In this document: positions 1 to 64,000 of the stretch, piece by piece
Position numbering within the stretch: position 1 is the first letter of the stretch
Layout: each line of letters begins with the position of its first letter
Made by a program: the position numbers and the translations under genes
The notes under the pieces: model-generated
Databases searched by the model: none
Told to the model about the DNA's origin: nothing
The model's input: the letters and a program-made list of their open reading frames with translations, nothing else
Assembly (NCBI GenBank): GCA_030446715.1
Contig: JAUJMU010000004.1
Span: 170,931 to 234,930, forward strand
Reading direction: 5' to 3'
Length of the DNA stretch: 64,000 nucleotides
Source of the DNA: Cytophagales bacterium
GTDB taxonomy: Bacteria; Bacteroidota; Bacteroidia; Cytophagales; 172606-1

Positions 1-2
1 GC

Positions 3-2261
3 GAAGTGCTGGAGTACGACCAGTTTCACCCGCACCCGGCGCGGACCTACCGCATTCTCACCAACGCCAGCAAGCCCAACGGCGACAAGTGGCGGCTGGC
101 CAGTGCGCCCCTGCCTTTGGGCGAGGTGCTGGCCCGGGAGTATGGATTTGTGGAGAAGTCAACCCGGGTATATTACGACCAGCGTCTGGGCGGTGACTGG
201 AGTTTCGGCCGGAAGGAACTACCCGCCAGCGGCGCCTACGTTGATCCTGATTTCTACCAGATTTTCGGGTACAAACTGGCTGCCGGCCAACCAGCCATAG
301 AGCCCCGCACGGTACTGCTGACGCAGGAAACGGCGGAACGGTTTTTTGGGAAGCAAAATCCGGTGGGTAAAACACTAACGGGCAAAAGCGTGGGTGACCT
401 GACCATCACCGGCGTACTGGCTCCCAATCCGGGAAAGTCACACCTCCAGTTTGACCTGCTGGTGTCCATGGCCACCGTACCTTTGTTAAATGCCAGTGGC
501 CAGATGGCAGCCCAAACGAAAGACTGGAAGCAGAATTGGCAAAATTTCACTTACGTGCTGCTGCGGGAAGGTACGCCGCGGGAAGCGCTTGACCGCATCT
601 GGCCGTCATTGGCAGCCCGTGCCAAAAAAGAGGCCGGACCCAAAATGGACCTTACCTACACCTTCCGGACGCAACCTTTCAACCGGATTACCCCGGCATG
701 GGAAGAGCTGAACGGCAGTTCATGGGAGCCGACCCTTGGCAGTATCTTGGGCGTGGGCGGCATGGCGCTGGTGATTCTGCTGATGGCCGGCTTCAACTAC
801 GTGAACCTGACGCTGGCCCGTTCGCTGAACCGCGCCCGGGAAGTAGGCATCCGCAAGGTGGCCGGAGCCCGCCGCTCTCAGTTGATGGGGCAGTTTCTGG
901 CGGAGTCAGTGCTGGTTGCGTTTCTGGCCCTCGGGCTTTCGTATTTTATTCTGAATCTGCTGGAATTGTTGCCCTCCGTGCAGCGGTGGCTGACCCGGGA
1001 TATCAAACAGGACTGGGTGCTCTGGTCCTTTTTCATTGGGTTTACCTTCCTTACCGGTTTAGTGGCGGGGTGGGTGCCGGCGCGGGTACTGTCGGCTTAC
1101 CAGCCGGTACAGGTACTGAAGGGAGCCTTCGGGCCGCGGCTTTTCCGGGGAATCGGCCTGCGGAAGGGACTGATTGTGGCGCAGTTTGCCGTGTCGCTGT
1201 TCTTTATGGTGTTCGTGGTCGCCTACTACCGGCAGTTTTCGTACATGGCCACGGCCGCTTACGGCTTTGACCGCCAGAACAGCATCAATATTCCCCTTGA
1301 AGATGTAAACCCTGGAATACTCGCCAACGAAATCGCTTCCCTGAAAGGCGTGCAGCGGGTAGGCTTCACCTCTGATGTGTTGGGCTTCCACATCGGTCAG
1401 ACGCAGATTTCTCCCGGACCGGGGCAGGAGTTTATCGATGTCAGCCACTACTCGGCGGATCATAATTTCATTCTGAACATGAACCTGAAGGTGGTGGCCG
1501 GTGAAAACATTCCTCCCGCCACCCGCGATTCAGCGGGCCGGTTTGTGCTGCTCAACGAAAAAGCCGTTGCCGCCCTCCGGCTGGGCAGTCCGGGTGAAGC
1601 CGTGGGCAAAACCATCCGGCTCCGCGACAGCACCGAAGCGCAGGTAGCCGGCGTACTCAAAGATTTCAATTACCAGAACCTCTCCCGGCCCATCCGGCCA
1701 ATGATGCTGCGGTACGACCCTGTGCGTTTCCGGTACCTCAATGTAAAAGTAGATCCTATGGCGGCGGGCAACATCATGGGTGATCTGGAAAGAGTCTGGA
1801 AAAAACTGAGTCCGTACAAGCCTGTCCAGTTACAGTGGTATGACGACCATCTTTATGATCACCACCTGCACCTCGACGACCAGATGCTGCTCTTTGTGCT
1901 GACCCTGATGGCGATGTCCATTGCGGGGCTGGGCCTGCTGGGGATAGTCACCTACACCACTGCCCTGCGGACGAAGGAAGTCGGCGTCCGGAAAGTGCTA
2001 GGGGCAAACGTGGGCCAGATCGTGTTCCTGTTGTCGCGGGGTTTCATGATGCTCCTGCTGATTGCCGCCGTCATTGCCCTGCCGCTGGGATTTGTGGCCG
2101 GTACCCTATTCCTGCAAAGCTTTGCTTTCCACGTAGATCTCGGCATCGGAACCTTGCTGTTCTGTTTCGGCGTGCTGCTGTTGCTGGGCGGCCTCACGGT
2201 CGGCATCCAGACCTTCCGGGCTGCTGCCGCCGATCCGGCCCGGGCACTGAGAACGGAGTGA
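3..2261 (+). CDS. FtsX/MacB-like ABC transporter permease, 5' end outside window
   Basis: Inner-membrane permease of the MacB/FtsX type, which couples a cytoplasmic ATPase to a large extracytoplasmic domain and is used for export or envelope signalling. The frame is open at the window edge. The visible part starts at the point where relatives read 'DELSYDRFHPKADRIYR', so the first transmembrane helix and about 50 residues lie upstream. Visible order: periplasmic core (about residues 1-235), first FtsX membrane unit (about 240-370, with NRAREVGIRKVAGARRSQ), a lone helix near 400, second periplasmic part, second FtsX unit (about 630-745, with RTKEVGVRKVLGAN). It ends with a normal stop. No ATPase gene is visible. 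It is one of six full or partial copies in the window. Substrate unknown. Confidence 0.9.
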   Translation, partial: EVLEYDQFHPHPARTYRILTNASKPNGDKWRLASAPLPLGEVLAREYGFVEKSTRVYYDQRLGGDWSFGRKELPASGAYVDPDFYQIFGYKLAAGQPAIEPRTVLLTQETAERFFGKQNPVGKTLTGKSVGDLTITGVLAPNPGKSHLQFDLLVSMATVPLLNASGQMAAQTKDWKQNWQNFTYVLLREGTPREALDRIWPSLAARAKKEAGPKMDLTYTFRTQPFNRITPAWEELNGSSWEPTLGSILGVGGMALVILLMAGFNYVNLTLARSLNRAREVGIRKVAGARRSQLMGQFLAESVLVAFLALGLSYFILNLLELLPSVQRWLTRDIKQDWVLWSFFIGFTFLTGLVAGWVPARVLSAYQPVQVLKGAFGPRLFRGIGLRKGLIVAQFAVSLFFMVFVVAYYRQFSYMATAAYGFDRQNSINIPLEDVNPGILANEIASLKGVQRVGFTSDVLGFHIGQTQISPGPGQEFIDVSHYSADHNFILNMNLKVVAGENIPPATRDSAGRFVLLNEKAVAALRLGSPGEAVGKTIRLRDSTEAQVAGVLKDFNYQNLSRPIRPMMLRYDPVRFRYLNVKVDPMAAGNIMGDLERVWKKLSPYKPVQLQWYDDHLYDHHLHLDDQMLLFVLTLMAMSIAGLGLLGIVTYTTALRTKEVGVRKVLGANVGQIVFLLSRGFMMLLLIAAVIALPLGFVAGTLFLQSFAFHVDLGIGTLLFCFGVLLLLGGLTVGIQTFRAAAADPARALRTE

Positions 2262-2270
2262 GCAGGTCAT

Positions 2271-2386
2271 AATCAGGCTGTCTGAACCATGATTTATAAG
2301 ATTATAGGATTAACCAGATGTATTTCTTATCCTGAGAATCCTTTAATCCCGTAAATCATGGTTCAGACAATAATCCTGATTCAGAC
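2271..2386. repeat. Dispersed palindromic repeat, copy 1
   Basis: Directly after the permease stop codon lies an inverted repeat with perfect 17-bp arms, GTCTGAACCATGATTTA at 2280-2296 and its reverse complement at 2352-2368. It contains the 14-mer GGATTAACCAGATG (2307-2320) and a trailing AATCCTGATTCAGAC. The same 14-mer recurs in related repeats near 53.15 kb and 56.48 kb. It could fold in RNA and act as a 3' end, but there is no T-run, so its function is unknown. Confidence 0.8.
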
Positions 2387-2449
2387 ACCCTCATTTCCTA
2401 TCCTGCTGCTCCTTGCGGGAACGGTATGGCATTCATTTTCCTTTTCAGT

Positions 2450-3871
2450 TCAATACCGTCCATTGGAGGCCAGTCCGGCATATACATTGGCGGGCGGGCT
2501 GGCAATCTGGCGTGGTATCTGGAGGGAATTCTGCTGATAAGCAATTCTTTTCCCCGCAATCTGCCCGATCAGTGGCATTTTATCCGCTTCTGAGGTAATA
2601 ATCTGGTCGGGTTGTACGCCGGATCTGTTCAGGTATACGACAAGTTTCTGGCCCGTCCGCAGATTATGGCTGGTGAGGTAGTTCCACCCGGCAAGGGTAG
2701 TCACATCAACCTGATACTTTTCGGCAACTGCCATAAGATTATCACTGCCCGTGGCTTCAAAAGCAACTTTTTTCATTCCGGAAAAGGTTTCCATCAGATA
2801 GGTCTGCTGACGGATCGCCGCGCTGATGTTGCTGGCCAGCAGGGCCTGCCGCAGGGTGGAAGTAAGCCGGGGCGTTGCCGCATCAAGGATAGCCTGCCGC
2901 CGGGAAATCAGCTTTACCCTGGCCTCTCCGGGAATGCGGAGGGTGTAGGTCTTCACAAAAGCCGGAACCAGATTCCCTTTAAATGCCGGATTCAGTTTCT
3001 TCAGGTTCACAAGGGGCACGCCCAGGTGAGAAGCCAGCACCGACAGATTGAGCGGCTGGGTTACCTGCATTGTATCAACCGGGGCCGTTTGGGCCAGCGT
3101 ATCCGGATAGATGTTATAATCATGGTGGTGACTCATCACAAATGTAGTGGCTACGAAAGCCGGTACGTAAGCCTGGGTTTCGGAAGGCAGGTGAGGTGCA
3201 ATGGCCGCAAAGGTGGTGCGGTTACCGGCCCGGCGGATGGCCCGGCGTACCCTTCCCGGTCCGGCATTGTAGGCAGCAAGGGCCAGTTCCCAGTTGTCAA
3301 ACATATTGTAAAGCATCTTCAGATAGCACGTTGCTGCCAGCGTTGCCTTTTCGGGGTCCAGGCGTTCATCAATATAGGCATCCTGCTGAAGGCCGAATGA
3401 CGCCCCTACGGACGGCATAAACTGCCAGAGGCCAGCTGCTTTTACCGGCGATACCGCCCGCGGATTCAGCGAAGATTCTACTACCGACAGGTATTTCAAT
3501 TCGACGGGCAAGCCGTACCGGTTGAGGGCTTCTTCGAATACCGGAAAGTAAAGGTGCTGGCGTTCAAGCATTTTCTGCACGTGCTCCCGGTGCGTGGTGG
3601 TCAGGGTTTTAATGTGCTTGTGCACGTGCTTGTTGTAACGAAGCGGCACGGACTTTTGCAGTTTTGCCAGCCGGGCCCGTAAAAATTCCGGTGAGTTGAA
3701 TGAACTGCGGACGGCTGCCGGAGCGGAAATTGTGGAAGAGATCCGGGCACCCGGATGCGTACCGGAGGCGGCACCGTTCTGGGCAACAGCGAGTTTGTTG
3801 GGAACGGAAAGCAACATCAATACGCCTATAGAAGCAATCTTTCTCTTGGTAATCCCCTTAATCTTACTCAT
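2450..3871 (-). CDS. MltD-like lytic murein transglycosylase with LysM
   Basis: Cleaves peptidoglycan glycan strands non-hydrolytically in the periplasm. The 473-residue protein has an N-terminal signal segment (about 1-30). The SLT domain spans about 105-235 and carries the catalytic glutamate in VVESSLNP (Glu132), then GLWQFMPSVG and AAYNAGPGRVRRAI, the standard SLT motifs. A LysM-like peptidoglycan-binding segment is visible near 375-420 (MAVAEKYQVDVTTLAGWN). ATG at 3871 is chosen because the signal peptide begins there. Transcribed alone on the minus strand, tail to tail with the permease upstream of it in the window. Family assignment is firm; the exact gene name is not. Confidence 0.9.
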   Translation of the reverse strand: MSKIKGITKRKIASIGVLMLLSVPNKLAVAQNGAASGTHPGARISSTISAPAAVRSSFNSPEFLRARLAKLQKSVPLRYNKHVHKHIKTLTTTHREHVQKMLERQHLYFPVFEEALNRYGLPVELKYLSVVESSLNPRAVSPVKAAGLWQFMPSVGASFGLQQDAYIDERLDPEKATLAATCYLKMLYNMFDNWELALAAYNAGPGRVRRAIRRAGNRTTFAAIAPHLPSETQAYVPAFVATTFVMSHHHDYNIYPDTLAQTAPVDTMQVTQPLNLSVLASHLGVPLVNLKKLNPAFKGNLVPAFVKTYTLRIPGEARVKLISRRQAILDAATPRLTSTLRQALLASNISAAIRQQTYLMETFSGMKKVAFEATGSDNLMAVAEKYQVDVTTLAGWNYLTSHNLRTGQKLVVYLNRSGVQPDQIITSEADKMPLIGQIAGKRIAYQQNSLQIPRQIASPPANVYAGLASNGRY

Positions 3872-4861
3872 GTTTTTGGTTTTTTGGTGAAGAATCAGCC
3901 GCCGTGGAGGGTATTCCGTCGGTGAGGCAGAAACTGGTAAGCCCGCCGCTGCTTCCCGGCAGACAAAGTAGTGCCGTTACGGTGGCCGGAGGCTCCGTTG
4001 AAAGGGAATGGACTTACCTGATGATTTTTAGAAAATGCCTACCGGTGGTGGTGAATGGCAGGCAGGCTACCGCTCTTTAACGTCATTTTGCGGCTGGAAC
4101 GGGTATTCTCATGGGGTGCGGCATATCCCGCCGGACCTGCCTGCCCGTTGCGGCTCCTGTAATCCGCCTTCCGGAAGGAACAGGCGGATCGGTTTGCGGA
4201 ACCGGATAATCAGTGATTGGGCCGTCCGGGAGGCGCTGCAAGCCGCCCTGCTGATCATGATCATGTGATTTGAAAAAGGCTCCATGGTAAAGAAGTATCT
4301 GGCTAAATGTTTCATTCCGACTCTAAATCTTACATGCGTACCGTCCATATATACTCCCGATCACAAATTGGTAAACCGCGTAACCCCGGCAATCAGCCCT
4401 GATGCGCCGGGTTTTAGCAAAAAACAGGCCATAAAAGCGTGTTTCCGGATGCACAAAAAAAGACCGTTTCAGCCGTTTCCTGACTTTTTGAGAGGCTTTC
4501 AGGCCGAAGAATGCAAATGCGGGTTTGCTTGTCCGGCAGCTCTCAAAGAAATGAATATTCCCTCCGGAGAATGGGCATGAAGGTGGGTTGATTGCCGGAA
4601 ACGTAAGTGATTCTGAAACGATCGGGCCCACCGGAGCAGCCCGAAACCTTCCGACCTTACCCGGCAGGGGCACCCTTCGGGCTGTTGCAGCCCGGTTAAC
4701 TATTTTCCCGTCCGCAGCCGGACAATACTGCCCGTTACCGAACAGTTCTTCCGGGTCCGAAGGCCTCCGCTGCGAACCAGTACAGCCCTTTGCGGGCTGG
4801 CATATTTATTGGCGGACAATAAGGGGCCGACTGCCAATCCGGTTAGTTGCCCATTACCTGG
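3872..4861. other. Gene-poor interval of about 1 kb
   Basis: The frames here are short, rich in Pro, Arg and Cys, overlap each other on both strands and resemble no family I know. I see no tRNA, riboswitch or clear terminator. The left end must hold the promoter of the minus-strand transglycosylase gene, and the right end holds the candidate promoter of the gene at 4909. The stretch may be eroded DNA. Confidence 0.5.
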
Positions 4862-4892
4862 TTTGTCACCCGTTAAACCCATTTTGTATTTG
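4862..4892 (+). promoter_or_regulatory. Candidate Bacteroidota-type promoter
   Basis: TTTG at 4862-4865, a 19-nt spacer, then TGTATTTG at 4885-4892. This fits the Bacteroidota consensus TTTG-N19-21-TAnnTTTG with one mismatch. A start site 6-8 nt further on would leave a very short leader before the ATG at 4909. Confidence 0.5.
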
Positions 4893-4908
4893 TTAACAAC
4901 TACTCTCT

Positions 4909-5196
4909 ATGGCGCACATTGCAGTACCTATTCCGCAGCTTCCGGGGAAGCAGGATATTGAAATTGAAGTAACCATCAATGGTCAGAAACAGCAACTTCA
5001 CTACCGGGTGGAGTTATTTTACTGGGAGGATTGTAAGATCCCCGTGATCGACCGGGCTGAATGCATCCGGCAGATGCTGGCTGGCTACGACCAGGACTGG
5101 ACGCTTTACTACATCGGGGCTCCCACGGACCAGTTCGTGCCCATCACATTTGTGAGAAAGAATGAGCCCATGGCGAAGCGGCAGCGGTTTGCTTAG
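4909..5196 (+). CDS. Conserved small cytoplasmic protein, function unknown
   Basis: A 95-residue soluble protein with no signal peptide or membrane segment. It alternates beta-type stretches (IEIEVTINGQKQQLHYRVE) with a short helix (IDRAECIRQMLAGY) and ends in a predicted strand (QFVPITFVRK). Its look matches a small conserved hypothetical family that I recall only from Bacteroidota. It has its own candidate promoter and stands alone between a gene desert and a decayed permease, so context gives no clue to its role. The ATG at 4909 is the first in frame and gives a good family-like N-terminus. Confidence 0.75.
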   Translation: MAHIAVPIPQLPGKQDIEIEVTINGQKQQLHYRVELFYWEDCKIPVIDRAECIRQMLAGYDQDWTLYYIGAPTDQFVPITFVRKNEPMAKRQRFA

Positions 5197-5366
5197 GGCA
5201 AAGGAAGGAAAAGAGGACCGGAAGCCGGTAGAAAAGGATACTGGTTTCCTGTTACCCCATGTCTCTGTCCGGAGTTGCTGAGCTTCAGCAGCTGTTAAGC
5301 TAAAAACCGGTACCTGTTTCTCCGGCCTCCTTTCCTGCGGTTTCCGGTCTTCCTTCAACGCCTATG

Positions 5367-5478
5367 TGTATTGACAAGAAAGGTTATTTCGACCTTAGCG
5401 TTATGAGATCCCCTCCTGGGAGGGGTTGGGGTAGGTTCTTCCTCCCGACCGGTGATAATAACCTTATTTGTCAGTACA
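5367..5478. repeat. Small element bounded by imperfect inverted repeats, copy A
   Basis: The 22 bases at 5367-5388 match the reverse complement of 5457-5478 in about 19 positions, and similarity continues a few bases outward up to the ATG of the next gene. The interior of about 70 bp has a GC-rich CCCCTCCTGGGAGGGG motif. The right arm (5458-5476) is identical over 19 bases to 35722-35740, where a similar element lies. It looks like a non-coding miniature element; mobility is inferred only. Confidence 0.5.
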
Positions 5479-5481
5479 CCT

Positions 5482-5885
5482 ATGCTCCAGAATTACTTTG
5501 AGATTGCCTTCCGCAATCTGCTCAGGCACAAAGGCTACACAGCGGTACATGTGTTTGGCCTTACGGTCGGCATTGCCTCGTGCCTGTTGATCTTCATGTA
5601 CGTACAGCACGAACTGAGCTTTGACAAATTCCACGACAAGACGGGCCGCATTTACCGGATTCACAATGTGTTGACGCTTCCTTCGGGCGAATATCCGTAC
5701 CCGACCTGCAACTCAGCCCTGCCCCCGGCCATGAAGCGGGACGTGCCGGGCGTGCAAAACTACACCCGTATACTCCGGCTGAACGGCGCGGCCTTCGGCA
5801 ACGAACCGGTTGTACAGGTCGGCAAGGCGCGTTATTCCGAAAAGGACTTTCTGGTGGCCGATGATACCTTTTTTGATGTTTTTTC
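5482..5885 (+). pseudogene. FtsX/MacB-like permease, N-terminal remnant
   Basis: Starts like an intact family member: cytoplasmic NYFEIAFRNLLRHKGY, a first transmembrane helix (VFGLTVGIASCLLIFMYV), then the first part of the periplasmic core ending at DDTFFDVFS. About 135 of the usual 800 residues remain, and no FtsX domain follows. The frame is cut at position 5886, where an IS1-like end (GGTAATGG) begins. The ORF runs on for only seven unrelated codons to a stop at 5907. The missing 3' part does not lie beyond the relic, since the next gene begins at 6095, so insertion was probably followed by an adjacent deletion. Not expected to be functional. Confidence 0.85.
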
Positions 5886-6077
5886 GGTAATGGTACAGAA
5901 GAGTTGATTGGTTAAGTTTGCAAAAAGTTAAACGGATATGATTTTAGAAGCACGTAGCTGCGCCTGTTGCGGGAGTACAAACATTGTGGAGTACAAACAT
6001 TGTTAAGAATGGCAACTCCTATAACCTCAGTATGACTTGATTTCTCAATCCCATATCAACTAGTAAGTACCATTACC
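5886..6077 (+). mobile_element. Miniature IS1-like relic inside the permease
   Basis: A 192-bp segment bounded by an 11-bp inverted repeat, GGTAATGGTAC at 5886-5896 and its complement at 6067-6077. An ORF from ATG 5938 begins MILEARSCACCGSTNIV, the zinc-finger start of IS1-family InsA proteins (Cys-x2-Cys-Gly-Ser). A tandem 16-bp duplication (5972-5987 and 5988-6003) throws it out of frame; without it the reading continues VKNGNSYN, again as in InsA. The rest of the transposase is absent. No clear target duplication flanks it, consistent with an adjacent deletion. Family assignment rests on motif recognition only. Confidence 0.6.
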
Positions 6078-6094
6078 TCTTTTCCTTATCCCAA

Positions 6095-7024
6095 ATGCCA
6101 AACAAACCATCAGTCCGGAACACATACCGGCAGGCGGGTGCCATGGCCCTCCTGCTGGCTTTACTTCTGGTATGCCCGGACGTAAGGGCACAGTCCGGGC
6201 AACGCCCCGCTATTATGGGCATTGCGGGCGTTTCTTTGCAGGTAAGCGATATGGATAAAGCCCTGGCGTTCTACGGCAAGCTGCTGGGCTTTCCCCACAC
6301 CAGCCGGCAAAAGGATACCGCTACGGCCAAAGGCCCGAAAATTATTGATTTCCGGGTAAACGACCGGCAATCCATCCGGCTCTCCGACGGATTATCTCCC
6401 GGACAGGAGGAGCGGCTGCTGGAGGTAGCCTTTCAGACCACGGATGCCGAAGGACTCCGGCAGTATCTGCAGGAAAACGGAATAGACGTACCTGCCTCCG
6501 TGAGCCGGGAAGCAGAAAATACTTTCAGCTTTAATTTAAAAGATTCCGAAGGAAACCGGATCAGGTTCCTTCAGTATTTTTCTCCTGCCCCGGCCGCAAA
6601 AATTAAACCCGGCCGTACCGGCACCCCGCTTTCGGACCGCATCCTGCACGTAGGGCTACAGGTCAGGGACCAGCCGGCAGCCGACCGGTTTTACCGCGAT
6701 GTGCTGGGATTTTCGGAGATTTGGCGGGGGGGCCGCACCGACAGCGTGACCAGCTGGATCAATCTGCGGGTGCCCGAAGGGACGGATTACCTTGAATACA
6801 TGCTGGTGCCGGGAAAAGTCAGCCGGCAGCAACTGGGCGTACTGCACCACCTTGCCCTGCTGGTTCCCGATATACAGAAGGCGCTGGATATACTGCGGCA
6901 ACGGTACCCGGACGGGACACGCCTTCCTGTCCCCGGCATTGGCCGCAACAACCGCTGGCAGCTCAACCTGTTTGATCCGGAAGGCACCCGCGTGGAACTG
7001 ATGGAACCCTTCACTTTCCGCTGA
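6095..7024 (+). CDS. Secreted protein with two VOC (glyoxalase-like) domains
   Basis: The 309-residue protein has a signal peptide of about 32 residues (hydrophobic ALLLALLLVC, cleavage after VRA-Q). Two VOC modules follow, at about 40-165 (IAGVSLQVSDMDKALAFYGKLLGF to EGNRIRFLQYF) and 182-308 (HVGLQVRDQPAADRFYRDVLGF to DPEGTRVELMEPF). Each has the beta-alpha-beta-beta-beta layout and the metal-ligand type ends (His or Ser early, Glu late). VOC proteins include lyases, dioxygenases and binding proteins; export suggests a periplasmic or extracellular substrate, which I cannot name. The gene begins just 17 bp after the IS relic, so its original promoter may have been replaced. Confidence 0.8.
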   Translation: MPNKPSVRNTYRQAGAMALLLALLLVCPDVRAQSGQRPAIMGIAGVSLQVSDMDKALAFYGKLLGFPHTSRQKDTATAKGPKIIDFRVNDRQSIRLSDGLSPGQEERLLEVAFQTTDAEGLRQYLQENGIDVPASVSREAENTFSFNLKDSEGNRIRFLQYFSPAPAAKIKPGRTGTPLSDRILHVGLQVRDQPAADRFYRDVLGFSEIWRGGRTDSVTSWINLRVPEGTDYLEYMLVPGKVSRQQLGVLHHLALLVPDIQKALDILRQRYPDGTRLPVPGIGRNNRWQLNLFDPEGTRVELMEPFTFR

Positions 7025-7164
7025 AGGTCTATTCCCGGAAATCGTTGGCCAAAGCAGGAGCCGGACCGAGGCATCCACCAGAGAATTCGCAGTTGGCAAA
7101 TCCGCAGAAAGAAGCCATATTACCTTCTTTTCTGTGACAGTCCGTTGCTGCCAGACCACTTTAT

Positions 7165-7848
7165 ATGAAATTCCTGATTTGCAATGCATTCCTGTTGCTC
7201 CTGTTCGTTTCGGCCGGAGCCCAGGGGAAAATAAATGTCTCCCTCAAAAAGGAACTGGACAGCCTGTTTGTGCTGGACCAGAAATACCGGGAGTTTATGG
7301 GTCCCGATGCCGGCCCGAAAGCAGATTCTCTGGCAAAGGCCGTAAACATACCGCGCAGCAATATAAACGGGTATCTCTGGCAGCAGCAGAACCGCATCGA
7401 TTCCGCCAACCTCGTGCGGATTGAGAAAATCATCGCGCAGTACGGGTACCCGGGCAAAACGCTGGTCGGCACGCCTGCCAACGAGGCTGCGTACTATGTC
7501 CTTCAGCACTCCCCGAAGATAAAACAATACTTCCCCATCATTGAGTCAGCCGCCCGGAAGGGTGAACTTCCATTTACCAGGTTTGCCACCATGCAGGACC
7601 GGCTCCTGATGCAGGAAGGCAAAGAGCAGATTTACGGTACGCAGGGCTACGGCTTTGCCAGTGAGGGTGCTGACGGGAAGCCCGGGCCGATGCAGATGTT
7701 CATCTGGCCGGTGGGTGACCCGAAAAATGTGAACCGCCGGCGAAAAGAAGCTGGCTTCCCCGACACGGTGGAGGAAAATGCCCGCCGCCTCGGCATCCCC
7801 TACAAAGTGCTTACGCTGGACGAGGTAAAGAAAATGCAGGGAAAATGA
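7165..7848 (+). CDS. Secreted DUF6624-like protein
   Basis: A 227-residue protein with a signal peptide (MKFLICNAFLLLLFVSAGA-Q). Its body matches what I recall of DUF6624: an early LDQKYR box, YGYPGKTLVGTPANEAAYYVLQHS in the middle, a helix with ARKGELPFTRFATMQDRLLM, and the QIYGTQGYGF box near residue 155. No catalytic function is established for the family. It lies 140 bp after the VOC gene on the same strand and ends three bases from a spurious upstream start of the next gene, so co-transcription with the amidase is possible. Confidence 0.7.
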   Translation: MKFLICNAFLLLLFVSAGAQGKINVSLKKELDSLFVLDQKYREFMGPDAGPKADSLAKAVNIPRSNINGYLWQQQNRIDSANLVRIEKIIAQYGYPGKTLVGTPANEAAYYVLQHSPKIKQYFPIIESAARKGELPFTRFATMQDRLLMQEGKEQIYGTQGYGFASEGADGKPGPMQMFIWPVGDPKNVNRRRKEAGFPDTVEENARRLGIPYKVLTLDEVKKMQGK

Positions 7849-7946
7849 CTGGTCGCGTGCCGCTGAGCTTGTCCCTTGGCGAAAACCCGGTTGGCCCTGA
7901 GCCTCACGAATCTGAACCTTTACTTTTAATAGTCTCCTCTCCGAAA

Positions 7947-9592
7947 ATGAACAGAAGAAAATTTATAAAAAACGGCTCTCTTGCGGGACTATCCTTATCT
8001 ACTCTGGCGGTTATATCCTGCAACTCCGGCTCCGCTGAAGGGGGCCGCCAGACCGCCACCGGAACGACCGCAGCCAACCGGGCACCCACAGAGTTTCCGC
8101 TCCACGAAGCTACCCTTGCCTGGTTGCTGAGGAGCAAATGAAAAGCGGCGGCCAGACGGCCCGTTCCATTACCCGGCTTTACCTGGACCGGATCGCTGCC
8201 ATTGACCAGCAGGGCCCCACCCTGAAGTCGGTGATCGAGGTCAACCCCGACGCCCTTGCCATTGCCGATGCCATGGACCGCGAACGGAAAGAGGGCAAGG
8301 TGCGGGGGCCGCTGCATGGCATTCCAGTGCTGATCAAGGACAACATCAACACCGCCGACAAAATGATGACCACCGCCGGGGCGCTGGCTCTTGAAGGCAA
8401 CCGGGCAGCCAAGGACGCACTCATTGCGGCCCGCCTCCGGGAAGCAGGGGCCGTACTGCTGGGCAAGACCAACCTGAGCGAATGGGCCAACTTCCGGTCT
8501 GAGCGGTCGAGCAGCGGCTGGAGCAGCCGGGGCGGCCAGACCCGCAACGCGTACGTGCTTGACCGTAATCCCTGCGGCTCCAGCTCAGGGTCGGGCGTAG
8601 CCGTATCGGCCAACCTGTGCGCAGTGGCCATCGGCACGGAAACCAACGGGTCCATTATCTGCCCCGCTTCCATCAACGGAGTTGTGGGCTTTAAACCCAC
8701 CGTGGGTCTGTGGAGCCGCGCCGGCATCATTCCCATTTCCCACACCCAGGACACGGCCGGACCGATGGCCCGTACCGTTACAGACGCCGCCATCCTGCTG
8801 GGGGCCCTGACCGGCGAAGATCCGGCAGACAAGGTTACCGGTGAAAGCACTGGTAAGTTTCAAAAGGATTACACCTCTTTTCTTGACCCCAACGGACTGA
8901 AAGGCAAAAGGATCGGCGTAGAAAAGGCTTTCCGCAAAGGTCATGAAGGCGTGGACCCACTGCTGGAGGAGGCACTTGAACTGCTGAAGAAAGCCGGAGC
9001 TACCCTGGTAGAGGTGGAAGTGATCCCGAAGATGCGGGCCATTTCGGGTGCGGAGTACGAAATATTGCAGTACGAATTCAGGGACGGGGTGAACCGCTAC
9101 CTCGCCGGCGCCAATGGCAAGGTGAAGTCGCTGAAAGACGTAATTGAATTTAACCGTCAGCACGAAAAGGAGGTGATGCCGTATTTCAAACAGGAAATCC
9201 TCGAAAGTTCTGACAAAAAAGGCGACCTCACCAGCAAAGAATACCGCGATGCGTTGCAGAAGTGCCTCTCCGCAGCCCGGGGCACCATTGACCGGGTGAT
9301 GAAAGAAAACGGGCTGGCCGCCATTACCGGGCCCTCGTACGGCCCCACATGGTGCACCGATCTGATCAACGGCGACCATTTTTCGGGGTATGGCATGTCT
9401 ACACCGGCGGCGGTGGCCGGCTACCCGCATATTACCGTACCAATGGGCATGGTGCAGGGGCTGCCCATCGGCCTTTCGTTCTACGGCGGGGCTTATACCG
9501 AACCCGAACTGATCCGGATTGCCTACGCCTACGAACAGGCTTCCAAAAAACGGGTAGCACCGGAGCTGAAAAGTACGGTGGGAACGGTATAG
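7947..9592 (+). pseudogene. Amidase-signature enzyme split by a one-base frameshift
   Basis: Amidase-signature family hydrolase of C-N bonds. The first piece (7947-8141) carries a twin-arginine-like lipoprotein leader (MNRRKFIKNG ... AVISC-N) and ends prematurely at TGA 8139-8141. The second piece (ATG 8138 to 9592, 484 aa) holds the whole catalytic domain: IPVLIKDN (catalytic Lys), the Gly/Ser-rich GSSSGSG and the TETNGSI box with the Ser pair. Homologues run straight from the leader into KSGxxTxRxITxLYLxRI, so one base seems lost near 8120. The shift creates an ATGA overlap with GAGGAG just ahead of the second ATG, so a leaderless cytoplasmic enzyme might still be made. Sequencing error is a live alternative. 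Confidence 0.75.
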
Positions 9593-9668
9593 GGAATTGC
9601 CGGAACGGGGTTGAAGGGCTGAGGATTGAAGGATCGAATTGCTGGTGGGGAGCAGACCAGACCTTTCA

Positions 9669-9718
9669 CCGCACCCTGCCTGATTCAAGCGTCCACGCTT
9701 GAATCAGGCAGGGTGCGG
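9669..9718. repeat. Perfect 24-bp inverted repeat with 2-nt centre
   Basis: Positions 9669-9692 and 9695-9718 are exact reverse complements, with only CC between them. It lies 77 bp after the amidase stop and about 100 bp before the YjbQ start. No T-run follows, so it is not a classic terminator. Such long perfect hairpins can be RNA processing or protein-binding sites or repeat elements. Confidence 0.85.
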
Positions 9719-9819
9719 GGTGGAGTTGACTGAAACTACCAAAGTTTCGGAAACTCTTGCAGCCTTCCCTTTTCCGGATCCGTTCATACCCCCAACCACT
9801 ATCTTTCCCTCCTTTTTAC

Positions 9820-10245
9820 ATGCAGTTTTTCCAGAAAACCATTCAGTTGCCCCGCTACGGACGCGGCTTTCACCTCATCACGGAGGTCGTGGAGCGGGAA
9901 TTTCCGGAGTTGCGGCAATTGAAAGCAGGCCTGCTGCACGTATTCATTCAGCATACTTCGGCTTCCCTTGCCATCAACGAAGACGCTGACCCTACCGTGC
10001 GGCAGGATTTTGAGAGCCACTTCAACAAGATGGTACCGGAAAATGCCCCTTACTATCGCCACAACGACGAAGGTCCGGATGACATGCCGGCCCACCTGAA
10101 AGCGGCTATTCTGGGCAGCAGCGTCACCATTCCGGTCACCGGGGGCCGGCTGAACATGGGCACCTGGCAGGGCATTTACCTCTGTGAACACCGCAACCAC
10201 GTTTCCGGCCGGCGGCTGGTGCTGACAGCGTACGGCAGCGGGTAG
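9820..10245 (+). CDS. YjbQ family protein (thiamine-phosphate synthase-like)
   Basis: A 141-residue cytoplasmic protein of the YjbQ/UPF0047 family, whose members have been linked to a weak secondary thiamine phosphate synthase activity. Family signatures are complete: HTSASLAINEDADPTVRQD (about residues 44-62), the NDEGPDDMPAHLKAAILG stretch, and the closing GTWQGIYLCEHR. These contain the conserved His/Glu/Asp that bind metal. ATG 9820 is preferred over the longer frame from 9757 because MQFFQKTIQLP is the family N-terminus. Single gene, apparently not part of a thiamine operon. Confidence 0.85.
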   Translation: MQFFQKTIQLPRYGRGFHLITEVVEREFPELRQLKAGLLHVFIQHTSASLAINEDADPTVRQDFESHFNKMVPENAPYYRHNDEGPDDMPAHLKAAILGSSVTIPVTGGRLNMGTWQGIYLCEHRNHVSGRRLVLTAYGSG

Positions 10246-10295
10246 AGAGTGTAAAACGGTAACTCCTTAATATCCATCTCTTCTCACTTCCAGTT

Positions 10296-10328
10296 TTTAG
10301 GGTAATTTTACTAACTTGTATAAATTGG
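10296..10328 (+). promoter_or_regulatory. Weak Bacteroidota-type promoter candidate
   Basis: TTTA at 10296-10299, 21 nt, then TAAATTGG at 10321-10328, one mismatch from TAnnTTTG. It lies 15 bp ahead of the ATG of the large secreted protein. The upstream box is imperfect. Confidence 0.3.
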
Positions 10329-10343
10329 AAATTCCTCTTTGCC

Positions 10344-13300
10344 ATGCGCGGACTGCCGCTTTTCTTTTGCTTTTTCTTCCTGATTATCCATTCCCGGGCT
10401 TTCTCCGAAGAGAAACCCGCGTCGCCCGGCCTGCGGTTTACCCGCAACGACGGCCAGTGGGAAAAGTCGGTGCTGTACCGGGCTGCCTTACCCGGCGGCT
10501 TTCTGTTCGTAAAAAAACAGTCCCTGCAGTACGTTTTCTACGATACCAGGGCCGTAGCCTCGCACCACCCGGACGGCCACGCTGCGGATGGATCGGCGGC
10601 CCGTACTTCTCTGGCGGCACCAGCGGCTGATCCGGATATGATACAGGCCCACGGTTTTGAAGTGCAGTTTGGTGGTTCCGCGGCAAATGCCATCCTTCTG
10701 CCCTCAGAGCAAACGCCCGAACGGCGCAACTTCATGCTGGGCAATAACTCCGCGGAGTGGGCCGCCAACGTACCCAGCTTCAGCCAGCTGCTTTACCGGA
10801 ACATTTACCCCGGCATTGACCTGCGGCTTTTCGTGCAGAACGGTACCGCCAAGTACGAATTTATCGTGCAGCCCGGTGCCAATCCGGCGCAGATCAGACT
10901 GGTTTACAACGGCATGTCCGACCTTTCGCTGAAGGACGGTTTTCTGGTGACGACCACCACCGTAAACACCGTTACCGAAACGCCCCCCTATTCTTACCAG
11001 CAGGGCAACGGCGGTCAGCAGGAAGTCGCCTCCCGTTACGTGCTGCGGGGCAATGTCCTGACCTTTGCATTTCCGGATGGCTACCGCCGGGATGCACCGC
11101 TGGTAATTGACCCGTACCTGGTATTCTCTACGTACTCCGGCTCCTTCACGGATAACTGGGGCTTTACGGCTACGTACGACGAAGCCGGAAACCTGTACTC
11201 CGGCGGCATCGACTTTGGCAGCCGCTTCCCGGCAACCACGGGGGCATTTCAGGTCAGGTTCAGCGGGCAGACTGATGTGGCCATTCTTAAATACAATCCG
11301 GAAGGCACCGGGCTGCTGTACGCCACCTACATTGGCGGTGGCGGCACGGATATACCTCACAGTCTGATTATTAACAAAGCAGATGAGCTGATTATTTTCG
11401 GCACTACGGCATCGGTGAATTTTCCCACTACTCAGGGAGCCTACGACCGGACGTTTAACGGCGGCGCTTTTGTAGATCCGCTCAATTCCAACCCTAACGT
11501 AGGCGGTGGAGGCATTTCCTACCTGACCGGCAGTGATCTTTTCGTTTCAAGAATCAATGCTACCGGAAGTACCCTTGCCGCCTCTACCTACATTGGCGGC
11601 TCCCGCAATGATGGTCTGAATGTGAATGCTGAATCAACCATCAAAAACTACGGCGACCAGTTCAGGGGCGACGTAAACGTGGACGATGCCGGCAATATCT
11701 ACGTCGCTTCCACCACCATTTCTTCCGACTTTCCGACCGTCAATGCCCCGCAGGCGAAGCTGAGTGGCAGCCAGGATGCGGTCATTTTCCAGTTGAACGC
11801 CGGCCTTTCATCGCTGCTCTGGAGCACCTACTACGGCGGTTCGGGCTTTGATGCGGCCCGCGGACTGCGACTCGGCGCCTCGGGAGCCGTATACGTGTGC
11901 GGCGGCACCACCAGCCCTGACCTGACAACCAGCCCGGGTGTGCTCAAACCTGCCATGACGGATACCGAAGACGGCTTTGTGGCTAAATTCAGCCTGGGCA
12001 ACGCCCAACCGCTGCTTTCGTATATCGGCACGAATAACCGCGACCAGACTTATCTCGTGGATCTGGATGGGGCCGAAAATGTGTACGTGACGGGGCTCAC
12101 CTACGGCCCTTACCCCGTTACGCCGGGCACCTACTCCAAAGGCACCACCGGCCAGTTTATCCACGCGATGAACAACACCTTTACCCAGACCATCTTCTCC
12201 ACCGTGGTCAGTTCCGGCCGCACCACCCCCGACATCTCCCCCACTGCTTTCATGATCAGCGACTGCGGATTCATTTACCTGACCGGCTGGGGCGGAGCCA
12301 TCAACAATCAGCGGGGCATCACCGGCAGCAGTACCAATGGCCTGCCCGTAACGGCGGATGCCCTGCGCGGCACCACAAACGGCGATGATTACTACCTGGT
12401 CATTCTCGGTGCCAATGCAGGCAGCCTGCTCTATGGCACGTTTTTCGGAAGCCCGGGCGGCGATAATCACGTAGACGGTGGCACGTCGCGGTTCCGGAAA
12501 GACGGCACCATTTACCACGCCGTGTGCGCCTGCCGCGACAACAGCAGTTTTCCGACCACGCCGGGTGCCTGGTCGCGGGTAAACAACGGGGATGCAGCCA
12601 GTTCGCCGGGTGCCAACGACGGCTGCAACAATGCCGCCTTCAAATTTGCGCTGAACACGCTGGTGGCGGGATTTGACGGTGACCCGGAGATATGCACCTC
12701 TATCCCCACGACTTTCAGCAACACCAGCCAGGGAGCCAGTACTGCCCAATGGGAAGTAAACGGGCAGGTGGTTTCCAGTAATAATGGTCCGCTGAGTTAC
12801 TCCTTCACCCAACCGGGCGAATACACGGTTACCCAGCGGGTTTTTAACCCGGCTACCTGTAAGCAGACCGATGCAATCTCCAAAAAAATCACCGTGAAGC
12901 AGGCCACTCCGGTAAGCGTGGACCAGGTCCCCCGGATCTGCTTCGGCGCAAGTACGCGGTTGCGGGCTTCCGGTGGGGTAAAGTACGAATGGTCTCCCGC
13001 CACTGGCCTGGATAACCCAGCTTCGGCAACCCCGGTGGCTACGCCGGCCCGGACCACCGAGTACCGCGTCCGGATCACCAACAGCTTCGGCTGCGTGCAG
13101 GAACTCCGGACCCGCGTGGAGGTGAACAGCGAGGTCAGGGCTGACTTTGACGTAATCGTTTCGTCGGAATGCGGCAAACCCAACCGGGTGCGGCTGGTCA
13201 ACAAAAGCCAGAATGCCCGGCGTTATCAGTGGCTGACCGGCAACGGCGGCGGTCCGGATACCTCCGAAAATCCGGAAGAGTACGAATATCTCCAGCCCGG

Positions 13301-13610
13301 AGAGTATGAGATAACCCTTAATTCATCCGATGATGAGTGCGGCACCACCACCACAAAGCGCATCAGGGTGGAAGATCCGAAAGATCCCCCCAACGTCATT
13401 ACGCCCAACGGGGATAAGAGAAACGAACTGTTTATACTGCCCAATCCCGGCTGGAAGCTGGAAGTATACGACCGTTGGGGAAAACCCGTCTATGCCAGCG
13501 AATCTTACCAGAACGACTGGGGAGACGACGTACGCGCCGGAGTATACTACTACCGGATCACTTCTCCCCTCGGCGCGTCCTGCAAAGGGTGGCTGCACGT
13601 TTTGAAATAA
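10344..13610 (+). CDS. Large secreted T9SS protein with SBBP-type repeats, PKD-like and CHU_C domains
   Basis: An outer-surface protein of 1088 residues. After a signal peptide (about 1-20), an N-terminal domain opens with FTRNDGQWEKSVLYRA, the start typical of Bacteroidota SBBP/DUF7948 proteins. Residues about 250-770 are beta-propeller-like SBBP repeats, recognised by recurring 'TYIGGxxxD' and 'DxxGNxYVxG' blocks. PKD-like or Ig-like segments follow at about 780-860 and 865-1020. The last 70 residues (VITPNGDKRNELFILPNPGW ... VYDRWGKPVY ... GVYYYRI) are a gliding-motility-associated CHU_C sorting domain, which sends the protein through type IX secretion to the cell surface or medium. Likely role is adhesion or an unknown surface function; no catalytic site is visible. 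Confidence 0.9.
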   Translation: MRGLPLFFCFFFLIIHSRAFSEEKPASPGLRFTRNDGQWEKSVLYRAALPGGFLFVKKQSLQYVFYDTRAVASHHPDGHAADGSAARTSLAAPAADPDMIQAHGFEVQFGGSAANAILLPSEQTPERRNFMLGNNSAEWAANVPSFSQLLYRNIYPGIDLRLFVQNGTAKYEFIVQPGANPAQIRLVYNGMSDLSLKDGFLVTTTTVNTVTETPPYSYQQGNGGQQEVASRYVLRGNVLTFAFPDGYRRDAPLVIDPYLVFSTYSGSFTDNWGFTATYDEAGNLYSGGIDFGSRFPATTGAFQVRFSGQTDVAILKYNPEGTGLLYATYIGGGGTDIPHSLIINKADELIIFGTTASVNFPTTQGAYDRTFNGGAFVDPLNSNPNVGGGGISYLTGSDLFVSRINATGSTLAASTYIGGSRNDGLNVNAESTIKNYGDQFRGDVNVDDAGNIYVASTTISSDFPTVNAPQAKLSGSQDAVIFQLNAGLSSLLWSTYYGGSGFDAARGLRLGASGAVYVCGGTTSPDLTTSPGVLKPAMTDTEDGFVAKFSLGNAQPLLSYIGTNNRDQTYLVDLDGAENVYVTGLTYGPYPVTPGTYSKGTTGQFIHAMNNTFTQTIFSTVVSSGRTTPDISPTAFMISDCGFIYLTGWGGAINNQRGITGSSTNGLPVTADALRGTTNGDDYYLVILGANAGSLLYGTFFGSPGGDNHVDGGTSRFRKDGTIYHAVCACRDNSSFPTTPGAWSRVNNGDAASSPGANDGCNNAAFKFALNTLVAGFDGDPEICTSIPTTFSNTSQGASTAQWEVNGQVVSSNNGPLSYSFTQPGEYTVTQRVFNPATCKQTDAISKKITVKQATPVSVDQVPRICFGASTRLRASGGVKYEWSPATGLDNPASATPVATPARTTEYRVRITNSFGCVQELRTRVEVNSEVRADFDVIVSSECGKPNRVRLVNKSQNARRYQWLTGNGGGPDTSENPEEYEYLQPGEYEITLNSSDDECGTTTTKRIRVEDPKDPPNVITPNGDKRNELFILPNPGWKLEVYDRWGKPVYASESYQNDWGDDVRAGVYYYRITSPLGASCKGWLHVLK

Positions 13611-13795
13611 TTGATAGTTGAAAATTAATAATGGCCAGAACGGTGCAGGGTGGGGAATGGTGGAATAGTTTGTAAGGAAAGAGGCAGGGAGAACGGGTTC
13701 ATAAAAAAGCCATGAAAAGGGCCGGATGATTTTAATTTTCCCTAGAAAGAACGCCTCCGGAATCATTTTTCAATTGTTAATTGTCAATTAAAAAA

Positions 13796-14563
13796 ATGGA
13801 ACTAAATTATAAAGTATTAGGGCAGGGACCGCCCATCGTGATTCTGCACGGGGTGTTTGGCACGCTTGACAACTGGCAGACAGCCGCCAAGGCCCTTGCC
13901 GAAAACTATACCGTTTATCTGCTGGACAACCGCAACCACGGCCGCTCCCCGCACGACAACGCCTTTAATTACGAAGTCATGAGCGAAGACCTGCTCAACT
14001 TCGTGCAGGCCCAGCGGCTTGATCAACCCGTAATTATCGGCCATTCGATGGGCGGGAAAATCGCGATGTACTACGCCTGCCGGTACCAGCCGGCGCAGCT
14101 GAGCAAGCTGATCGTGGTGGACATTGCGCCCAGATACTACCGGCCTCACCACAAGGAAATTCTGGAGGGTCTGCTTTCCATTGACCTTTCGCAGGTTACC
14201 AGCCGCCAGCTGGCCGATGAGCAGCTGGCCGAATATGTACCGGAGCCGGACACCCGGCAGTTTCTGCTCAAAAACCTCTACCGTACGGATGAAGGCTCAT
14301 TTGGCTGGCGGCTGAATCTGCCGGTGCTGAACGAAAAGATTGAAAACATTGGCGAGGGACTGCCCACGCATTTTCGTTCCGAAAAACCGACGCTGTTTAT
14401 CCGCGGCGAAAAGTCAAACTACATCCGGGATACCGACTTCCCCCTGCTCAGGGAACATTTTCCGAACTCCACCATCGAAACCATTGCCGGGGCGGGCCAC
14501 TGGGTTCACGCCGAAAAGCCGGCCGAGCTGCTGGAAAAGGTGTTGAACTTTATCAACCGGTAA
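13796..14563 (+). CDS. Alpha/beta-fold hydrolase (YbfF-like)
   Basis: A 255-residue serine hydrolase resembling YbfF-type esterases. The oxyanion region is ILHGVFGTLDNW (about 20-31), the nucleophile elbow GHSMGG (Ser at about 89), and the catalytic His sits in GAGHWVHAEKP near the C-terminus; an Asp or Glu of the triad lies in between. No signal peptide, so cytoplasmic. ATG 13796 is chosen over an upstream TTG because MELNYKVLGQGPP is the usual start. The leader carries an AT-rich CAATTGTTAATTGTCAATTA stretch, a short repetitive motif also seen at several other gene borders here. The true substrate is unknown. Confidence 0.88.
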   Translation: MELNYKVLGQGPPIVILHGVFGTLDNWQTAAKALAENYTVYLLDNRNHGRSPHDNAFNYEVMSEDLLNFVQAQRLDQPVIIGHSMGGKIAMYYACRYQPAQLSKLIVVDIAPRYYRPHHKEILEGLLSIDLSQVTSRQLADEQLAEYVPEPDTRQFLLKNLYRTDEGSFGWRLNLPVLNEKIENIGEGLPTHFRSEKPTLFIRGEKSNYIRDTDFPLLREHFPNSTIETIAGAGHWVHAEKPAELLEKVLNFINR

Positions 14564-14615
14564 TAGCCGGGCAGGTGGGTTACTTACCGGAAAAAATACA
14601 AAGCATTATATTCTT

Positions 14616-14849
14616 ATGGAACCCGGAATGCAAGGAATCGGAAAAATGCTGCTGATCGGAGGAATTGTGCTGGCGTTGGCCGGGGCTTTTCTGATGTTCT
14701 CCCCCCGGGTCCCTTTTCTGGGCCGGCTGCCCGGCGACATCGTCGTGAAGCGGGAGAACTTCTCGTTTTACTTTCCGCTCATGACCAGCATTGTCCTCAG
14801 CGTACTGCTTTCTCTGGTGCTGTGGCTGATCCGCCGGTTTGGCAGTTAA
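14616..14849 (+). CDS. DUF2905 family two-helix membrane protein
   Basis: A 77-residue inner-membrane protein with a first helix (LLIGGIVLALAGAFLMF), a short loop with the family signature GRLPGDIVVKRENFSFYFPL, and a second helix (SIVLSVLLSLVLWLI) ending in basic residues. This is a complete DUF2905 protein; function unknown. It follows the hydrolase by about 50 bp on the same strand and may be co-transcribed. ATG 14616 or an internal ATG at 14628 could be used. Confidence 0.85.
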   Translation: MEPGMQGIGKMLLIGGIVLALAGAFLMFSPRVPFLGRLPGDIVVKRENFSFYFPLMTSIVLSVLLSLVLWLIRRFGS

Positions 14850-14968
14850 ATAATTGACAATTGAAAATTGATAATGAGTCTGGATCAGTGATGTTCTGCT
14901 TAGTGCCTGCTGCTGCTGTCTGCTGTCTGACATCTCCCGTCTCACGTCTAAAGTCTTACATCCAAACA

Positions 14969-15673
14969 ATGGGTTCTTTGTTTCTGATTCCGACGGTGCT
15001 GGCACCGGGCACCGCCGGGCAGGTGCTGGCTCCGCAGGTACGGGAGGCGCTCAGCCGGCTGGACCACTTTTTCTCCGAAAACCTGCGGACGTCCCGGCGT
15101 TTTATCAGCGAACTGAAAACCGGCCGGTCCATTGAAAGCCTCACCTTTTACGAACTGAACAAGGACACGCCCGAGGCCGAAACCGCCGGCCAGATGCAGA
15201 TTCTGCTCGACGGCAACGACGCCGGAGTGCTGTCGGAGGCGGGCTGCCCCGGCGTAGCCGATCCCGGGGCGGTGGCAGTCCGGCTGGCGCACCGGATGGG
15301 CATCCGGGTGGTGCCCCTGGTGGGGCCGTCGTCCATCCTGCTGGCGCTGATGGGCTCCGGTTTCAGCGGCCAGTCTTTCGCCTTTCACGGCTACCTGCCC
15401 ATCGACCGTGATGAACGTTCCAAAGCGCTACGGCAACTGGAAAAAGAGGCCCTGCAGAAGAATCAGACGCAGATTTTCATGGAAACTCCTTTCCGCAATA
15501 ATCAGTTGCTGGACGAACTGCTCCGGACGTGCCAGCCCAATACGCCGCTTTGCATCGCCTGTCAGATCACCGCCCCCGACGAGCTGATCCTGACGCTGCC
15601 CGTAAAGGAGTGGAAGAAGCAACGGCCTGACCTGCACAAAAAACCAACGGTGTTTCTGCTCTACAGAGGCTGA
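14969..15673 (+). CDS. RsmI-like SAM-dependent (tetrapyrrole) methyltransferase
   Basis: A 234-residue member of the tetrapyrrole-methylase fold, closest in look to the short RsmI-like proteins of Bacteroidota. RsmI itself 2'-O-methylates C1402 of 16S rRNA. Visible blocks: SLFLIPTVL at the start, GNDAGVLSEAGCPGVADPG in the SAM-binding region, VVPLVGPSSILLALMGSGFSGQ, and the closing strand KKPTVFLLYRG. ATG 14969 is chosen because upstream codons (from 14861) read through repeat-like spacer sequence and do not fit the family. The target of this shorter subfamily is not proven. Confidence 0.8.
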   Translation: MGSLFLIPTVLAPGTAGQVLAPQVREALSRLDHFFSENLRTSRRFISELKTGRSIESLTFYELNKDTPEAETAGQMQILLDGNDAGVLSEAGCPGVADPGAVAVRLAHRMGIRVVPLVGPSSILLALMGSGFSGQSFAFHGYLPIDRDERSKALRQLEKEALQKNQTQIFMETPFRNNQLLDELLRTCQPNTPLCIACQITAPDELILTLPVKEWKKQRPDLHKKPTVFLLYRG

Positions 15674-15827
15674 GACGAAATCTGCATGGAAAACAAGCCC
15701 CCTATTTACCTTATATTTGGCGGCCGGCAGGTTGCTGCACCCAGATCATAATGGCCCGCAAGGGAGCATCCTGCCCCTCTTTTCATCCTGTAAATTCTGA
15801 TTCTGACGATTCATACCGGCTTACCCG

Positions 15828-16469
15828 ATGCTCCAGATAAAAACCTTCACCTTCAACGCATTCTCCGAGAACACCTACGTCCTGTACGACGATACCCGTC
15901 AGGGGGTCATCATTGATCCGGGCTGCTACGACCACCGCGAACAGCAGGAACTTACCCGGTTTATTGCGGACGAGAAGCTGCAGATTGTACAACTACTCAA
16001 CACCCACGGGCACATTGACCACGTGCTGGGCAACGCTTTCGTGAAACGTACCTGTAACGTGAAGCTGTACATTCACCCGCAGGACGAGGCCACGCTGCGG
16101 GCCGTGCAGGTATACGCCCCCTCCTACGGCGTAGCCGGCTACGAAGCCGCCGAGCCGGACGGCTACCTGAATGAAGGCGATCAGGTGACTTTCGGTGACA
16201 CCACGCTTGAAGTGCTCTTTGTGCCCGGCCACGCCCCCGGACACATTGCCTTTTACCATCCGGAGCAAAAGATCTGCATTGCCGGTGATGTCCTGTTCCG
16301 GGGCAGCATCGGCCGCACCGACCTGCCCGGCGGCGACTTCGACACGCTGATCCGCAGCATCCGCAGCAAACTCTTTCCCCTCGGCGACGCAGTGACTGTT
16401 TACCCCGGCCACGGCCCCGAAACCACCATCGGGCAGGAGAAAAAATACAATCCGTTTTTACAGGGTTAA
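15828..16469 (+). CDS. MBL-fold metallohydrolase (glyoxalase II-like)
   Basis: A 213-residue cytoplasmic metallo-beta-lactamase-fold hydrolase of the YcbL/glyoxalase II-like group. Metal ligands are clear: THGHIDH (about 59-65), PGHAPGH (about 131-137), the Asp in AGDVLFRGSIGRTD, and YPGHGPET near the end. There is no separate glyoxalase II C-terminal domain, so it probably acts on a thioester or persulfide-like substrate other than the classical one. A TATATTTG box at 15712-15719 could be part of its promoter, though no clear upstream box was seen. Confidence 0.88.
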   Translation: MLQIKTFTFNAFSENTYVLYDDTRQGVIIDPGCYDHREQQELTRFIADEKLQIVQLLNTHGHIDHVLGNAFVKRTCNVKLYIHPQDEATLRAVQVYAPSYGVAGYEAAEPDGYLNEGDQVTFGDTTLEVLFVPGHAPGHIAFYHPEQKICIAGDVLFRGSIGRTDLPGGDFDTLIRSIRSKLFPLGDAVTVYPGHGPETTIGQEKKYNPFLQG

Positions 16470-16481
16470 TTCAGAAAAGAA

Positions 16482-17453
16482 ATGCAAATAAAAAGCTTTC
16501 TGCCGCAACTGCTGACCATGCTGGTTTCATTGACTTGCCTCTCTCAGCCTCAGCGAGAACTACTGGACAGCAACTGGAACTACACCCATTCGCCTGAGGC
16601 GGCCAGATATTATCGGATCATCACAAAAAAAGCAGACTTCACACCGAGTGGTCTGGTGATGCTTTTTTATGGTCAAGATTCTGTACGCATAAAAGGAAAA
16701 CTGCAAGGAAGTGAATATGAAGGAGAAGTTTCTTATTACTACCCAAACGGACAGCTACAAGCTAAAGGGGCCTTAAAGGAAGGTCATCGGACAGGCTTTT
16801 GGGAAGAGTGGTACCAAAACGGGCAATTGCGGGAAAAGGGCCAGTATTCTCAAAAAAAGAACAAAGACAATTTCCTCAACACTCCTAGAACAGAATACGT
16901 AATTGATAGCTTTTGGGACTCAACCGGGAAGCAATTAATCACAAATGGAACTGGTTCTTATATTTCAACTTCTGAAGGTAAACACATCAGGGAGGAAGGT
17001 CAATATGAGCAAGGAAAGAAGTCCGGAATCTGGAAAGGTTATTTTGAGGATGGAAAGTTGTTTTATGAAGAAAACTTTGCGGATGGAATTCTGACAGCCG
17101 GCACCAGTTTTAACCGGTCAGGTGAAAAATTCACCTACTCAGAGGAAACGAAAGAGAAAATGCCAGAATTTACAGGAGGATTACAAGCTTTGCAGCGGCA
17201 TTTGCAGAGAAACCTGAAATATCCGGCAGATGCCAGAATGACCAAGAGACAGGGCTCGGTGTTTGTCCGTTTTATCATAGAAGAGTCTGGCGAGATTAGC
17301 AATATCTCTTTATTTACAAGGGGACCCGGTTCTTCACTGGAAGATGAAGCGATCCGGGTAGTTCGGATTATGCCGGCATGGGTTCCTGGCAAGCAACACG
17401 GGCAACCCGTGAAAGTTGAGTACGTGTTGCCGGTCCGGTTTGTGATGATGTAA
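16482..17453 (+). CDS. Secreted MORN-repeat protein with TonB C-terminal domain
   Basis: A 323-residue protein with a signal peptide (about 1-22). Residues 70-215 hold MORN/YwqK-like repeats (GEVSYYYPNGQLQAKG, GFWEEWYQNGQLREKGQY, GIWKGYFEDGKLFYEE). Residues about 230-323 form a TonB C-terminal domain (FTGGLQALQRHLQRNLKYPADA, GSVFVRFIIEESGEI, VKVEYVLPVRF). TonB-C domains pass proton-motive energy to outer-membrane receptors, but there is no N-terminal inner-membrane anchor here other than the signal segment and no ExbB/ExbD nearby, so it more likely uses the fold for protein contacts. Its codons are visibly more AT-rich than both neighbours, a hint of separate origin. Confidence 0.82.
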   Translation: MQIKSFLPQLLTMLVSLTCLSQPQRELLDSNWNYTHSPEAARYYRIITKKADFTPSGLVMLFYGQDSVRIKGKLQGSEYEGEVSYYYPNGQLQAKGALKEGHRTGFWEEWYQNGQLREKGQYSQKKNKDNFLNTPRTEYVIDSFWDSTGKQLITNGTGSYISTSEGKHIREEGQYEQGKKSGIWKGYFEDGKLFYEENFADGILTAGTSFNRSGEKFTYSEETKEKMPEFTGGLQALQRHLQRNLKYPADARMTKRQGSVFVRFIIEESGEISNISLFTRGPGSSLEDEAIRVVRIMPAWVPGKQHGQPVKVEYVLPVRFVMM

Positions 17454-17467
17454 ACTCCCGTTCACCT

Positions 17468-18181
17468 TTGAAAAAACACATCCCAAACGCATTTACCTGC
17501 GGCAATCTGTTGTGCGGCTGCGCGGGCATCGTGGCCGTACTGGTGCGCAACGAACTTATCTTTGCGGCTTACCTGATCGGGCTGGCGGCGATGCTCGATT
17601 TTCTGGACGGCTTTCTGGCCCGCCTGCTGGAGGCGTATTCGCCCATCGGCAAGGAACTCGATTCGCTGGCCGACATGGTTACGTTTGGGCTGCTGCCGGG
17701 CGTGATAATCTTCCGGCTGATCAGCCAGAGCATGGAAGGCCCGGAGTATGATCTGCAAATGTATACGCTGGTGCCGCACGCGGCTTTTATCATTCCCGTA
17801 TTCTCGGCGCTCCGGCTGGCAAAGTTCAACGTAGACCCACGCCAGTCAGATTCCTTTATCGGGGTGCCCACGCCAGCCAACGCCTTGTTGATTGCCTCCA
17901 TTCCCCTTATTCTGCGCCAGCACCCGGAGTGGTCGGCTTTTATCGTGCAGCCCGGCCTGCTGATCGGGCTTTCGGTGGTGATGTCGCTGCTGCTGGTGGC
18001 CGAACTTCCGCTTTTCGCCCTTAAGTTTAAAAGTTACGCCTTCCGGCCCAACGCCGTCCGTTACTGCTTTCTGCTCCTGGCACTGCTGATGGTGGCCCTG
18101 CTCGGCGCCACGGCCGTTCCGCTGATCATTGCTGCCTACATTGGCGTATCGGTAGTGCAGCGGTTCAGCGGCCCGGGGTAA
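17468..18181 (+). CDS. pssA: CDP-diacylglycerol--serine O-phosphatidyltransferase
   Basis: Makes phosphatidylserine, the precursor of phosphatidylethanolamine, at the inner membrane. The 237-residue protein has the full CDP-alcohol phosphatidyltransferase motif DG-x2-AR-x8-G-x3-D-x3-D (Asp47, Gly48, Ala51, Arg52, Gly61, Asp65, Asp69) and about seven hydrophobic segments. The start is TTG at 17468: no ATG lies before residue 42, and KKHIPNAFTCGNLLCGC is the conserved family N-terminus. Only 14 bp separate it from the TonB-C protein, so the two may be co-transcribed. No phosphatidylserine decarboxylase gene is nearby. Confidence 0.9.
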   Translation: MKKHIPNAFTCGNLLCGCAGIVAVLVRNELIFAAYLIGLAAMLDFLDGFLARLLEAYSPIGKELDSLADMVTFGLLPGVIIFRLISQSMEGPEYDLQMYTLVPHAAFIIPVFSALRLAKFNVDPRQSDSFIGVPTPANALLIASIPLILRQHPEWSAFIVQPGLLIGLSVVMSLLLVAELPLFALKFKSYAFRPNAVRYCFLLLALLMVALLGATAVPLIIAAYIGVSVVQRFSGPG

Positions 18182-18473
18182 GGGAGGATGGAAAAATTAT
18201 TTTTATTACTTTTTTGGTGATCAGGGGGTTTTGCACCATTACCGGTACCAGGCCGCCGGTAATCCGTATACTGCCCCCCTTACCAGCACAATTCTGCCAC
18301 TTTGCCCAACCAGTACCGGTACGTTCGACCCGGTAACGTGCATTTTTTTTGTCTTGTGCCGCAAAGGTACAAGCCTCCTGCGGGCAGCCTGCTTTACATT
18401 TTCACCCGTAGGGTAACTTATACCGGTATTCTCCCCGGAGAAGGTGTCCAACCGGTAATCAACCCTCCCAACT

Positions 18474-18623
18474 ATGCTTAAATATGCTTTCCTGATTATC
18501 TTTCTGGCTGGTGGTATGGCCACGCAGAGCTGCAAAACCTCCGATGCGCCCAAGTACTGGAGCCACAACAATCACAAGTCAAACTCGCCGGCCAACATTG
18601 TGCCCAGGCCGGTAAAAAAATAA
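18474..18623 (+). CDS. Small lipoprotein, 49 residues
   Basis: Reads MLKYAFLIIFLAGGMATQSC followed by a short polar tail ending in PRPVKK and TAA at 18621. The leader (about 19 residues) with Cys20 fits signal peptidase II processing, leaving a mature peptide of 30 residues rich in Asn, His, Ser and Lys. Such tiny lipoproteins are frequent in Bacteroidota and mostly uncharacterised. A strong hairpin 50 bp downstream closes the unit. Coding is inferred from the leader and fit to the terminator. Confidence 0.6.
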   Translation: MLKYAFLIIFLAGGMATQSCKTSDAPKYWSHNNHKSNSPANIVPRPVKK

Positions 18624-18675
18624 CCGCTTGCGTCTGCAAGCTCCGAAGCTCCTGATAGGAGGCTCCGGTATAAGT

Positions 18676-18716
18676 CAGAATGACAAAAGGCGGTAATCCC
18701 GCCTTTTGTCATTCTG
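18676..18716. terminator. Bidirectional hairpin terminator
   Basis: Perfect 18-bp stem (18676-18693 and 18699-18716) with a 5-nt loop TAATC. The stem includes AAAAGGCGG and CCGCCTTTT, giving U-rich 3' arms in both directions. It sits between two convergent lipoprotein genes. Confidence 0.75.
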
Positions 18717-18726
18717 TAATATTCAC

Positions 18727-18996
18727 CTATTGATCCGCCTGCATCCGTGGCGTTACGTGAGTGCTGTCGGTGTTGGTTGTATCTGCCCCTGGTGACGGGC
18801 CAACTTCCGCATCACCGGAACCATCTTCATGTTCCCGCGTAAAACCATCTCCGGTTTCGTCCTGTTTCTCTGTTTTAGGATCTTCCCGGTTGGTTTCACC
18901 AGGGTCATCACCTGTTTCCACGTTGCCGCAGGCAAAGGTCATCCCCAGCACTGCTACAATCATTAGCTTATATCCTGATCTGATTATCCGTTCCAT
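18727..18996 (-). CDS. Small acidic lipoprotein
   Basis: An 89-residue protein with a lipoprotein signal (GYKLMIVAVLGMTFAC, lipid-attachment Cys23). The mature part is low-complexity and strongly acidic, rich in Asp, Glu, Thr and Gly, and probably unstructured. It resembles the disordered acidic lipoproteins common in Bacteroidota; no function known. It converges on the hairpin at 18676-18716, which terminates it. Confidence 0.65.
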   Translation of the reverse strand: MERIIRSGYKLMIVAVLGMTFACGNVETGDDPGETNREDPKTEKQDETGDGFTREHEDGSGDAEVGPSPGADTTNTDSTHVTPRMQADQ

Positions 18997-19053
18997 AGCA
19001 ATTATATTTTTGAATTGCTTACGGCTGTTGCCGTTTTTTCGTTGCAGCGCAGG

Positions 19054-19965
19054 CTAAATACCCGGCAACCGTCCCTGCAAACCTCCCGTATGTACAGCCA
19101 CTACCGTACTGCCGGCCGGGAAATACCCTTTCCCCAGCAGGTCGTCTACTCCGTAGAGCATCTTGCCGGTATACACCTGTTCGATCTGCAATCCATTTTC
19201 ACTTTCAAATTGCCGGATGTATTGCAGCAGTAGAGGTGTAGTCCGGGCGTATCCGCCAAAGTGATAACTGGTCTGAAGCTGCAGGTTACGGGGTTCAGCA
19301 TAGGCGCTCCCGGTCACGGAAGAAAATTCGCCCAGCAACCGCCGGGCCTCATTGTTCAGAAAACCGCCTCCTTTCAGCGCCGGAAACCCGATGACCTGCC
19401 CTTTTCCTGCGGCTCCGGCTACCAGTCCGGCAAGGGTGCCGCCGGTGCCCGCCGCGCAGCAGAGGTAGTGCCATGGAATGTTGATTTCGTCCACCCCTTC
19501 GGCTACACCCTTCACCGCCAAGCCGTTGCTCCCTCCTTCCGGCAGGAGATGGAAATCGCCGTACTTTTCCTTCAGCGTACCAATTAAAAGGGCGTCGGTC
19601 TTCTGCCGGTATGCTTCCCGGCTCAGGTAATGCAGACTCATGCCGCATTCCGTGGCAAACTGCAGGGTCGGGTTCAGCGGCAGGGTTTCTTCACCGCGCA
19701 CCACGCCGACGGTCCGGAAGCCAAACTCCCGGCCGGCCGCCGCTACGGCGTAAAGGTGACTGGAATAAGCCCCGCCGAAGGTCAGCAGGGTACTTTGGCG
19801 CTGCCGGTGGGCGGCAATCAGATTATATTTCAGTTTCCGCCACTTATTTCCCGATATTTGCGGATGGATGAGGTCGTCGCGCTTGAGGTACAGCGTAACA
19901 TTGGCACCGTCAGCGGCCCGGCTGCGGATTTGCTGAAGCGGCGTAGGCGGATACATTTCCAGCAT
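19054..19965 (-). CDS. ACC deaminase / D-cysteine desulfhydrase family PLP enzyme
   Basis: A fold-type II PLP enzyme of 303 residues. The Schiff-base lysine lies in ISGNKWRKLKYNL, followed by LTFGGAYSSHLYAVAAAG and the phosphate-binding region around CAAGTGGTLAGL. Members deaminate 1-aminocyclopropane-1-carboxylate or desulfhydrate D-cysteine; sequence alone does not choose between them, and D-cysteine desulfhydrase-like activity is the more common in this group. I chose ATG 19965 (MLEMYPPTPLQQI). An in-frame ATG at 19998 would overlap the start codon of the divergent RluD-like gene. The next ATG at 19956 is also possible. Confidence 0.82.
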   Translation of the reverse strand: MLEMYPPTPLQQIRSRAADGANVTLYLKRDDLIHPQISGNKWRKLKYNLIAAHRQRQSTLLTFGGAYSSHLYAVAAAGREFGFRTVGVVRGEETLPLNPTLQFATECGMSLHYLSREAYRQKTDALLIGTLKEKYGDFHLLPEGGSNGLAVKGVAEGVDEINIPWHYLCCAAGTGGTLAGLVAGAAGKGQVIGFPALKGGGFLNNEARRLLGEFSSVTGSAYAEPRNLQLQTSYHFGGYARTTPLLLQYIRQFESENGLQIEQVYTGKMLYGVDDLLGKGYFPAGSTVVAVHTGGLQGRLPGI

Positions 19966-19996
19966 CTTTTGCGTAAAAACATCCGGAGGTACAGAC

Positions 19997-21037
19997 ATGC
20001 ACGAAGATATAGATATTGAATCAGGCGAAGACAGTGATTTGTTTGAACACCACCGCATTGTAGTGGACAAAGGCCAGTCGCTGCTGCGTATTGACCGGTT
20101 TCTGATGGACCGCCTGCCCAACGCCACGCGCAACAAGCTGCAGCAGGCCATTGATGCCGAAGCGGTGAAGGTAAACGACAAAGCCATCAAGGCCAGTTAC
20201 AAGGTGAAGCCGCAGGATGTAATCACTATCTCGCTGCCCGAACCACCCTACGACACCACGATTTATCCGGAAAACATTCCGCTGGACATCGTATACGAAG
20301 ACGACGAGGTACTGGTCATCAACAAGCCGGCTGGCCTGGTGGTGCATCCGGCTTACCAGAACTGGACCGGCACGCTGGTTAACGCCCTGGTGTACCACTT
20401 TCAGCAATTGCCCACCTCCCGGAACGGCGAAGGCCGCCCCGGACTCGTGCACCGGATTGACAAGGATACTTCGGGCCTGATGGTGGTGGCCAAAACGGAA
20501 CTGGCCATGGCTCACCTGGCGCGGCAGTTTTTTGACCATACCATCGAACGGACTTATTACGCCCTTGTGTGGGGAGAACCCAAACAGGAAGCCGGCACCA
20601 TCAACGCCCACGTGGGCCGCAGCCTCAAGGACCGCCGGGTGACGGCCGTTTTTCCGGAAGGCGACTTCGGCCGCCACGCCATCACGCATTACAAGGTGCT
20701 GAAAAACCTGCGTTACGTTTCGCTGGTGCAATGTAACCTGGAAACCGGCCGCACCCACCAGATCCGCGCCCACATGCAGTACCTGGGGCATCCACTGTTT
20801 AACGATGCGACCTACGGCGGCGACAGGATCCTGAAAGGAACTCCCTTTGCCAAATACCGGCAGTTTGTGGATAACTGCTTCAAGATGCTGCCCCGGCAGG
20901 CCCTCCACGCCAGATCACTGGGCTTCGTGCATCCCGGTACCCGGGAATGGATGCAGTTCAGCAGCGACCTGCCCGAAGACTTTGCCTCCGTGCTCGAAAA
21001 GTGGGAGAAGTACGTGCAACATCAGGAGGAACAGTAG
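19997..21037 (+). CDS. RluA/RluD-family pseudouridine synthase
   Basis: Isomerises uridine to pseudouridine in rRNA. The 346-residue protein has an N-terminal S4 RNA-binding domain (about 28-85, RIDRFLMDRLPNATRNKLQQAI) and the catalytic domain with HRIDKDTSGLMVVAKT (Asp155 catalytic), followed by ETGRTHQIRAHMQYLGHPL. This architecture fits RluD, which modifies helix 69 of 23S rRNA, but RluC-like members share it. Divergent from the PLP enzyme with essentially no space between starts, so the promoter must lie inside the neighbour's 5' end. Confidence 0.9.
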   Translation: MHEDIDIESGEDSDLFEHHRIVVDKGQSLLRIDRFLMDRLPNATRNKLQQAIDAEAVKVNDKAIKASYKVKPQDVITISLPEPPYDTTIYPENIPLDIVYEDDEVLVINKPAGLVVHPAYQNWTGTLVNALVYHFQQLPTSRNGEGRPGLVHRIDKDTSGLMVVAKTELAMAHLARQFFDHTIERTYYALVWGEPKQEAGTINAHVGRSLKDRRVTAVFPEGDFGRHAITHYKVLKNLRYVSLVQCNLETGRTHQIRAHMQYLGHPLFNDATYGGDRILKGTPFAKYRQFVDNCFKMLPRQALHARSLGFVHPGTREWMQFSSDLPEDFASVLEKWEKYVQHQEEQ

Positions 21038-21134
21038 CCCCTGACCCCCGAAGGGGGAACTGAACGGGAGATGTACGGAGCGGCGGGGTCAGATAAGGCT
21101 CACTGTTCAACCATTAAATGAATAGTTTTGCCCC

Positions 21135-21968
21135 ATGGCGCAGGATTACGACAAGATTTTCAGGGAGGTATTGAAGGAGATTTTTCCGGCAGTAGCCCAT
21201 AAGGTGCTGGGCCTGCCCGGGGGTAAGTATACTCCCCTGCCGGCAGACCTTCAGTATACTTCCGAACGGGAAGCCGACCAACTCTGGGAAGTAGCACCAC
21301 CTGCCGGTGAGCCTTTTGTGTTGCACTGCGAGTTTCAGACCACCAACGATCCGCAGATGCTCTCCCGGATGCTGCTGTACTACGGTTTTCTGTATTACCA
21401 GAAGAGAATGCCTGTCCGCCAGTACGTGATTTATGTGGGCAGGGACACGTTGCAGATGGCAGATCAACTACAGACCGATATGCTCACCTACCGATACCGG
21501 CTGATTGATCTGAAAACTTTCTCCTACCAGACGTTCCTTGCCTCAGACCGGAGTCAGGAAGTGCTGCTGGCGGTGCTGGCAGACTTTGGCGGCGAACCGG
21601 CAGACTTGATTGCCGGGAAGATTATTGCTAAATTGGAGTAACTCTCCGAAGGCAGCCTTGAGTTGTCGCAACGAACCCTGCAACTGGTTCGTTTAGCTGT
21701 ACTGAGAAATTTGAGTAAAACTGTATTCGAGACCGCAAGAAAAATGGCCATTTCGATTAACATTAAGGAAGACGCTCTTTACCAGGAAGGCAAAGAAGAA
21801 GGTAAAGAGGAAGGCAAAGAGGAAGGCAGATTAGCCGGAAAGGAAGAAGCAGCCCTCAGCATGCTGCGGGAGGGCTTTTCCGAAGAGGTAGTGGTGCGGA
21901 TTACCAAACTCCCCGCCGAACGGGTCGCCCAGCTAAAGCAACAACTGGAAGCCGGCCAGCAAAACTAA
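21135..21968 (+). pseudogene. Rpn-family nuclease/PD-(D/E)XK-like gene with in-frame stop
   Basis: The first part (21135-21641) encodes the Rpn/YhgA-type domain: MAQDYDKIFREVLKEIFP, then EREADQLWEV and FVLHCEFQT, which fit the D...ExQ nuclease core. TAA at 21639-21641 interrupts it. The frame then stays the same (LSEGSLELSQRTLQLVRLAV) through to 21968, including an EGKEEG-repeat tail typical of these proteins. One codon change therefore split a 277-residue protein. The second half has only a TTG near 21663 as a possible start. Rpn proteins are implicated in DNA cleavage and recombination. A TAGTTTTG box at 21123-21130 sits just before the ATG. Confidence 0.75.
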
Positions 21969-22298
21969 AGCAGCATACCCTCGCCCGGTGGGTAAACCGG
22001 ACACCTGCCGGCAGAAAGGGGTAGAGAAGCGTCTGATTGCCTTGCTGCAAGGCTGCATCCGGCGTCAGCCTGACAGCCAGCTTTGGCGGGTAACGCCAGC
22101 ATTCCCGAAGCTATGCCTCGCGTACCCCCGTACGGCCCTCTACCCGGATCATACCGCATCCGCGAAAATCTGCGCCAATCCGCGTGAAATATTTTGCAGT
22201 ATTCTCAGCTTGTCTCCGAAACAGTTTTTAGCCCCCGGCAGTTGATTCTGCAGGAAATTCTTCCGATCTTCAGTCATACCACTACAACTCCAGCCGCT
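21969..22298. other. Non-coding interval
   Basis: I see no gene here. The stretch includes the phrase ATCCGCGAAAATCTGCG, followed by CCAATCCGCGTGAAAT, which has the look of short dispersed spacer repeats of this phylum, and it leads into the lectin-like gene. No clear promoter pair or terminator. Confidence 0.5.
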
Positions 22299-23153
22299 AT
22301 GCGTACGATCCTTTGCTGTCTGCTCCTGTGTATTGTGCTGCCAATATCCTCCTACAGCCAGTACGTATTGCTGGAAGATGCCATCAACCTCGACAACGGC
22401 TGCATCCAGCTCACCCCTGATGAGCCGTACTCCCGCGGCATTGCCTACAACCGCACCAGACTGAACCTGAACCAGTACTTTGAGATTGACTTCGATATTT
22501 ACCTGGGCAACAAGGAGGAAGGCGCCGACGGCATTACCTTCGTGATGCACAACGACCACCGCGAGTTCCGGGCGATGGGCACCTGGGGCGAATGCATGGG
22601 CTACGGCCGGTGGCGGCGCGAGTACCCGACGGGTAACTTTATTTCCCCGTCCATTGCCGTCGAGTTTGACACTTACTATAACTACACGCAGAACGATCCC
22701 GACCACGATCACGTAGCTTACCTCGAAAACGGCACCAACTACCACACGAAGTACTGGAGCGACAACCGCACCGACTTTGATCTGGAAGACAACAAGCTTC
22801 ACGACTTCCGCTTTCGGTGGGACCCGGAAAAACAGCAGATTACCGTTTTTCTGGACGGAAAAATTGTGTACCAGGGCAAGCGCAACCTGATCAAAGATAT
22901 TTTTGAGGGCAATCCGGAGGTGATCTGGGGTTTTACGGCTTCTACGGGCCGGGCCAGCAATCAGCAGTTTTTCTGCCTCAAACGGATTACCCGGTACAAC
23001 CTTCCTTCCAAAGAACTGAAGGCCGTGACGCCGGTGTTTCCGCGGCTGGGCATTCCCGCTCCGGCTACGCTAACCCACAACAAGGCGGGTACCCACGACG
23101 AAGCCGCCTTGCCCGTCACTGTGGCGCCGCTGCATTTGCCGGGGAGGCAGTAA
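22299..23153 (+). CDS. Secreted L-type lectin-like protein
   Basis: A 284-residue protein with a signal peptide (MRTILCCLLLCIVLPISSYS-Q). Residues about 20-235 look like an L-type (legume) lectin fold: FEIDFDIYLGNKEEGADGIT, FVMHNDHREFRAMG, SIAVEFDTYYNY and IWGFTASTGRASNQ, with the Asp/Asn pattern that binds calcium and sugar. The tail after residue 240 is Pro/Ala-rich and lacks a recognisable T9SS sorting domain. Probably binds glycans at the cell surface or in the periplasm. ATG 22299 is chosen because the signal peptide starts there. Confidence 0.78.
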   Translation: MRTILCCLLLCIVLPISSYSQYVLLEDAINLDNGCIQLTPDEPYSRGIAYNRTRLNLNQYFEIDFDIYLGNKEEGADGITFVMHNDHREFRAMGTWGECMGYGRWRREYPTGNFISPSIAVEFDTYYNYTQNDPDHDHVAYLENGTNYHTKYWSDNRTDFDLEDNKLHDFRFRWDPEKQQITVFLDGKIVYQGKRNLIKDIFEGNPEVIWGFTASTGRASNQQFFCLKRITRYNLPSKELKAVTPVFPRLGIPAPATLTHNKAGTHDEAALPVTVAPLHLPGRQ

Positions 23154-23253
23154 GTAGTTTAGTTGCTCGTTATTCGTTGCCCGCTATGAGTTATCCTGTA
23201 ATCCTTGGGCTGGATATAGCGGAGAGCTTCCCGCTTCATGGTAATTTCTGCAT

Positions 23254-23280
23254 AAAAAAACCATCGCTTTCGCGATGGTT
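23254..23280 (-). terminator. Rho-independent terminator of the minus-strand gene
   Basis: Read on the minus strand: AACCATCGC, loop GAAA, GCGATGGTT, then a run of seven T (stem 23259-23280, T-run over 23254-23260). It begins four bases after the stop codon of the gene at 23284-24339. Confidence 0.9.
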
Positions 23281-23283
23281 CCC

Positions 23284-24339
23284 TTAAGCGGACAACTCTA
23301 TATTCTCCTGATCGGTCTGACCCGCCAACCTGAGCATCGGCTCAATCTTCTCCACCAGACGCTTTTTCACAAAACCATCGCGCAGGTGCGGCGGCAGCGA
23401 CGCAACCAGCTTGCGGTAAGTTTCAAGTCCCAGCGCCTTGGCTACGTAGGCTTCGTGCATGCAGTTAAGGTATTCCACCATCTCCAGCAACGACTGGTGG
23501 AACAGCTTGAAGTCAATTTCGGCCTCCACGAACCGCTCGATCTCCCGGTGGTTGGCAGAAATGCGCAACCGGCACAGCAGATCAAAGTAAGTTGTGTATC
23601 CAAAACGCCAGGTCAGCTGATTCCAGTGGCTCTGGCTGAACTTCTGCAATACATCACCCGTACGGGTGCTGCGCAGCGCTTCCTCCGGATCCGACTGCAC
23701 CCGCTGACGCACCTGCTGGGCAATCAGCCGGCGCGTAGTGCGCAGAAACTGCCCGATCTGGGCCTGCGCCTCCAGCTCCTGAGTGGCCAGTTGCAGGCCG
23801 GGCTTATACTTTGCCAGCGGCAGGCGTTGCACGGAAAACTGGTCATAATGACCAGCGGCATAAAAACCAATGGCTTCCGGGTAATACCCCCGCACTACCA
23901 GCCGGCCAATTTCCCGGCGGATCAGGGCTTCGCTGTTCCCCCGGATGCCGAGGGTGTGCAGAAATGCCTGAATGCCGGCAAAGGCGCTGTAGTACGCCTG
24001 CGGAAACGTCCAGTGCAGGGCATTGCGCATGAATACGTCGCCGCCCAGCTGGCCCGTGGCCCGCAGGGCGTGCTCGGTACTCCAGCAGTTGAGCAGGTGC
24101 CGCCCGATCTGCTCCACATCCTGCGCGTTCAGCACGGGCTTGTGACCGGCAAAACGCACATTTCCGGGCAGGTCGAAGGCATTGCCCGACTGCTTTATGT
24201 GGAAGCTGATGGCAAAGAAGTGGTTCAGGAATACCTGAGCAGGAATTGACTTTTTCCAATTCTCATCCTGCTCCGCACTTTCGCTTTGAGCGACCGGCTC
24301 AAACAGCTCAAATTGTTTATTTCCCTTTACAAGTTGCAT
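23284..24339 (-). CDS. Unknown soluble alpha-helical protein
   Basis: A 351-residue protein that I do not recognise. It has no signal peptide or membrane segment and appears mostly helical. A central stretch, AYYSAFAGIQAFLHTLG (about 115-131), resembles the start of a HEPN-like helical bundle, but the rest does not support that call. The C-terminal half contains LTWRFGYTTYFDLLCRLRISANHREI and many Arg/Leu helices. Good coding character, a strong terminator four bases after the stop and upstream symmetric sequences support it as a real single-gene unit. Confidence 0.75.
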   Translation of the reverse strand: MQLVKGNKQFELFEPVAQSESAEQDENWKKSIPAQVFLNHFFAISFHIKQSGNAFDLPGNVRFAGHKPVLNAQDVEQIGRHLLNCWSTEHALRATGQLGGDVFMRNALHWTFPQAYYSAFAGIQAFLHTLGIRGNSEALIRREIGRLVVRGYYPEAIGFYAAGHYDQFSVQRLPLAKYKPGLQLATQELEAQAQIGQFLRTTRRLIAQQVRQRVQSDPEEALRSTRTGDVLQKFSQSHWNQLTWRFGYTTYFDLLCRLRISANHREIERFVEAEIDFKLFHQSLLEMVEYLNCMHEAYVAKALGLETYRKLVASLPPHLRDGFVKKRLVEKIEPMLRLAGQTDQENIELSA

Positions 24340-24375
24340 ACTTTATCAACACATCAGAAGGTGGCAATGTTCCGT

Positions 24376-24425
24376 GGGCATTAGACATTTTTCATTACCA
24401 ATGCCCTGTAATACAGTATTTTACA
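24376..24425. promoter_or_regulatory. Symmetric sequences upstream of the unknown minus-strand gene
   Basis: GGGCATT at 24376-24382 and its complement AATGCCC at 24400-24406 form an interrupted palindrome, and TGTAA...TTACA lies just beyond (24407-24425). They fall 37-86 bp upstream of the ATG at 24339, where an operator would be expected. Evidence is symmetry only. Confidence 0.3.
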
Positions 24426-24581
24426 TAACATATCAGTTGTTGCAAAAACAACCCGCAGACAACCTCCGGACCCGGTATGCCAACACCGCTCAAACTACAT
24501 TGAATTTAACCATTTTCCGGCAAAATACCAACCGAAACGATTTGTAAAAAAGGAATAAATTCTCTCTGCCATGCCTCACAT

Positions 24582-25202
24582 TCAGTCAGCAGGTTTGTCC
24601 CTTGGGTAATAGCTTTTTCTGCTCAGGAGGAGAAACACAACCGACACGAATACCCACCCATAAAGCAATGCGCTCAGGCCCACCACAAACACACGACCGG
24701 GTGAAGGGTAGGCGTCATCGAGGTAAAAAATGAGGCCGGCGACCGGAACGGCAAGGAGCAGAATGCAGCCCCGGTAGCGTAGTTTGGCCCGCGGTCCTCT
24801 CCTGCGGCTGCCTGAGCTTTCTCTTTTCTGCCGGAACGCCACCTACCCGATGACCAGCAGGGCCACCGCCGACTCTATCCGGTCGATCAGGATATACATC
24901 AGGAACGGGTGGCCCGCTACGGTCACTTCCTGACTGAAAAAGGAAGACGCAAGGTGAAATACCGGTCCCCGGGGTGTGAACAAACGGTCCCAGAGGATGT
25001 GGGATACGCTGCCCACTCCGGCAGAAAAGGCAAAGAGCAGCCAGTGCCGGGCGAGGTAACGCCTGAATTCCGGATCCAGATAAGGGGAAAGTTTCCGCTC
25101 AGTTCCCCTCCTTCCTTCAGGAATTCCGGAGGAACCGGCCAGGCCAACGGGACAGGGGTGGTTCTCTCTTGATAACCATAACTTACTCATTATCAAAGGC
25201 AA
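24582..25202 (-). pseudogene. DUF4184-like membrane protein, N-truncated and interrupted
   Basis: The first piece (25202-24843) contains the DUF4184 core: a helix (HWLLFAFSAGVGSVSHILWD) with the His-Ile-x-Trp-Asp box, then GHPFLMYILI. It stops at TAG 24843-24845. The same frame then continues without a gap (24842-24582) into two more membrane helices (CILLLAVPVAGLIFYL and VFVVGLSALLYGWVFVSVVFLLL), as expected for the family C-terminus. The N-terminal third of normal members (first two helices) is missing; the gene butts against the end of the efflux channel gene. It is read as one eroded gene. A GTG directly follows the TAG, so two short products cannot be fully excluded. Confidence 0.6.
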
Positions 25203-25211
25203 ACAAGTCTG

Positions 25212-26678
25212 CTACTTCCAGCCGCCGCCCAGTGCCCGGTACAGGTCAATCAGGGAGAGGAATTGTTCCTTTCGGGTATTGGTCAGTTCAAGCTCCGCCT
25301 CCAGTACGCTGCGCTGGGCTGTAATCACTTCCAGGTAACTGGCATAGCCCGATACATAAAGATCATTGGCCGTGGAAACGGCGTCGAGCAGTACGTTGGT
25401 GCTCTGCTGCCGGAGCCGGTATGCCTCCTCCAGATTCTCAATCCCCCGCAGGTCGGTTACCACTTCCTGATAGCCGCTCAGGATCAATTTCTGGTATTCG
25501 TAGTAAAGACCCAGATTGGCTGCTGCTTCCCGGTTGTACTGGCTCCGGATCTGCCGCCGGTTGAGAATGGGTGCCCCGATACCGCCCAGCACCCCGTACG
25601 CTACCGACGCCGGATTGAGAAGCAGGGCTGCCCGGAAGGCATTCAGTCCTACGTACGGCGTAATGGTAAAGGAAGGGAGGAACGCTGCCCTTGCGGCATC
25701 TACGTCCGCCCTTACCGCTGCCAGCTCAAGCTCGGCCTGCCGGATGTCGGGCCGGCGGCGGAGCATTGCCACCGGTAAACCTGTCTGTACTTCGGCGGGC
25801 AGCGTCTGCTCCAGAATCGGATTGCCCCGGCTGATGGGCTGCGGATACCGGCCCAGCAGCAGGTTAAGCCCATTTTCGGTCCGGATGATGGCCTGCCGCT
25901 TTTCGGCTTCCAGGCTGCGCGTATGCAGGAGCTGCGCCTCAAACTGCTGCACGGCGAGCTGGGTAGCCCGCCCACCCTGTTTCTGGATGGTGATGGTCTC
26001 CAGTGCCTTTTCCTGCAGCCGGATGTTTTTCCGGATAATATCCATTTCGTTGTCCAGCGCAAGTAACTGGTAATACAGCTCTGCTACCTGAGCCACCAGC
26101 GACGTGACCACCAGCTGACGCCCCTTTTCGGAAGCCAGAAAGCGGTTAACGGCGGCTTTCCTCCGGTTTCTCAGCCTGCCCCACAGGTCAATCTCCCACG
26201 AACTGCGCAGCCCCAGAAAGTAGTCCGGCGTGGGATTGGGAATGCGCCGGTCGCCGCGGATGTGTTCCGACAGGTTGGTGTCGTAGTTACCGACGCCGTT
26301 CATGGTGTAGTCGCCGTATTTGTCCACCCCGGCGGCCGCAACGGCACTCACCGACGGCAGCAGGACGGCACGCGTCGTCATGATACCGGCGCGGGCTGCC
26401 TCCACCCGCTGCAGGGCAATCTGCAGGTCAGGATTATTCCGCAGGGCGGTGTCAATGAGCTGCACCAGGTTTTTATCCGCGAAAAACTCCTGCCAGGGCA
26501 TATCGGCTACGCTGGCCGAATCGGTCCGGGAGGCGAAGTATTCCGGTGTTTTCTGGGCTACCGGCATCTGCAGCGGCGCGGTTACCCGGCAACTGCCCAG
26601 GGTCAGCAGCACCAGCAGCCCCCAGCCAAAGGATATTCGATAAAAAGTCCATTTATATTTATACTTGTTGAGCGACAT
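25212..26678 (-). CDS. Outer-membrane efflux lipoprotein of RND system (TolC/OprM-like)
   Basis: Outer-membrane channel that completes the tripartite pump. The 488-residue protein has a lipoprotein signal ending in LTLGSC, then two OEP repeats, each a helical coiled-coil plus strands (for example IALQRVEAARAGIMTTRAVLLPSVS and MLRRRPDIRQAELELAAVRADVDAARAAFLPSFTI). The RRPDIR motif is characteristic of the NodT/OprM family. ATG 26678 (MSLNKYKYKW) is preferred; it overlaps the pump gene's 3' end by 20 bases, indicating tight operon coupling. ATG 26687 is an alternative start. Confidence 0.92.
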   Translation of the reverse strand: MSLNKYKYKWTFYRISFGWGLLVLLTLGSCRVTAPLQMPVAQKTPEYFASRTDSASVADMPWQEFFADKNLVQLIDTALRNNPDLQIALQRVEAARAGIMTTRAVLLPSVSAVAAAGVDKYGDYTMNGVGNYDTNLSEHIRGDRRIPNPTPDYFLGLRSSWEIDLWGRLRNRRKAAVNRFLASEKGRQLVVTSLVAQVAELYYQLLALDNEMDIIRKNIRLQEKALETITIQKQGGRATQLAVQQFEAQLLHTRSLEAEKRQAIIRTENGLNLLLGRYPQPISRGNPILEQTLPAEVQTGLPVAMLRRRPDIRQAELELAAVRADVDAARAAFLPSFTITPYVGLNAFRAALLLNPASVAYGVLGGIGAPILNRRQIRSQYNREAAANLGLYYEYQKLILSGYQEVVTDLRGIENLEEAYRLRQQSTNVLLDAVSTANDLYVSGYASYLEVITAQRSVLEAELELTNTRKEQFLSLIDLYRALGGGWK

Positions 26679-29600
26679 GAGTACCATTCTGATGTTTAAG
26701 GTGAGTGACAGGAAGGGCAACCGGCTTTTCCGGCTTACCGGGTCTGGAAGAAAACCTTTCGGACAGGCCCGCAAAAAGCACGTACAGTCCGGGAATCAGG
26801 AAGATGCCGAACAGCGTACCCGTCAGCATGCCCCCGGCGGCGGCAGTACCGATGGACCGGTTGCCCAGCGCACCGGCTCCCGAGGCTACGCACAGCGGAA
26901 TCAGTCCGGCAATAAAAGCGAAGGAAGTCATCAGGATAGGCCGCAGACGGGACGCCGAGCCTTCCACCGCCGCCTGCAATACCGTAGCGCCTTCCCTGCG
27001 CCGCTGGATGGCGAACTCCACAATGAGGATGGTGTTTTTGCCCAGCAGACCGATCAGCATCACCAGCGCCACCTGGGCGTAGATGTTATTCTCAAGACCA
27101 ACCAGTTTCAGCAGCAGAAAAGCGCCGAATATACCCGTGGGCAGCGACAGAATCACCGGCAGGGGCAGCAGGAAACTTTCGTACTGGGCCGCCAGCAGCA
27201 GGTACACGAAAATCAGACAGATGATAAAAATGTACACCGCCTGGTTACCCGATTCGATCTCTTCGCGGGTCACGCCCGACCATTCGTAGCCGTACCCCCG
27301 GGGCAATGTTTCACCCGCTACCCGTTCCACGGCCGCAATGGCGTCGCCGGAGCTGAAGCCGGAGGCCGGCGTACCGTTGATCATCGCCGAAGTGTACATG
27401 TTGTACCGGGTCAGCTGCTCGGGGCCATACACTCTCTCCAGCCGGATAAACGTGGAAAAAGCCACCATTTCGCCCTTGTCGTTTTTCACGTACAGGTCCA
27501 GCACATCCTCCGGCCGGGACCGGTACGTGGGGGCGGCCTGCACCATCACGCGGTACATCTGTCCGAAGCGGATGAAGTTGGAAGCGTAATAACTGCCCAG
27601 CAGCGTCTGCAGGGTATTCATGGCATTTTCAATGGTAACGCCCTTCTTGGCGGCCACTTCCTGATCTACGTGGATCATGTACTGCGGAAAGCTGGCGTCG
27701 AAGCTGGTAAAGGCAGCCCCGATTTCGGGAGTTTGCTGCAGGGCAGCCACGAATTTTTTGGTTACATCGGCCGTTTCCTGCAGGTCATCACCTTTGTTGT
27801 GGTTGAGCAGGCGCAGTTCAAAGCCACTGGAGTTACCGAAGCCCGGTACCGTGGGCGGTGGAAAATACTCAATGCGGGCATCGGCAACGTGGCGGGTCTC
27901 CTTTTCAAGCCGGCTGATCAGCTGATCGACCGAAGTTTCCCGTTCCGCCCACGATTTAAGGTTGATCATGCCCATGCCGTAGGAGGCACCAGCGGCTTCG
28001 GTAAGCAGGCTGTATCCGGAGAGGGTCGAAACGTTTTCCACTTCTTCCATCCGGGCGGCCACCTGCTGCACCCGCCTCAGCACTTCTTCGGTCCGTTCGA
28101 CGGTAGCCCCGGAAGGCGTGGTCACGTTGACGTAGATCATGCCCTGGTCTTCGGTGGGAATAAAGCCGGAAGGCAGAATGGTGCTCATGCCCCACGTACC
28201 GGCAATGAACAGGAGCAGCACCGCTACCGTCACCACCCGGCGACCAGCCAGCCTCTGCACCACGCTGCGGTATTTGTTTTCGGTGGCATCGTAAGCTTTG
28301 TTGAATTTGCCGAAAAAGCGGTCCATCAAATTCTTCTTTTTCTTCTCCACGCCGTGGGTATTCTTCAGCAGAATGGCGCAGAGGGCCGGCGTAAGCGTAA
28401 CGGCGTTGATGCCGGAGATCACAATGGCAATGGCGAGGGTAAGCGAAAACTGCCGGTAGAAAATCCCCACCGGACCCGTCATGAAGGCTACCGGCACAAA
28501 CACCGCCGACATCACCAGCGTAATGGCTACCAGGGCGCCGCTGATTTCGCGCATGGACTCAAAAGTGGCTTCCCGCGCGGAGAGGTGCTTTCCGGCCATT
28601 TTGGCGTGTACCGCCTCTACCACCACAATGGCGTTGTCCACCACAATGCCGATGGCCAGCACCATGGCAAAAAGGGTGAGCAGGTTTACCGAAAAATCCA
28701 GCATTTGCAGGAAGAAAAAGGTACCGATCAGGGAAACGGGCACCGCCAGCGCCGGAATCAGCGTAGAACGCCAGTCCTGCAGGAAAAGGAACACCACCAG
28801 CGAAACCAGAATAAACGCCTCGATCAGCGTCCGGATCACCTCCTCCATGGAAGCATCCAGAAACCGCGACACGTCGTAGGCGAGGTTGTAGGTCATTTTG
28901 GGCGGGAATGAGCTTTCCCGCAGCTCGGCCATCCGCTGCTTCACGTTGGCGATTACGTCGCGGGCATTGGAGCCGGGCCGCTGCTTGATCATGATGGATG
29001 CCGACGGACGGCCGTCGGTTTTGGAAGCCATGCTGTAGGTCATCGTGCCGAACTCTACGTCGGCCAGGTCCTTCAGCTTCAGAATGGAGCCGTCTTCACC
29101 GGCCCGGATCACGATGTTTTCGTACTGCTCCGGTTCAAAGAATTTACCCGTATAACGCAGTACGTACTGCAGCATCTGGGCCGATTTACCGGAGCTTTCC
29201 CCGGCTTTACCGGGAGCCGCCTCTACGTTCTGGGCGCGGATGGCATTGACAATTTCGTCGGTAGACACTTCGTAGGCGGCCAGCCGGTCGGGTTTGAGCC
29301 ACACCCGCATCGAATATTCGCGGGCACCCATTATTTCGCAGCGGCCCACGCCGTCAATCCGCTTGAGCTCCTGCAGTACGTTGATATCCGTAAAATTGTA
29401 CACAAACTCTTCATCAACGGCGGGGTCTTCACTCATCACGTTGAGGTAGAGCAGCATGCTGTTTACCTCCTTCTCGGTGGCAACCCCGGCGCGGATTACC
29501 TCTTCCGGCATTTCGTCGATTACGGTCTGCACGCGGTTCTGCACGTTAACGGCGGCAAGGTCGGGGTCGGTGCCCACCTGGAAAAACACCTGAATCAGCG

Positions 29601-29862
29601 TGGTACCGTCGTTGCCGGTTACGGAGGTCATGTAAGTCATGCCCGGCACACCATTGATTGCCCTTTCCAGCGGGATGGCTACGGCTTTGGTGCAAACTTC
29701 GGCGTTGGCACCCGTATATTTAGCAGTTACAGTTACCGACGGCGGCACGATTTCCGGAAACTGCGTAACGGGTAAACTCAGCAGCGCCAGCAAACCCACC
29801 AGCAGAATGATCAGCGAAATCACCACCGACAGAACTGGTCTTTTTATAAAAATATCAAACAT
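26659..29862 (-). CDS. RND multidrug efflux permease (HAE1 family, AcrB-like)
   Basis: Inner-membrane proton-drug antiporter of 1067 residues. It shows the twelve-helix RND plan with two large periplasmic loops: first helix in MFDIFIKRPVLSVVISL, PITQFP-like PVTQFPEIVPP, the second group of helices from about residue 340, and GLLGKNTILIVEFA near 940 with the conserved Lys. The helix-4 motif reads GIVVDNAIVVVE; AcrB has Asp-Asp at this place, so the second acid is Asn here. ATG 29862 is chosen because the upstream extension (to 30045) is spacer with AT repeats. Drug or bile-salt type substrates are likely, but not defined. Confidence 0.95.
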   Translation of the reverse strand: MFDIFIKRPVLSVVISLIILLVGLLALLSLPVTQFPEIVPPSVTVTAKYTGANAEVCTKAVAIPLERAINGVPGMTYMTSVTGNDGTTLIQVFFQVGTDPDLAAVNVQNRVQTVIDEMPEEVIRAGVATEKEVNSMLLYLNVMSEDPAVDEEFVYNFTDINVLQELKRIDGVGRCEIMGAREYSMRVWLKPDRLAAYEVSTDEIVNAIRAQNVEAAPGKAGESSGKSAQMLQYVLRYTGKFFEPEQYENIVIRAGEDGSILKLKDLADVEFGTMTYSMASKTDGRPSASIMIKQRPGSNARDVIANVKQRMAELRESSFPPKMTYNLAYDVSRFLDASMEEVIRTLIEAFILVSLVVFLFLQDWRSTLIPALAVPVSLIGTFFFLQMLDFSVNLLTLFAMVLAIGIVVDNAIVVVEAVHAKMAGKHLSAREATFESMREISGALVAITLVMSAVFVPVAFMTGPVGIFYRQFSLTLAIAIVISGINAVTLTPALCAILLKNTHGVEKKKKNLMDRFFGKFNKAYDATENKYRSVVQRLAGRRVVTVAVLLLFIAGTWGMSTILPSGFIPTEDQGMIYVNVTTPSGATVERTEEVLRRVQQVAARMEEVENVSTLSGYSLLTEAAGASYGMGMINLKSWAERETSVDQLISRLEKETRHVADARIEYFPPPTVPGFGNSSGFELRLLNHNKGDDLQETADVTKKFVAALQQTPEIGAAFTSFDASFPQYMIHVDQEVAAKKGVTIENAMNTLQTLLGSYYASNFIRFGQMYRVMVQAAPTYRSRPEDVLDLYVKNDKGEMVAFSTFIRLERVYGPEQLTRYNMYTSAMINGTPASGFSSGDAIAAVERVAGETLPRGYGYEWSGVTREEIESGNQAVYIFIICLIFVYLLLAAQYESFLLPLPVILSLPTGIFGAFLLLKLVGLENNIYAQVALVMLIGLLGKNTILIVEFAIQRRREGATVLQAAVEGSASRLRPILMTSFAFIAGLIPLCVASGAGALGNRSIGTAAAGGMLTGTLFGIFLIPGLYVLFAGLSERFSSRPGKPEKPVALPVTHLKHQNGTHVAQQV

Positions 29863-30062
29863 GGGTTTCCAAATTGATAATTGAAAATTGATAATTGACA
29901 ATGGGGGTCGCGGGAGACAGACCGTGCGGATGAATCCTTCTTTCACGTTTTCCCGCAAAGGCGCAAAGCCTCCGGACGCAAGGGACGCAAAGTGCCTCTT
30001 GTCCTCCCCCACCGGCACAGCACTACCCACACCGCCCCGGAACAACCATTCGTAATTTGTAA

Positions 30063-31193
30063 TTATCCGGCGTCTGCCAGCAGGCTGTCCAGCCCGACCA
30101 TCTGCGGCACGATCTGCAAGCCATCCCGTATCTCCTGAATTCCCTCGTACACAATTTTTTCTCCCGGCTCCAGGCCCGATTCCACAATGTAGAAGTGGGA
30201 GAAGCGGGTTTTGGGGACAAAATTTTTCATCGTGACGGTGTTGTTTTCATCCACCACAAACACGTAATTCTTGTCCTGAATCTCAAATACCGCCTTCTGC
30301 GGGATGATCAGGGCATTTTGGATGCGGTTGGCGAGGCGGATGGTACCCGTGGCGCCGTGTTTCAGCAGCTTATCGGGATTGGGAAACTTAGCCCGAAAGG
30401 CAATAGAACCCGTGCTGGCGTCAAATTGCCCTTCCATGGTTTCAATTTTGCCGGTATGCCCGTACAGCGAACCATCCGCCAGCATCAGGCTCACCTCCCG
30501 GGTGTTCCGGTTGGGGTTTTCCTGGCGGGTTTTTACGTATTCAAGATATTCTCCCTCCGATACATTGAAGTAAGTGTATACCGCCTTGTTGTCTGACACT
30601 GAGGTAAGCAGGGTGCCTTCTTCGATCAGGCTGCCGGCTTTCAGGGGAATGCGGTCAATAATGCCATTGAACGGTGCCCGGATATGGGCGTAGGAAAGCC
30701 GGATAGCCGCATTAGACTCGGCAGAACGGGCTTCGTTGATTCTGGCCCGGGCAGCGTTCAGTTTGCTTTTGGCTACTTCGAGTTCGGTTTTTGAGATAAC
30801 TTTCTTGTCCACCAGCATCCGGACCCGGTCAAGCCCGAGTTCGGCAGTTTTGGCTTCGGCAATGGCGCTTTGCCGGTTAGCCCTGGCTTTCGCCAGTTCG
30901 GCTTTGTATTCTTCATCGTTGATGGCGAAAAGCAGCTGGCCTTTTTTCACTTCCTTTCCTTCGTCAACGTAAATCTTATCCAGAAAACCCGATACCCGGG
31001 CCCGGATTTCCACGTTGCGGACTGCCTGAATATCAGACACGTATTCGTGCATCAGCACGGTGTCTCTGGCTACTACCCGGGTAACGGGCAGCACCCGGTC
31101 ACTGGCTTCTTCAGGGTTGGTCTGGCTTTTGGCGGTGCAGCCGGCGATCCACAGGGATACAGGCAGGAGGCTATGCCATAGAATGTTTTTCAT
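30063..31193 (-). CDS. RND efflux periplasmic adaptor lipoprotein
   Basis: Membrane-fusion protein that links pump and channel. The 376-residue protein has a lipoprotein signal (LPVSLWIAGC), a lipoyl/barrel-sandwich part (VEIRARVSGFLDKIYVDEGK to AHIRAPFNGIIDRIPLKAGS), a helical hairpin at about 95-150, and beta-barrel and membrane-proximal domains to the end (EKIVYEGIQEIRDGLQIVP). It is the first gene of the adaptor-pump-channel operon on the minus strand, and the 200-bp gap to the pump gene holds AATTGATAATTG-type spacer repeats. No dedicated regulator gene is adjacent. Confidence 0.93.
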   Translation of the reverse strand: MKNILWHSLLPVSLWIAGCTAKSQTNPEEASDRVLPVTRVVARDTVLMHEYVSDIQAVRNVEIRARVSGFLDKIYVDEGKEVKKGQLLFAINDEEYKAELAKARANRQSAIAEAKTAELGLDRVRMLVDKKVISKTELEVAKSKLNAARARINEARSAESNAAIRLSYAHIRAPFNGIIDRIPLKAGSLIEEGTLLTSVSDNKAVYTYFNVSEGEYLEYVKTRQENPNRNTREVSLMLADGSLYGHTGKIETMEGQFDASTGSIAFRAKFPNPDKLLKHGATGTIRLANRIQNALIIPQKAVFEIQDKNYVFVVDENNTVTMKNFVPKTRFSHFYIVESGLEPGEKIVYEGIQEIRDGLQIVPQMVGLDSLLADAG

Positions 31194-31298
31194 GGTAAGG
31201 GTAATTTGGAGGAAAAGTACAGGCAAAAGCAGGCTGATCCGGTCAGTTTAACTGCATGAGACTGGTTTGCACCAGCCAGGGAATGGGGAGAAACGACC

Positions 31299-31715
31299 TC
31301 AGAAGGGAGTGAGCCGGAAGAGGAGCCGGTAATAATCGGGCCTGGTAAGCAGACCTCCGAAGGGTGAATACGCTCTGGAACTTAATACGGAAACAGCGGC
31401 AACCGGCAGTAAAACAGAAGGTTCCGGTGCAAAGGTGTTTCCTTCCCAGAAGCGGTAGTTGTACTTGCGGGTCCGGAAAAAATCCGAAAAGTTGTCGTCT
31501 TTGTTTTGGGTGTTCTGCTGCGTGCCGGAAAGCAGATCACCGATAAAATCCAGTAGTGGTTCGGCTTCCTCAACACCCGCAGACAATCCGCATGCTGCGT
31601 CGGTTCCACCACCGGGGCCGCGGATTTCCGGCGGCTGAATGTCGGCCGGGGAGAATACACAGATGGCGCTGAGAACGTGCAGGAGCAGAAGATATGTCAG
31701 TATTCTTTTCAGCAT
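31299..31715 (-). CDS. Putative small exported protein, unknown
   Basis: A 138-residue protein with a plausible signal peptide (MLKRILTYLLLLHVLSAICVFS). The middle is polar (TQQNTQNKDDNFSDFFRTRKYNYRFWE) and the end is hydrophobic and aromatic (RPDYYRLLFRLTPF), which could be the final strand of an outer-membrane protein. I know no family for it. It is upstream of the efflux operon in the same direction, 105 bp away, so it might belong to that transcript. Confidence 0.5.
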   Translation of the reverse strand: MLKRILTYLLLLHVLSAICVFSPADIQPPEIRGPGGGTDAACGLSAGVEEAEPLLDFIGDLLSGTQQNTQNKDDNFSDFFRTRKYNYRFWEGNTFAPEPSVLLPVAAVSVLSSRAYSPFGGLLTRPDYYRLLFRLTPF

Positions 31716-32175
31716 GGATCGTGGATTATCTCAGGCTCAGCGTAATTTAATCCGGCAGCGCAGAAGCGGTACTTTATTAAACTGTCGCCGGCCCGAATAT
31801 GTTTCCTTATATTGGGGATCAGGCAACAGAAGCACGAAGTTAAGCGGCTTTCTCTCCCCGGTCAAACCACTCATCCTCAAATAATTACAACCGGGCAATT
31901 TCTAATGCCGCATTAATCCGGCGCGCCTTGCTGACCGCCTGTTGGATTTATTTTCAGAAAACTACCAGCAGCCTGGCTACGGCATCTGGTCGCAGCAACC
32001 TATCTCCTGTTCGTTCGTACACGGAAACACAAAGCGGATGCCGGCAATGCCGGAAAATTTCCGGTCTCCGGCTTCGTGCAGGAAACAAAAAACGGCTTAC
32101 TCTCAAACCGGAACCGCATAGTCTGACAAATTGAATAAAGCGCGCATCTGATCCGGCCATAAATAACCGAAACAC
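31716..32175. other. Non-coding interval between divergent genes
   Basis: This 460-bp stretch separates the exported protein (minus) from the HepT-like gene (plus). No frame has family features. It should hold both promoters, but no convincing TTTG/TAnnTTTG pair was found. Confidence 0.5.
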
Positions 32176-32808
32176 ATGAAAGTAAACGAAGAAGATAAGG
32201 TCCACCTGACCAGCATGATAGACTCCATCAATGAGATACTGGGCTACGTGGGTCGTGCCAATTACAGCGACTACTCCCAGCGGGAGGATATACGTGAACA
32301 GGTATCTGCCCAGATGTCACAGATTGGCGGTGCGGCGGCCCTGTTGTCCGACGAATTCAAGGACCAGTACCGCGACATGGACTGGGATGTACTCAAAGGC
32401 CTTCAGTACGCCCATTTTGATCTTGAACTGGAGCTGGACGCCCACCCGCAGTGGCACATTGTGAAGGAAGATCTGCCTGAGTTTCTGACCAGACTGAACG
32501 ATATTTCGGTCCATATCTTCCGGGATGAAATACTGGAAGATAATCTCGAAGGCGACACCGATGAGCCGGATGTTCACCTGATCGAGAGCAATGACGAAGC
32601 CTACTACAACCAGCGCATCGAGGCACTGGACACCGAACAGGAAACACTGGACGAAATGGAGGATACGGTGCAGCGGAACCGCGTCGGTATTGATCTTGAC
32701 TCTGCCGACATTGACCTGATTGACGACAGTTACATTGACCAGCGGTACACTGACGAAGACCTGATGGAAGGCAGCTCTCTGGACGACGGACTGGAAGAGC
32801 GGGAATAG
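32176..32808 (+). CDS. HepT-like (HEPN) domain protein with acidic tail
   Basis: A 210-residue soluble protein. Residues about 8-112 resemble the HepT/DUF86 HEPN four-helix bundle: SMIDSINEILGYVGRANYSDY, VSAQMSQIGGAAALLSDEF, YRDMDWDVLKGL, and HIVKEDLPEFLTRLNDI. The catalytic R-x4-6-H of HepT RNases (usually within GLRNxLVHxY) is replaced by LKGLQYAHFDLELE, so RNase activity is doubtful. Residues 113-210 form a strongly acidic, Asp/Glu-rich tail. No MNT nucleotidyltransferase antitoxin is adjacent. A strong terminator follows 130 bp later, so it is a single-gene unit. The HepT relation is by eye and not certain. Confidence 0.65.
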   Translation: MKVNEEDKVHLTSMIDSINEILGYVGRANYSDYSQREDIREQVSAQMSQIGGAAALLSDEFKDQYRDMDWDVLKGLQYAHFDLELELDAHPQWHIVKEDLPEFLTRLNDISVHIFRDEILEDNLEGDTDEPDVHLIESNDEAYYNQRIEALDTEQETLDEMEDTVQRNRVGIDLDSADIDLIDDSYIDQRYTDEDLMEGSSLDDGLEERE

Positions 32809-32938
32809 GGACTTTACCGGCCTGCCGGTCAGTAGCTGGTGTAAGCACAGCGGTTTTGCTGATGGCAGGAATCATTCCCCGGAGGCAAACTAACCTTACC
32901 TGAATGGCCTTTCCGGGAGGTTGGGGAACTGACCTTTC

Positions 32939-32983
32939 AAAAGCTTCGGCAACATTTTTAATTTAGTTGCCAAAGCTTTTTTT
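32939..32983 (+). terminator. Rho-independent terminator
   Basis: Stem AAAAGCTTcGGCAAC with GTTGCCaAAGCTTTT (one mismatch), a 12-nt A/T loop, and seven T bases running to position 32983. It ends the transcript of the HepT-like gene. Confidence 0.8.
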
Positions 32984-33060
32984 AACCCAAAATTAATGGT
33001 ATCCTTAAGGTTTATTTTTTAAACTTTTTTCCACAAAACCCTTTTTATCTTTCCCCAAAC

Positions 33061-33519
33061 ATGTTATTAGTAAAAACCCGGTTAGATCGCAGTCAAATCA
33101 GCGGGATCGGTTTATACGCAGACGAGTTTATTACCAAAGGCACCGTGATATGGCGATTTACGCCGGGTCTGGACCTGAAATTCAACCAGGAGCAGTTAGA
33201 GGAATTCAAAAGCCGGCTGAACGTGGCCCGGCTCGAAGATTTCATCTACCGGAGCAGGATCAGCGGCGACTTCATTCTGTGCGCCGACGATGCCCGCTTC
33301 ATCAACCACTCTTTCCACCCCAACACCATTGACACGATGGAAGACACGGAGGGCCTTACGATTGCCTCCCGGGATATCTTTCCGGGTGAAGAGATTGTGT
33401 CGGACTATCAGGCTTTTGACGCGGACTTCGACAATTACCGGCACCTGCTGAAGGAGGTAGAACTGGTTTCGGTGAGCAGCAACGGCGCTACCTCAAAACG
33501 GCGGCCAAAACTGCGGTAG
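33061..33519 (+). CDS. SET domain protein
   Basis: A 152-residue bacterial SET-domain protein. SET enzymes transfer methyl from SAM to lysine. The fold's landmarks are all present: GIGLYADEFITKGTVIW near the start, ARFINHSFHPN (the NHSxxPN knot that binds SAM) at about 81-91, and FPGEEIVSDY (about 111-120). No pre-SET or post-SET cysteines. Its protein target in a bacterium is unknown. It ends inside the opposing MocR gene (32-base tail-to-tail overlap). The upstream AT-rich leader includes a TATCTTTC box shortly before the ATG. Confidence 0.82.
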   Translation: MLLVKTRLDRSQISGIGLYADEFITKGTVIWRFTPGLDLKFNQEQLEEFKSRLNVARLEDFIYRSRISGDFILCADDARFINHSFHPNTIDTMEDTEGLTIASRDIFPGEEIVSDYQAFDADFDNYRHLLKEVELVSVSSNGATSKRRPKLR

Positions 33520-34954
33520 CTCTTTCCAGTTCTTCCGGATTCATGGCCGCAAAACCCATCCGGGTGGCGTTGGGACACTTTCCAGCGGGATCGTAGATGC
33601 TCCCGCTGGAAAGGTATAGTCCTTTACGGGCGGCTTTCTCCGAAAGTGCGGCTAACGGCAGGGAGGGGTCAAACCTGGCCCATAATGCCATGCCGCCGTC
33701 CGGAACGCGGAATTCTACTGCGTGCGGCAACCGGGTCTGCAACAATCCGCACAAATAATCACGGCGCTGGTGGTAAGCCTTCAGCGCCTTTTTCATGTGC
33801 CGCCTGATTTCGCCCTCCCGGAAAAGCTCCGCCACGGCCTGTTCCAGTACCGGGTCGCCCTGCCGGTCAATGATCCGGCGGAGGTAACCCAGTTCGTTGA
33901 TCAGTTCCGTAGGGCCGGCAATATAGCCGACCCGGATGGCGGGGGCAATGGCCTTGCTGAGGGAGCCGACATATACCACCATGCCGTGCACATCGGCGCT
34001 GGCCAGCGGCATAATCGGACTGCTCTGGTAATGAAAATCATAGTCGTAGTCATCCTCGACAATGGCAAACCCGTATTGCACGGCCAGTTGGAGCAACCGC
34101 ACCCGCCGGTCGGCCCGCAGCGTAACGGTGGTCGGGTGGTGGTGGTGAGGCGTTACGAATACGGCCCGTACCGGCCGGGTGCGGCAGATTTCTTCAATTT
34201 CGTCTACCACAATGCCGTGGCCGTCTACCGGCACCCGCACCAGCCTGGCCCCGGCCTGCCGGAATCCCGCGTCGGCCACCCAGTAATTGGTTTCCCCCAC
34301 CACTACCACATCGGCCGGTGCGATCAGCACCTGTGACACGAGATAAAGCCCCATCTGGCTACCGCGGGTGATCAGGATGTTATCAGGCGTGGTCTGCAGG
34401 CCGCGGGTCTGGCTGAGATAAGCCGACAGTTCGGCCCGCAGCCACGGATTGCCCCGCGTATCGCCGTAGGTAAGCAGGTTCCGTGACGTGCTCCGGCGGA
34501 GTATGCTGCGATAATTGCGGCTCAGGGCCTCCACCGGTGCCAGCCGTTCGTCGGGGGTGCCATCGTTGAAGGCCAGTTCGCCGCGGTTCAGGTACACCGG
34601 GATGTGCAGGTGTACATTCTTATGCACGTGATAGCCCGGCTGCACTGCCGGCAAAGGTTGCTTGTCTGCACCTGTCAGCGGACTGGGGCTGCTTTCGGCC
34701 AGGTGGCGGATCACGAATGTCCCTCTGGAAGGCACGGTTTCGATCCAGCCCTGCGCCGTCAGTTCGTCGAATGCCGCTACTGCCGTCTTGCGGTGGACGC
34801 TCAGCAAAACTGAGAGAGACCGGGTGCCGGGCAGGCGGCTACCGGGTGCCAGCACCCCTTTTTTAATGTGGCTAATCAAACCATTGGCAATCTGGAGGTG
34901 CAGCGGCACCGGACAGTTGCGCTGAAGCGGAATAAGGGTCTGAAATGGAAGCAT
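33488..34954 (-). CDS. MocR-type GntR/aminotransferase regulator
   Basis: A 488-residue MocR/PdxR-subfamily transcription factor. The N-terminal GntR winged helix-turn-helix (about 12-85: PLHLQIANGLISHIKKGVLAPGSRLPGTRSLSVLLSVHRKTAVAAFDEL) is joined by a linker to a class I aminotransferase-like domain (about 125-485). PLP lysine lies in VGSLSKAIAPAIRVGY. Such proteins sense PLP or amine ligands and often control vitamin B6, GABA or amino-acid genes. The divergent GNAT and the PLP decarboxylase further on are possible targets. A 9-bp inverted repeat overlaps its own start region. Confidence 0.9.
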   Translation of the reverse strand: MLPFQTLIPLQRNCPVPLHLQIANGLISHIKKGVLAPGSRLPGTRSLSVLLSVHRKTAVAAFDELTAQGWIETVPSRGTFVIRHLAESSPSPLTGADKQPLPAVQPGYHVHKNVHLHIPVYLNRGELAFNDGTPDERLAPVEALSRNYRSILRRSTSRNLLTYGDTRGNPWLRAELSAYLSQTRGLQTTPDNILITRGSQMGLYLVSQVLIAPADVVVVGETNYWVADAGFRQAGARLVRVPVDGHGIVVDEIEEICRTRPVRAVFVTPHHHHPTTVTLRADRRVRLLQLAVQYGFAIVEDDYDYDFHYQSSPIMPLASADVHGMVVYVGSLSKAIAPAIRVGYIAGPTELINELGYLRRIIDRQGDPVLEQAVAELFREGEIRRHMKKALKAYHQRRDYLCGLLQTRLPHAVEFRVPDGGMALWARFDPSLPLAALSEKAARKGLYLSSGSIYDPAGKCPNATRMGFAAMNPEELERATAVLAAVLR

Positions 34955-34957
34955 AAT

Positions 34958-35014
34958 CGGACTACCAGAAATTTGAAAACCGGACGATGCGGGTAGTCCG
35001 GTAAAGATATAAGT
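34958..35014 (-). promoter_or_regulatory. Candidate MocR promoter and operator
   Basis: CGGACTACC (34958-34966) and its complement GGTAGTCCG (34992-35000) flank a 25-bp centre just upstream of the ATG at 34954. Beyond them, read on the minus strand, TATCTTTA (35007-35014) is one base from TAnnTTTG. The inverted repeat would lie at or just after the transcription start, a place typical of autoregulation. Confidence 0.45.
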
Positions 35015-35107
35015 TTGCCGGAGAATAGTGGTAAGTCATAAGTGGTCAGTGGTTAGTGCAGGGCAGACAGTAGCAGTACGCAGGGGCAGTTGGCTGACGA
35101 TGCCAGT

Positions 35108-35182
35108 AGAGACGCAATGCATTGCGTCTCTTATGCGTGGCGTTTTCACAATTACGCGGGACAGACGCAATGCATTGCGTCT
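35108..35182. repeat. Two copies of the GAGACGCAATG palindrome
   Basis: Perfect palindromes built on GAGACGCAATG joined to its complement: 24 bp at 35108-35131 and 20 bp at 35163-35182. They lie between MocR and the GNAT gene. A third, 28-bp copy is at 39201-39228. Confidence 0.85.
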
Positions 35183-35196
35183 CTACAAACACACCT

Positions 35197-35598
35197 ATGA
35201 CAAACATCATTTACCGGACCGATGCCCCCGTTACCGCAGCTCAGGTCACTGAGGTTTTCCGCAGCTCCGGCATTAACCGGCCGGTGGACGATCCGGAACG
35301 GATCAGTCAGAAGCTCCGGCACGGCAACCTGACGGTCACTGCCTGGCACGGCGACCAGTTGGTTGGCTTTGCCCGTTCCCTTACCGATTTTTGTTTTTGT
35401 TGCTATCTTTCTGACCTTGCGGTAAGACGCGAATATCAGCACCAGGGCATCGGCAAGAGGCTGATTGATCTGACCAAAGAAAAAGCAGGAGAAAAGACGA
35501 CGCTGTTGCTGCTGGCGGCACCGGCCGCCAAAGACTACTACCCGAAAATCGGGCTTGAAAGACACAGCGATTGCTTCGTGATCCGGAGAACAGAATAG
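35197..35598 (+). CDS. GNAT family N-acetyltransferase
   Basis: A 133-residue acetyltransferase that transfers acetyl from acetyl-CoA to an unknown amine. The fold is visible as VTAWHGDQLVGFARSL, then CYLSDLAVRREYQHQGIGKRLI with the acetyl-CoA-binding Q/R-x2-G-x-G/A loop (about 86-91), and a C-terminal TTLLLLAAPAAKDYYPKIG. ATG 35197 is used because the longer frame upstream runs through the palindromic repeat. Divergent from the MocR regulator, which suggests possible control by it. Confidence 0.85.
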   Translation: MTNIIYRTDAPVTAAQVTEVFRSSGINRPVDDPERISQKLRHGNLTVTAWHGDQLVGFARSLTDFCFCCYLSDLAVRREYQHQGIGKRLIDLTKEKAGEKTTLLLLAAPAAKDYYPKIGLERHSDCFVIRRTE

Positions 35599-35623
35599 TT
35601 ATCAGCGGGTTAGAAGTTAGCTG

Positions 35624-35740
35624 TATGGACAATTAAGGGTATGGCTGTATGGCTGAATGGTTATATGGTCATATGGCTGCTGAACCAACCAGGGGCTATA
35701 TAACCATACAGCCATTGGGATATAACCTTATTTGTCAGTA
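35624..35740. repeat. Small element bounded by imperfect inverted repeats, copy B
   Basis: The right end (35722-35740) is identical over 19 bases to the right end of the element at 5367-5478. The left end (35624-35642) matches its reverse complement in about 15 of 19 bases. The interior differs from copy A and carries its own inverted GGCTGTATGG...CCATACAGCC. It lies 33 bp before the next gene. Confidence 0.5.
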
Positions 35741-35773
35741 TGCCCAACTCCTAACTCTTAACCCCAAACCCCC

Positions 35774-37174
35774 ATGATAGAAACAAACACTTCCACCCTG
35801 ATTCTGGAAGCCCTGACCCGGGAAATTGAACGGGTACATTCGGGGGAAGCCCCTGCTGCGGTTGGTAAATCCGTCAGGGCCGCTGATGTGCGGGCCCACC
35901 TGAGCCGCTACGACTTTGCCGGTCCGGTGCCACTGCCCGACCTGTTCGCGGATGTGACCCGGATGATGCGGGAGTGGAACCTGCAGATGAACCACCCCCG
36001 GTACATGGGTCTTTTCAACCCGAATACCACCCTTGCTTCGGTCATTGCCGATGCCCTGGTGGCCCTGTACAATCCGCAACTGGCAGCGTGGTCACACGCA
36101 CCGGCCGCCAACGAGATGGAGCGGCACGTACTGGAATTTGTGGGCCGGAAATTAGGCCTGCCGGAGGAGAACTTTGCCGCCCATTTTACCAGCGGCGGTT
36201 CGGATGCCAACCTGACAGCAGCCCTTGTGGCGCTTGCAAAGCAGTTTCCGGCTTACCTCCGGAAGGGGCTGGTGAACCTCGGCACGCAACCGGTGATGTA
36301 CGTGTCGGCTTATGCCCATAATTCTTTCGATAAAATCGTAAAACACCTTGGCCTGGGCACCGATGCCCTCCGCGTAATTCCGGCAAATGAAAATCTGCAA
36401 CTGGACGCTGCCGCCCTCAGAAAGCAGATTGATCTTGACCGGCAAAAGGGCTGCACACCTTTTATGGTGGTGGGCACGGCCGGTACCACGTCCGCGGGCA
36501 TCGTTGATCCCCTGCCCGAACTGGCGGACCTCTGCCGGGAATCGGATTGCTGGTTTCACGTAGACGCCGCATGGGGCGGTGCCATTGTGCTTTCGGAAAA
36601 GTGGAAAGGTCTGGTACGGGGCATTGAGCAGGCCGACTCTGTGACCATTGATGCGCACAAATGGTTTTTCGTGCCGTTCGGGGCCGGCATGTTCTTCTGC
36701 CGCCACAAAGACGTCGCCGAAAACACGTTCAGCGTACGGGCCGATTACATGCCCAAACCGCAGGACGACACTTACGACCCCTACCACACGTCGCTGCAGT
36801 GGACCCGTCGGTTTATGGGCCTGAAATTGTTTATGACGCTGGCCGAAAAAGGTGAAGGAGGCTTCAGCCGGCTGCTGGACGACCAGATGGAACTGGGAGC
36901 CTATTTCCGGGAGCAGCTCACCCGCCATGGCTGGAAACTGGTAAACCCCACGCAACTGCCCGTGTTCTGCTTTACGCACCCGCTGATCGAAGGTGGGGCA
37001 GTCTCCACCGACCAGATTCTGAAAACACTATACGCCGACGGCAACCTCTGGATTTCGGCGGTTACCCTGAAAAACGGCCATAAAGCTTTCCGGGCCTGCC
37101 TTACCAATTACAACACCGACCGCGAAGACCTGGACTTTATCCTTGCTGAGTTAAACAGGATTATTGGCCAGTGA
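35774..37174 (+). CDS. PLP-dependent group II decarboxylase family protein
   Basis: A 466-residue fold-type I PLP enzyme of the aromatic/acidic amino-acid decarboxylase (DDC) group. Features: MNHPRYMGLFNP near residue 73, FTSGGSDANLTAAL (PLP phosphate region), WFHVDAAWGG (the Asp that pairs with the pyridine nitrogen), and TIDAHKWFFVPFG with the PLP lysine. The substrate cannot be chosen from sequence; glutamate, tyrosine, 2,4-diaminobutyrate and others occur in this family. The following cupin and PaiB genes lie close by on the same strand. Possible target of the nearby MocR. Confidence 0.9.
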   Translation: MIETNTSTLILEALTREIERVHSGEAPAAVGKSVRAADVRAHLSRYDFAGPVPLPDLFADVTRMMREWNLQMNHPRYMGLFNPNTTLASVIADALVALYNPQLAAWSHAPAANEMERHVLEFVGRKLGLPEENFAAHFTSGGSDANLTAALVALAKQFPAYLRKGLVNLGTQPVMYVSAYAHNSFDKIVKHLGLGTDALRVIPANENLQLDAAALRKQIDLDRQKGCTPFMVVGTAGTTSAGIVDPLPELADLCRESDCWFHVDAAWGGAIVLSEKWKGLVRGIEQADSVTIDAHKWFFVPFGAGMFFCRHKDVAENTFSVRADYMPKPQDDTYDPYHTSLQWTRRFMGLKLFMTLAEKGEGGFSRLLDDQMELGAYFREQLTRHGWKLVNPTQLPVFCFTHPLIEGGAVSTDQILKTLYADGNLWISAVTLKNGHKAFRACLTNYNTDREDLDFILAELNRIIGQ

Positions 37175-37206
37175 GGATAACTGACCCCGATGAATCTGAC
37201 CGGACT

Positions 37207-37542
37207 ATGAAAGAAAAAGAATTTTCTATAGAGAAAGCCCGTGAGTTACTCAAAGAAAGCGCAGGTGTGTTTACCAAAGTCTTTCAGCACGGAAGCTTGG
37301 TGGCTGAATTTTACAAGCCGGAAAAAATTGATTACCAGAAGCCGCATGACCGGGACGAAATTTATGTAGTGGCTTCCGGTAGTGGAACATTTACCCATGA
37401 AGGCAAACTCTGGCAGTTTAAAGCGGGAGATTTCCTTTTTGTGCCCGCCGGCGCAGAACGCCGGTTTGAAAACTTTACCGATGATTTTTCGACATGGGTT
37501 TTCTTTTACGGACCAGTCGGAGGCGAAAAAGAAATTGTATAA
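37207..37542 (+). CDS. Cupin domain protein
   Basis: A 111-residue single-domain cupin. Motif 1 is seen as PHDRDEIYVVASGSGTF (His, Glu) and motif 2 as GDFLFVPAGAERRFENF (Pro, His replaced by Glu/Arg at one ligand place), so metal binding may be weakened. ATG 37207 lies 32 bp after the decarboxylase stop, making co-transcription likely; a GTG at 37171 would overlap that stop but gives an unusual N-terminus. Such cupins can be sensors, isomerases or dioxygenase relatives. Confidence 0.8.
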   Translation: MKEKEFSIEKARELLKESAGVFTKVFQHGSLVAEFYKPEKIDYQKPHDRDEIYVVASGSGTFTHEGKLWQFKAGDFLFVPAGAERRFENFTDDFSTWVFFYGPVGGEKEIV

Positions 37543-37560
37543 AGAATCAGATCCCAGATT

Positions 37561-38187
37561 ATGTATATCAATCCCTACAACCTCCAGAAAGACGAAGCTA
37601 AAATTCTGGAGTTCGTCCGGCTACACCCCTTTGGCCTGCTGGTCACGGCGCAGGAGAACGTGCCGGTTGCCACGCACCTGCCCTTCCTGCTCGTAGAAAG
37701 AGACGGCAAAGCTTTTCTGCGTACCCACCTCTCCCGGGCAAACAAGCAGTGGAAGCACCTGGGCGGCCAAACCGACGTGCTGGTCATATTCGGCGGGCCC
37801 CACGCCTACATTTCGCCGCGCTGGTACGATCACGTCAACGTGCCCACCATGAATTACGTAGCCATACACGCCTACGGTAAACCCCGGCTGGTGGAAGATC
37901 CCGCCGAAGTGTACCAGTTGCTGAAAAGCCAGATTGAGCAATACGAAGCGAAACCGGACGAGTACAACATCACGACCTTGCCGGAGCAATTCTTGGAAGC
38001 TGAAATGCGCGGACTGGTGGCTGTTGAACTGGAAGTGGACCGCTGGCAGGGAAACTTTAAATTAAGCCAGAACCGCGACGAGAAAAACTACCGGAACATT
38101 GTCGCTCAGCTCGGCGACACCGGCAATGATACGGGCATCGTGGAGGCCATGAAGCGGGTTTACGAAGAGGGAGGCTATAAAAAGTAG
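37561..38187 (+). CDS. PaiB-like FMN-binding regulator
   Basis: A 208-residue protein of the PaiB family: MYINPYNLQKDEAKILEFVR at the start, PLGLLVT-like PFGLLVTAQENVPVATHLPF, the flavin-pocket AHLSRANxxW-like HLSRANKQWKHL, and GGPHAYISPRWY. In Bacillus PaiB works with the acetyltransferase PaiA in sporulation and protease control; elsewhere the family is annotated as FMN-binding split-barrel regulators. It follows the cupin by 18 bp. Oddly, the family is often near MocR and GNAT genes, as here. Confidence 0.88.
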   Translation: MYINPYNLQKDEAKILEFVRLHPFGLLVTAQENVPVATHLPFLLVERDGKAFLRTHLSRANKQWKHLGGQTDVLVIFGGPHAYISPRWYDHVNVPTMNYVAIHAYGKPRLVEDPAEVYQLLKSQIEQYEAKPDEYNITTLPEQFLEAEMRGLVAVELEVDRWQGNFKLSQNRDEKNYRNIVAQLGDTGNDTGIVEAMKRVYEEGGYKK

Positions 38188-38216
38188 ATATCAATGGACC
38201 AGTTTCCTGTACCGTC

Positions 38217-38702
38217 ATGAACCATCACCAGATTCTGAATGAACTGAAACAGCTGGTGGCAGAAGTGCCGCACCTGATCAGCACGCATCCAACTGACGTG
38301 CTGAACCATAAGCCCAGCCCCTCCGGGTGGTCTCCCAAAGAAATTCTGGGTCACCTGGCCGATTCAGCCCTGCACAACTGGCAGCGGTTTGCCAAAGCTC
38401 AGTATGCCTCCCAACCTTTTGTATTTGAGCCTTACAACCAGGATCAGTTGGTAGTGGTGAACCGGTACCAGCAACAGACGGCAGCAGAAATTTTATCGTT
38501 GTGGGTTGCCCTCAACCATCAGATTCTCTATGTTATCAGCCATATGCCCGAAGAAAAGCTACAGTACCTCACGGTTAACGCCTGCTCCGGCCAGCAAAAC
38601 ACCCTCCACTGGCTGATGGAAGACTACCTTACCCACCTGAAACATCATTTGCAGCAAATTTTTCCAAACACCCCAGATGCCATCCATGCAAACAACCACT
38701 GA
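38217..38702 (+). CDS. DinB-family protein
   Basis: A 161-residue four-helix-bundle protein of the DinB/YfiT superfamily: HQILNELKQLVAEVPHLIS, SPSGWSPKEILGHLADSALHNW (metal His in the second helix), and a closing TLHWLMEDYLTHLKHHL with His-x3-His. These proteins bind a metal through three His and often carry thiol-transferase activity. The 3' end overlaps the start of the next DinB-type gene by 17 bases, so the pair are translationally coupled. Confidence 0.83.
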   Translation: MNHHQILNELKQLVAEVPHLISTHPTDVLNHKPSPSGWSPKEILGHLADSALHNWQRFAKAQYASQPFVFEPYNQDQLVVVNRYQQQTAAEILSLWVALNHQILYVISHMPEEKLQYLTVNACSGQQNTLHWLMEDYLTHLKHHLQQIFPNTPDAIHANNH

Positions 38703-39204
38703 CCTCCGCTACCCCATCGGCAAATTTAACCGCCAGGAACCCATCACTCCCGAACGCCGCGAAGCGTTAATCCGGATACTTGAAGAAGCCCCGGCCAGCT
38801 ACCGTCAGGCCGTACAGGGGCTTTCTCCCGAGCAATTGGAAACGCCCTACCGCCCCGGTGGCTGGACTGTCCGGCAGGTGGTGCACCACGTGGCTGACAG
38901 CCACATGAACGCCTACATCCGCCTTAAACTTGCTCTCACGGAAGACCAGCCAACCATCAAACCCTACGAGGAAGACAAATGGGCCGAGTTAGGCGACACG
39001 TTCAGTACACCAGTGGAAGTATCGCTGATGCTGCTGGAGAATCTGCATATCCGCATGGTAAACCTGCTCCGGTCCCTGTCAGAAAGTGACTGGCAGCGTA
39101 CTTACCTCCACCCGCAGTCGGGCGAAACGGGCCTGCAAACAGTTCTGGGCCTGTACGCCTGGCACAGCCAGCATCACCTGGCGCATATAAAAACCGTCAT
39201 GTAG
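38686..39204 (+). CDS. YfiT/BstA-like metal-dependent DinB-fold protein
   Basis: A 172-residue member of the YfiT group (putative bacillithiol transferase in Firmicutes). It starts RYPIGKFNRQEPITPERREA, a family hallmark, and has GGWTVRQVVHHVADSHMNAY with metal ligand His, and LYAWHSQHHLAHI with two further His. In Bacteroidota this protein may use a different low-molecular-weight thiol or substrate. ATG 38686 is preferred over ATG 38677. The palindrome at 39201-39228 overlaps its stop codon, which may affect the 3' end. Confidence 0.87.
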   Translation: MQTTTDLRYPIGKFNRQEPITPERREALIRILEEAPASYRQAVQGLSPEQLETPYRPGGWTVRQVVHHVADSHMNAYIRLKLALTEDQPTIKPYEEDKWAELGDTFSTPVEVSLMLLENLHIRMVNLLRSLSESDWQRTYLHPQSGETGLQTVLGLYAWHSQHHLAHIKTVM

Positions 39205-39228
39205 AGACGCAATGCATTGCGTCTCTAC
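39201..39228. repeat. GAGACGCAATG palindrome, third copy
   Basis: A perfect 28-bp palindrome with half-site GTAGAGACGCAATG. It begins at the last codon of the YfiT-like gene, so the stop TAG is part of the repeat. Copies of the same core lie at 35108-35131 and 35163-35182. Confidence 0.9.
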
Positions 39229-39305
39229 CGGTCGTTCCCGCAGGAAATGCAGCCACCACATCCTCATCTTTACCTGAAAAAACAGGGCCCGGACATGAAA
39301 ATTCT

Positions 39306-40108
39306 GGTAGTGGTTAAGTAGAGGCTGATTTTAGAAATTGGTAACTTAGGAAGAAAGGTTTAAAAAGCATATGATTCAGATTACCAAGGCATGTCCTCAT
39401 TGCGGTAGTATTGACTTAGTGAGCAACGGCCATAATAAGAAAAACGGTAAGCAAAAGTATTACTGTAATGGCTGTGACAGATACGGCACTTTGGATGCAG
39501 CTCCCCGCTATAGTGAAGAGCGCAAAGAAGAGATTCTGAAAGCCTATTTTGAAAGACCCAGTATGCGGGGTATTGAACGCGTTTTGGCGTAGCCCGGCAA
39601 ACGGTCTCTGCCTGGCTCAGGCAGCAAGGCGAAAAGCATCCGGATCTGGAGGCTACCTTGGGTGATGTGCCTACTGAGCAGGGGATGTGCTCGAGTATGA
39701 CGAATTGCAGCACTTTGTCAAAAAAAAGCCAAAAGCGCTGGCTCTGGACGGTAATCAGCCGGAAAACACGTAAAATCATTGCTTTCTTTATTGGGGACCA
39801 TAGTATGGAGAGTTGTAAGATACTTTGGCAAAGAATTCCCGAAAGATTACGCTGCCAGACCAGCTTTTCCGATTTCTGGGAAGCATACAATTTTATCTAT
39901 CAGCAGACCGGGCAGCATCAGAAAGTAGGCAAAGAATCCGGTCAAACTAACCACATGGAACGCTGGAACAATACCATCCGTCAGTGGATGGGTAGACTTA
40001 CCCGAAAGACGCTTTCTTTTCTAAATCTGACTTTTACAATGAACTCGTCATCCGCCTTTTCATTGTCCGCTACAACCTCAGTAAATCAGTCTCTACTTAA
40101 CCACTACC
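39306..40108 (+). mobile_element. IS1-family insertion sequence, 803 bp
   Basis: The ends 39306-39327 and 40087-40108 are inverted repeats matching in 21 of 22 bases, starting GGTAGTGGTTAAGTAGAG. A perfect 8-bp direct repeat AAAATTCT flanks the element (39298-39305 and 40109-40116), the target size usual for IS1. Length fits IS1 (about 0.77 kb). The insert is inside a GNAT gene. The transposase is broken by several frameshifts, so the copy is probably inactive, although an intact copy elsewhere could mobilise it. Confidence 0.92.
39371..40100 (+). pseudogene. Degenerate IS1-type transposase (InsA/InsB)
   Basis: InsA-like start: CPHCGSIDLVSNGHNKKNGK and YYCNGC zinc-finger, stop at 39592. Coding similarity then shifts frame: FGVARQTVSAWLRQQGEKHP (about 39588 on), then DVLEYDELQHFVKKK (39684 on) with the first catalytic Asp region, then RWLWTVISRKTRKIIAFFIGD and NHMERWNNTIRQWMGRLTRKT after a run of eight A at 39719-39727, and finally SKSDFYNELVIRLFIVRYNL to TAA 40098-40100. 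IS1 uses one programmed shift in an A-rich site; here four changes of frame are needed, so decay is likely even if the A-run is functional. Confidence 0.85.
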
Positions 40109-40694
40109 AAAATTCTTAAAGCAACTCCCTCTCATCTGGACCAGCTCGTCCCGCTTTTCGACGCTTACCGCATCTTTTACGGGTTGCCCTCCGATCCGGA
40201 AGCTGCCGGCAAGTTTCTGCGGGAAAGAATCAGCAAAGGCGACTCTGTGATTTATCTTGCTATGGACGATGAGCAGAGTCAGGCGCTGGGTTTTGCGCAA
40301 CTGTACCCGATGTTTTCTTCACTGTCCATGCAACGGCTCTGGATACTGAATGACCTGTTTGTGCAGCCCCATGCCCGGAAACGGGGCGTGGCCACCGGCC
40401 TGATTGATCAAAGCCGCCAACTGGCCCGCGAAACCGGCGCCAAAGGGCTGCAACTCGAAACCGCTACGGACAATTTTACCGCGCAACGGCTGTACGAACA
40501 GACCGGCTTCACCCGGGTCAGCAGCGTATTCTACTACCTGCCAACCAGAAGAAAACAGGAGACAGAAGAAAGGGAAAATGAAGACCGGAAGAATGTCCCG
40601 GATTTACCGTCTCCTTTTACCCGGTTTCCGGCCTCCGTTCCCGGTGTCTCCTGTCTAATTCCTATTTTTGCCGGGCAAACCACCTCCACCGCCC

Positions 40695-42143
40695 ATGAAC
40701 CTTGCCCAGCCGCTGCAGGAAAATCCGCTTTTTGAACTCGTTGCCCGGAGTGCCGCCCAGCAGAATGTTGAAGCCTACGTGGTCGGCGGGTTTGTCCGGG
40801 ACCTGCTCATGAAACGGTCCTGCAAGGATATCGACGTAGTTTGCGTGGGCAGCGGCATTGATCTTGCCCAAAAAGTAGCCAGCAACAGCGGGCAGCAGGC
40901 CGAGGTATCTGTATTTCGTAATTTCGGCACGGCCATGCTGCGCCTCGGTGAGTGGGAACTGGAATTTGTGGGAGCCCGCCGGGAATCTTACCAGCGGGAC
41001 TCGCGCAAGCCCATCGTGGAGGACGGCACCCTGGAGGACGATCAGAACCGCCGCGACTTTACCATCAATGCGCTGGCTATCAGCCTGCAAACCCGAAACT
41101 TCGGCGAACTGATTGACCCGTTCAACGGCGTAAAGGACATGGAGCGGAAAATCATCCGGACGCCGCTCGACCCCGAAATCACTTTTTCCGACGATCCGCT
41201 GCGCATGATGCGGGCTGTCCGGTTTGCTTCCCAACTGAATTTTGACATTGAGGCCGACACGTTTGACGCCATCCGGCGGATGAAGGACCGCATCGAGATC
41301 GTTTCGCGGGAACGCATCACCGACGAACTGAACAAGATCATCCTCTCCCCTACTCCCTCCTACGGCTTCAAGCTGCTCTACCACGCCGGGCTGCTGCAGA
41401 TCATTCTGCCCGAACTGGTTGCCCTGCAGGGCGTCGAAACGCTGGAAGGCAAAGGCCATAAGGATAATTTTTACCACACCCTGCAGGTGCTGGACAACCT
41501 GTCGCGCAACACCAACGACCTGTGGACCCGCTGGGCGGCTATTCTGCACGACATTGCCAAGCCTGCCACCAAACGGTTCGATAAGCGCGTAGGGTGGACT
41601 TTCCACGGGCACGAAGACCTCGGCGGCCGGATGGTGCCCGGTATTTTCCGGAAAATGAAGCTGCCGATGAACGAGAAGATGAAATTCGTGCAGAAACTCG
41701 TGCGGCTGCACCTGCGGCCCATTGCCCTGGTAAAGGAACAGGTAACAGACTCAGCCCTGCGTCGTTTGCTCTTCGAATCTGGCGAAGACCTCGAAGCCCT
41801 GCTCATGCTCTGCCGCGCCGACATTACCTCCAGGAACTACGAGAAAGTAAAGAAGCACCTGTCGAACTTTGACCGGGTAGAACGCAAGCTGCACGAACTG
41901 GAAGAACGGGACAAAATGCGCAACTTCCAGCCCGTGATTACGGGAGAGGTGATTATGGAAACGTTTGGTCTGCCGCCGGGCAGGGAAGTAGGCGCCCTGA
42001 AAACGGAAATCCGGGAGGCGATTCTCGACGGCAAGGTACGGAACGAATTTCCCGAGGCGTACGCGTACCTGCTCCGGCAAGGCGAGGGGATAGGCCTGAA
42101 ACCCGTTAAAATCCTCACGCAGGCTCCGGTGAAAGCAGAATGA
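40695..42143 (+). CDS. cca: CCA tRNA nucleotidyltransferase / poly(A) polymerase family
   Basis: Adds or repairs the 3' CCA of tRNA. The 482-residue protein has the class II nucleotidyltransferase head (AYVVGGFVRDLLM, CKDIDVV with the catalytic Asp pair; RRDFTINALA; DPLRMMRAVRFASQL), an HD domain (about 265-380: NFYHTLQVLDNL, AAILHDIAKP, FHGHEDLG) and a C-terminal helical part. The head plus HD combination fits bacterial CCA-adding enzymes with phosphohydrolase activity. ATG 40695 is chosen over 40668, which lies in spacer. Its promoter must sit inside the broken GNAT gene just upstream. Confidence 0.93.
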   Translation: MNLAQPLQENPLFELVARSAAQQNVEAYVVGGFVRDLLMKRSCKDIDVVCVGSGIDLAQKVASNSGQQAEVSVFRNFGTAMLRLGEWELEFVGARRESYQRDSRKPIVEDGTLEDDQNRRDFTINALAISLQTRNFGELIDPFNGVKDMERKIIRTPLDPEITFSDDPLRMMRAVRFASQLNFDIEADTFDAIRRMKDRIEIVSRERITDELNKIILSPTPSYGFKLLYHAGLLQIILPELVALQGVETLEGKGHKDNFYHTLQVLDNLSRNTNDLWTRWAAILHDIAKPATKRFDKRVGWTFHGHEDLGGRMVPGIFRKMKLPMNEKMKFVQKLVRLHLRPIALVKEQVTDSALRRLLFESGEDLEALLMLCRADITSRNYEKVKKHLSNFDRVERKLHELEERDKMRNFQPVITGEVIMETFGLPPGREVGALKTEIREAILDGKVRNEFPEAYAYLLRQGEGIGLKPVKILTQAPVKAE

Positions 42144-42212
42144 GCAACTTTCCCGCCGTCCCCCCGTACAGTTCAACTTAACTGCTGCCTGTTTTAAATA
42201 ACTGTCTTCCAA

Positions 42213-42428
42213 ATGGATATAGACCTGAAAAAAATATTTGGATCCGTACTCACCATTCTGGGGACCGTAGTGGTGCTGTATGCCTGTGCCGCCTTTCTTT
42301 CCGACGGACGCACCCTGCTGGGCTTTTCGGTCAGCAAAACCGAATCCATCGTACCCTTTATCGTGGGACTCGTATTCTTCATGTCCGGCGTAAGCCTGAT
42401 CCGCCAGATCAATGACCGGACCTACTAG
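42213..42428 (+). CDS. Small two-helix membrane protein
   Basis: A 71-residue protein with helix 1 (VLTILGTVVVLYACAAFL) and helix 2 (VPFIVGLVFFMSGVSLI), a conserved-looking loop TLLGFSVSKTES, and polar ends. It resembles a small hypothetical membrane protein widespread in Bacteroidota. 70 bp after cca on the same strand; function unknown. Confidence 0.75.
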   Translation: MDIDLKKIFGSVLTILGTVVVLYACAAFLSDGRTLLGFSVSKTESIVPFIVGLVFFMSGVSLIRQINDRTY

Positions 42429-42575
42429 GGAAATGCTGAATTTTGAATGATGGATTATAAAATGATGGATTATAAATGACTGGTATGTGAAACAGAACTG
42501 TGCAACAATGTCCGATTCAGTCCCGGATCAATAATTCAAAATTCATAATCCAAAATTTATAATTCTTCTTTCCCC

Positions 42576-43004
42576 ATGCACCCGCTGATTCCCCTGCTGC
42601 TGGCCGCGCTTTTTCTGGGCCTGTATAATTTTTGCATCAAGCTGTCGGCCGGGCACATCCACGAGATTGCGGGGGCGGTTATTCTGCAGGTAGTTGCTTT
42701 TATGGTAGGTGGCGCGGCACTGATCTGGCTGAAATGGAAAGGCACTCCCCTGGAAATTTCTCCCAGGGGAATCGCTTTTGCCATTTTTGCCGGTATAGCG
42801 GTTGGCCTTGCGGAAATCACCGCATTTTATGCTTTCTCGCGGGGCGTAAGTGCCTCGGCGGGTATCCCGGTCATGGTGGGCGGCACAGTGCTGGTGGGCG
42901 TTTTGCTGGGCCTGCTGGTGCTGCGCGAACAGATTACCCTTCTGCAGGGTTTGGGCGTAGTATTATTGATTGCCGGGATTGCTCTCGTGGCCCGGACCGG
43001 ATAG
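42576..43004 (+). CDS. Half-size EamA-family transporter
   Basis: A 142-residue inner-membrane protein with five hydrophobic segments and one EamA (DMT) unit, ending in the hallmark last helix (VLREQITLLQGLGVVLLIAGIALV). Usual EamA transporters have two units and ten helices; half-size members probably work as dimers. The substrate is unknown. Its 3' end overlaps the end of the opposing DUF937 gene by 42 bases. Confidence 0.82.
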   Translation: MHPLIPLLLAALFLGLYNFCIKLSAGHIHEIAGAVILQVVAFMVGGAALIWLKWKGTPLEISPRGIAFAIFAGIAVGLAEITAFYAFSRGVSASAGIPVMVGGTVLVGVLLGLLVLREQITLLQGLGVVLLIAGIALVARTG

Positions 43005-43505
43005 GTCGTAACGTCCACCGATGCCAAAACCCAGCATACCCGTCGCCTTTTTACCCAGGCCACGTGCCTGACTGGCGTCCATGCCGGCCTCCAGATCACC
43101 CCGCAGCGTGCCGAGGTCACCCGCCACGAGGTCGCCGAACCGGCTCGGGTCCGGGGCCCCGTCAACGGTCACGTAACTGATCATGGCCTGAACAATAGCC
43201 GGAATCACGTGCGCAGAAATCTTTCCGGCTACGTTGGCGGGTACGTTCATCTCGGTTGAAAGTCTCCGGGTATAATCTTCAGCCATGGCAGCCGTTACGG
43301 GGTCAGTCGTCACGTTGGAAGTGCCGGAAAATAAGGCATGCAGACCTTGCGTATTGTTGTGCATTACCTCGCGCCGCAGCCCGTACATGACCGTGTCACT
43401 GGCAAGGTCAACGGCTTGCTCAGACTGATTGCCCTGGGTCACATCCTGGGTGTAGAAAAACGCTGCCAATGGCTCCCGCAGGGGTTTAATGATATCGCTG
43501 ATCAT
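42963..43505 (-). CDS. DUF937-like protein
   Basis: A 180-residue protein that fits DUF937: DLASDTVMYGLRREVMHNNTQ, GLHALFSGTSNVTTDP, and VAGKISAHVIPAIVQAMISYV, followed by a Gly-rich low-complexity tail (GLGKKATGMLGFGIGG). Function of the family is unclear. ATG 43505 (MISDIIKPLREP) is chosen; the longer frame to 43706 has no matching N-terminus. It is divergent from dnaK and its end overlaps the EamA gene. Confidence 0.72.
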   Translation of the reverse strand: MISDIIKPLREPLAAFFYTQDVTQGNQSEQAVDLASDTVMYGLRREVMHNNTQGLHALFSGTSNVTTDPVTAAMAEDYTRRLSTEMNVPANVAGKISAHVIPAIVQAMISYVTVDGAPDPSRFGDLVAGDLGTLRGDLEAGMDASQARGLGKKATGMLGFGIGGRYDLSGPGHESNPGNQ

Positions 43506-43717
43506 AAGAGTACAGTTTAGTTCTGCACCACCCGGACTGCGGGCGGCACGTAAGGGCATGTACGCAAGCCCGAGCAGAGGGGTTGTCAGAGAGAGCGCAG
43601 AACAGGCAGTTCCGATAAGGGCACGGAGAGAAATTTCTGTCATTCTGTCACGAATCCTGCCGATTCTCCCGGTGGCATAAGGATTGTTAAACAACAGTAG
43701 CTTCAAATCCGTAAGGG

Positions 43718-43748
43718 TTTGCCTATAGAAAGTACTTGGCTATTCATA
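43718..43748 (+). promoter_or_regulatory. dnaK promoter candidate
   Basis: TTTG at 43718-43721, a 19-nt spacer, then TATTCATA at 43741-43748. Spacing fits the Bacteroidota consensus, while the second box keeps TA and one T. It lies 30 bp ahead of the ATG. No CIRCE inverted repeat was seen. Confidence 0.4.
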
Positions 43749-43778
43749 TAACATACACTACCAAACTTTTATTGAATC

Positions 43779-45701
43779 ATGGGAAAAATTATTGGAATTG
43801 ACCTGGGTACCACCAACTCCTGCGTCGCCGTAATGGAAGGCAACGAACCGGTTGTGATTCCGAACAGCGAGGGCAGACGGACCACTCCTTCTATCGTGGC
43901 ATTCCTCGAAAACGGAGAAAGAAAAGTGGGTGACCCGGCAAAACGTCAGGCGATTACCAATCCGAAGAATACAATCATGTCCATCAAGCGTTACATGGGC
44001 AAGAAGTACGCCGATGTACAGAATGAACTCAGGAACGTATCCTACACCGTAGAAAAGGGACCTAACGATACGCCCCGCGTAAAAATCAAGGATCGCCTGT
44101 ACTCCCCTCAGGAGATTTCAGCGATGATCCTGCAGAAGATGAAATCCACTGCGGAAGACTACCTGGGCACCACGGTTACCGAAGCCGTGATTACCGTGCC
44201 GGCCTACTTCAATGACGCCGAACGTCAGGCTACGAAAGAAGCCGGACAGATTGCCGGCCTTGACGTGAAGCGGATCATCAACGAACCGACTGCCGCGGCA
44301 CTGGCTTACGGCCTGGACAAGAAGAATCAGGAAATGAAAATCGCCGTATTCGACCTTGGTGGCGGTACGTTCGATATATCCATCCTTGAACTGGGCGACG
44401 GTGTATTTGAAGTAAAATCTACCGACGGTGATACCCACCTTGGCGGCGATGACTTTGATCAGAAAATCATTGACTGGCTGGCCGAAGAGTTCAGGAAAGA
44501 TTTCAACATTGACCTGCGCCGCGACCCGATGGCCCTGCAACGCCTGAAGGAAGCCGCCGAGAAGGCCAAAGTTGAGCTTTCCAGCTCCACCCAGACGGAG
44601 ATCAACCTGCCGTACATCATGCCGATTGACGGCATTCCGCAGCACCTGGTGCGGTCACTGTCCCGGTCTAAGTTTGAGCAGCTCTGCGACGACCTGATTC
44701 AGCGGTCACTGGAGCCCTGCCGCCGCGCCATGAAAAACGCCGGCATGAGCGTTTCCCAGATTGACGAGGTGATTCTGGTGGGTGGTTCTACCCGTATCCC
44801 CCGCATTCAGGAAGAAGTGGAGAAGTTCTTCGGCAAGAAGCCTTCCAAGGGCGTAAACCCCGACGAAGTGGTTGCCGTAGGCGCTGCGATTCAGGGTGGT
44901 GTACTCACCGGTGAAGTAAAGGATGTGCTGCTGCTGGACGTAACCCCGCTTTCGCTGGGTATCGAGACCATGGGTGGCGTGTTTACGAAACTGATCGAGG
45001 CCAACACGACCATCCCGACCAAAAAATCGGAAGTGTTCTCGACGGCGTCCGACAACCAGCCTTCCGTGGAAATCCACGTACTGCAGGGCGAACGCGCCAT
45101 GGCCCGTGACAACCGCACCATCGGCCGATTCCACCTCGACGGCATTCCACCGGCACCCCGCGGCGTGCCTCAGATTGAGGTAACTTTTGATACCGACGCC
45201 AACGGCATTCTGCACGTTTCGGCCAGGGACAAGGGTACCGGCAAGGAGCAGAAGATCCGCATCGAAGCTTCCTCCGGCCTGAGTGACGCTGAAATCGAAA
45301 AAATGCGCAACGAAGCCAGGGCCAACGAGGAGGCTGACCGCGTGGCCCGTGAGCAGGTTGACAAACTGAACGCCGCCGACTCACTGATTTTCCAGACCGA
45401 TAAACAGCTGAAAGATTACGGTGACAAATTATCGGCCGGCAACCGCTCCGCCATCGAAAGCGCACTGGGCGACCTGAGGTCTGCACATGCGGCTAAAGAT
45501 TCTGGCCGGATAGACACGGCCATGGAGGCACTCAATGCTGCCTGGCAGAATGCCTCGCAGGAGATGTACAATGCATCCAACGCCGCAGGTGGTCCTACCG
45601 GTACTGAACAGCCCGGCGACGGTGGCCCCAATGCCAATCCCGGCGGCGGTTCTGATGTAACCGACGTTGACTACGAAGAAGTAGAAAACAAGAATAAATA
45701 A
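43779..45701 (+). CDS. dnaK: Chaperone DnaK (Hsp70)
   Basis: The 640-residue Hsp70 that folds and rescues proteins with DnaJ and GrpE. It has the ATPase start [42 protein letters not shown] (Hsp70 signature 2), [14 protein letters not shown] (signature 3), the [17 protein letters not shown] linker to the substrate-binding domain, and ends with the EEVENKNK tail typical of bacterial DnaK. Full length and intact. It stands alone, with no dnaJ or grpE nearby. Confidence 0.98.
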
Positions 45702-45706
45702 GGTTA

Positions 45707-45805
45707 ACAGTTTAGTCTGCGGGTTTTTTTCTTTTGGGTGGGCCGGCTCCTGCCGGATCACTCCTTTTTCCCTATTTCATTTCCGGACAGTTTAGTCTGC
45801 GGGTT
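45707..45805. repeat. 19-bp direct repeat after dnaK
   Basis: The 19-mer ACAGTTTAGTCTGCGGGTT is at 45707-45725 and again at 45787-45805, exactly 80 bp apart. The first copy runs into seven T. It could be a duplicated 3' end of dnaK, but the intervening 61 bp shows no second coding trace. Confidence 0.8.
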
Positions 45806-46044
45806 CTAGCCGGCTTGCCGGATTCGGTTAAACAACAGCACCCCGGATATTTTCCGTTTCAGATTTTCCTGCCGGTATGGTACGTGGTTGTGTTCTTTAT
45901 TGTGCTCCAGTTTCTCAATCTGGCGCTTTTGCTCCTGTTGGGGTTTGGGTTTTGCCTTTCCCTTAGCGTTTGAAAACGCCTGGTATGAATTGAAAACGGC
46001 CGCACTGGCAGCAGGGTTGTACCATAGGCAAACCCTCCAAACAA

Positions 46045-46075
46045 AAAGAAGCACGATCCGGTGCCGTGCTTCTTT
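46045..46075 (-). terminator. Rho-independent terminator of the small minus-strand gene
   Basis: Ten-bp stem AAAGAAGCAC (46045-46054) with GTGCTTCTTT (46066-46075), loop of 11 nt. Read on the minus strand the second arm runs into TTTTTG, giving a U-rich tail. It lies 24 bp after the stop at 46099. Confidence 0.75.
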
Positions 46076-46098
46076 CAGCTGTACTATATCAAAATTCA

Positions 46099-46269
46099 CT
46101 AAATGGCATTGCTGCCCTTGGTGCCTCCTGACTGGTCCTCGTTGGCGTTACGTCCGGACCCTTTCTTTGCGGTCTGCTTCTCAGCGGCCTTCCCTTTCAG
46201 GTGTCCCGTCTGGCCCGGAGTGATGTCTTTGCCTTCATTCACGTGGCCTTTATTATGTCCTTTTGGCAT
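46099..46269 (-). CDS. Small hydrophilic protein, 56 residues
   Basis: Reads MPKGHNKGHVNEGKDITPGQ and continues with TGHLKGKAAEKQTAKK and a Gly/Ser/Asn-rich tail to TAA. It is polar, Gly- and Lys-rich, lacks hydrophobic core residues, and looks like a small disordered stress-type protein. ATG 46269 is preferred over ATG 46317, since the longer form adds a hydrophobic stretch that is not conserved-looking. A well-placed terminator supports it. Function unknown. Confidence 0.55.
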   Translation of the reverse strand: MPKGHNKGHVNEGKDITPGQTGHLKGKAAEKQTAKKGSGRNANEDQSGGTKGSNAI

Positions 46270-46379
46270 AGCTTTAGAAATTTGGTTTTGACCAAACCAT
46301 ACGTAACGGTCAGCCAAGAGTTGTGCAAAGCGGCTGGTTCTTCACATTTTCAATTGTCAATTTTTAATTTTCAGTTGGT

Positions 46380-47465
46380 TTACGTCCAGTACAGAATCCT
46401 TCCCTGCGGGAAGCGGATCGCAATTTCGCGTTCCAGGTAGCGGCGCAGGCTGTTCATCACTTCTTTTCCGTAGACGTACTTGACCCCGCCGAATTTATTG
46501 CGTTTTGCTGCCCGGGTAGCTTCGTCCATGTCCAGACTCGTGTTGGGGTACCACTCCAGCAGCACGTCTTTGGAGCCGGGCGTAAACCGGTGGGTAATCA
46601 GCTCAAAAGTGAGGTCGCAGGGGAAGTCCAGCGCCGCGGCAATGCGGTCGAGCAACTGCCCGTAATGGGTCTGCCAGTCGGGAATGGGCATGACCGGCGC
46701 CAGCACAACCCCCACGGGATAGCCACCACCTCCGTCTTCTGCCGGCAGGGCCAGTTTGCGCAGCGCCTGCAAACGGGCTTCCACGGAAGCAGTACCGCCC
46801 TCCAACCGGCGGGCTACCGGCTCGGCATTAAGGCTGAACCGGCAACGGGTGCGGCCATTGTGCGGCAGGTGCAACAGGTCGTCTACCCGGTCAAACTTGG
46901 TCACCCACCGGAGTTGCGTGCCGGGCCGCGTACCGAAGTAACGGATTGCTTCGGACAGGCTGCCGGTGAGGTGCTCAATGCCCAGCGGGTCGGTATAGCA
47001 ACTGGCCTCAAAAGTAGTGAAGGCACCGGGTTGTCCGTACCGGGCTGTATTTTCCAGAATAGCCGGCAGATTGGCAAAGGTCCGGATCACCGGGGGGCCG
47101 CTCAGGCTCCCGGCCAGGTAGCAGTACTGGCAGTGTGCCGGGCAACCTTCTGCAAGGTGAAACTGCCAGTCGGCCGACGGCGGTATGGGCTGCAGCCGGA
47201 AGGCGCCGGGAGGAGCCGTAACCACGGCCAGGGTATTTTTGGCGTTGCGGTAGGTTTCCCGTTCATCGGCACCGCGGAGGCCGGTAATGCGGTTGTTTTT
47301 CGCCTCCTCAACGGGCAGGCCAAGCGCCGAAACCCGCCGGTAAATCTGCTGACCGAAAGTTTCCTTCAGCGCATCGGGCGTGAACACGACTCTTTTGGGG
47401 AGCCACAACTTTGCCGGACGGACATCTGCGGCAGAAACGGGGGAGTTTGCAAGGGATATTTCCAT
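46380..47465 (-). CDS. Spore photoproduct lyase-like radical SAM protein
   Basis: A 361-residue radical SAM protein of the spore photoproduct lyase (SplB-like) family. The cluster motif is C-x3-C-x2-C in GCPAHCQYCYLAG (Cys108, Cys112, Cys115), placed as in SPL-type proteins. Other blocks: RTFANLPAILENT, FEASCYTDPLGIEHLTG, RWVTKFDRVDDLLHL and FTPGSKDVLLEWYPNT. True SPL repairs spore photoproduct in endospores, but this is a non-sporulating phylum, so it may act on other UV lesions or another substrate. ATG 47465 gives a family-like start. Single gene. Confidence 0.85.
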   Translation of the reverse strand: MEISLANSPVSAADVRPAKLWLPKRVVFTPDALKETFGQQIYRRVSALGLPVEEAKNNRITGLRGADERETYRNAKNTLAVVTAPPGAFRLQPIPPSADWQFHLAEGCPAHCQYCYLAGSLSGPPVIRTFANLPAILENTARYGQPGAFTTFEASCYTDPLGIEHLTGSLSEAIRYFGTRPGTQLRWVTKFDRVDDLLHLPHNGRTRCRFSLNAEPVARRLEGGTASVEARLQALRKLALPAEDGGGGYPVGVVLAPVMPIPDWQTHYGQLLDRIAAALDFPCDLTFELITHRFTPGSKDVLLEWYPNTSLDMDEATRAAKRNKFGGVKYVYGKEVMNSLRRYLEREIAIRFPQGRILYWT

Positions 47466-47803
47466 TATTCCAACGCGACAGGGTTAAGAATACGCCGGCG
47501 GGACAGTCCCGGAGCGGTAAAGGAATAACACCGGTTGCGGCCGATAAAATCCCCCAAACCACCATTTTGCGGACACTTTACGAAGAATTTACACCCGCAG
47601 AATGGTTAAAAAATGATTGCCGGGTAGCGGCTGCATTCAAACATTTGTGCTTTTAATCGTCCATCCGCCATCCGTTTATCCGGCTATATTCTGCTCCGGA
47701 ATTCTGCTCCGGACGGCAGACAATTTATCTGATGCCGCATGACTTACCCCCGGACGCCGGCGGGTATAAAGAAGAGTTGTAAAAATCCTCACTAAAAGTT
47801 ATT
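47466..47803. other. Non-coding interval
   Basis: No gene is visible in this 338-bp stretch. It contains a short tandem TTCTGCTCCGGA pair (about 47690-47712) and leads to decayed gene fragments. It should contain the promoter of the minus-strand radical SAM gene, but no clear box pair was found. Confidence 0.5.
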
Positions 47804-48090
47804 TTTTTGTTGCGCCTGATCCCTCTTTCTGCCCGCTCCGCTATCCTGTCCGGGATGCTCTTTTCCCTGCTGTTTCCCTGTTTTGCCCAGCAGGCCCCGC
47901 CCACGGTCGGGCAGCAGGCCATTATACTGCGCCGGTTGCTGGAAAGCACCATTACCAGCCCCGCCCGGTGGATGACGAACTCTCCCGGCAAGTCTTCCGG
48001 CGGTTTATCCGGATGCTGGACTCCCGCCACCTCTACTTCACGGCGGCCGACCTGAGCCAGCTGATGGACCACAGCACCCGCCTCGCTACA
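47804..48090 (+). pseudogene. N-terminal remnant of a Prc/S41-type protease
   Basis: Begins RLIPLSARSAILSGMLFSLLF, a signal-peptide-like leader ending CFA-Q, then APPTVGQQAIILRRLLE. A frameshift near 47943 moves the reading to KHHYQPRPVDDELSRQVFRRF, IRMLDSRHLYFTAADLSQL, which is the N-terminal signature of tail-specific proteases (Prc/CtpA, where it precedes PDZ and S41 domains). Neither PDZ nor catalytic Ser-Lys part follows. Only about 90 codons remain, and no ATG starts the leader. The assignment is by recollection of that N-terminal motif. Confidence 0.6.
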
Positions 48091-48547
48091 TGGGAGGCCA
48101 CCACCGCGAGATCACCAGGGACATGATGAGCTACACCAGCGCCGTCGCCCACGGAAAAAGTGCCCGGAAGATTGAAAACCGGCGGAAAGAGCTGCTCCAG
48201 ACGGTAACCGATGCCCGCCTTCAAGGGCGACAAAAGTCTGCGCGACTCCACTGCCCGGTTCCTGATGGCCTGCTTTCACGTCCTCAACGACGGTTACGGC
48301 AAGATCGTAAACATGGAAGAAGTAGCCCCAGAAAATAAAGAAGGCATTTGAGGCCAAACGCGAAAAAGACCGCACCCGAGCCGACGTGGATGCGTACAAC
48401 AATGCCCTCAACGAGGTAAACAAAGCCATTGCCGAATCCAACAGGACCAACAAGCAGCTTTTTGAAACGCGCAGGCAACTCATTGAAGGCTGGAACAAAG
48501 CCTCGCAGCAGTTCCTCGACAAGCACGTGCCTAAATACAAGGCCTGA
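48090..48547 (+). pseudogene. LIC11966-like surface protein gene with two frameshifts
   Basis: Three reading frames in order give one protein: EITRDMMSYTSAVAHGKSAR and KIENRRKELLQTVTDA (frame starting 48090), then FKGDKSLRDSTARFLMACFH and DGYGKIVNMEEVAPEN (from about 48217), then KKAFEAKREKDRTRADVDAY to KASQQFLDKHVPKYKA and TGA at 48545-48547. The composite resembles the helical LIC11966-type surface proteins of Bacteroidota. Two single-base changes, near 48220 and 48340, disrupt it, and its own N-terminus is replaced by the protease remnant just upstream. Confidence 0.6.
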
Positions 48548-48702
48548 TCAGATTTTTACACCACCATCAGCACCTTACGGCGTAAACGCACCGATGCCAT
48601 CCCTCCGCAGGGATGGCATCCGTTTTTTGTACCCGCGGCCCGCTGTGGACCCGGTACAGGCGCCATTTACGCTGAAGCCCGTAGTCTGACTTTTCCTTCT
48701 TT

Positions 48703-49467
48703 CTATTTCACTGCCTCCAGCCACGCCCCGGCCATCAGCCGCGACCCGGCCACCGACGGATGCACCCCGTCGTGGGTCCAGTAGACGCCGGGAGCCAGTT
48801 TCTGCGCCTTGTCGAAAACGGTCTGGTAAGGGATAAAAACGGCTCCATGGCGGTCGGCAAGGGTACGGGCAGCACGGCGGTACTCGTCAAAAGCAGGATA
48901 CCACTTTGCGTCCACTGCCTTGATGCCAGCCACCGCAAATGGCTCGCCGATGATCAGTTTTACCCCCGGCAGTTGCTTTTTGGTCCTTTTCAGCAGCGCA
49001 TCCAGATCGTTATGGTAGGTCTGTACGGTGCCGGTATAATTGCTGGTCAGGGTATGCCAGAAGTCATTGACGCCGATCAGGATGCTGACTACGTTTGGCT
49101 TCAGGCTGATGGCTTCGGCCTCCCACCGTTCGGCCAGCTGGTACACTTTATTGCCGCTGATGCCCTTGTTGTGAACCTTCAGATTCTTGTCGGGATGCCG
49201 GAACAACAACTCGGAGCCCGCCATGAAAGCGTATCCGGTGCCCAGTGTCTTTGCCTGGTTGGGCTCGGATGAGTCTTTGCTGCGGCCCGCATCGGTGATC
49301 GAATCCCCCTGAAACAGAATCACGTCGTCTTTGGAGAGGGAAATTTTTGCGGGTTTACCGGCCGCGTACGCCTCCTGAATAATGCGGGGAATACCAAGGG
49401 AGACAGCGCCCCCCATTGCCATTTTTTTGAAGAACATGCGCCTGAACGGATTGAAAAACTGTTGCAT
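48703..49467 (-). CDS. SGNH/GDSL hydrolase
   Basis: A 254-residue exported esterase or deacetylase of the SGNH fold. Block I is ILFQGDSITDAGR (catalytic Ser in GDSI), block III is ILIGVNDFWHT (Asn), and block V is WTHDGVHPSVAG (Asp-x2-His). An RRMFFKKMAMGGAVSLG leader suggests twin-arginine export or a signal anchor. Such proteins in Bacteroidota often deacetylate or deesterify polysaccharides. The real substrate is unknown. The gene sits alone. Confidence 0.88.
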   Translation of the reverse strand: MQQFFNPFRRMFFKKMAMGGAVSLGIPRIIQEAYAAGKPAKISLSKDDVILFQGDSITDAGRSKDSSEPNQAKTLGTGYAFMAGSELLFRHPDKNLKVHNKGISGNKVYQLAERWEAEAISLKPNVVSILIGVNDFWHTLTSNYTGTVQTYHNDLDALLKRTKKQLPGVKLIIGEPFAVAGIKAVDAKWYPAFDEYRRAARTLADRHGAVFIPYQTVFDKAQKLAPGVYWTHDGVHPSVAGSRLMAGAWLEAVK

Positions 49468-49599
49468 AAAAGGTCAGCAGGAGATAGAGAAGAAAAAAGG
49501 GAAATGTCTGGTGAAATATACTTAAAACCCACCTTTCTCCTTCATCATGCGGTAACTTTCATGCTTGTCTCTCCCGGTCAGCTGTTGCAGCAAAGAAAA

Positions 49600-49628
49600 A
49601 GCCCCCTGAACTGGATCATCAGGGGGCT
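49600..49628 (-). terminator. Rho-independent terminator
   Basis: Ten-bp stem AGCCCCCTGA (49600-49609) with TCAGGGGGCT (49619-49628), loop of 9 nt. On the minus strand the 3' arm continues into TTTTTCTTTG. It is 60 bp after the stop of the gene at 49690-50196. Confidence 0.8.
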
Positions 49629-49689
49629 CTGCACCAGGCCGCTGCCGGCAGGTTCCGGAGAGTTTTTCTCTTTTGCTCCGGCCCTGAGG

Positions 49690-50196
49690 CTACCTCTTTC
49701 TGGCGATTTGCGGTCCGGGCTGGTCAAACTCAATGCGGCGGGGAGCCAGGGGGTAGGTGATCCGGATCTGGCGGACACACGTTTGACCGGCACCCCGGGC
49801 AGTAAGGGTGTAGGTGCCCGCCGGTGCATTGTCAAAATTAAAACTGCGCAGGTAATACACATTGCGGCTGTGGTCGGCAAAAAGCAGAACGCCTTTTTCA
49901 TTCCGCAGCCCGACATATACTTTTTTCCGATCCGGGTTCCGGAATGCCATCTTTACTTTGCCGCTGTTGACCAGCAGAAAAGGGTTCATTTGCAAGCGGC
50001 CGGCCGCCCTGCTGATTTCCGGCTCTGCATTGCTGGTCTGCTCCGCCCTTGCCGGGCCGGAGGCAAGCGTGTCGTCCGGGGAAGTGAACGGATACGAACC
50101 GCCGGACTGGGCCTGTAACCGGAAAGCAAAGACAAGTAAAGCAATGGCAGATAACCAGTTGCTGCGGATTGATGACAGAATAACGGAAGTTTTCAT
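49690..50196 (-). CDS. Small exported beta-rich protein
   Basis: A 168-residue protein with a signal peptide (SNWLSAIALLVFAFRLQA-Q). After a disordered Ser/Pro/Ala stretch (about 35-70) comes a compact beta-rich domain (about 75-165): FLLVNSGKVKMAFRNPDRKK, YVGLRNEKGVLLFADHSRN, FNFDNAPAGTYTLTARGAG, QTCVRQIRIT. The last part resembles the 'PAGTYTL' strand found at the end of secreted Ig-like domains. No family is recognised. ATG 50196 is preferred over 50271 because the signal peptide begins there. Confidence 0.65.
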   Translation of the reverse strand: MKTSVILSSIRSNWLSAIALLVFAFRLQAQSGGSYPFTSPDDTLASGPARAEQTSNAEPEISRAAGRLQMNPFLLVNSGKVKMAFRNPDRKKVYVGLRNEKGVLLFADHSRNVYYLRSFNFDNAPAGTYTLTARGAGQTCVRQIRITYPLAPRRIEFDQPGPQIARKR

Positions 50197-50624
50197 GCTC
50201 GTAAGGGTGTAAAGGGTGAGTGTTGAATCAGGTGTGCGTGTGAATATGTATGGTTTGATCAGCGGCGGCAAAAGGATAAATTTTCATGACTGTGTCTGGT
50301 TGCAAGTGGTTTGTTCCTTTTGACGGATACAAAGCTGGGGTGCCGCGGCGCGGCAATCAATGAGGAAATTCCCTATACGGTGACAGTATTTTTACCGCCG
50401 GCCCTGCCGGGTTCTGACGGTGGGGGTACGGGGTTTTTCCCGTTTCGGAGGGAGAAAAAACCCGGTATCCAGCCACAACCCAAAATTTATGCTACTGTAA
50501 ATCAACCATTTAAAATAATAACCATTTATCTGGCTGAGGGTACAGGAATAGGAAAAGTCATTTATTGTTCTAATTTCACCTCGTCAATTCCAACTGTTAT
50601 TCAACTTCCAAACTACTTACAGAA
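50197..50624. other. Non-coding interval with a terminator-like hairpin
   Basis: No gene is seen in these 428 bp. GGGGTTTTTCCC (near 50430) faces GGGAGAAAAAACCC (near 50452) as an imperfect hairpin that could terminate either strand. The 3' half is AT-rich and leads to the start of the signalling unit. Confidence 0.4.
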
Positions 50625-50954
50625 ATGATCGGACAATCCAACGGCACGGCCACCGCCCAACTGCCACCACAGGTATCGGATGTACACGCTGAGTACGTAT
50701 TCAGCGTGAAGGAAATGAAACACCTTCTCAGAAAGGCTGGGGACAATGACATCATTTCCATCAAGGTTCGGTTTGAGGCCGATAAGCGGGCAGGCCGCAG
50801 AAGGGTGTTCAGGGCCAGAATCACGGCCCGGGTTGAAGCTTCCTGCGGGGATCAATCCGGCGAACAAAGGGCGCCGGAAATGCGGGTACTGAATTACGAA
50901 CCGTCCAGCAAAGAAATAGAGGGCTGCCCCCGGCCACCAAGCTGCAGCATCTGA
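50625..50954 (+). CDS. Small protein upstream of signalling genes
   Basis: A 109-residue soluble protein, no signal peptide. Core: VHAEYVFSVKEMKHLLRKAG then DIISIKVRFEADKRAGRRRV and FRARITARVEASC, a helix followed by strands and an Arg/Lys-rich hairpin. I do not know a family. It lies 13 bp before the membrane protein, in the same direction as the kinase and regulator, so a linked role is possible. An opposing frame on the minus strand is judged a shadow. Confidence 0.6.
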   Translation: MIGQSNGTATAQLPPQVSDVHAEYVFSVKEMKHLLRKAGDNDIISIKVRFEADKRAGRRRVFRARITARVEASCGDQSGEQRAPEMRVLNYEPSSKEIEGCPRPPSCSI

Positions 50955-50967
50955 TCCGCATCCCAAA

Positions 50968-51621
50968 ATGTTGTTTCTGATTCCCAAAGCCCTGGACGTA
51001 ATCTCCCCATTGCTGCTTCTGGTATTCGCCATTCTGGTTAACAGAAGCCGTCCGGGGAGAGATTACATGATCTGGTTCATCGCCGCGCAGGCCGGGCTGA
51101 ACACCATTGCCTACGTGCTGGACCAGATCCTGTTGAAAAGTAATCTGCCGCTGTATCACCTCAACTGCCTGGTTTCGTTCCTGATCCTGTCGGCTTATTT
51201 CTCCACTATTCTGCATTTCCGCAAAGCCAGATTCATGCTGTCGGTTGTGCTGGCGCTTTATCTTGTGTTTTTTTTCATTAACCTGATGCTCTGGGAAAAC
51301 ATATGGTCTTTCAACAGCAACTCGTTCAGCATTGCCAGCCTGATACTGGTTACCTATTGCTTTCTTTTCTATCTGGAAAAACTCATTCACCCGGCTACCA
51401 CCAACATGGCCGAGTCGCGTGACTTCTGGTACGTGACCGGCATCTTTACCTACTACGCGGGCAGCTTCGTCATTTTCGCTACTTACCGCAAATTTACCCA
51501 GCTTAATGTTCAGCATCTGGGGGTTCTCTGGCAGGCACACAACATCATCTTTCTGATTTTGTGTCTTTATCTTTTCAAAGCCATTCTATGCAAGCCGTCG
51601 CAGGAGAAATTCAGTTTGTAA
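50968..51621 (+). CDS. Seven-helix membrane protein next to a histidine kinase
   Basis: A 217-residue inner-membrane protein with about seven hydrophobic helices (for example LDVISPLLLLVFAILV, FLILSAYFSTILHF, FMLSVVLALYLVFFFINLML, IIFLILCLYLFKAIL) and short loops. It has no catalytic motif. It overlaps the kinase start by 34 bases, which suggests the two are translated together, with the membrane protein serving as a separate sensor. It resembles the membrane sensor part that is fused to kinases in other Cytophagales, but here it is a separate chain. Confidence 0.75.
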   Translation: MLFLIPKALDVISPLLLLVFAILVNRSRPGRDYMIWFIAAQAGLNTIAYVLDQILLKSNLPLYHLNCLVSFLILSAYFSTILHFRKARFMLSVVLALYLVFFFINLMLWENIWSFNSNSFSIASLILVTYCFLFYLEKLIHPATTNMAESRDFWYVTGIFTYYAGSFVIFATYRKFTQLNVQHLGVLWQAHNIIFLILCLYLFKAILCKPSQEKFSL

Positions 51622-52385
51622 TCGCCAGCACGCTGTTGTTGCTGCTTATTACCTCTTTTGTCATCGTTTTTGTCGTAATTCACCAGCGCCAGTACCGAAA
51701 GTACCTGCTGGAAAAGGAAGAGATCAAAAATGCCTATCAGCAGGAGATTCTGAAGGCCCAGCTCGAAATGAAGGAAAACACGCTGCACACCATTTCTCAG
51801 GAAATCCACGACAACATCGGCCAGGTGCTTTCGCTGGTAAAGCTGAATCTGAATACCGTGGTGCTGGAGGACTGCAGCCCGGCCATCGGGAAGATCACTG
51901 CCAGCAAAGAACTGGTGGGCAAAGCCATTCAGGACCTCCGGAACCTGTCCAAATCACTCAACACCGAGCACATCAGCAGCGGGCAGTTTTCCCGCGCCTT
52001 CCAGACGGAGCTGGATATCATTCAGAAAACCGGCTTCCTCGAAACCAGCCTGCAGGTGCGTGGCACCGAAAGGCCCCTCGATCCGCAAAAACAACTGATT
52101 ATCTTCCGGATCGCTCAGGAAGTGATCCACAATATCATCAAGCATGCCCGGGCACGTTCCCTTTCGGTTGTACTGACTTACACTCCGGAAAAAGTCATGC
52201 TGAGCATCAGCGACGACGGCGGCGGCTTCAGCCTGTCCGCCCTCAACGACCCCGGCCGGAAAGACAAGGGTACCGGTATTGCCAATATGTACCACCGGGC
52301 CCGGCTGATCGGTGCCGTGCTTTCCATTGACAGCCAGCCCGGGAAGGGAACCCTTACCCAGCTTACCTTACCTGCTCAATTTTAA
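51588..52385 (+). CDS. HisKA_3-type sensor histidine kinase
   Basis: A 265-residue NarX/DesK-type kinase with one N-terminal helix (about 11-31), a coiled linker (about 35-66), the HisKA_3 box SQEIHDNIGQVLSLV with phospho-His at 74, and a HATPase domain (about 165-262: AQEVIHNIIKHARA N-box, DDGGGF G1, GTGIANMYHRA G2). It lacks its own sensory domain and probably listens to the adjacent membrane protein. ATG 51588 is preferred over 51561. The next gene starts 6 bp after the stop, so they are co-transcribed. Confidence 0.9.
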   Translation: MQAVAGEIQFVIASTLLLLLITSFVIVFVVIHQRQYRKYLLEKEEIKNAYQQEILKAQLEMKENTLHTISQEIHDNIGQVLSLVKLNLNTVVLEDCSPAIGKITASKELVGKAIQDLRNLSKSLNTEHISSGQFSRAFQTELDIIQKTGFLETSLQVRGTERPLDPQKQLIIFRIAQEVIHNIIKHARARSLSVVLTYTPEKVMLSISDDGGGFSLSALNDPGRKDKGTGIANMYHRARLIGAVLSIDSQPGKGTLTQLTLPAQF

Positions 52386-52390
52386 AAGAT

Positions 52391-53050
52391 ATGTCTGCTG
52401 ACAGCGTTGCCAAAGTAGTTCTCGTGGATGATCACAAACTGTTCCGGAAAGGCATGGTGGAGCTGATCAACGGCTTCAAAGGGTACGAAGTGATCTGGGA
52501 AGCAAACAACGGCAAAGACATGATCGGGAAGTTAACTTTCAGCCAGAAGCCCGACATTGCCCTGCTCGACATCAATATGCCGGAAATGGACGGCTACGAA
52601 ACAGCCGGCTGGCTGAAGGAACACCATCCCGAAGTAAAGGTGCTGGCGCTGTCTATGAACGACAACGAAGATTCGATCATCAGAATGATCCGTGCCGGCG
52701 CCAAAGGATATATCTTGAAAGACGCCGAACCCACCGAACTCCGGCTGGCCCTCCACGACCTTTCCACCAAAGGCTTTTTTTATTCCGAACTGGTGAGTGG
52801 CACCCTGGTTAACTCCCTGAACCGGGGGCCGGAAGGAGGAAAAAGCCAGGCCGCCCCGCTTACCGACCGGGAGAAGGAATTTCTGAAGCTGGCCTGCAGC
52901 GAACTCACCTACAAGGAGATAGCCGATCAGATGTGCCTTGCCACCCGCACCATTGACGGCTACCGCGAGGCCCTGTTCGAAAAACTGCACGTACGCAGCC
53001 GCACCGGGCTGGCCCTTTACGCGGTCAAACACGGACTGGTGGAGATTTAG
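52391..53050 (+). CDS. NarL/LuxR-type response regulator
   Basis: A 219-residue transcription factor. The receiver has acidic Asp13-Asp14, phospho-acceptor Asp60 in ALLDINMPEMDG, and the Lys of YILKDAEP. A LuxR helix-turn-helix follows (about 155-212: LTDREKEFLKLACSELTYKE, IADQMCLATRTIDGYREALF, EKLHVRSR). It is the output of the kinase upstream; targets cannot be told, but the 5' end of this unit and the permease genes downstream are candidates. A dispersed palindromic repeat begins 75 bp after the stop. Confidence 0.93.
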   Translation: MSADSVAKVVLVDDHKLFRKGMVELINGFKGYEVIWEANNGKDMIGKLTFSQKPDIALLDINMPEMDGYETAGWLKEHHPEVKVLALSMNDNEDSIIRMIRAGAKGYILKDAEPTELRLALHDLSTKGFFYSELVSGTLVNSLNRGPEGGKSQAAPLTDREKEFLKLACSELTYKEIADQMCLATRTIDGYREALFEKLHVRSRTGLALYAVKHGLVEI

Positions 53051-53124
53051 GAGATTGGTTGTCAGTTATTGGTTGTTGGTTATTCGTTGTTGGCAAACCA
53101 GTCGATTCGCTGCGGATGGAGTGA

Positions 53125-53208
53125 GTCATAATCAGGATTTACAGGATGAAAGGATTAACCAGATGCCGATTCTGTTAATCTTATAATCCTGCAAATCCTG
53201 ATTCAGAC
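53125..53208. repeat. Dispersed palindromic repeat, copy 2
   Basis: GTCATAATCAGGATTTACAG and AATCCTGATTCAGAC form imperfect inverted arms around GGATTAACCAGATG (53152-53165), the 14-mer shared with copies at 2307 and 56475. It lies 75 bp after the response regulator stop. Confidence 0.8.
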
Positions 53209-53271
53209 GGCAACATAACTTTCCGGAAAGGTCAGATTACAAAAGGTTTGGAAACTTTTGTAGTCTCCCGT

Positions 53272-53577
53272 TTACCGATCAGGTTTCCCCGACAGGTTAT
53301 GGCTCAGTCTGTATAAACCAAAAAGTCCGGCAAGTCTGTTGCCGGGCTTTTTGGTTGTTATTCCCCATTCCTTTGACCATTTGGTATTGTAGGCGACCCA
53401 AAGGGTGTCATGCAGGGCAACGCTGAGCATCCGCGGCTTCTGGTCCGGTACCGACCGGAGCACCCACGCCTCGCAGGGTCTTTTTATCTGTTTGTTTGCT
53501 CCGCCCCGGCAAGCCGCCAGCAAAGCCAGCGAACTCCATAAAGCAGCAGGAAGAATGGATTTTGTTCTCTTCATCAA
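53272..53577 (-). pseudogene. N-terminal remnant of an exported protein, possibly a cytochrome-type enzyme
   Basis: A 101-residue reading frame with a lipoprotein leader (LWSSLALLAAC, Cys23). After it comes PCEAWVLRSVPDQKPRMLSV and ALHDTLWVAYNT, closely like the N-terminus of large Bacteroidota exported proteins with c-type cytochrome or PQQ-type domains, which read 'PWVFRSVLDxxPRMxTxALHxxLWVAYxxxT'. Similarity ends at residue 69, and the tail (KKPGNRLAGLFGLYRLSHNL) looks unrelated. So it is probably a truncated relic, though a short lipoprotein product is possible. Confidence 0.5.
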
Positions 53578-54001
53578 GAATTCAGTTTCAGGATTGATGG
53601 GGTATAAGATTACGCTTTTCCGGTGATTAACTATAGGATTTACTGCCTATGCTGGTCCAGTGGAGTCAATTACTGACTTCGTCGGTTCATTCCGTAAACT
53701 TCCCGGTTTTATGGAGTCTGTCAGACCAGATGACAACTCAATTTTATTCCGGCAGCCAGGCAGCTGATCCAAAGCCTGTTCGCTACCGGCCACTGGTGTC
53801 CGGTAGCGAACAGGCTTTAGTGTGCAAAACAGGTCTTTCCCATCCGGAAAGCGCCTCCGGATGGTTGGCATGCTAGTTGGCTTACTGAAAAGGAGACGGA
53901 AGGGAAACCGGCTCCCACCATTGCCCGCTATCCGGCACCTGCCGGTGCACACTCATTCGTAATTTGTAATCAGTCATTCGTAATTATATACACCACCCCT
54001 T
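53578..54001. other. Non-coding interval holding a strong hairpin
   Basis: There is no convincing gene in these 424 bp. A hairpin with a perfect 19-bp stem lies at 53771-53789 and 53800-53818 (AAAGCCTGTTCGCTACCGG and its complement), and the 10-nt loop has a further CAC/GTG pair. No T-run of note. The right part should hold the promoter of the permease at 54002. Confidence 0.65.
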
Positions 54002-56419
54002 ATGCTGAAAAGTTATCTGACCATTGCCCTCCGCAATCTGTCGCGGCACAAAGGCTACACCTTTATCAACGTGCTGGGCCTGACGGTAGGCCTCGCCTGC
54101 TTTCTGCTCATTGCCCTGTACGTAAAGGACGAACTGAGTTACGACCGGTACAACACCAAAGCTGACCGCATTTACCGCGTCACCCGCGATTGGGTAGGCA
54201 AAGATGGTACCGTGACCCTCCACCTGGGTCACGTGGCGCCGCCGTTCGGGCCGCTGCTGAAAACTGAATTCGGCGAAGTTGAACAGGTGGTGCGGACCCT
54301 CGGAAGCGGCCTGACGCTAAGCTACGGCGAAAATACCTTCAGCGAAGAGGAGGTTTTCTTCGCCGAAGACAACATTTTCAAGGTGTTTACCTTCCGGGTA
54401 ATGCAGGGCAACCCGGATAAGGCGCTGACCGATCCTTTCACGGTCATGCTTTCGCATCCGATGGCCGAAAAGTATTTCAGGGGAGAAAATCCGGTGGGTA
54501 AAACGCTGCGGATGAATGACCGTTACTCCCTCACCGTCAGCGGCGTATTTGAACCCTTGCCGGCCCAGTCGCACTTTCATCCGCAGTTTCTGGTTTCCTT
54601 CAAAACGCTGGAAGACGACCGGATTTACGGCAAGGAAGGCCTCCGGACCAACTTTGGCAACAACTCCTTTGCCACCTACATGCTGCTGCCGGCCAACTAC
54701 GATGCGGGCCGGATCAGTGCCCGTCTGCCCGGATTCATTGACAAGCACGTAACCAACGACGGGGATAAACCATCCAAATGGACCCGGCTATACCTGCAAA
54801 AGTTAACGGATATTCACCTGAAGTCGCACCTTGATTCGGAAATTGAAGCCAACGGCGACATTAACTACATTTATATTTTCTCAGCCATAGGATTGCTGGT
54901 GCTCCTCATTGCCTGCATCAATTACATGAATCTGGCCACAGCCCGTTCGGCGGGCCGCGCCAAAGAAGTAGGCTTGCGAAAAGTAATCGGTGCCCGGCGG
55001 GGGCAACTGATCGGCCAGTTTCTGAGCGAATCGGCCCTGCTGACGGTTATTGCTCTGGTGCTGGCCGTGATGGTTGCAGTTCTCATGCTGCCGTACCTGA
55101 ATGATTTTTCCGGGAAGCAGCTAACTTTAGATAATCTGCTGGACGGCCCGATCATTGCCATTGTGGTGTTGCTGGCGGTCATCACCGGACTGGCGGCGGG
55201 CAGTTATCCGGCGTTTTTCCTCGCTTCCTTCCAGCCGGTAAAGGTGCTCAAAGGCAAGCTGAGTGCGGCCTCCCGCAACAGCAGCCTGCGGCAGACGCTG
55301 GTGGTGGTGCAGTTTGGCATCTCCATCTTCCTGATCATTTGCACGGTAGTAGTGTACCGGCAACTGAACTACATGCAGGACAAGAGCCTCGGCTACCGCA
55401 AAGACCAGATTGTGGTGCTGCCGGTGTTTTACAGCGACAGTACCATTAATTACCAGACCTTTATGGACGAGTTGAAAGCCAGCACCGCCATAAAGAATGC
55501 CGGCCGGTCGTCACGCATTCCGTCTGGCAGGCTGCTGGATACCAACGGCTCTCAGGTAATGAAAGGAGACTCACTGGCACCAACCGAAATACCAATCAAA
55601 TTCCTGCGGGTGGATCACGATTTTATTCCCACTTATGAAATGAAGCTTTTGGCGGGCCGTAATTTCTCCCGTCAGTTTGCTACGGATGACACCACGGCTT
55701 TTATCCTCAACGAAGCCGCCGTAAAGGGAATCGGCTGGAAAAACCCCGAACAGGCCATTGACCAGCCTTTTGGCTACGGTGACCGCAAAGGCAAAATCAT
55801 CGGGGTGCTGAAGGATTTTCATTTTGAATCGCTGCACGAAAAAATAGTACCGATGGTACTGCTGATGAGTAACAACCGCTACGGCAACCTGTCGGTGAGT
55901 CTGGCGGGCAACGATATTCCGGCGGCTCTTTCGCACGTAGAGAAGACATGGAAGAAATTTCTGCCCAACCGGCCCTTCGGGTATGAGTTTCTGGACCAGC
56001 GTTTTGGTGAACTTTACCAGGCGGAGGAAACCCGGGGTACATTGTTTACCATTTTCGCTTCCATCTCTATCTTCATTGCCTGCCTGGGACTGTTTGGCCT
56101 GGCCTCTTTTACCATTACCCGGCGCAGCAAGGAAATCAGCGTACGCAAGGTGCTTGGCGCGTCGGTAACGGGCATTGTCGGGCTGCTTTCCAAAGAATTT
56201 GTTCGCCTGGTGCTGATAGCTTTCCTGCTGGCGATTCCGCTGTCGTGGTACTTCATGGACAAGTGGCTGCAGGATTTTGCCTACCGCACCAGCATCGGAG
56301 TGGATATATTCATCATTGCCGGGTTTGTAGCCCTGTTCATTGCCCTGGCAACGGTAAGCTATCAGGCCATCAAGGCGGCCCTTGCCAACCCGGTCAACGC
56401 GCTGCGGAATAATGAGTAG
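54002..56419 (+). CDS. FtsX/MacB-like ABC transporter permease, complete
   Basis: The full 805-residue form of the family: cytoplasmic LKSYLTIALRNLSRHKGYTF, first helix VLGLTVGLACFLLIALYV, MacB core (about 50-270), FtsX unit 1 (about 285-420, GRAKEVGLRKVIGARRGQ), middle helix (about 435), second periplasmic segment, FtsX unit 2 (about 680-800, RRSKEISVRKVLGASVTG). It ends with the family tail ALANPVNALRNNE. Exporter or mechanotransmission partner of an ATPase not in the window. The two neighbours of this type near 60-64 kb run in the opposite direction. Confidence 0.92.
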   Translation: MLKSYLTIALRNLSRHKGYTFINVLGLTVGLACFLLIALYVKDELSYDRYNTKADRIYRVTRDWVGKDGTVTLHLGHVAPPFGPLLKTEFGEVEQVVRTLGSGLTLSYGENTFSEEEVFFAEDNIFKVFTFRVMQGNPDKALTDPFTVMLSHPMAEKYFRGENPVGKTLRMNDRYSLTVSGVFEPLPAQSHFHPQFLVSFKTLEDDRIYGKEGLRTNFGNNSFATYMLLPANYDAGRISARLPGFIDKHVTNDGDKPSKWTRLYLQKLTDIHLKSHLDSEIEANGDINYIYIFSAIGLLVLLIACINYMNLATARSAGRAKEVGLRKVIGARRGQLIGQFLSESALLTVIALVLAVMVAVLMLPYLNDFSGKQLTLDNLLDGPIIAIVVLLAVITGLAAGSYPAFFLASFQPVKVLKGKLSAASRNSSLRQTLVVVQFGISIFLIICTVVVYRQLNYMQDKSLGYRKDQIVVLPVFYSDSTINYQTFMDELKASTAIKNAGRSSRIPSGRLLDTNGSQVMKGDSLAPTEIPIKFLRVDHDFIPTYEMKLLAGRNFSRQFATDDTTAFILNEAAVKGIGWKNPEQAIDQPFGYGDRKGKIIGVLKDFHFESLHEKIVPMVLLMSNNRYGNLSVSLAGNDIPAALSHVEKTWKKFLPNRPFGYEFLDQRFGELYQAEETRGTLFTIFASISIFIACLGLFGLASFTITRRSKEISVRKVLGASVTGIVGLLSKEFVRLVLIAFLLAIPLSWYFMDKWLQDFAYRTSIGVDIFIIAGFVALFIALATVSYQAIKAALANPVNALRNNE

Positions 56420-56422
56420 TTA

Positions 56423-56515
56423 TCTGAATCAGGATTTGCAGGATTTAAGGATTTACAGAATTAAAAGAATCGGGCATCTGGTTAATCCGTTCATCCTGTA
56501 AATCCTGGTTCTGAC
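56423..56515. repeat. Dispersed palindromic repeat, copy 3
   Basis: TCTGAATCAGGATTTGCAGG and CCTGTAAATCCTGGTTCTGA form imperfect arms; the shared 14-mer occurs inverted as CATCTGGTTAATCC at 56475-56488. It begins four bases after the stop of the permease gene. Confidence 0.8.
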
Positions 56516-56585
56516 ATTTTATCTCTATCCGTGCAACCTTTATCCGAATACTGCATCTATCCCTTATCCATTCAATAACCACCTT

Positions 56586-57515
56586 ATGAAAAGCTTCAGA
56601 CTCCTGTTTACCTTCTGCCTTTTTGCCCTTGCCGGCAGCCTCTACGCGCAAAGAGACGGCGAAAAGCCCTACCTTACCAAATCTTTCTCTCCTGATGGTT
56701 TGAAAAATGTAAACATTGAAACCTCCGGCGGCTTCATCAACGTGGTCGGGCAGACTTCCGGCGAAGCCAGAATCGAAATGTACGTCCGCGGCAACAATGG
56801 CCGCGATAATCTGTCGGAGTCTGAGCTAAAGGAGCGTTTGGAAAAGTACTACTCAGTGAACATTGAAAAGAGTGCCAGCACTTTGACCGCTATCGCCAGA
56901 CGCACCACCAAAGACAACTGGAACTCCGACAACGGCCTGAGCATCTCCTTTAAAGTGTACGTGCCCGGCGCCATAGCCACTGATCTCCGGACCAGCGGGG
57001 GCAGTATCCGGCTGGCCGACCTTTCGGGCGAATTGAAGGCCGAAACCAGCGGTGGCAGCATCGACGTAAGCAACCTGAAGGGCAATGCCAACGTGCACAC
57101 CTCCGGCGGCAGCATCGCCGTTGAAAACATCACTGGCAAACTGGTCGCCTCTACCAGTGGCGGCAGCATCCGGGCTACGGGAAATGTAGGCGATTCGAAG
57201 CTGAATACTTCCGGCGGCAGCATCCGCCTCAACTCAGTATCGGGCAGCCTGGAGGCAAATACCAGTGGCGGCAGCATCCACGCCGACATTGCCAGACTGG
57301 GTGACCGGCTCACCCTCTCCACCAGTGGTGGCAGCATTGAGGTAAAAATGCCCATGGACAAAGGGATGGACTTAGACCTGCAGGGCGACAAGGTTCAGAT
57401 CGCCATGAACAATTTCAATGGCTTGGTGGAAAATGACCGGGTAAAGGGTAAACTCAACGGCGGCGGGGTACCAGTGAACATCCGCACTTCCAGCGGTACC
57501 GTCCGGGTCAACTGA
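56586..57515 (+). CDS. DUF4097-type secreted beta-repeat protein
   Basis: A 309-residue exported protein with a signal peptide (about 1-22, ending SLYA-Q). From about residue 45 it has a right-handed beta-helix/DUF4097 fold. Seven copies of TSGGSI (with one TSGGF start) recur at a period of 18 residues (one of 20). The C-terminal part closes with NIRTSSGTVRVN. DUF4097 proteins are of unknown function, often located beside envelope sensors. It is 167 bp after the permease and on the same strand, and its terminator follows directly. Confidence 0.87.
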   Translation: MKSFRLLFTFCLFALAGSLYAQRDGEKPYLTKSFSPDGLKNVNIETSGGFINVVGQTSGEARIEMYVRGNNGRDNLSESELKERLEKYYSVNIEKSASTLTAIARRTTKDNWNSDNGLSISFKVYVPGAIATDLRTSGGSIRLADLSGELKAETSGGSIDVSNLKGNANVHTSGGSIAVENITGKLVASTSGGSIRATGNVGDSKLNTSGGSIRLNSVSGSLEANTSGGSIHADIARLGDRLTLSTSGGSIEVKMPMDKGMDLDLQGDKVQIAMNNFNGLVENDRVKGKLNGGGVPVNIRTSSGTVRVN

Positions 57516-57535
57516 TCCTGTTTTCCACACATACA

Positions 57536-57580
57536 AAAGGCTTCTCCGCGTATTGCCGGGGAAGCCTTTCTCTTTTCTCT
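57536..57580 (+). terminator. Rho-independent terminator
   Basis: Stem AAAGGCTTCTCCG (57536-57548) with CGGGGAAGCCTTT (57557-57569), 13 pairs including one G-U, then a pyrimidine-rich CTCTTTTCTCT. It is 21 bp after the DUF4097 gene; the rest of the interval to 57875 holds no gene. Confidence 0.8.
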
Positions 57581-57875
57581 CAACCCGTATTGTATTGTAC
57601 CAAGGCGGAGAAAGTGCCGGAAGGGGCGCAGTCAGGTCGCCGGTCAATATACCTGCGTCTTAAGTAACTGCGCAGTTTTAAATTGTGAATTTTAGATTCT
57701 GAATGCCAAGGCAAGGCACTGACTGGCAGACACCTTTTAGCAAAAAGCTTAACTTCGTAATTCCGGATTGATTTTGCCTGCTTACTTAAATTGATGATTA
57801 TCAACCAAACCAAATCATTTGGCAGCCGTACGCTTAACAAACAATTCAATGTAAACTGCTTTAATGTAAACCGCT

Positions 57876-58336
57876 ATGCGTAGTAACAGAACAGGAACCG
57901 GATTCGCTGCCGGATTCATCGGCGCTTTTGTGCTGATGGCCATTATGTTCGTCATGCAGGCGCTGAAATTAAGCGGCCCTCCCGGCTTTGTAGGTATTTA
58001 CCGGTCCGTGTTTGGGTCCGGTGCCTCTTTGGATTACGTGATGGCTTCTATTCTTTTTGCCATTTCGGGCGGCATCTGGGGGCAATATATGCCGCACTGG
58101 TAAAACAGCCGACTCCACTCAATGGTGCTTTGTTCGGATTTCTACCGACTTTGTGGCTGTGGCTGGCAGTGGCACCCATGACAGGAAAGCCTTTGTTCAA
58201 CGGATTCACTCCCACGGGATTGATTTTGCCCATCCTCTTTAATGTTGTCATCTGGGGCACTTTTGTGGTTGGTATTGTAGCCGGAAAACAAACCGACGAG
58301 TCATTGCCTGATACAGGATCAAAATCAAATCCATAA
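57876..58336 (+). pseudogene. Four-helix membrane protein split by a G-run frameshift
   Basis: The first frame (57876-58103) gives FAAGFIGAFVLMAIMFVMQA and SLDYVMASILFAISGGIWG, then stops. One base further the reading GAIYAALVKQPTPLNGALFG joins smoothly to FLPTLWLWLAVAPMTG and LILPILFNVVIWGTFVVGIV and ends at 58336. The two halves are one membrane protein of about 152 residues with a GG-rich, YqhR/DUF6789-like feel, though I do not firmly know the family. The break is at TGGGGGCA (58077-58084); one more G restores the frame. Natural slippage or an assembly error both fit. Confidence 0.7.
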
Positions 58337-58362
58337 CAGCTACCCATTGGAATAGCCTGAAT

Positions 58363-58450
58363 TTACTCACTCCGGAGCGGCTTCACGGGGTTGACCAGCG
58401 CTGCTTTCACCGTGCGGTAACCCACCGTAAGAAGCGCTGCCAGTACTGCC
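58363..58450 (-). pseudogene. C-terminal remnant of an FtsX permease
   Basis: Read on the minus strand: VLAALLTVGYRTVKAALVNP then VKPLRSE and TAA (58363-58365). This is the family tail seen at the ends of the intact copies (LLIALLTVSYQAIRAALANP ... KSLRSE). Upstream similarity is lost by frame change after about 30 codons, so only this fragment remains. Confidence 0.75.
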
Positions 58451-58750
58451 GGGCAGCACAAACAGCCACCACGAGTCTTAGCTCGACTTCAGCATTTTTG
58501 GAAATCAGAAAAACCTGCGTCTGCGGCGGAAATTAAGGTGCTTTCAATTTTTTGAACAGCGTGTTTTCAACCCGACATTTAAAAATGATTCTCAGAAAAC
58601 GATTCTCAGAACTGGTCCTGTTTAAGCAGTTTCGCAGATTGTATTATGAAAAAAGCTAAAGTCGGGCTAAGCCCGACTTTAGCTTTTGAGGGAAAGAAGA
58701 ACCCATCAGCAGGGTAAGCGGTATAGACTTATCGCCAGACAAGCTCTGCC
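58451..58750. other. Non-coding interval with a long hairpin
   Basis: No gene here. At 58651-58668 and 58670-58687 an 18-bp perfect palindrome has half-site AAAAGCTAAAGTCGGGCT with one base between. Read on the minus strand it is followed by TTTTTT, so it could terminate minus-strand transcripts coming from the relic side. Confidence 0.6.
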
Positions 58751-59350
58751 ATGCTTACACTAGCCGGTGAGTTCTCAAGGGTAATAATACCGTTTGAGCG
58801 GCTGTTTTCCAGGCCCGTCTTCCGGCACGTTCGATTGTTGTCAGCCGGAGCAGTGCCTGCCCCAGCCAGACGTACAGTGAGTGCGGTGCTGGGCATAGTG
58901 AGCCTGAAAGAAGAAAAGAATTTTCACAAGTATCACCGGGTGCTGAGCCTGGTGGAGTGGTGTGTACTGGAAGCGGCCCGGATTCTTTTACAGTTGCTCT
59001 CAGCCTGCTTTCTGCCGGCAGGGCCGGTAATTGCAGCCATTGACCAGACATTGACCAGACGCCGGGGCAGAGAGATTGCTCAAAGGGAATTTACACCTTA
59101 TTTTCACCGGTGACCTTACCGGCTGACCGGTTACATAGGAAAGGAAAGTTACCTTGTGGGCACGGCTGCCTGGGGTGACAAACAGCAGCCTGCCTTTTCT
59201 GATGCAATTGCCTCAGCAAGAAAGCTTCAGTAAGAAAGCTTTTATGGACCGGTAGCAGTTTTTCAATGTCTGCTTCTGGAAGAGGACATTGAAAAAATAC
59301 CCACACAACAGCTACTGCTTTTCCAGCAAGCTCTTGTCTGGGCGGCTTAA
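58751..59350 (+). mobile_element. Internally deleted IS701-like transposase relic
   Basis: 58751-59113 encodes a start matching IS701/IS4-type transposases: FERLFSRPVFRHVRLLSAGA, APARRTVSAVLGIVSLKEE, NFHKYHRVLSLVEW, then AIDQTLTRRRGREI with the first catalytic Asp. It then breaks. Further on (59180-59350) come PAFSDAIASARKLQ and EEDIEKIPTQQLLLFQQALV, ending WAA and TAA at 59348, the usual C-terminal phrase. The middle (about 250 codons) is missing, and stops interrupt the tail. No terminal repeats were defined. Classification is from remembered motifs. Confidence 0.65.
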
Positions 59351-59626
59351 TGCTAAAGCCGAGCTGAGTTATTAGAGTAAATGAGCTTCTATCTGGCATT
59401 TGAAGCCGAAATCTTCCGTCCAGCATCAATTAAGATTATGTTCGGACTATTTTCATTCTTTTTGTTCTTTCAAGCGTCTGTCTGAATATTGCCGCCAACA
59501 CCTAAATATACAACATACGTCGTTTATCTGCCTTATACCCTTACTAACAGCCGCCAGACAATAGCACCTCCCCCTTTGCTGCCCCACGCGCAAGCCCGCC
59601 ACAGTTCCCCCTGGGGGGACGGGGGA

Positions 59627-62062
59627 CTATTCCGACCTCAGGCTTTTCACCGGATTGGCCAGCGCCGCCCTGATCGCCTGGTAACTGACCGTGAGCAAAG
59701 CAATGAGCAGGGCACTACCGCCGGCCACGGCGAATATGGCCCAGCCGATGGGGATGCGGTAGGCAAAATCCTGCAGCCAGGTATCGAGGGCAAACCACGC
59801 CAGCGGGGTAGCCAGCACAATGGCGACCAGCACCAGCTTCACAAATTCGCCCGAAATCAAAGCCACCAGGCTACCCACCGAAGCGCCCAGCACCTTGCGG
59901 ATGCCGATCTCCTTTACCTTCTGCTGCGTGGTAAACAGAATCAGGCCGTACAGACCGAGGCAAGAGATCAGCACCGCCAGACCGGCAAAGTTGCGGACCA
60001 GCTTGCCAAGCCGCTCCTCGGACTGGTACTGTTGGTTCAGGTCCTCGTCCAGAAAGGAGTAGTCGAATACCTTCTCCGGGAAAAATTTCCCCCAGGTTTC
60101 CCGCACGTGGGCAATGGTGGCGGGCACGTTATGGCCGGAAATCCGGACCGAAAACACGGTAAAGATTGGAGCCCAGACGTCGATCACCAACGCTTCAATG
60201 GGTTCGCGGAGCGGCCGGAAATGGAAATCCTGCACGACACCGACCACGCGGCCCTTTTTGCCTTCCCGTTCAAATTGTTTCCCGATAGCCGCTTCCGGTG
60301 AGGGCCAGCCAAAATCCTTCACTGCTTTTTCATTCAGAATAAAGGCTTCCAGGAAGTCAGTGCCGTAGGTTTTGGAAAAATCACGGCCGGCGACCAGTTT
60401 TAATTTATAGGCGGGAATAAAATCATAATCAACCGTAAGACTGGCTACGTACAGGTTGTCTTCTTGGGTAAAACCTTCCGGAATGGTGCCGCGGCGGATG
60501 GCACCCGTACCCGGCCGGCCCGCCGACAAGGTGGTGGCTTCAATATTCGGGTTGGTCAGCAGCGCTTCCTCAAAGCCATTCATCCGGTTGCGGAGCGCAT
60601 TATCCACACCGCCGAAAATCGTGTTTATGTTCTCGCTGAACAGGGGAATGATCAGCATCTGGTCCTTCTGAAAGCCCAGCGACTGGTTGCGCATGTACTG
60701 CCACTGATTCCACGCAATCAGCGAACCCATGATCAGGGTAATGGTGACCGTAAACTGCACGATCACCAAACCCTTGCGCAGCAGCACGCCCCGGCTCAGA
60801 CTACCAGCGGCCAGCCCTTTCAGCGTCTTAACGGGCTGGAAATTAGTTACAAAAAAAGCCGGATAAAGGCCAGCCAGCAGACCCGCCAGCAGAAATACGC
60901 CCAACATTCCGGCCAATACAGGCGCCGCGGCCAGTGAAGTCAGGGAAAGGCTCTTTTGTGTCAGCTGGTTCACCTCCGGCAGGAAAAGGCTCATCAGACC
61001 AATTGCCAGCACCAGGGCCAGCAGGCTCACCAGCAGAGACTCGCCCAGAAACTGCCCCACCAGCTGAGTTTTCTCCGCGCCCAGCACCTTGCGCATGCCT
61101 ACCTCGCGGGCCCGTTTCAGCGACCTTGCCGTAGACAGGTTGATGAAGTTGATGCAGGCAATCAGCAGGGTAATGAGCGCAATGCCGGAGAAAATGTAGA
61201 GATAGGTAGTGCTGGAAACCGGCTCGGGCTGCGATTCAATATCTGACCGGAGATGCAAATCGGTAAGCGCCGTAAGGGTAAAGGTCTGTTTGCGCCGGAA
61301 AACAGGGTTGCCGAACTTCTCCAGAAAAGCAGGAAAAGCCCTATCTACCGCCGCAGGTGATTTACCGGGGTACAGCAATACGTAGGTATAGGAATGGGTA
61401 ATGATCCAGTTTTGTGGCAGGTTTTTGCCCACTTCTTCGTTCTCTACCGCAAACATGGTCTGGTAACCCGCCAGAAAATCAAAGTGCAGGTGCGACTGGG
61501 GCGGGAAAGGTTTTACCACGCCGGTCACCCGTAAGGGATGTTGTCCGGCGAACAGCAGCGTTTTGCCCATTGGGTCGGTACTTCCGAAATACTTCCGGGC
61601 AGTGGGCTCAGTAATCACTACCGCAAACGGCTCCTGTAGTGCCGTCCGGGGGTCTCCTTTCAGGAAATCAAAAGTGAAGATGTTGGTGATGGCTGAATCC
61701 GCGAAAAAGAAGCGTTCCTCTTCGTGCTGAACTTTTGTGCCACCATCAGGCCGGGCCACTTCGATGGTAGCACTCCGGAAATACACCCGGGCCACTTCCT
61801 CTACTTCCGGAAAGTTTGCCTTCATCAGCGGCGCAATGGGTGGCGGCGTACGGGCCATTTTGCCAGTTTCCAAACCGTAAGTAAGCTGATAGACGCGATC
61901 CCCTTTCTGGTGAAAGCGGTCATATACCAACTCATCCTGCACAAACAGCAGAATCAGCAGACAACAGGCCATGCCTACGGCCAAGCCACTGACGTTGATA
62001 AACGAGTAGCTCTTGTGCCGCCACAGGTTGCGCAGGGCAATTTTGAAGTAGTTGCGTAGCAT
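59627..62062 (-). CDS. FtsX/MacB-like ABC transporter permease, complete
   Basis: A full 811-residue member: MLRNYFKIALRNLWRHKSYS, helix 1 (VSGLAVGMACCLLILLFV), MacB core, FtsX unit 1 (about 280-415, LKRAREVGMRKVLGAEKTQ), middle helix near 440, second periplasmic part, FtsX unit 2 (about 690-810, QKVKEIGIRKVLGASVGS), tail IRAALANPVKSLRSE. It lies in tandem, same direction, behind the next permease (63931-62195) with only a palindromic repeat between. The last 115 residues of these two proteins are nearly the same, which points to recent duplication or gene conversion. Confidence 0.92.
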   Translation of the reverse strand: MLRNYFKIALRNLWRHKSYSFINVSGLAVGMACCLLILLFVQDELVYDRFHQKGDRVYQLTYGLETGKMARTPPPIAPLMKANFPEVEEVARVYFRSATIEVARPDGGTKVQHEEERFFFADSAITNIFTFDFLKGDPRTALQEPFAVVITEPTARKYFGSTDPMGKTLLFAGQHPLRVTGVVKPFPPQSHLHFDFLAGYQTMFAVENEEVGKNLPQNWIITHSYTYVLLYPGKSPAAVDRAFPAFLEKFGNPVFRRKQTFTLTALTDLHLRSDIESQPEPVSSTTYLYIFSGIALITLLIACINFINLSTARSLKRAREVGMRKVLGAEKTQLVGQFLGESLLVSLLALVLAIGLMSLFLPEVNQLTQKSLSLTSLAAAPVLAGMLGVFLLAGLLAGLYPAFFVTNFQPVKTLKGLAAGSLSRGVLLRKGLVIVQFTVTITLIMGSLIAWNQWQYMRNQSLGFQKDQMLIIPLFSENINTIFGGVDNALRNRMNGFEEALLTNPNIEATTLSAGRPGTGAIRRGTIPEGFTQEDNLYVASLTVDYDFIPAYKLKLVAGRDFSKTYGTDFLEAFILNEKAVKDFGWPSPEAAIGKQFEREGKKGRVVGVVQDFHFRPLREPIEALVIDVWAPIFTVFSVRISGHNVPATIAHVRETWGKFFPEKVFDYSFLDEDLNQQYQSEERLGKLVRNFAGLAVLISCLGLYGLILFTTQQKVKEIGIRKVLGASVGSLVALISGEFVKLVLVAIVLATPLAWFALDTWLQDFAYRIPIGWAIFAVAGGSALLIALLTVSYQAIRAALANPVKSLRSE

Positions 62063-62070
62063 GTTATCAG

Positions 62071-62180
62071 GATTTACAGGGCTATTGTCAGAATCAGAAT
62101 TTACAGGATTAAGGGATGAGCAGGATTAAAAGACTCAAGAATCTGATTAATTCTATAATCCTGAAAATCATGATTCAGAC
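62071..62180. repeat. Dispersed palindromic repeat, copy 4
   Basis: GTCAGAATCAGAATTTACAG at 62088 and the complement-like AATCATGATTCAGAC ending at 62180 form imperfect arms, with further AGGATT/AATCCT pairs within. It fills the whole gap between two permease genes. Confidence 0.75.
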
Positions 62181-62194
62181 ATTCTTATTATGAC

Positions 62195-64000
62195 TTACTC
62201 CGACCTTAGCGACTTCACCGGGTTCGCCAGTGCCGCCTTTATCGCCTGGTAGCTGACGGTGAGTACGGCAATGAGCAGCGCAGTGCCGCCGGCTACGACG
62301 AATACTGCCCAGCCGATGGGGATACGGTAGGCAAAATCCTGTAGCCAGGTGTCGAGGGCATACCACGCCAATGGGGTAGCCAGTACAATGGCGACCAAAA
62401 CCAGCTTGACAAATTCGCCCGAAAGCAAAGCCACGAGGCTGCCCACTGAGGCGCCCAGCACCTTGCGGATGCCGATCTCTTTGGTGCGTTTTTCGGCCAT
62501 GAAGGTGGCAAGGCCAAATAAGCCAAGGCAGGCAATGGCAATAGCCAGCGTGGCAAATACCGTAAACAACCGGGCCAGCCGCTGCTCCGTTTTGTACTGC
62601 TTGTCAAAATCTTCGTCGAGGAAGAAATATTCGAAAGGATAGCCCGGGAAGCGGGACTTCCAGTAACGCTCCACCCCCGCAACGGTTCTGGTCAATTCCC
62701 CCGGCCCTAGCCGGACGGCCAGGTACTGGTGAAATGGCTGAATAAAAGTAAGTACCGGCTCAATTTTGCGCTGCAAACCGTGCTGGTGGTAGTCAGCAAG
62801 GACGCCGATCACTTTTCCTTTTTCCATGCCCGCCGTGCTGATGCCCTTGCCAACGGCTTCTTCCGGCGTCCAGCCGAAGGCCTTTGCGGCAGATTCGTTG
62901 ATCAGCACACCACTTTCGGCGTCGGTGGCAAACTGTTCGGAGTAATCCCGCCCGGCCTTGATTTGAAGGCCAATCGTTTTTACGTAGTGGTGGTCCACCG
63001 GAATCACCTCCATGGTAATGGCCTGCTCCTGCGGACGCCCTTCCGGCACCACCAGCTGGCCTTCCCAGCCGCCCCGGCCCGGCAAGCCCGCGGCCCCGGA
63101 TACCGACTGCACGTTGGCTAATCCACGTAGTCCCTCCTTTACACTTTCGCGGTTTTCGAAGAAGTTCCGGCGCGGCGCTTTGCGAAGCTCCACCACCAGT
63201 ACCCGTTCCTTATTAAAGCCTAACTCCCGGCTCTGCATGTACCGCACCTGCCGTACCGCCACCAGGGTACCGATGATCAGCAGCAGGGAAACGCAAAACT
63301 GAAAAACTACCAGACCTTTGCGGAGCCATGCCCCTCTCCCATCCGTACGGATCTGGCCTTTAAGGGTATCCACCGGCTTGTACTTTGCCAGCAGCAGCGC
63401 CGGATACCAGCCCGCCAGCAGTCCGGTTACCAGCAGAAATCCAAGAATCAGAGCAGCCGTAACCGGCTTCACCAGCAGGCTCAGCGTCAGCGTTTTTTCG
63501 GCAATATCATTCAGCGACGGCAGCAGCAGACCCATCAGCAGCAGCGCCACCAGGCCCGACAAAAACACCAGTACCATTGATTCACCCATAAACTGCCCCA
63601 CCAGCGAACGGTAACCGGCTCCGATGGTCTTGCGGATGCCTACTTCGCGGGCCCGGTCGGCCTGGCGGGCGGTGGTCAGGTTTACAAAATTGATGCAGGC
63701 CAGCAGCAGGATAAAGAGCCCAATAGCGGCCAGGACGTACAGTTGCGTGGCACTGCCGGAAGGGCGGTTGAAGCCCCCGGCTTTGGAGTGGAGGTAAATC
63801 TGGGATACGGGTTCCAGGGAGTGGGAGACCTGGTAACCGTATTCCTTGTACTGCCTGCCGTAGTGATGCATCGACAGCGCCGCGATTTTCTTTTCGGCTG
63901 CTGCTTTGTTTACGTTTTCGGGCAGCAGCACGTACAGGGTTTCATCCCAGGTAAACCACTCCTTGTTGTCACCGCCGAGGGCAAAGAAGGTAGGCAGGGA
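62195..64000 (-). CDS. FtsX/MacB-like ABC transporter permease, 5' end outside window
   Basis: The frame is open to the window edge, so the N-terminal helix is missing. Visible in order: end of the MacB core (SLPTFFALGGDNKEWFTWDE), FtsX unit 1 (ADRAREVGIRKTIGAGYRS, about 400 residues before the end), middle helix, second periplasmic part, FtsX unit 2 with EKRTKEIGIRKVLGASVGS, tail IKAALANPVKSLRSE. It precedes the permease at 59627-62062 in transcription; the pair may be co-transcribed despite the repeat between them. Confidence 0.9.
   Translation of the reverse strand, partial: SLPTFFALGGDNKEWFTWDETLYVLLPENVNKAAAEKKIAALSMHHYGRQYKEYGYQVSHSLEPVSQIYLHSKAGGFNRPSGSATQLYVLAAIGLFILLLACINFVNLTTARQADRAREVGIRKTIGAGYRSLVGQFMGESMVLVFLSGLVALLLMGLLLPSLNDIAEKTLTLSLLVKPVTAALILGFLLVTGLLAGWYPALLLAKYKPVDTLKGQIRTDGRGAWLRKGLVVFQFCVSLLLIIGTLVAVRQVRYMQSRELGFNKERVLVVELRKAPRRNFFENRESVKEGLRGLANVQSVSGAAGLPGRGGWEGQLVVPEGRPQEQAITMEVIPVDHHYVKTIGLQIKAGRDYSEQFATDAESGVLINESAAKAFGWTPEEAVGKGISTAGMEKGKVIGVLADYHQHGLQRKIEPVLTFIQPFHQYLAVRLGPGELTRTVAGVERYWKSRFPGYPFEYFFLDEDFDKQYKTEQRLARLFTVFATLAIAIACLGLFGLATFMAEKRTKEIGIRKVLGASVGSLVALLSGEFVKLVLVAIVLATPLAWYALDTWLQDFAYRIPIGWAVFVVAGGTALLIAVLTVSYQAIKAALANPVKSLRSE

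Follow-up and report, generated by a model that had tools for sequence, protein, structure and literature searches.

Insertion sequences (IS) of the IS1 family generate target-site duplications of ~8-9 bp, and their two ORFs usually lie in a -1 arrangement. Miniature derivatives of insertion sequences are designated by the terms MITE or MIC. One of the Bacteroidota in which IS1-family elements have been described is Amoebophilus asiaticus. According to the available part of its description, ISCaa4 of this bacterium belongs to the IS1 family, its two ORFs overlap in a -1 arrangement and its DDE motif is typical, and the genome contains 143 truncated IS copies, with 101 full-length ones (83%) being devoid of direct repeats (PMC3196728). 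The absence of such a duplication has a recognised cause in adjacent deletion, which the accessible part of another study documents for 14 cases of IS150 and one of IS5 in laboratory E. coli, none of them involving IS1 (PMC11708052). As for IS1 miniatures, nothing specific is found in the available part of PMC3718332.

The window analysed here is a stretch of 64,000 bp from a Cytophagales bacterium (G000:C7:170931-234930) with a genome of 6.4 Mb in 25 contigs. At positions 5886-6077 of its forward strand, a 192-bp internally deleted IS1-family element abuts the stub of a permease gene. Follow-up analysis confirmed that this element is a real, ordinary scar of old transposon activity.

A 192-bp derivative of IS1

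The terminal inverted repeats of the element are located at 5886-5912 (left end, plus strand) and 6051-6077 (right end, minus strand). Their outermost 11 bases, GGTAATGGTAC on the left (5886-5896) and its exact inverse on the right (6067-6077), agree at 11 of 11 positions and bound the 192 bp just as an earlier note on this DNA had claimed. In an end-to-end alignment the two termini share 20 of 27 bases, with GGTAATGGTAC followed by a variable stretch and then by AGTTGAT. An 11-bp perfect inverted repeat is on its own not remarkable in the window, where 67 pairs separated by loops of 50-1000 bp are counted and 20 shuffles of single bases inside 1-kb blocks gave 16.2 on average (range 9-25). 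The possibility of a chance repeat was nevertheless rejected, because both halves of the element show homology to IS1. In own-genome searches, element bases 1-102 align to positions 1-102 of L006, an 801-bp IS1 copy on contig C13 (L006 2512-3312), with 76% identity (E 8.2e-15), and bases 130-192 align to its positions 739-801 with 79% identity (E 1.4e-8). Bases 111-130 match L006 95-114 at 18 of 20 positions. The element corresponds to L006 1-114 joined to 739-801, with ~624 bp of the middle gone relative to L006, and the 11-bp ends of both are identical, which places it in the IS1 family. A left-end relic on contig C4 is 84% identical to bases 1-102 (E 1.2e-25). The existence of related copies in the same genome had been set beforehand as a test of the proposed miniature IS1-like relic; the C4 relic, L006 on C13 and a total of 14 DDE_Tnp_IS1 matches bear it out.

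Remnants of both transposase genes can still be recognised. The start of insA (5938-6006, plus strand; 22 codons and a stop) opens with an ATG at 5938, and its translation begins MILEARSCACCGSTNIV, with the stop five codons after. The InsA-like zinc-finger start claimed earlier is present, though just the first CxxC of the zinc ribbon survives; in L006 the InsA ORF matches PF03811. The frame is broken by a 16-bp tandem duplication (GGAGTACAAACATTGT twice, 5972-6003, plus strand), the unit of which is single in the C4 and C13 copies. The end of insB reads SYNLSMT* (6017-6040, plus strand), InsB of L006 ending in AYSYNLNTT*. With the first insA codons and the last insB codons as its coding content, the element has neither a complete InsA zinc ribbon nor a DDE InsB transposase and is, judged by this content, a derivative of IS1 rather than an autonomous member of the family. 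Upstream of insA, 25 bp before its start codon, TAAGTTTG at 5913-5920 is the sole match within 5886-6160 to TAnnTTTG, the promoter element consensus of the Bacteroidota, and may be the old, putative promoter of the transposase.

The IS1 set of the genome is modest and mostly broken. L006 contains ORFs in two frames that match Zn_ribbon_InsA (PF03811, E 1.2e-6) and DDE_Tnp_IS1 (PF03400, E 1.1e-12). This copy adjoins the end of a protein gene (L006 3308-3556), the product of which has a C-terminus resembling a T9SS sorting domain. Three further copies, examined by three-frame translation, carry GGTARTGGTAA ends and measure 804, 806 and 798 bp (L007, L014 and L015). L007 has two ORFs in the -1 arrangement, L014 is frame-shifted inside the first ORF, and L015 displays a single open frame of 273 codons with its last part shifted. 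Judging from these frames, transposase may still be produced by some copies (L007, L015). The window itself holds an IS1 copy at 39306-40108 (803 bp), with GGTAGTGGTTAAGTAGAGRC at both ends (19 of 20 matching), a DDE_Tnp_IS1 match and a broken first frame. In the contig collection, the L006 transposase has four relatives from two Cytophagales metagenome assemblies. The element documents an IS1 subgroup in the lineage and leaves the general picture unchanged.

The truncated permease and its place in relatives

The gene at the left edge of the element encodes a truncated FtsX/MacB-type permease (5485-5907, plus strand; PF12704, E 2.5e-6). Its native part, 5485-5885, consists of 133 codons plus the first two bases of codon 134, followed by six IS-derived codons and a stop at 5907. 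The MacB_PCD (PF12704) match extends over residues 19-134, so that homology reaches the left edge of the element, where the earlier note had the permease stop, and ~134 codons remain here. The remainder is indeed absent to the right, since the full-length permease of a relative (G005) aligns to 5482-5886 with its residues 1-128 and, at E<=1e-3, to nothing further before 54002, the start of a different, complete permease. The stub has neither of the FtsX domains and is predicted to be non-functional. Comparison with the permease start of G002, a genome of the same genus, gives a pN of 0.10 and a pS of 0.73 over 66 codons (0.06 and 0.65 for the gene upstream), low values of pN relative to pS which indicate that the permease gene has been under constraint for most of the divergence time from G002.

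Shortened permease frames are not rare in the own genome. The permease N-terminus has 28 matches there, itself included, 20 of them in frames of 798-982 codons and eight, the window permease among them, in frames of 152-593 codons. Half of the matches (14 of 28) are on C7, and the window holds more FtsX/MacB-type permeases at 3-2261, 54002-56413, 59630-62062 and 62198-63958.

The syntenic place in relatives was located by means of the gene upstream of the permease (4909-5196, plus strand; 95 aa, no Pfam match at E<=0.001), which serves as an anchor and is present in 14 of 59 genomes, own included. Outside the own genome, a same-strand permease follows directly downstream at nine of 14 examined loci (L068, L070-L076 and L081); two listed anchor places lack a separate locus, and one of these is a tandem copy inside L072. 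Given that the conserved 95-aa gene precedes an FtsX/MacB-type permease at these nine relative loci, its product is possibly a functional partner or regulator of the permease. Among the five loci without a permease, L077 and L079 have just 112 and 331 bp of contig left, L078 and L080 have an anchor of a more distant type, and L069 (G001) gives no permease match in the 1.5 kb downstream.

As the earlier note had anticipated, a full-length permease stands at this place in the majority of the relatives examined: six of the seven longer stretches show a complete frame after the anchor (G003, G005, G016, G034, G006 and G004, with 801, 801, 841, 816, 807 and 815 codons from stop to stop, respectively). 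These full-length syntenic homologs, together with the MacB_PCD domain of the stub, identify it as a truncated permease. The exception is G001, of the same genus, in the 11.5-kb stretch of which no permease was matched after the anchor; the gene can therefore be missing here for other reasons as well. In G002, contig C225 breaks off after the first 66 residues of the permease, which are 80% identical, so that an intact same-genus ortholog is not readable. A search for the rest of this permease on other G002 contigs with residues 65-134 returned two weak hits, both to other permeases.

To the right of the deletion lies a gene of the glyoxalase superfamily (6095-7024, plus strand; 309 aa, PF00903 E 6e-21). 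At a cut-off of E<=1e-20, none of the 193 other relatives has a match to it, and it gave no downstream synteny. Farther along, at 7845-9592, the start of an amidase (a signal-peptide-like ORF, 7845-8141) and its body (8138-9592, PF01425) are in different frames, which suggests a frameshift or a sequencing error.

Origin of the deletion

The history that we consider likely starts with the insertion of an IS1-family element into the first sixth of the permease gene, at the 'FFDVFS' point. A transposase-driven adjacent deletion from the right IS end would then have eliminated the remainder of the permease, so that the glyoxalase gene came to lie next to the element and the target-site duplication was destroyed. 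The decay of the element would have included, at some point, the loss of ~624 internal bp and the 16-bp duplication that broke what remained of insA. Insertion followed by adjacent deletion had already been proposed in the earlier note, and the missing duplication and the lost right part of the permease fit with it; the mechanism itself is reconstructed from the present arrangement, and the flanks admit two other readings.

Around the element, any target-site duplication is exact over no more than 2 bp (TC), and the 7-bp flanks, TTTTTTC on one side and TCTTTTC on the other, are the same at 6 of 7 positions. Perfect target-site duplications surround two other IS1 copies of the genome, CAAACTGA (8 bp) at L007 and AGTATTG (7 bp) at L014. 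At the lengths tried, L006 and L015 are also without one, so that its absence is nothing unusual in this genome.

The first bases of the right flank, TCTTTTCCT, count against adjacent deletion. Translated in frame with the permease they give S-F-P, which the syntenic permeases of G003 and G005 also have there, and these residues would be gone if the deletion had begun precisely at the IS end. They would be accounted for if the insertion had produced a duplication of just 2 bp (TC), or one that has since eroded, and an ordinary deletion, unrelated to the transposase, had later begun at least ~9 bp to the right of the element. By a rough estimate, S-F-P would occur by chance in less than 1 in 100 cases, for a match that was noticed post hoc. 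On the other hand, the agreement is confined to three residues, the next ones being YPKCQ, unlike LLQGN, and the syntenic permease of a third relative, G006 (L087), has D-Y-T at the corresponding site. A regular expression for the FSFP site caught some permeases together with unrelated frames; of the six syntenic ones in the longer stretches it showed L083, L084 and L087, and the comparison was confined to these rows. Moreover, two other copies are flanked by duplications of 7-8 bp rather than 2. An ordinary deletion beside a simple insertion is regarded as rather unlikely, though it deserves to be weighed.

The near-identity of the flanks could instead mean that the permease was cut first and that the IS entered the junction later, giving a 7-bp duplication whose two copies came to differ by one base. 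The agreement at 6 of 7 positions and the 7- and 8-bp duplications of other copies speak for such an order of events. The flanks, however, form a T-rich (pyrimidine-rich) tract, in which this agreement would arise by chance in roughly 1 of 12 cases (a rough estimate), and an insertion exactly at the point of an earlier deletion would be a coincidence, which makes a prior cut improbable. The sister relics on C4 and C13 would also permit recombination between two IS1 copies to have carried the permease remainder elsewhere, a very improbable event given that 0 of 62 own-genome FtsX-domain matches fall within 40 kb of these relics, and a remainder next to either of them is accordingly disfavoured.

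Copy number and comparison with known systems

Sequence searches with the 192 bp recovered no other copy in the own genome and none in two further genomes of the genus, G001 included. Among 193 other relatives, with the best four candidates per genome scored, there was no copy except for a 29-bp hit in G169, and a plasmid search gave no match. The element looks like a lone relic and not like a spreading MITE or a family of them; an active MITE family is held unlikely in view of the lack of further copies in genome, relatives and plasmids. That it might be a mobile non-autonomous IS1 (MITE/MIC), trans-mobilised by a full-length IS1, could be argued from its two intact terminal repeats and from the presence of possible transposase makers in the genome, L007 with its two ORFs and perfect 8-bp duplication and L015 with its 273 codons, but the ends of these two copies differ (GGTARTGGTAA), the element is single in its own genome and absent from the 193 other relatives, and it has no clear duplication, all of which leaves very little room for mobility. 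It is equally hard to credit that a non-autonomous IS1 derivative, which a full-length IS1 of the lineage could still mobilise, is seen here in its first copy. Under the likely history of insertion, adjacent deletion and decay, the element has probably become a scar without mobility, and its interest is that of a small, easily read case of IS-associated erosion affecting one gene of a large permease family.

With MITEs and MICs the element has in common two IS terminal repeats around a short non-coding core and the lack of a transposase, whereas the several copies that mobilisation would leave are replaced here by a single one with no sign of mobility. With the IS-associated deletions in the available part of PMC11708052 it shares an IS at the edge of the deletion and a missing duplication; those deletions are documented and none is of IS1, whereas the history of the window is deduced from its present state. 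In comparison with ISCaa4 and the IS1 family, it differs in having no transposase and 192 bp vs. ~800, but it retains the terminal repeats, the InsA start and the InsB end of an element whose full copies in this genome are ~800 bp long and match PF03811 and PF03400.
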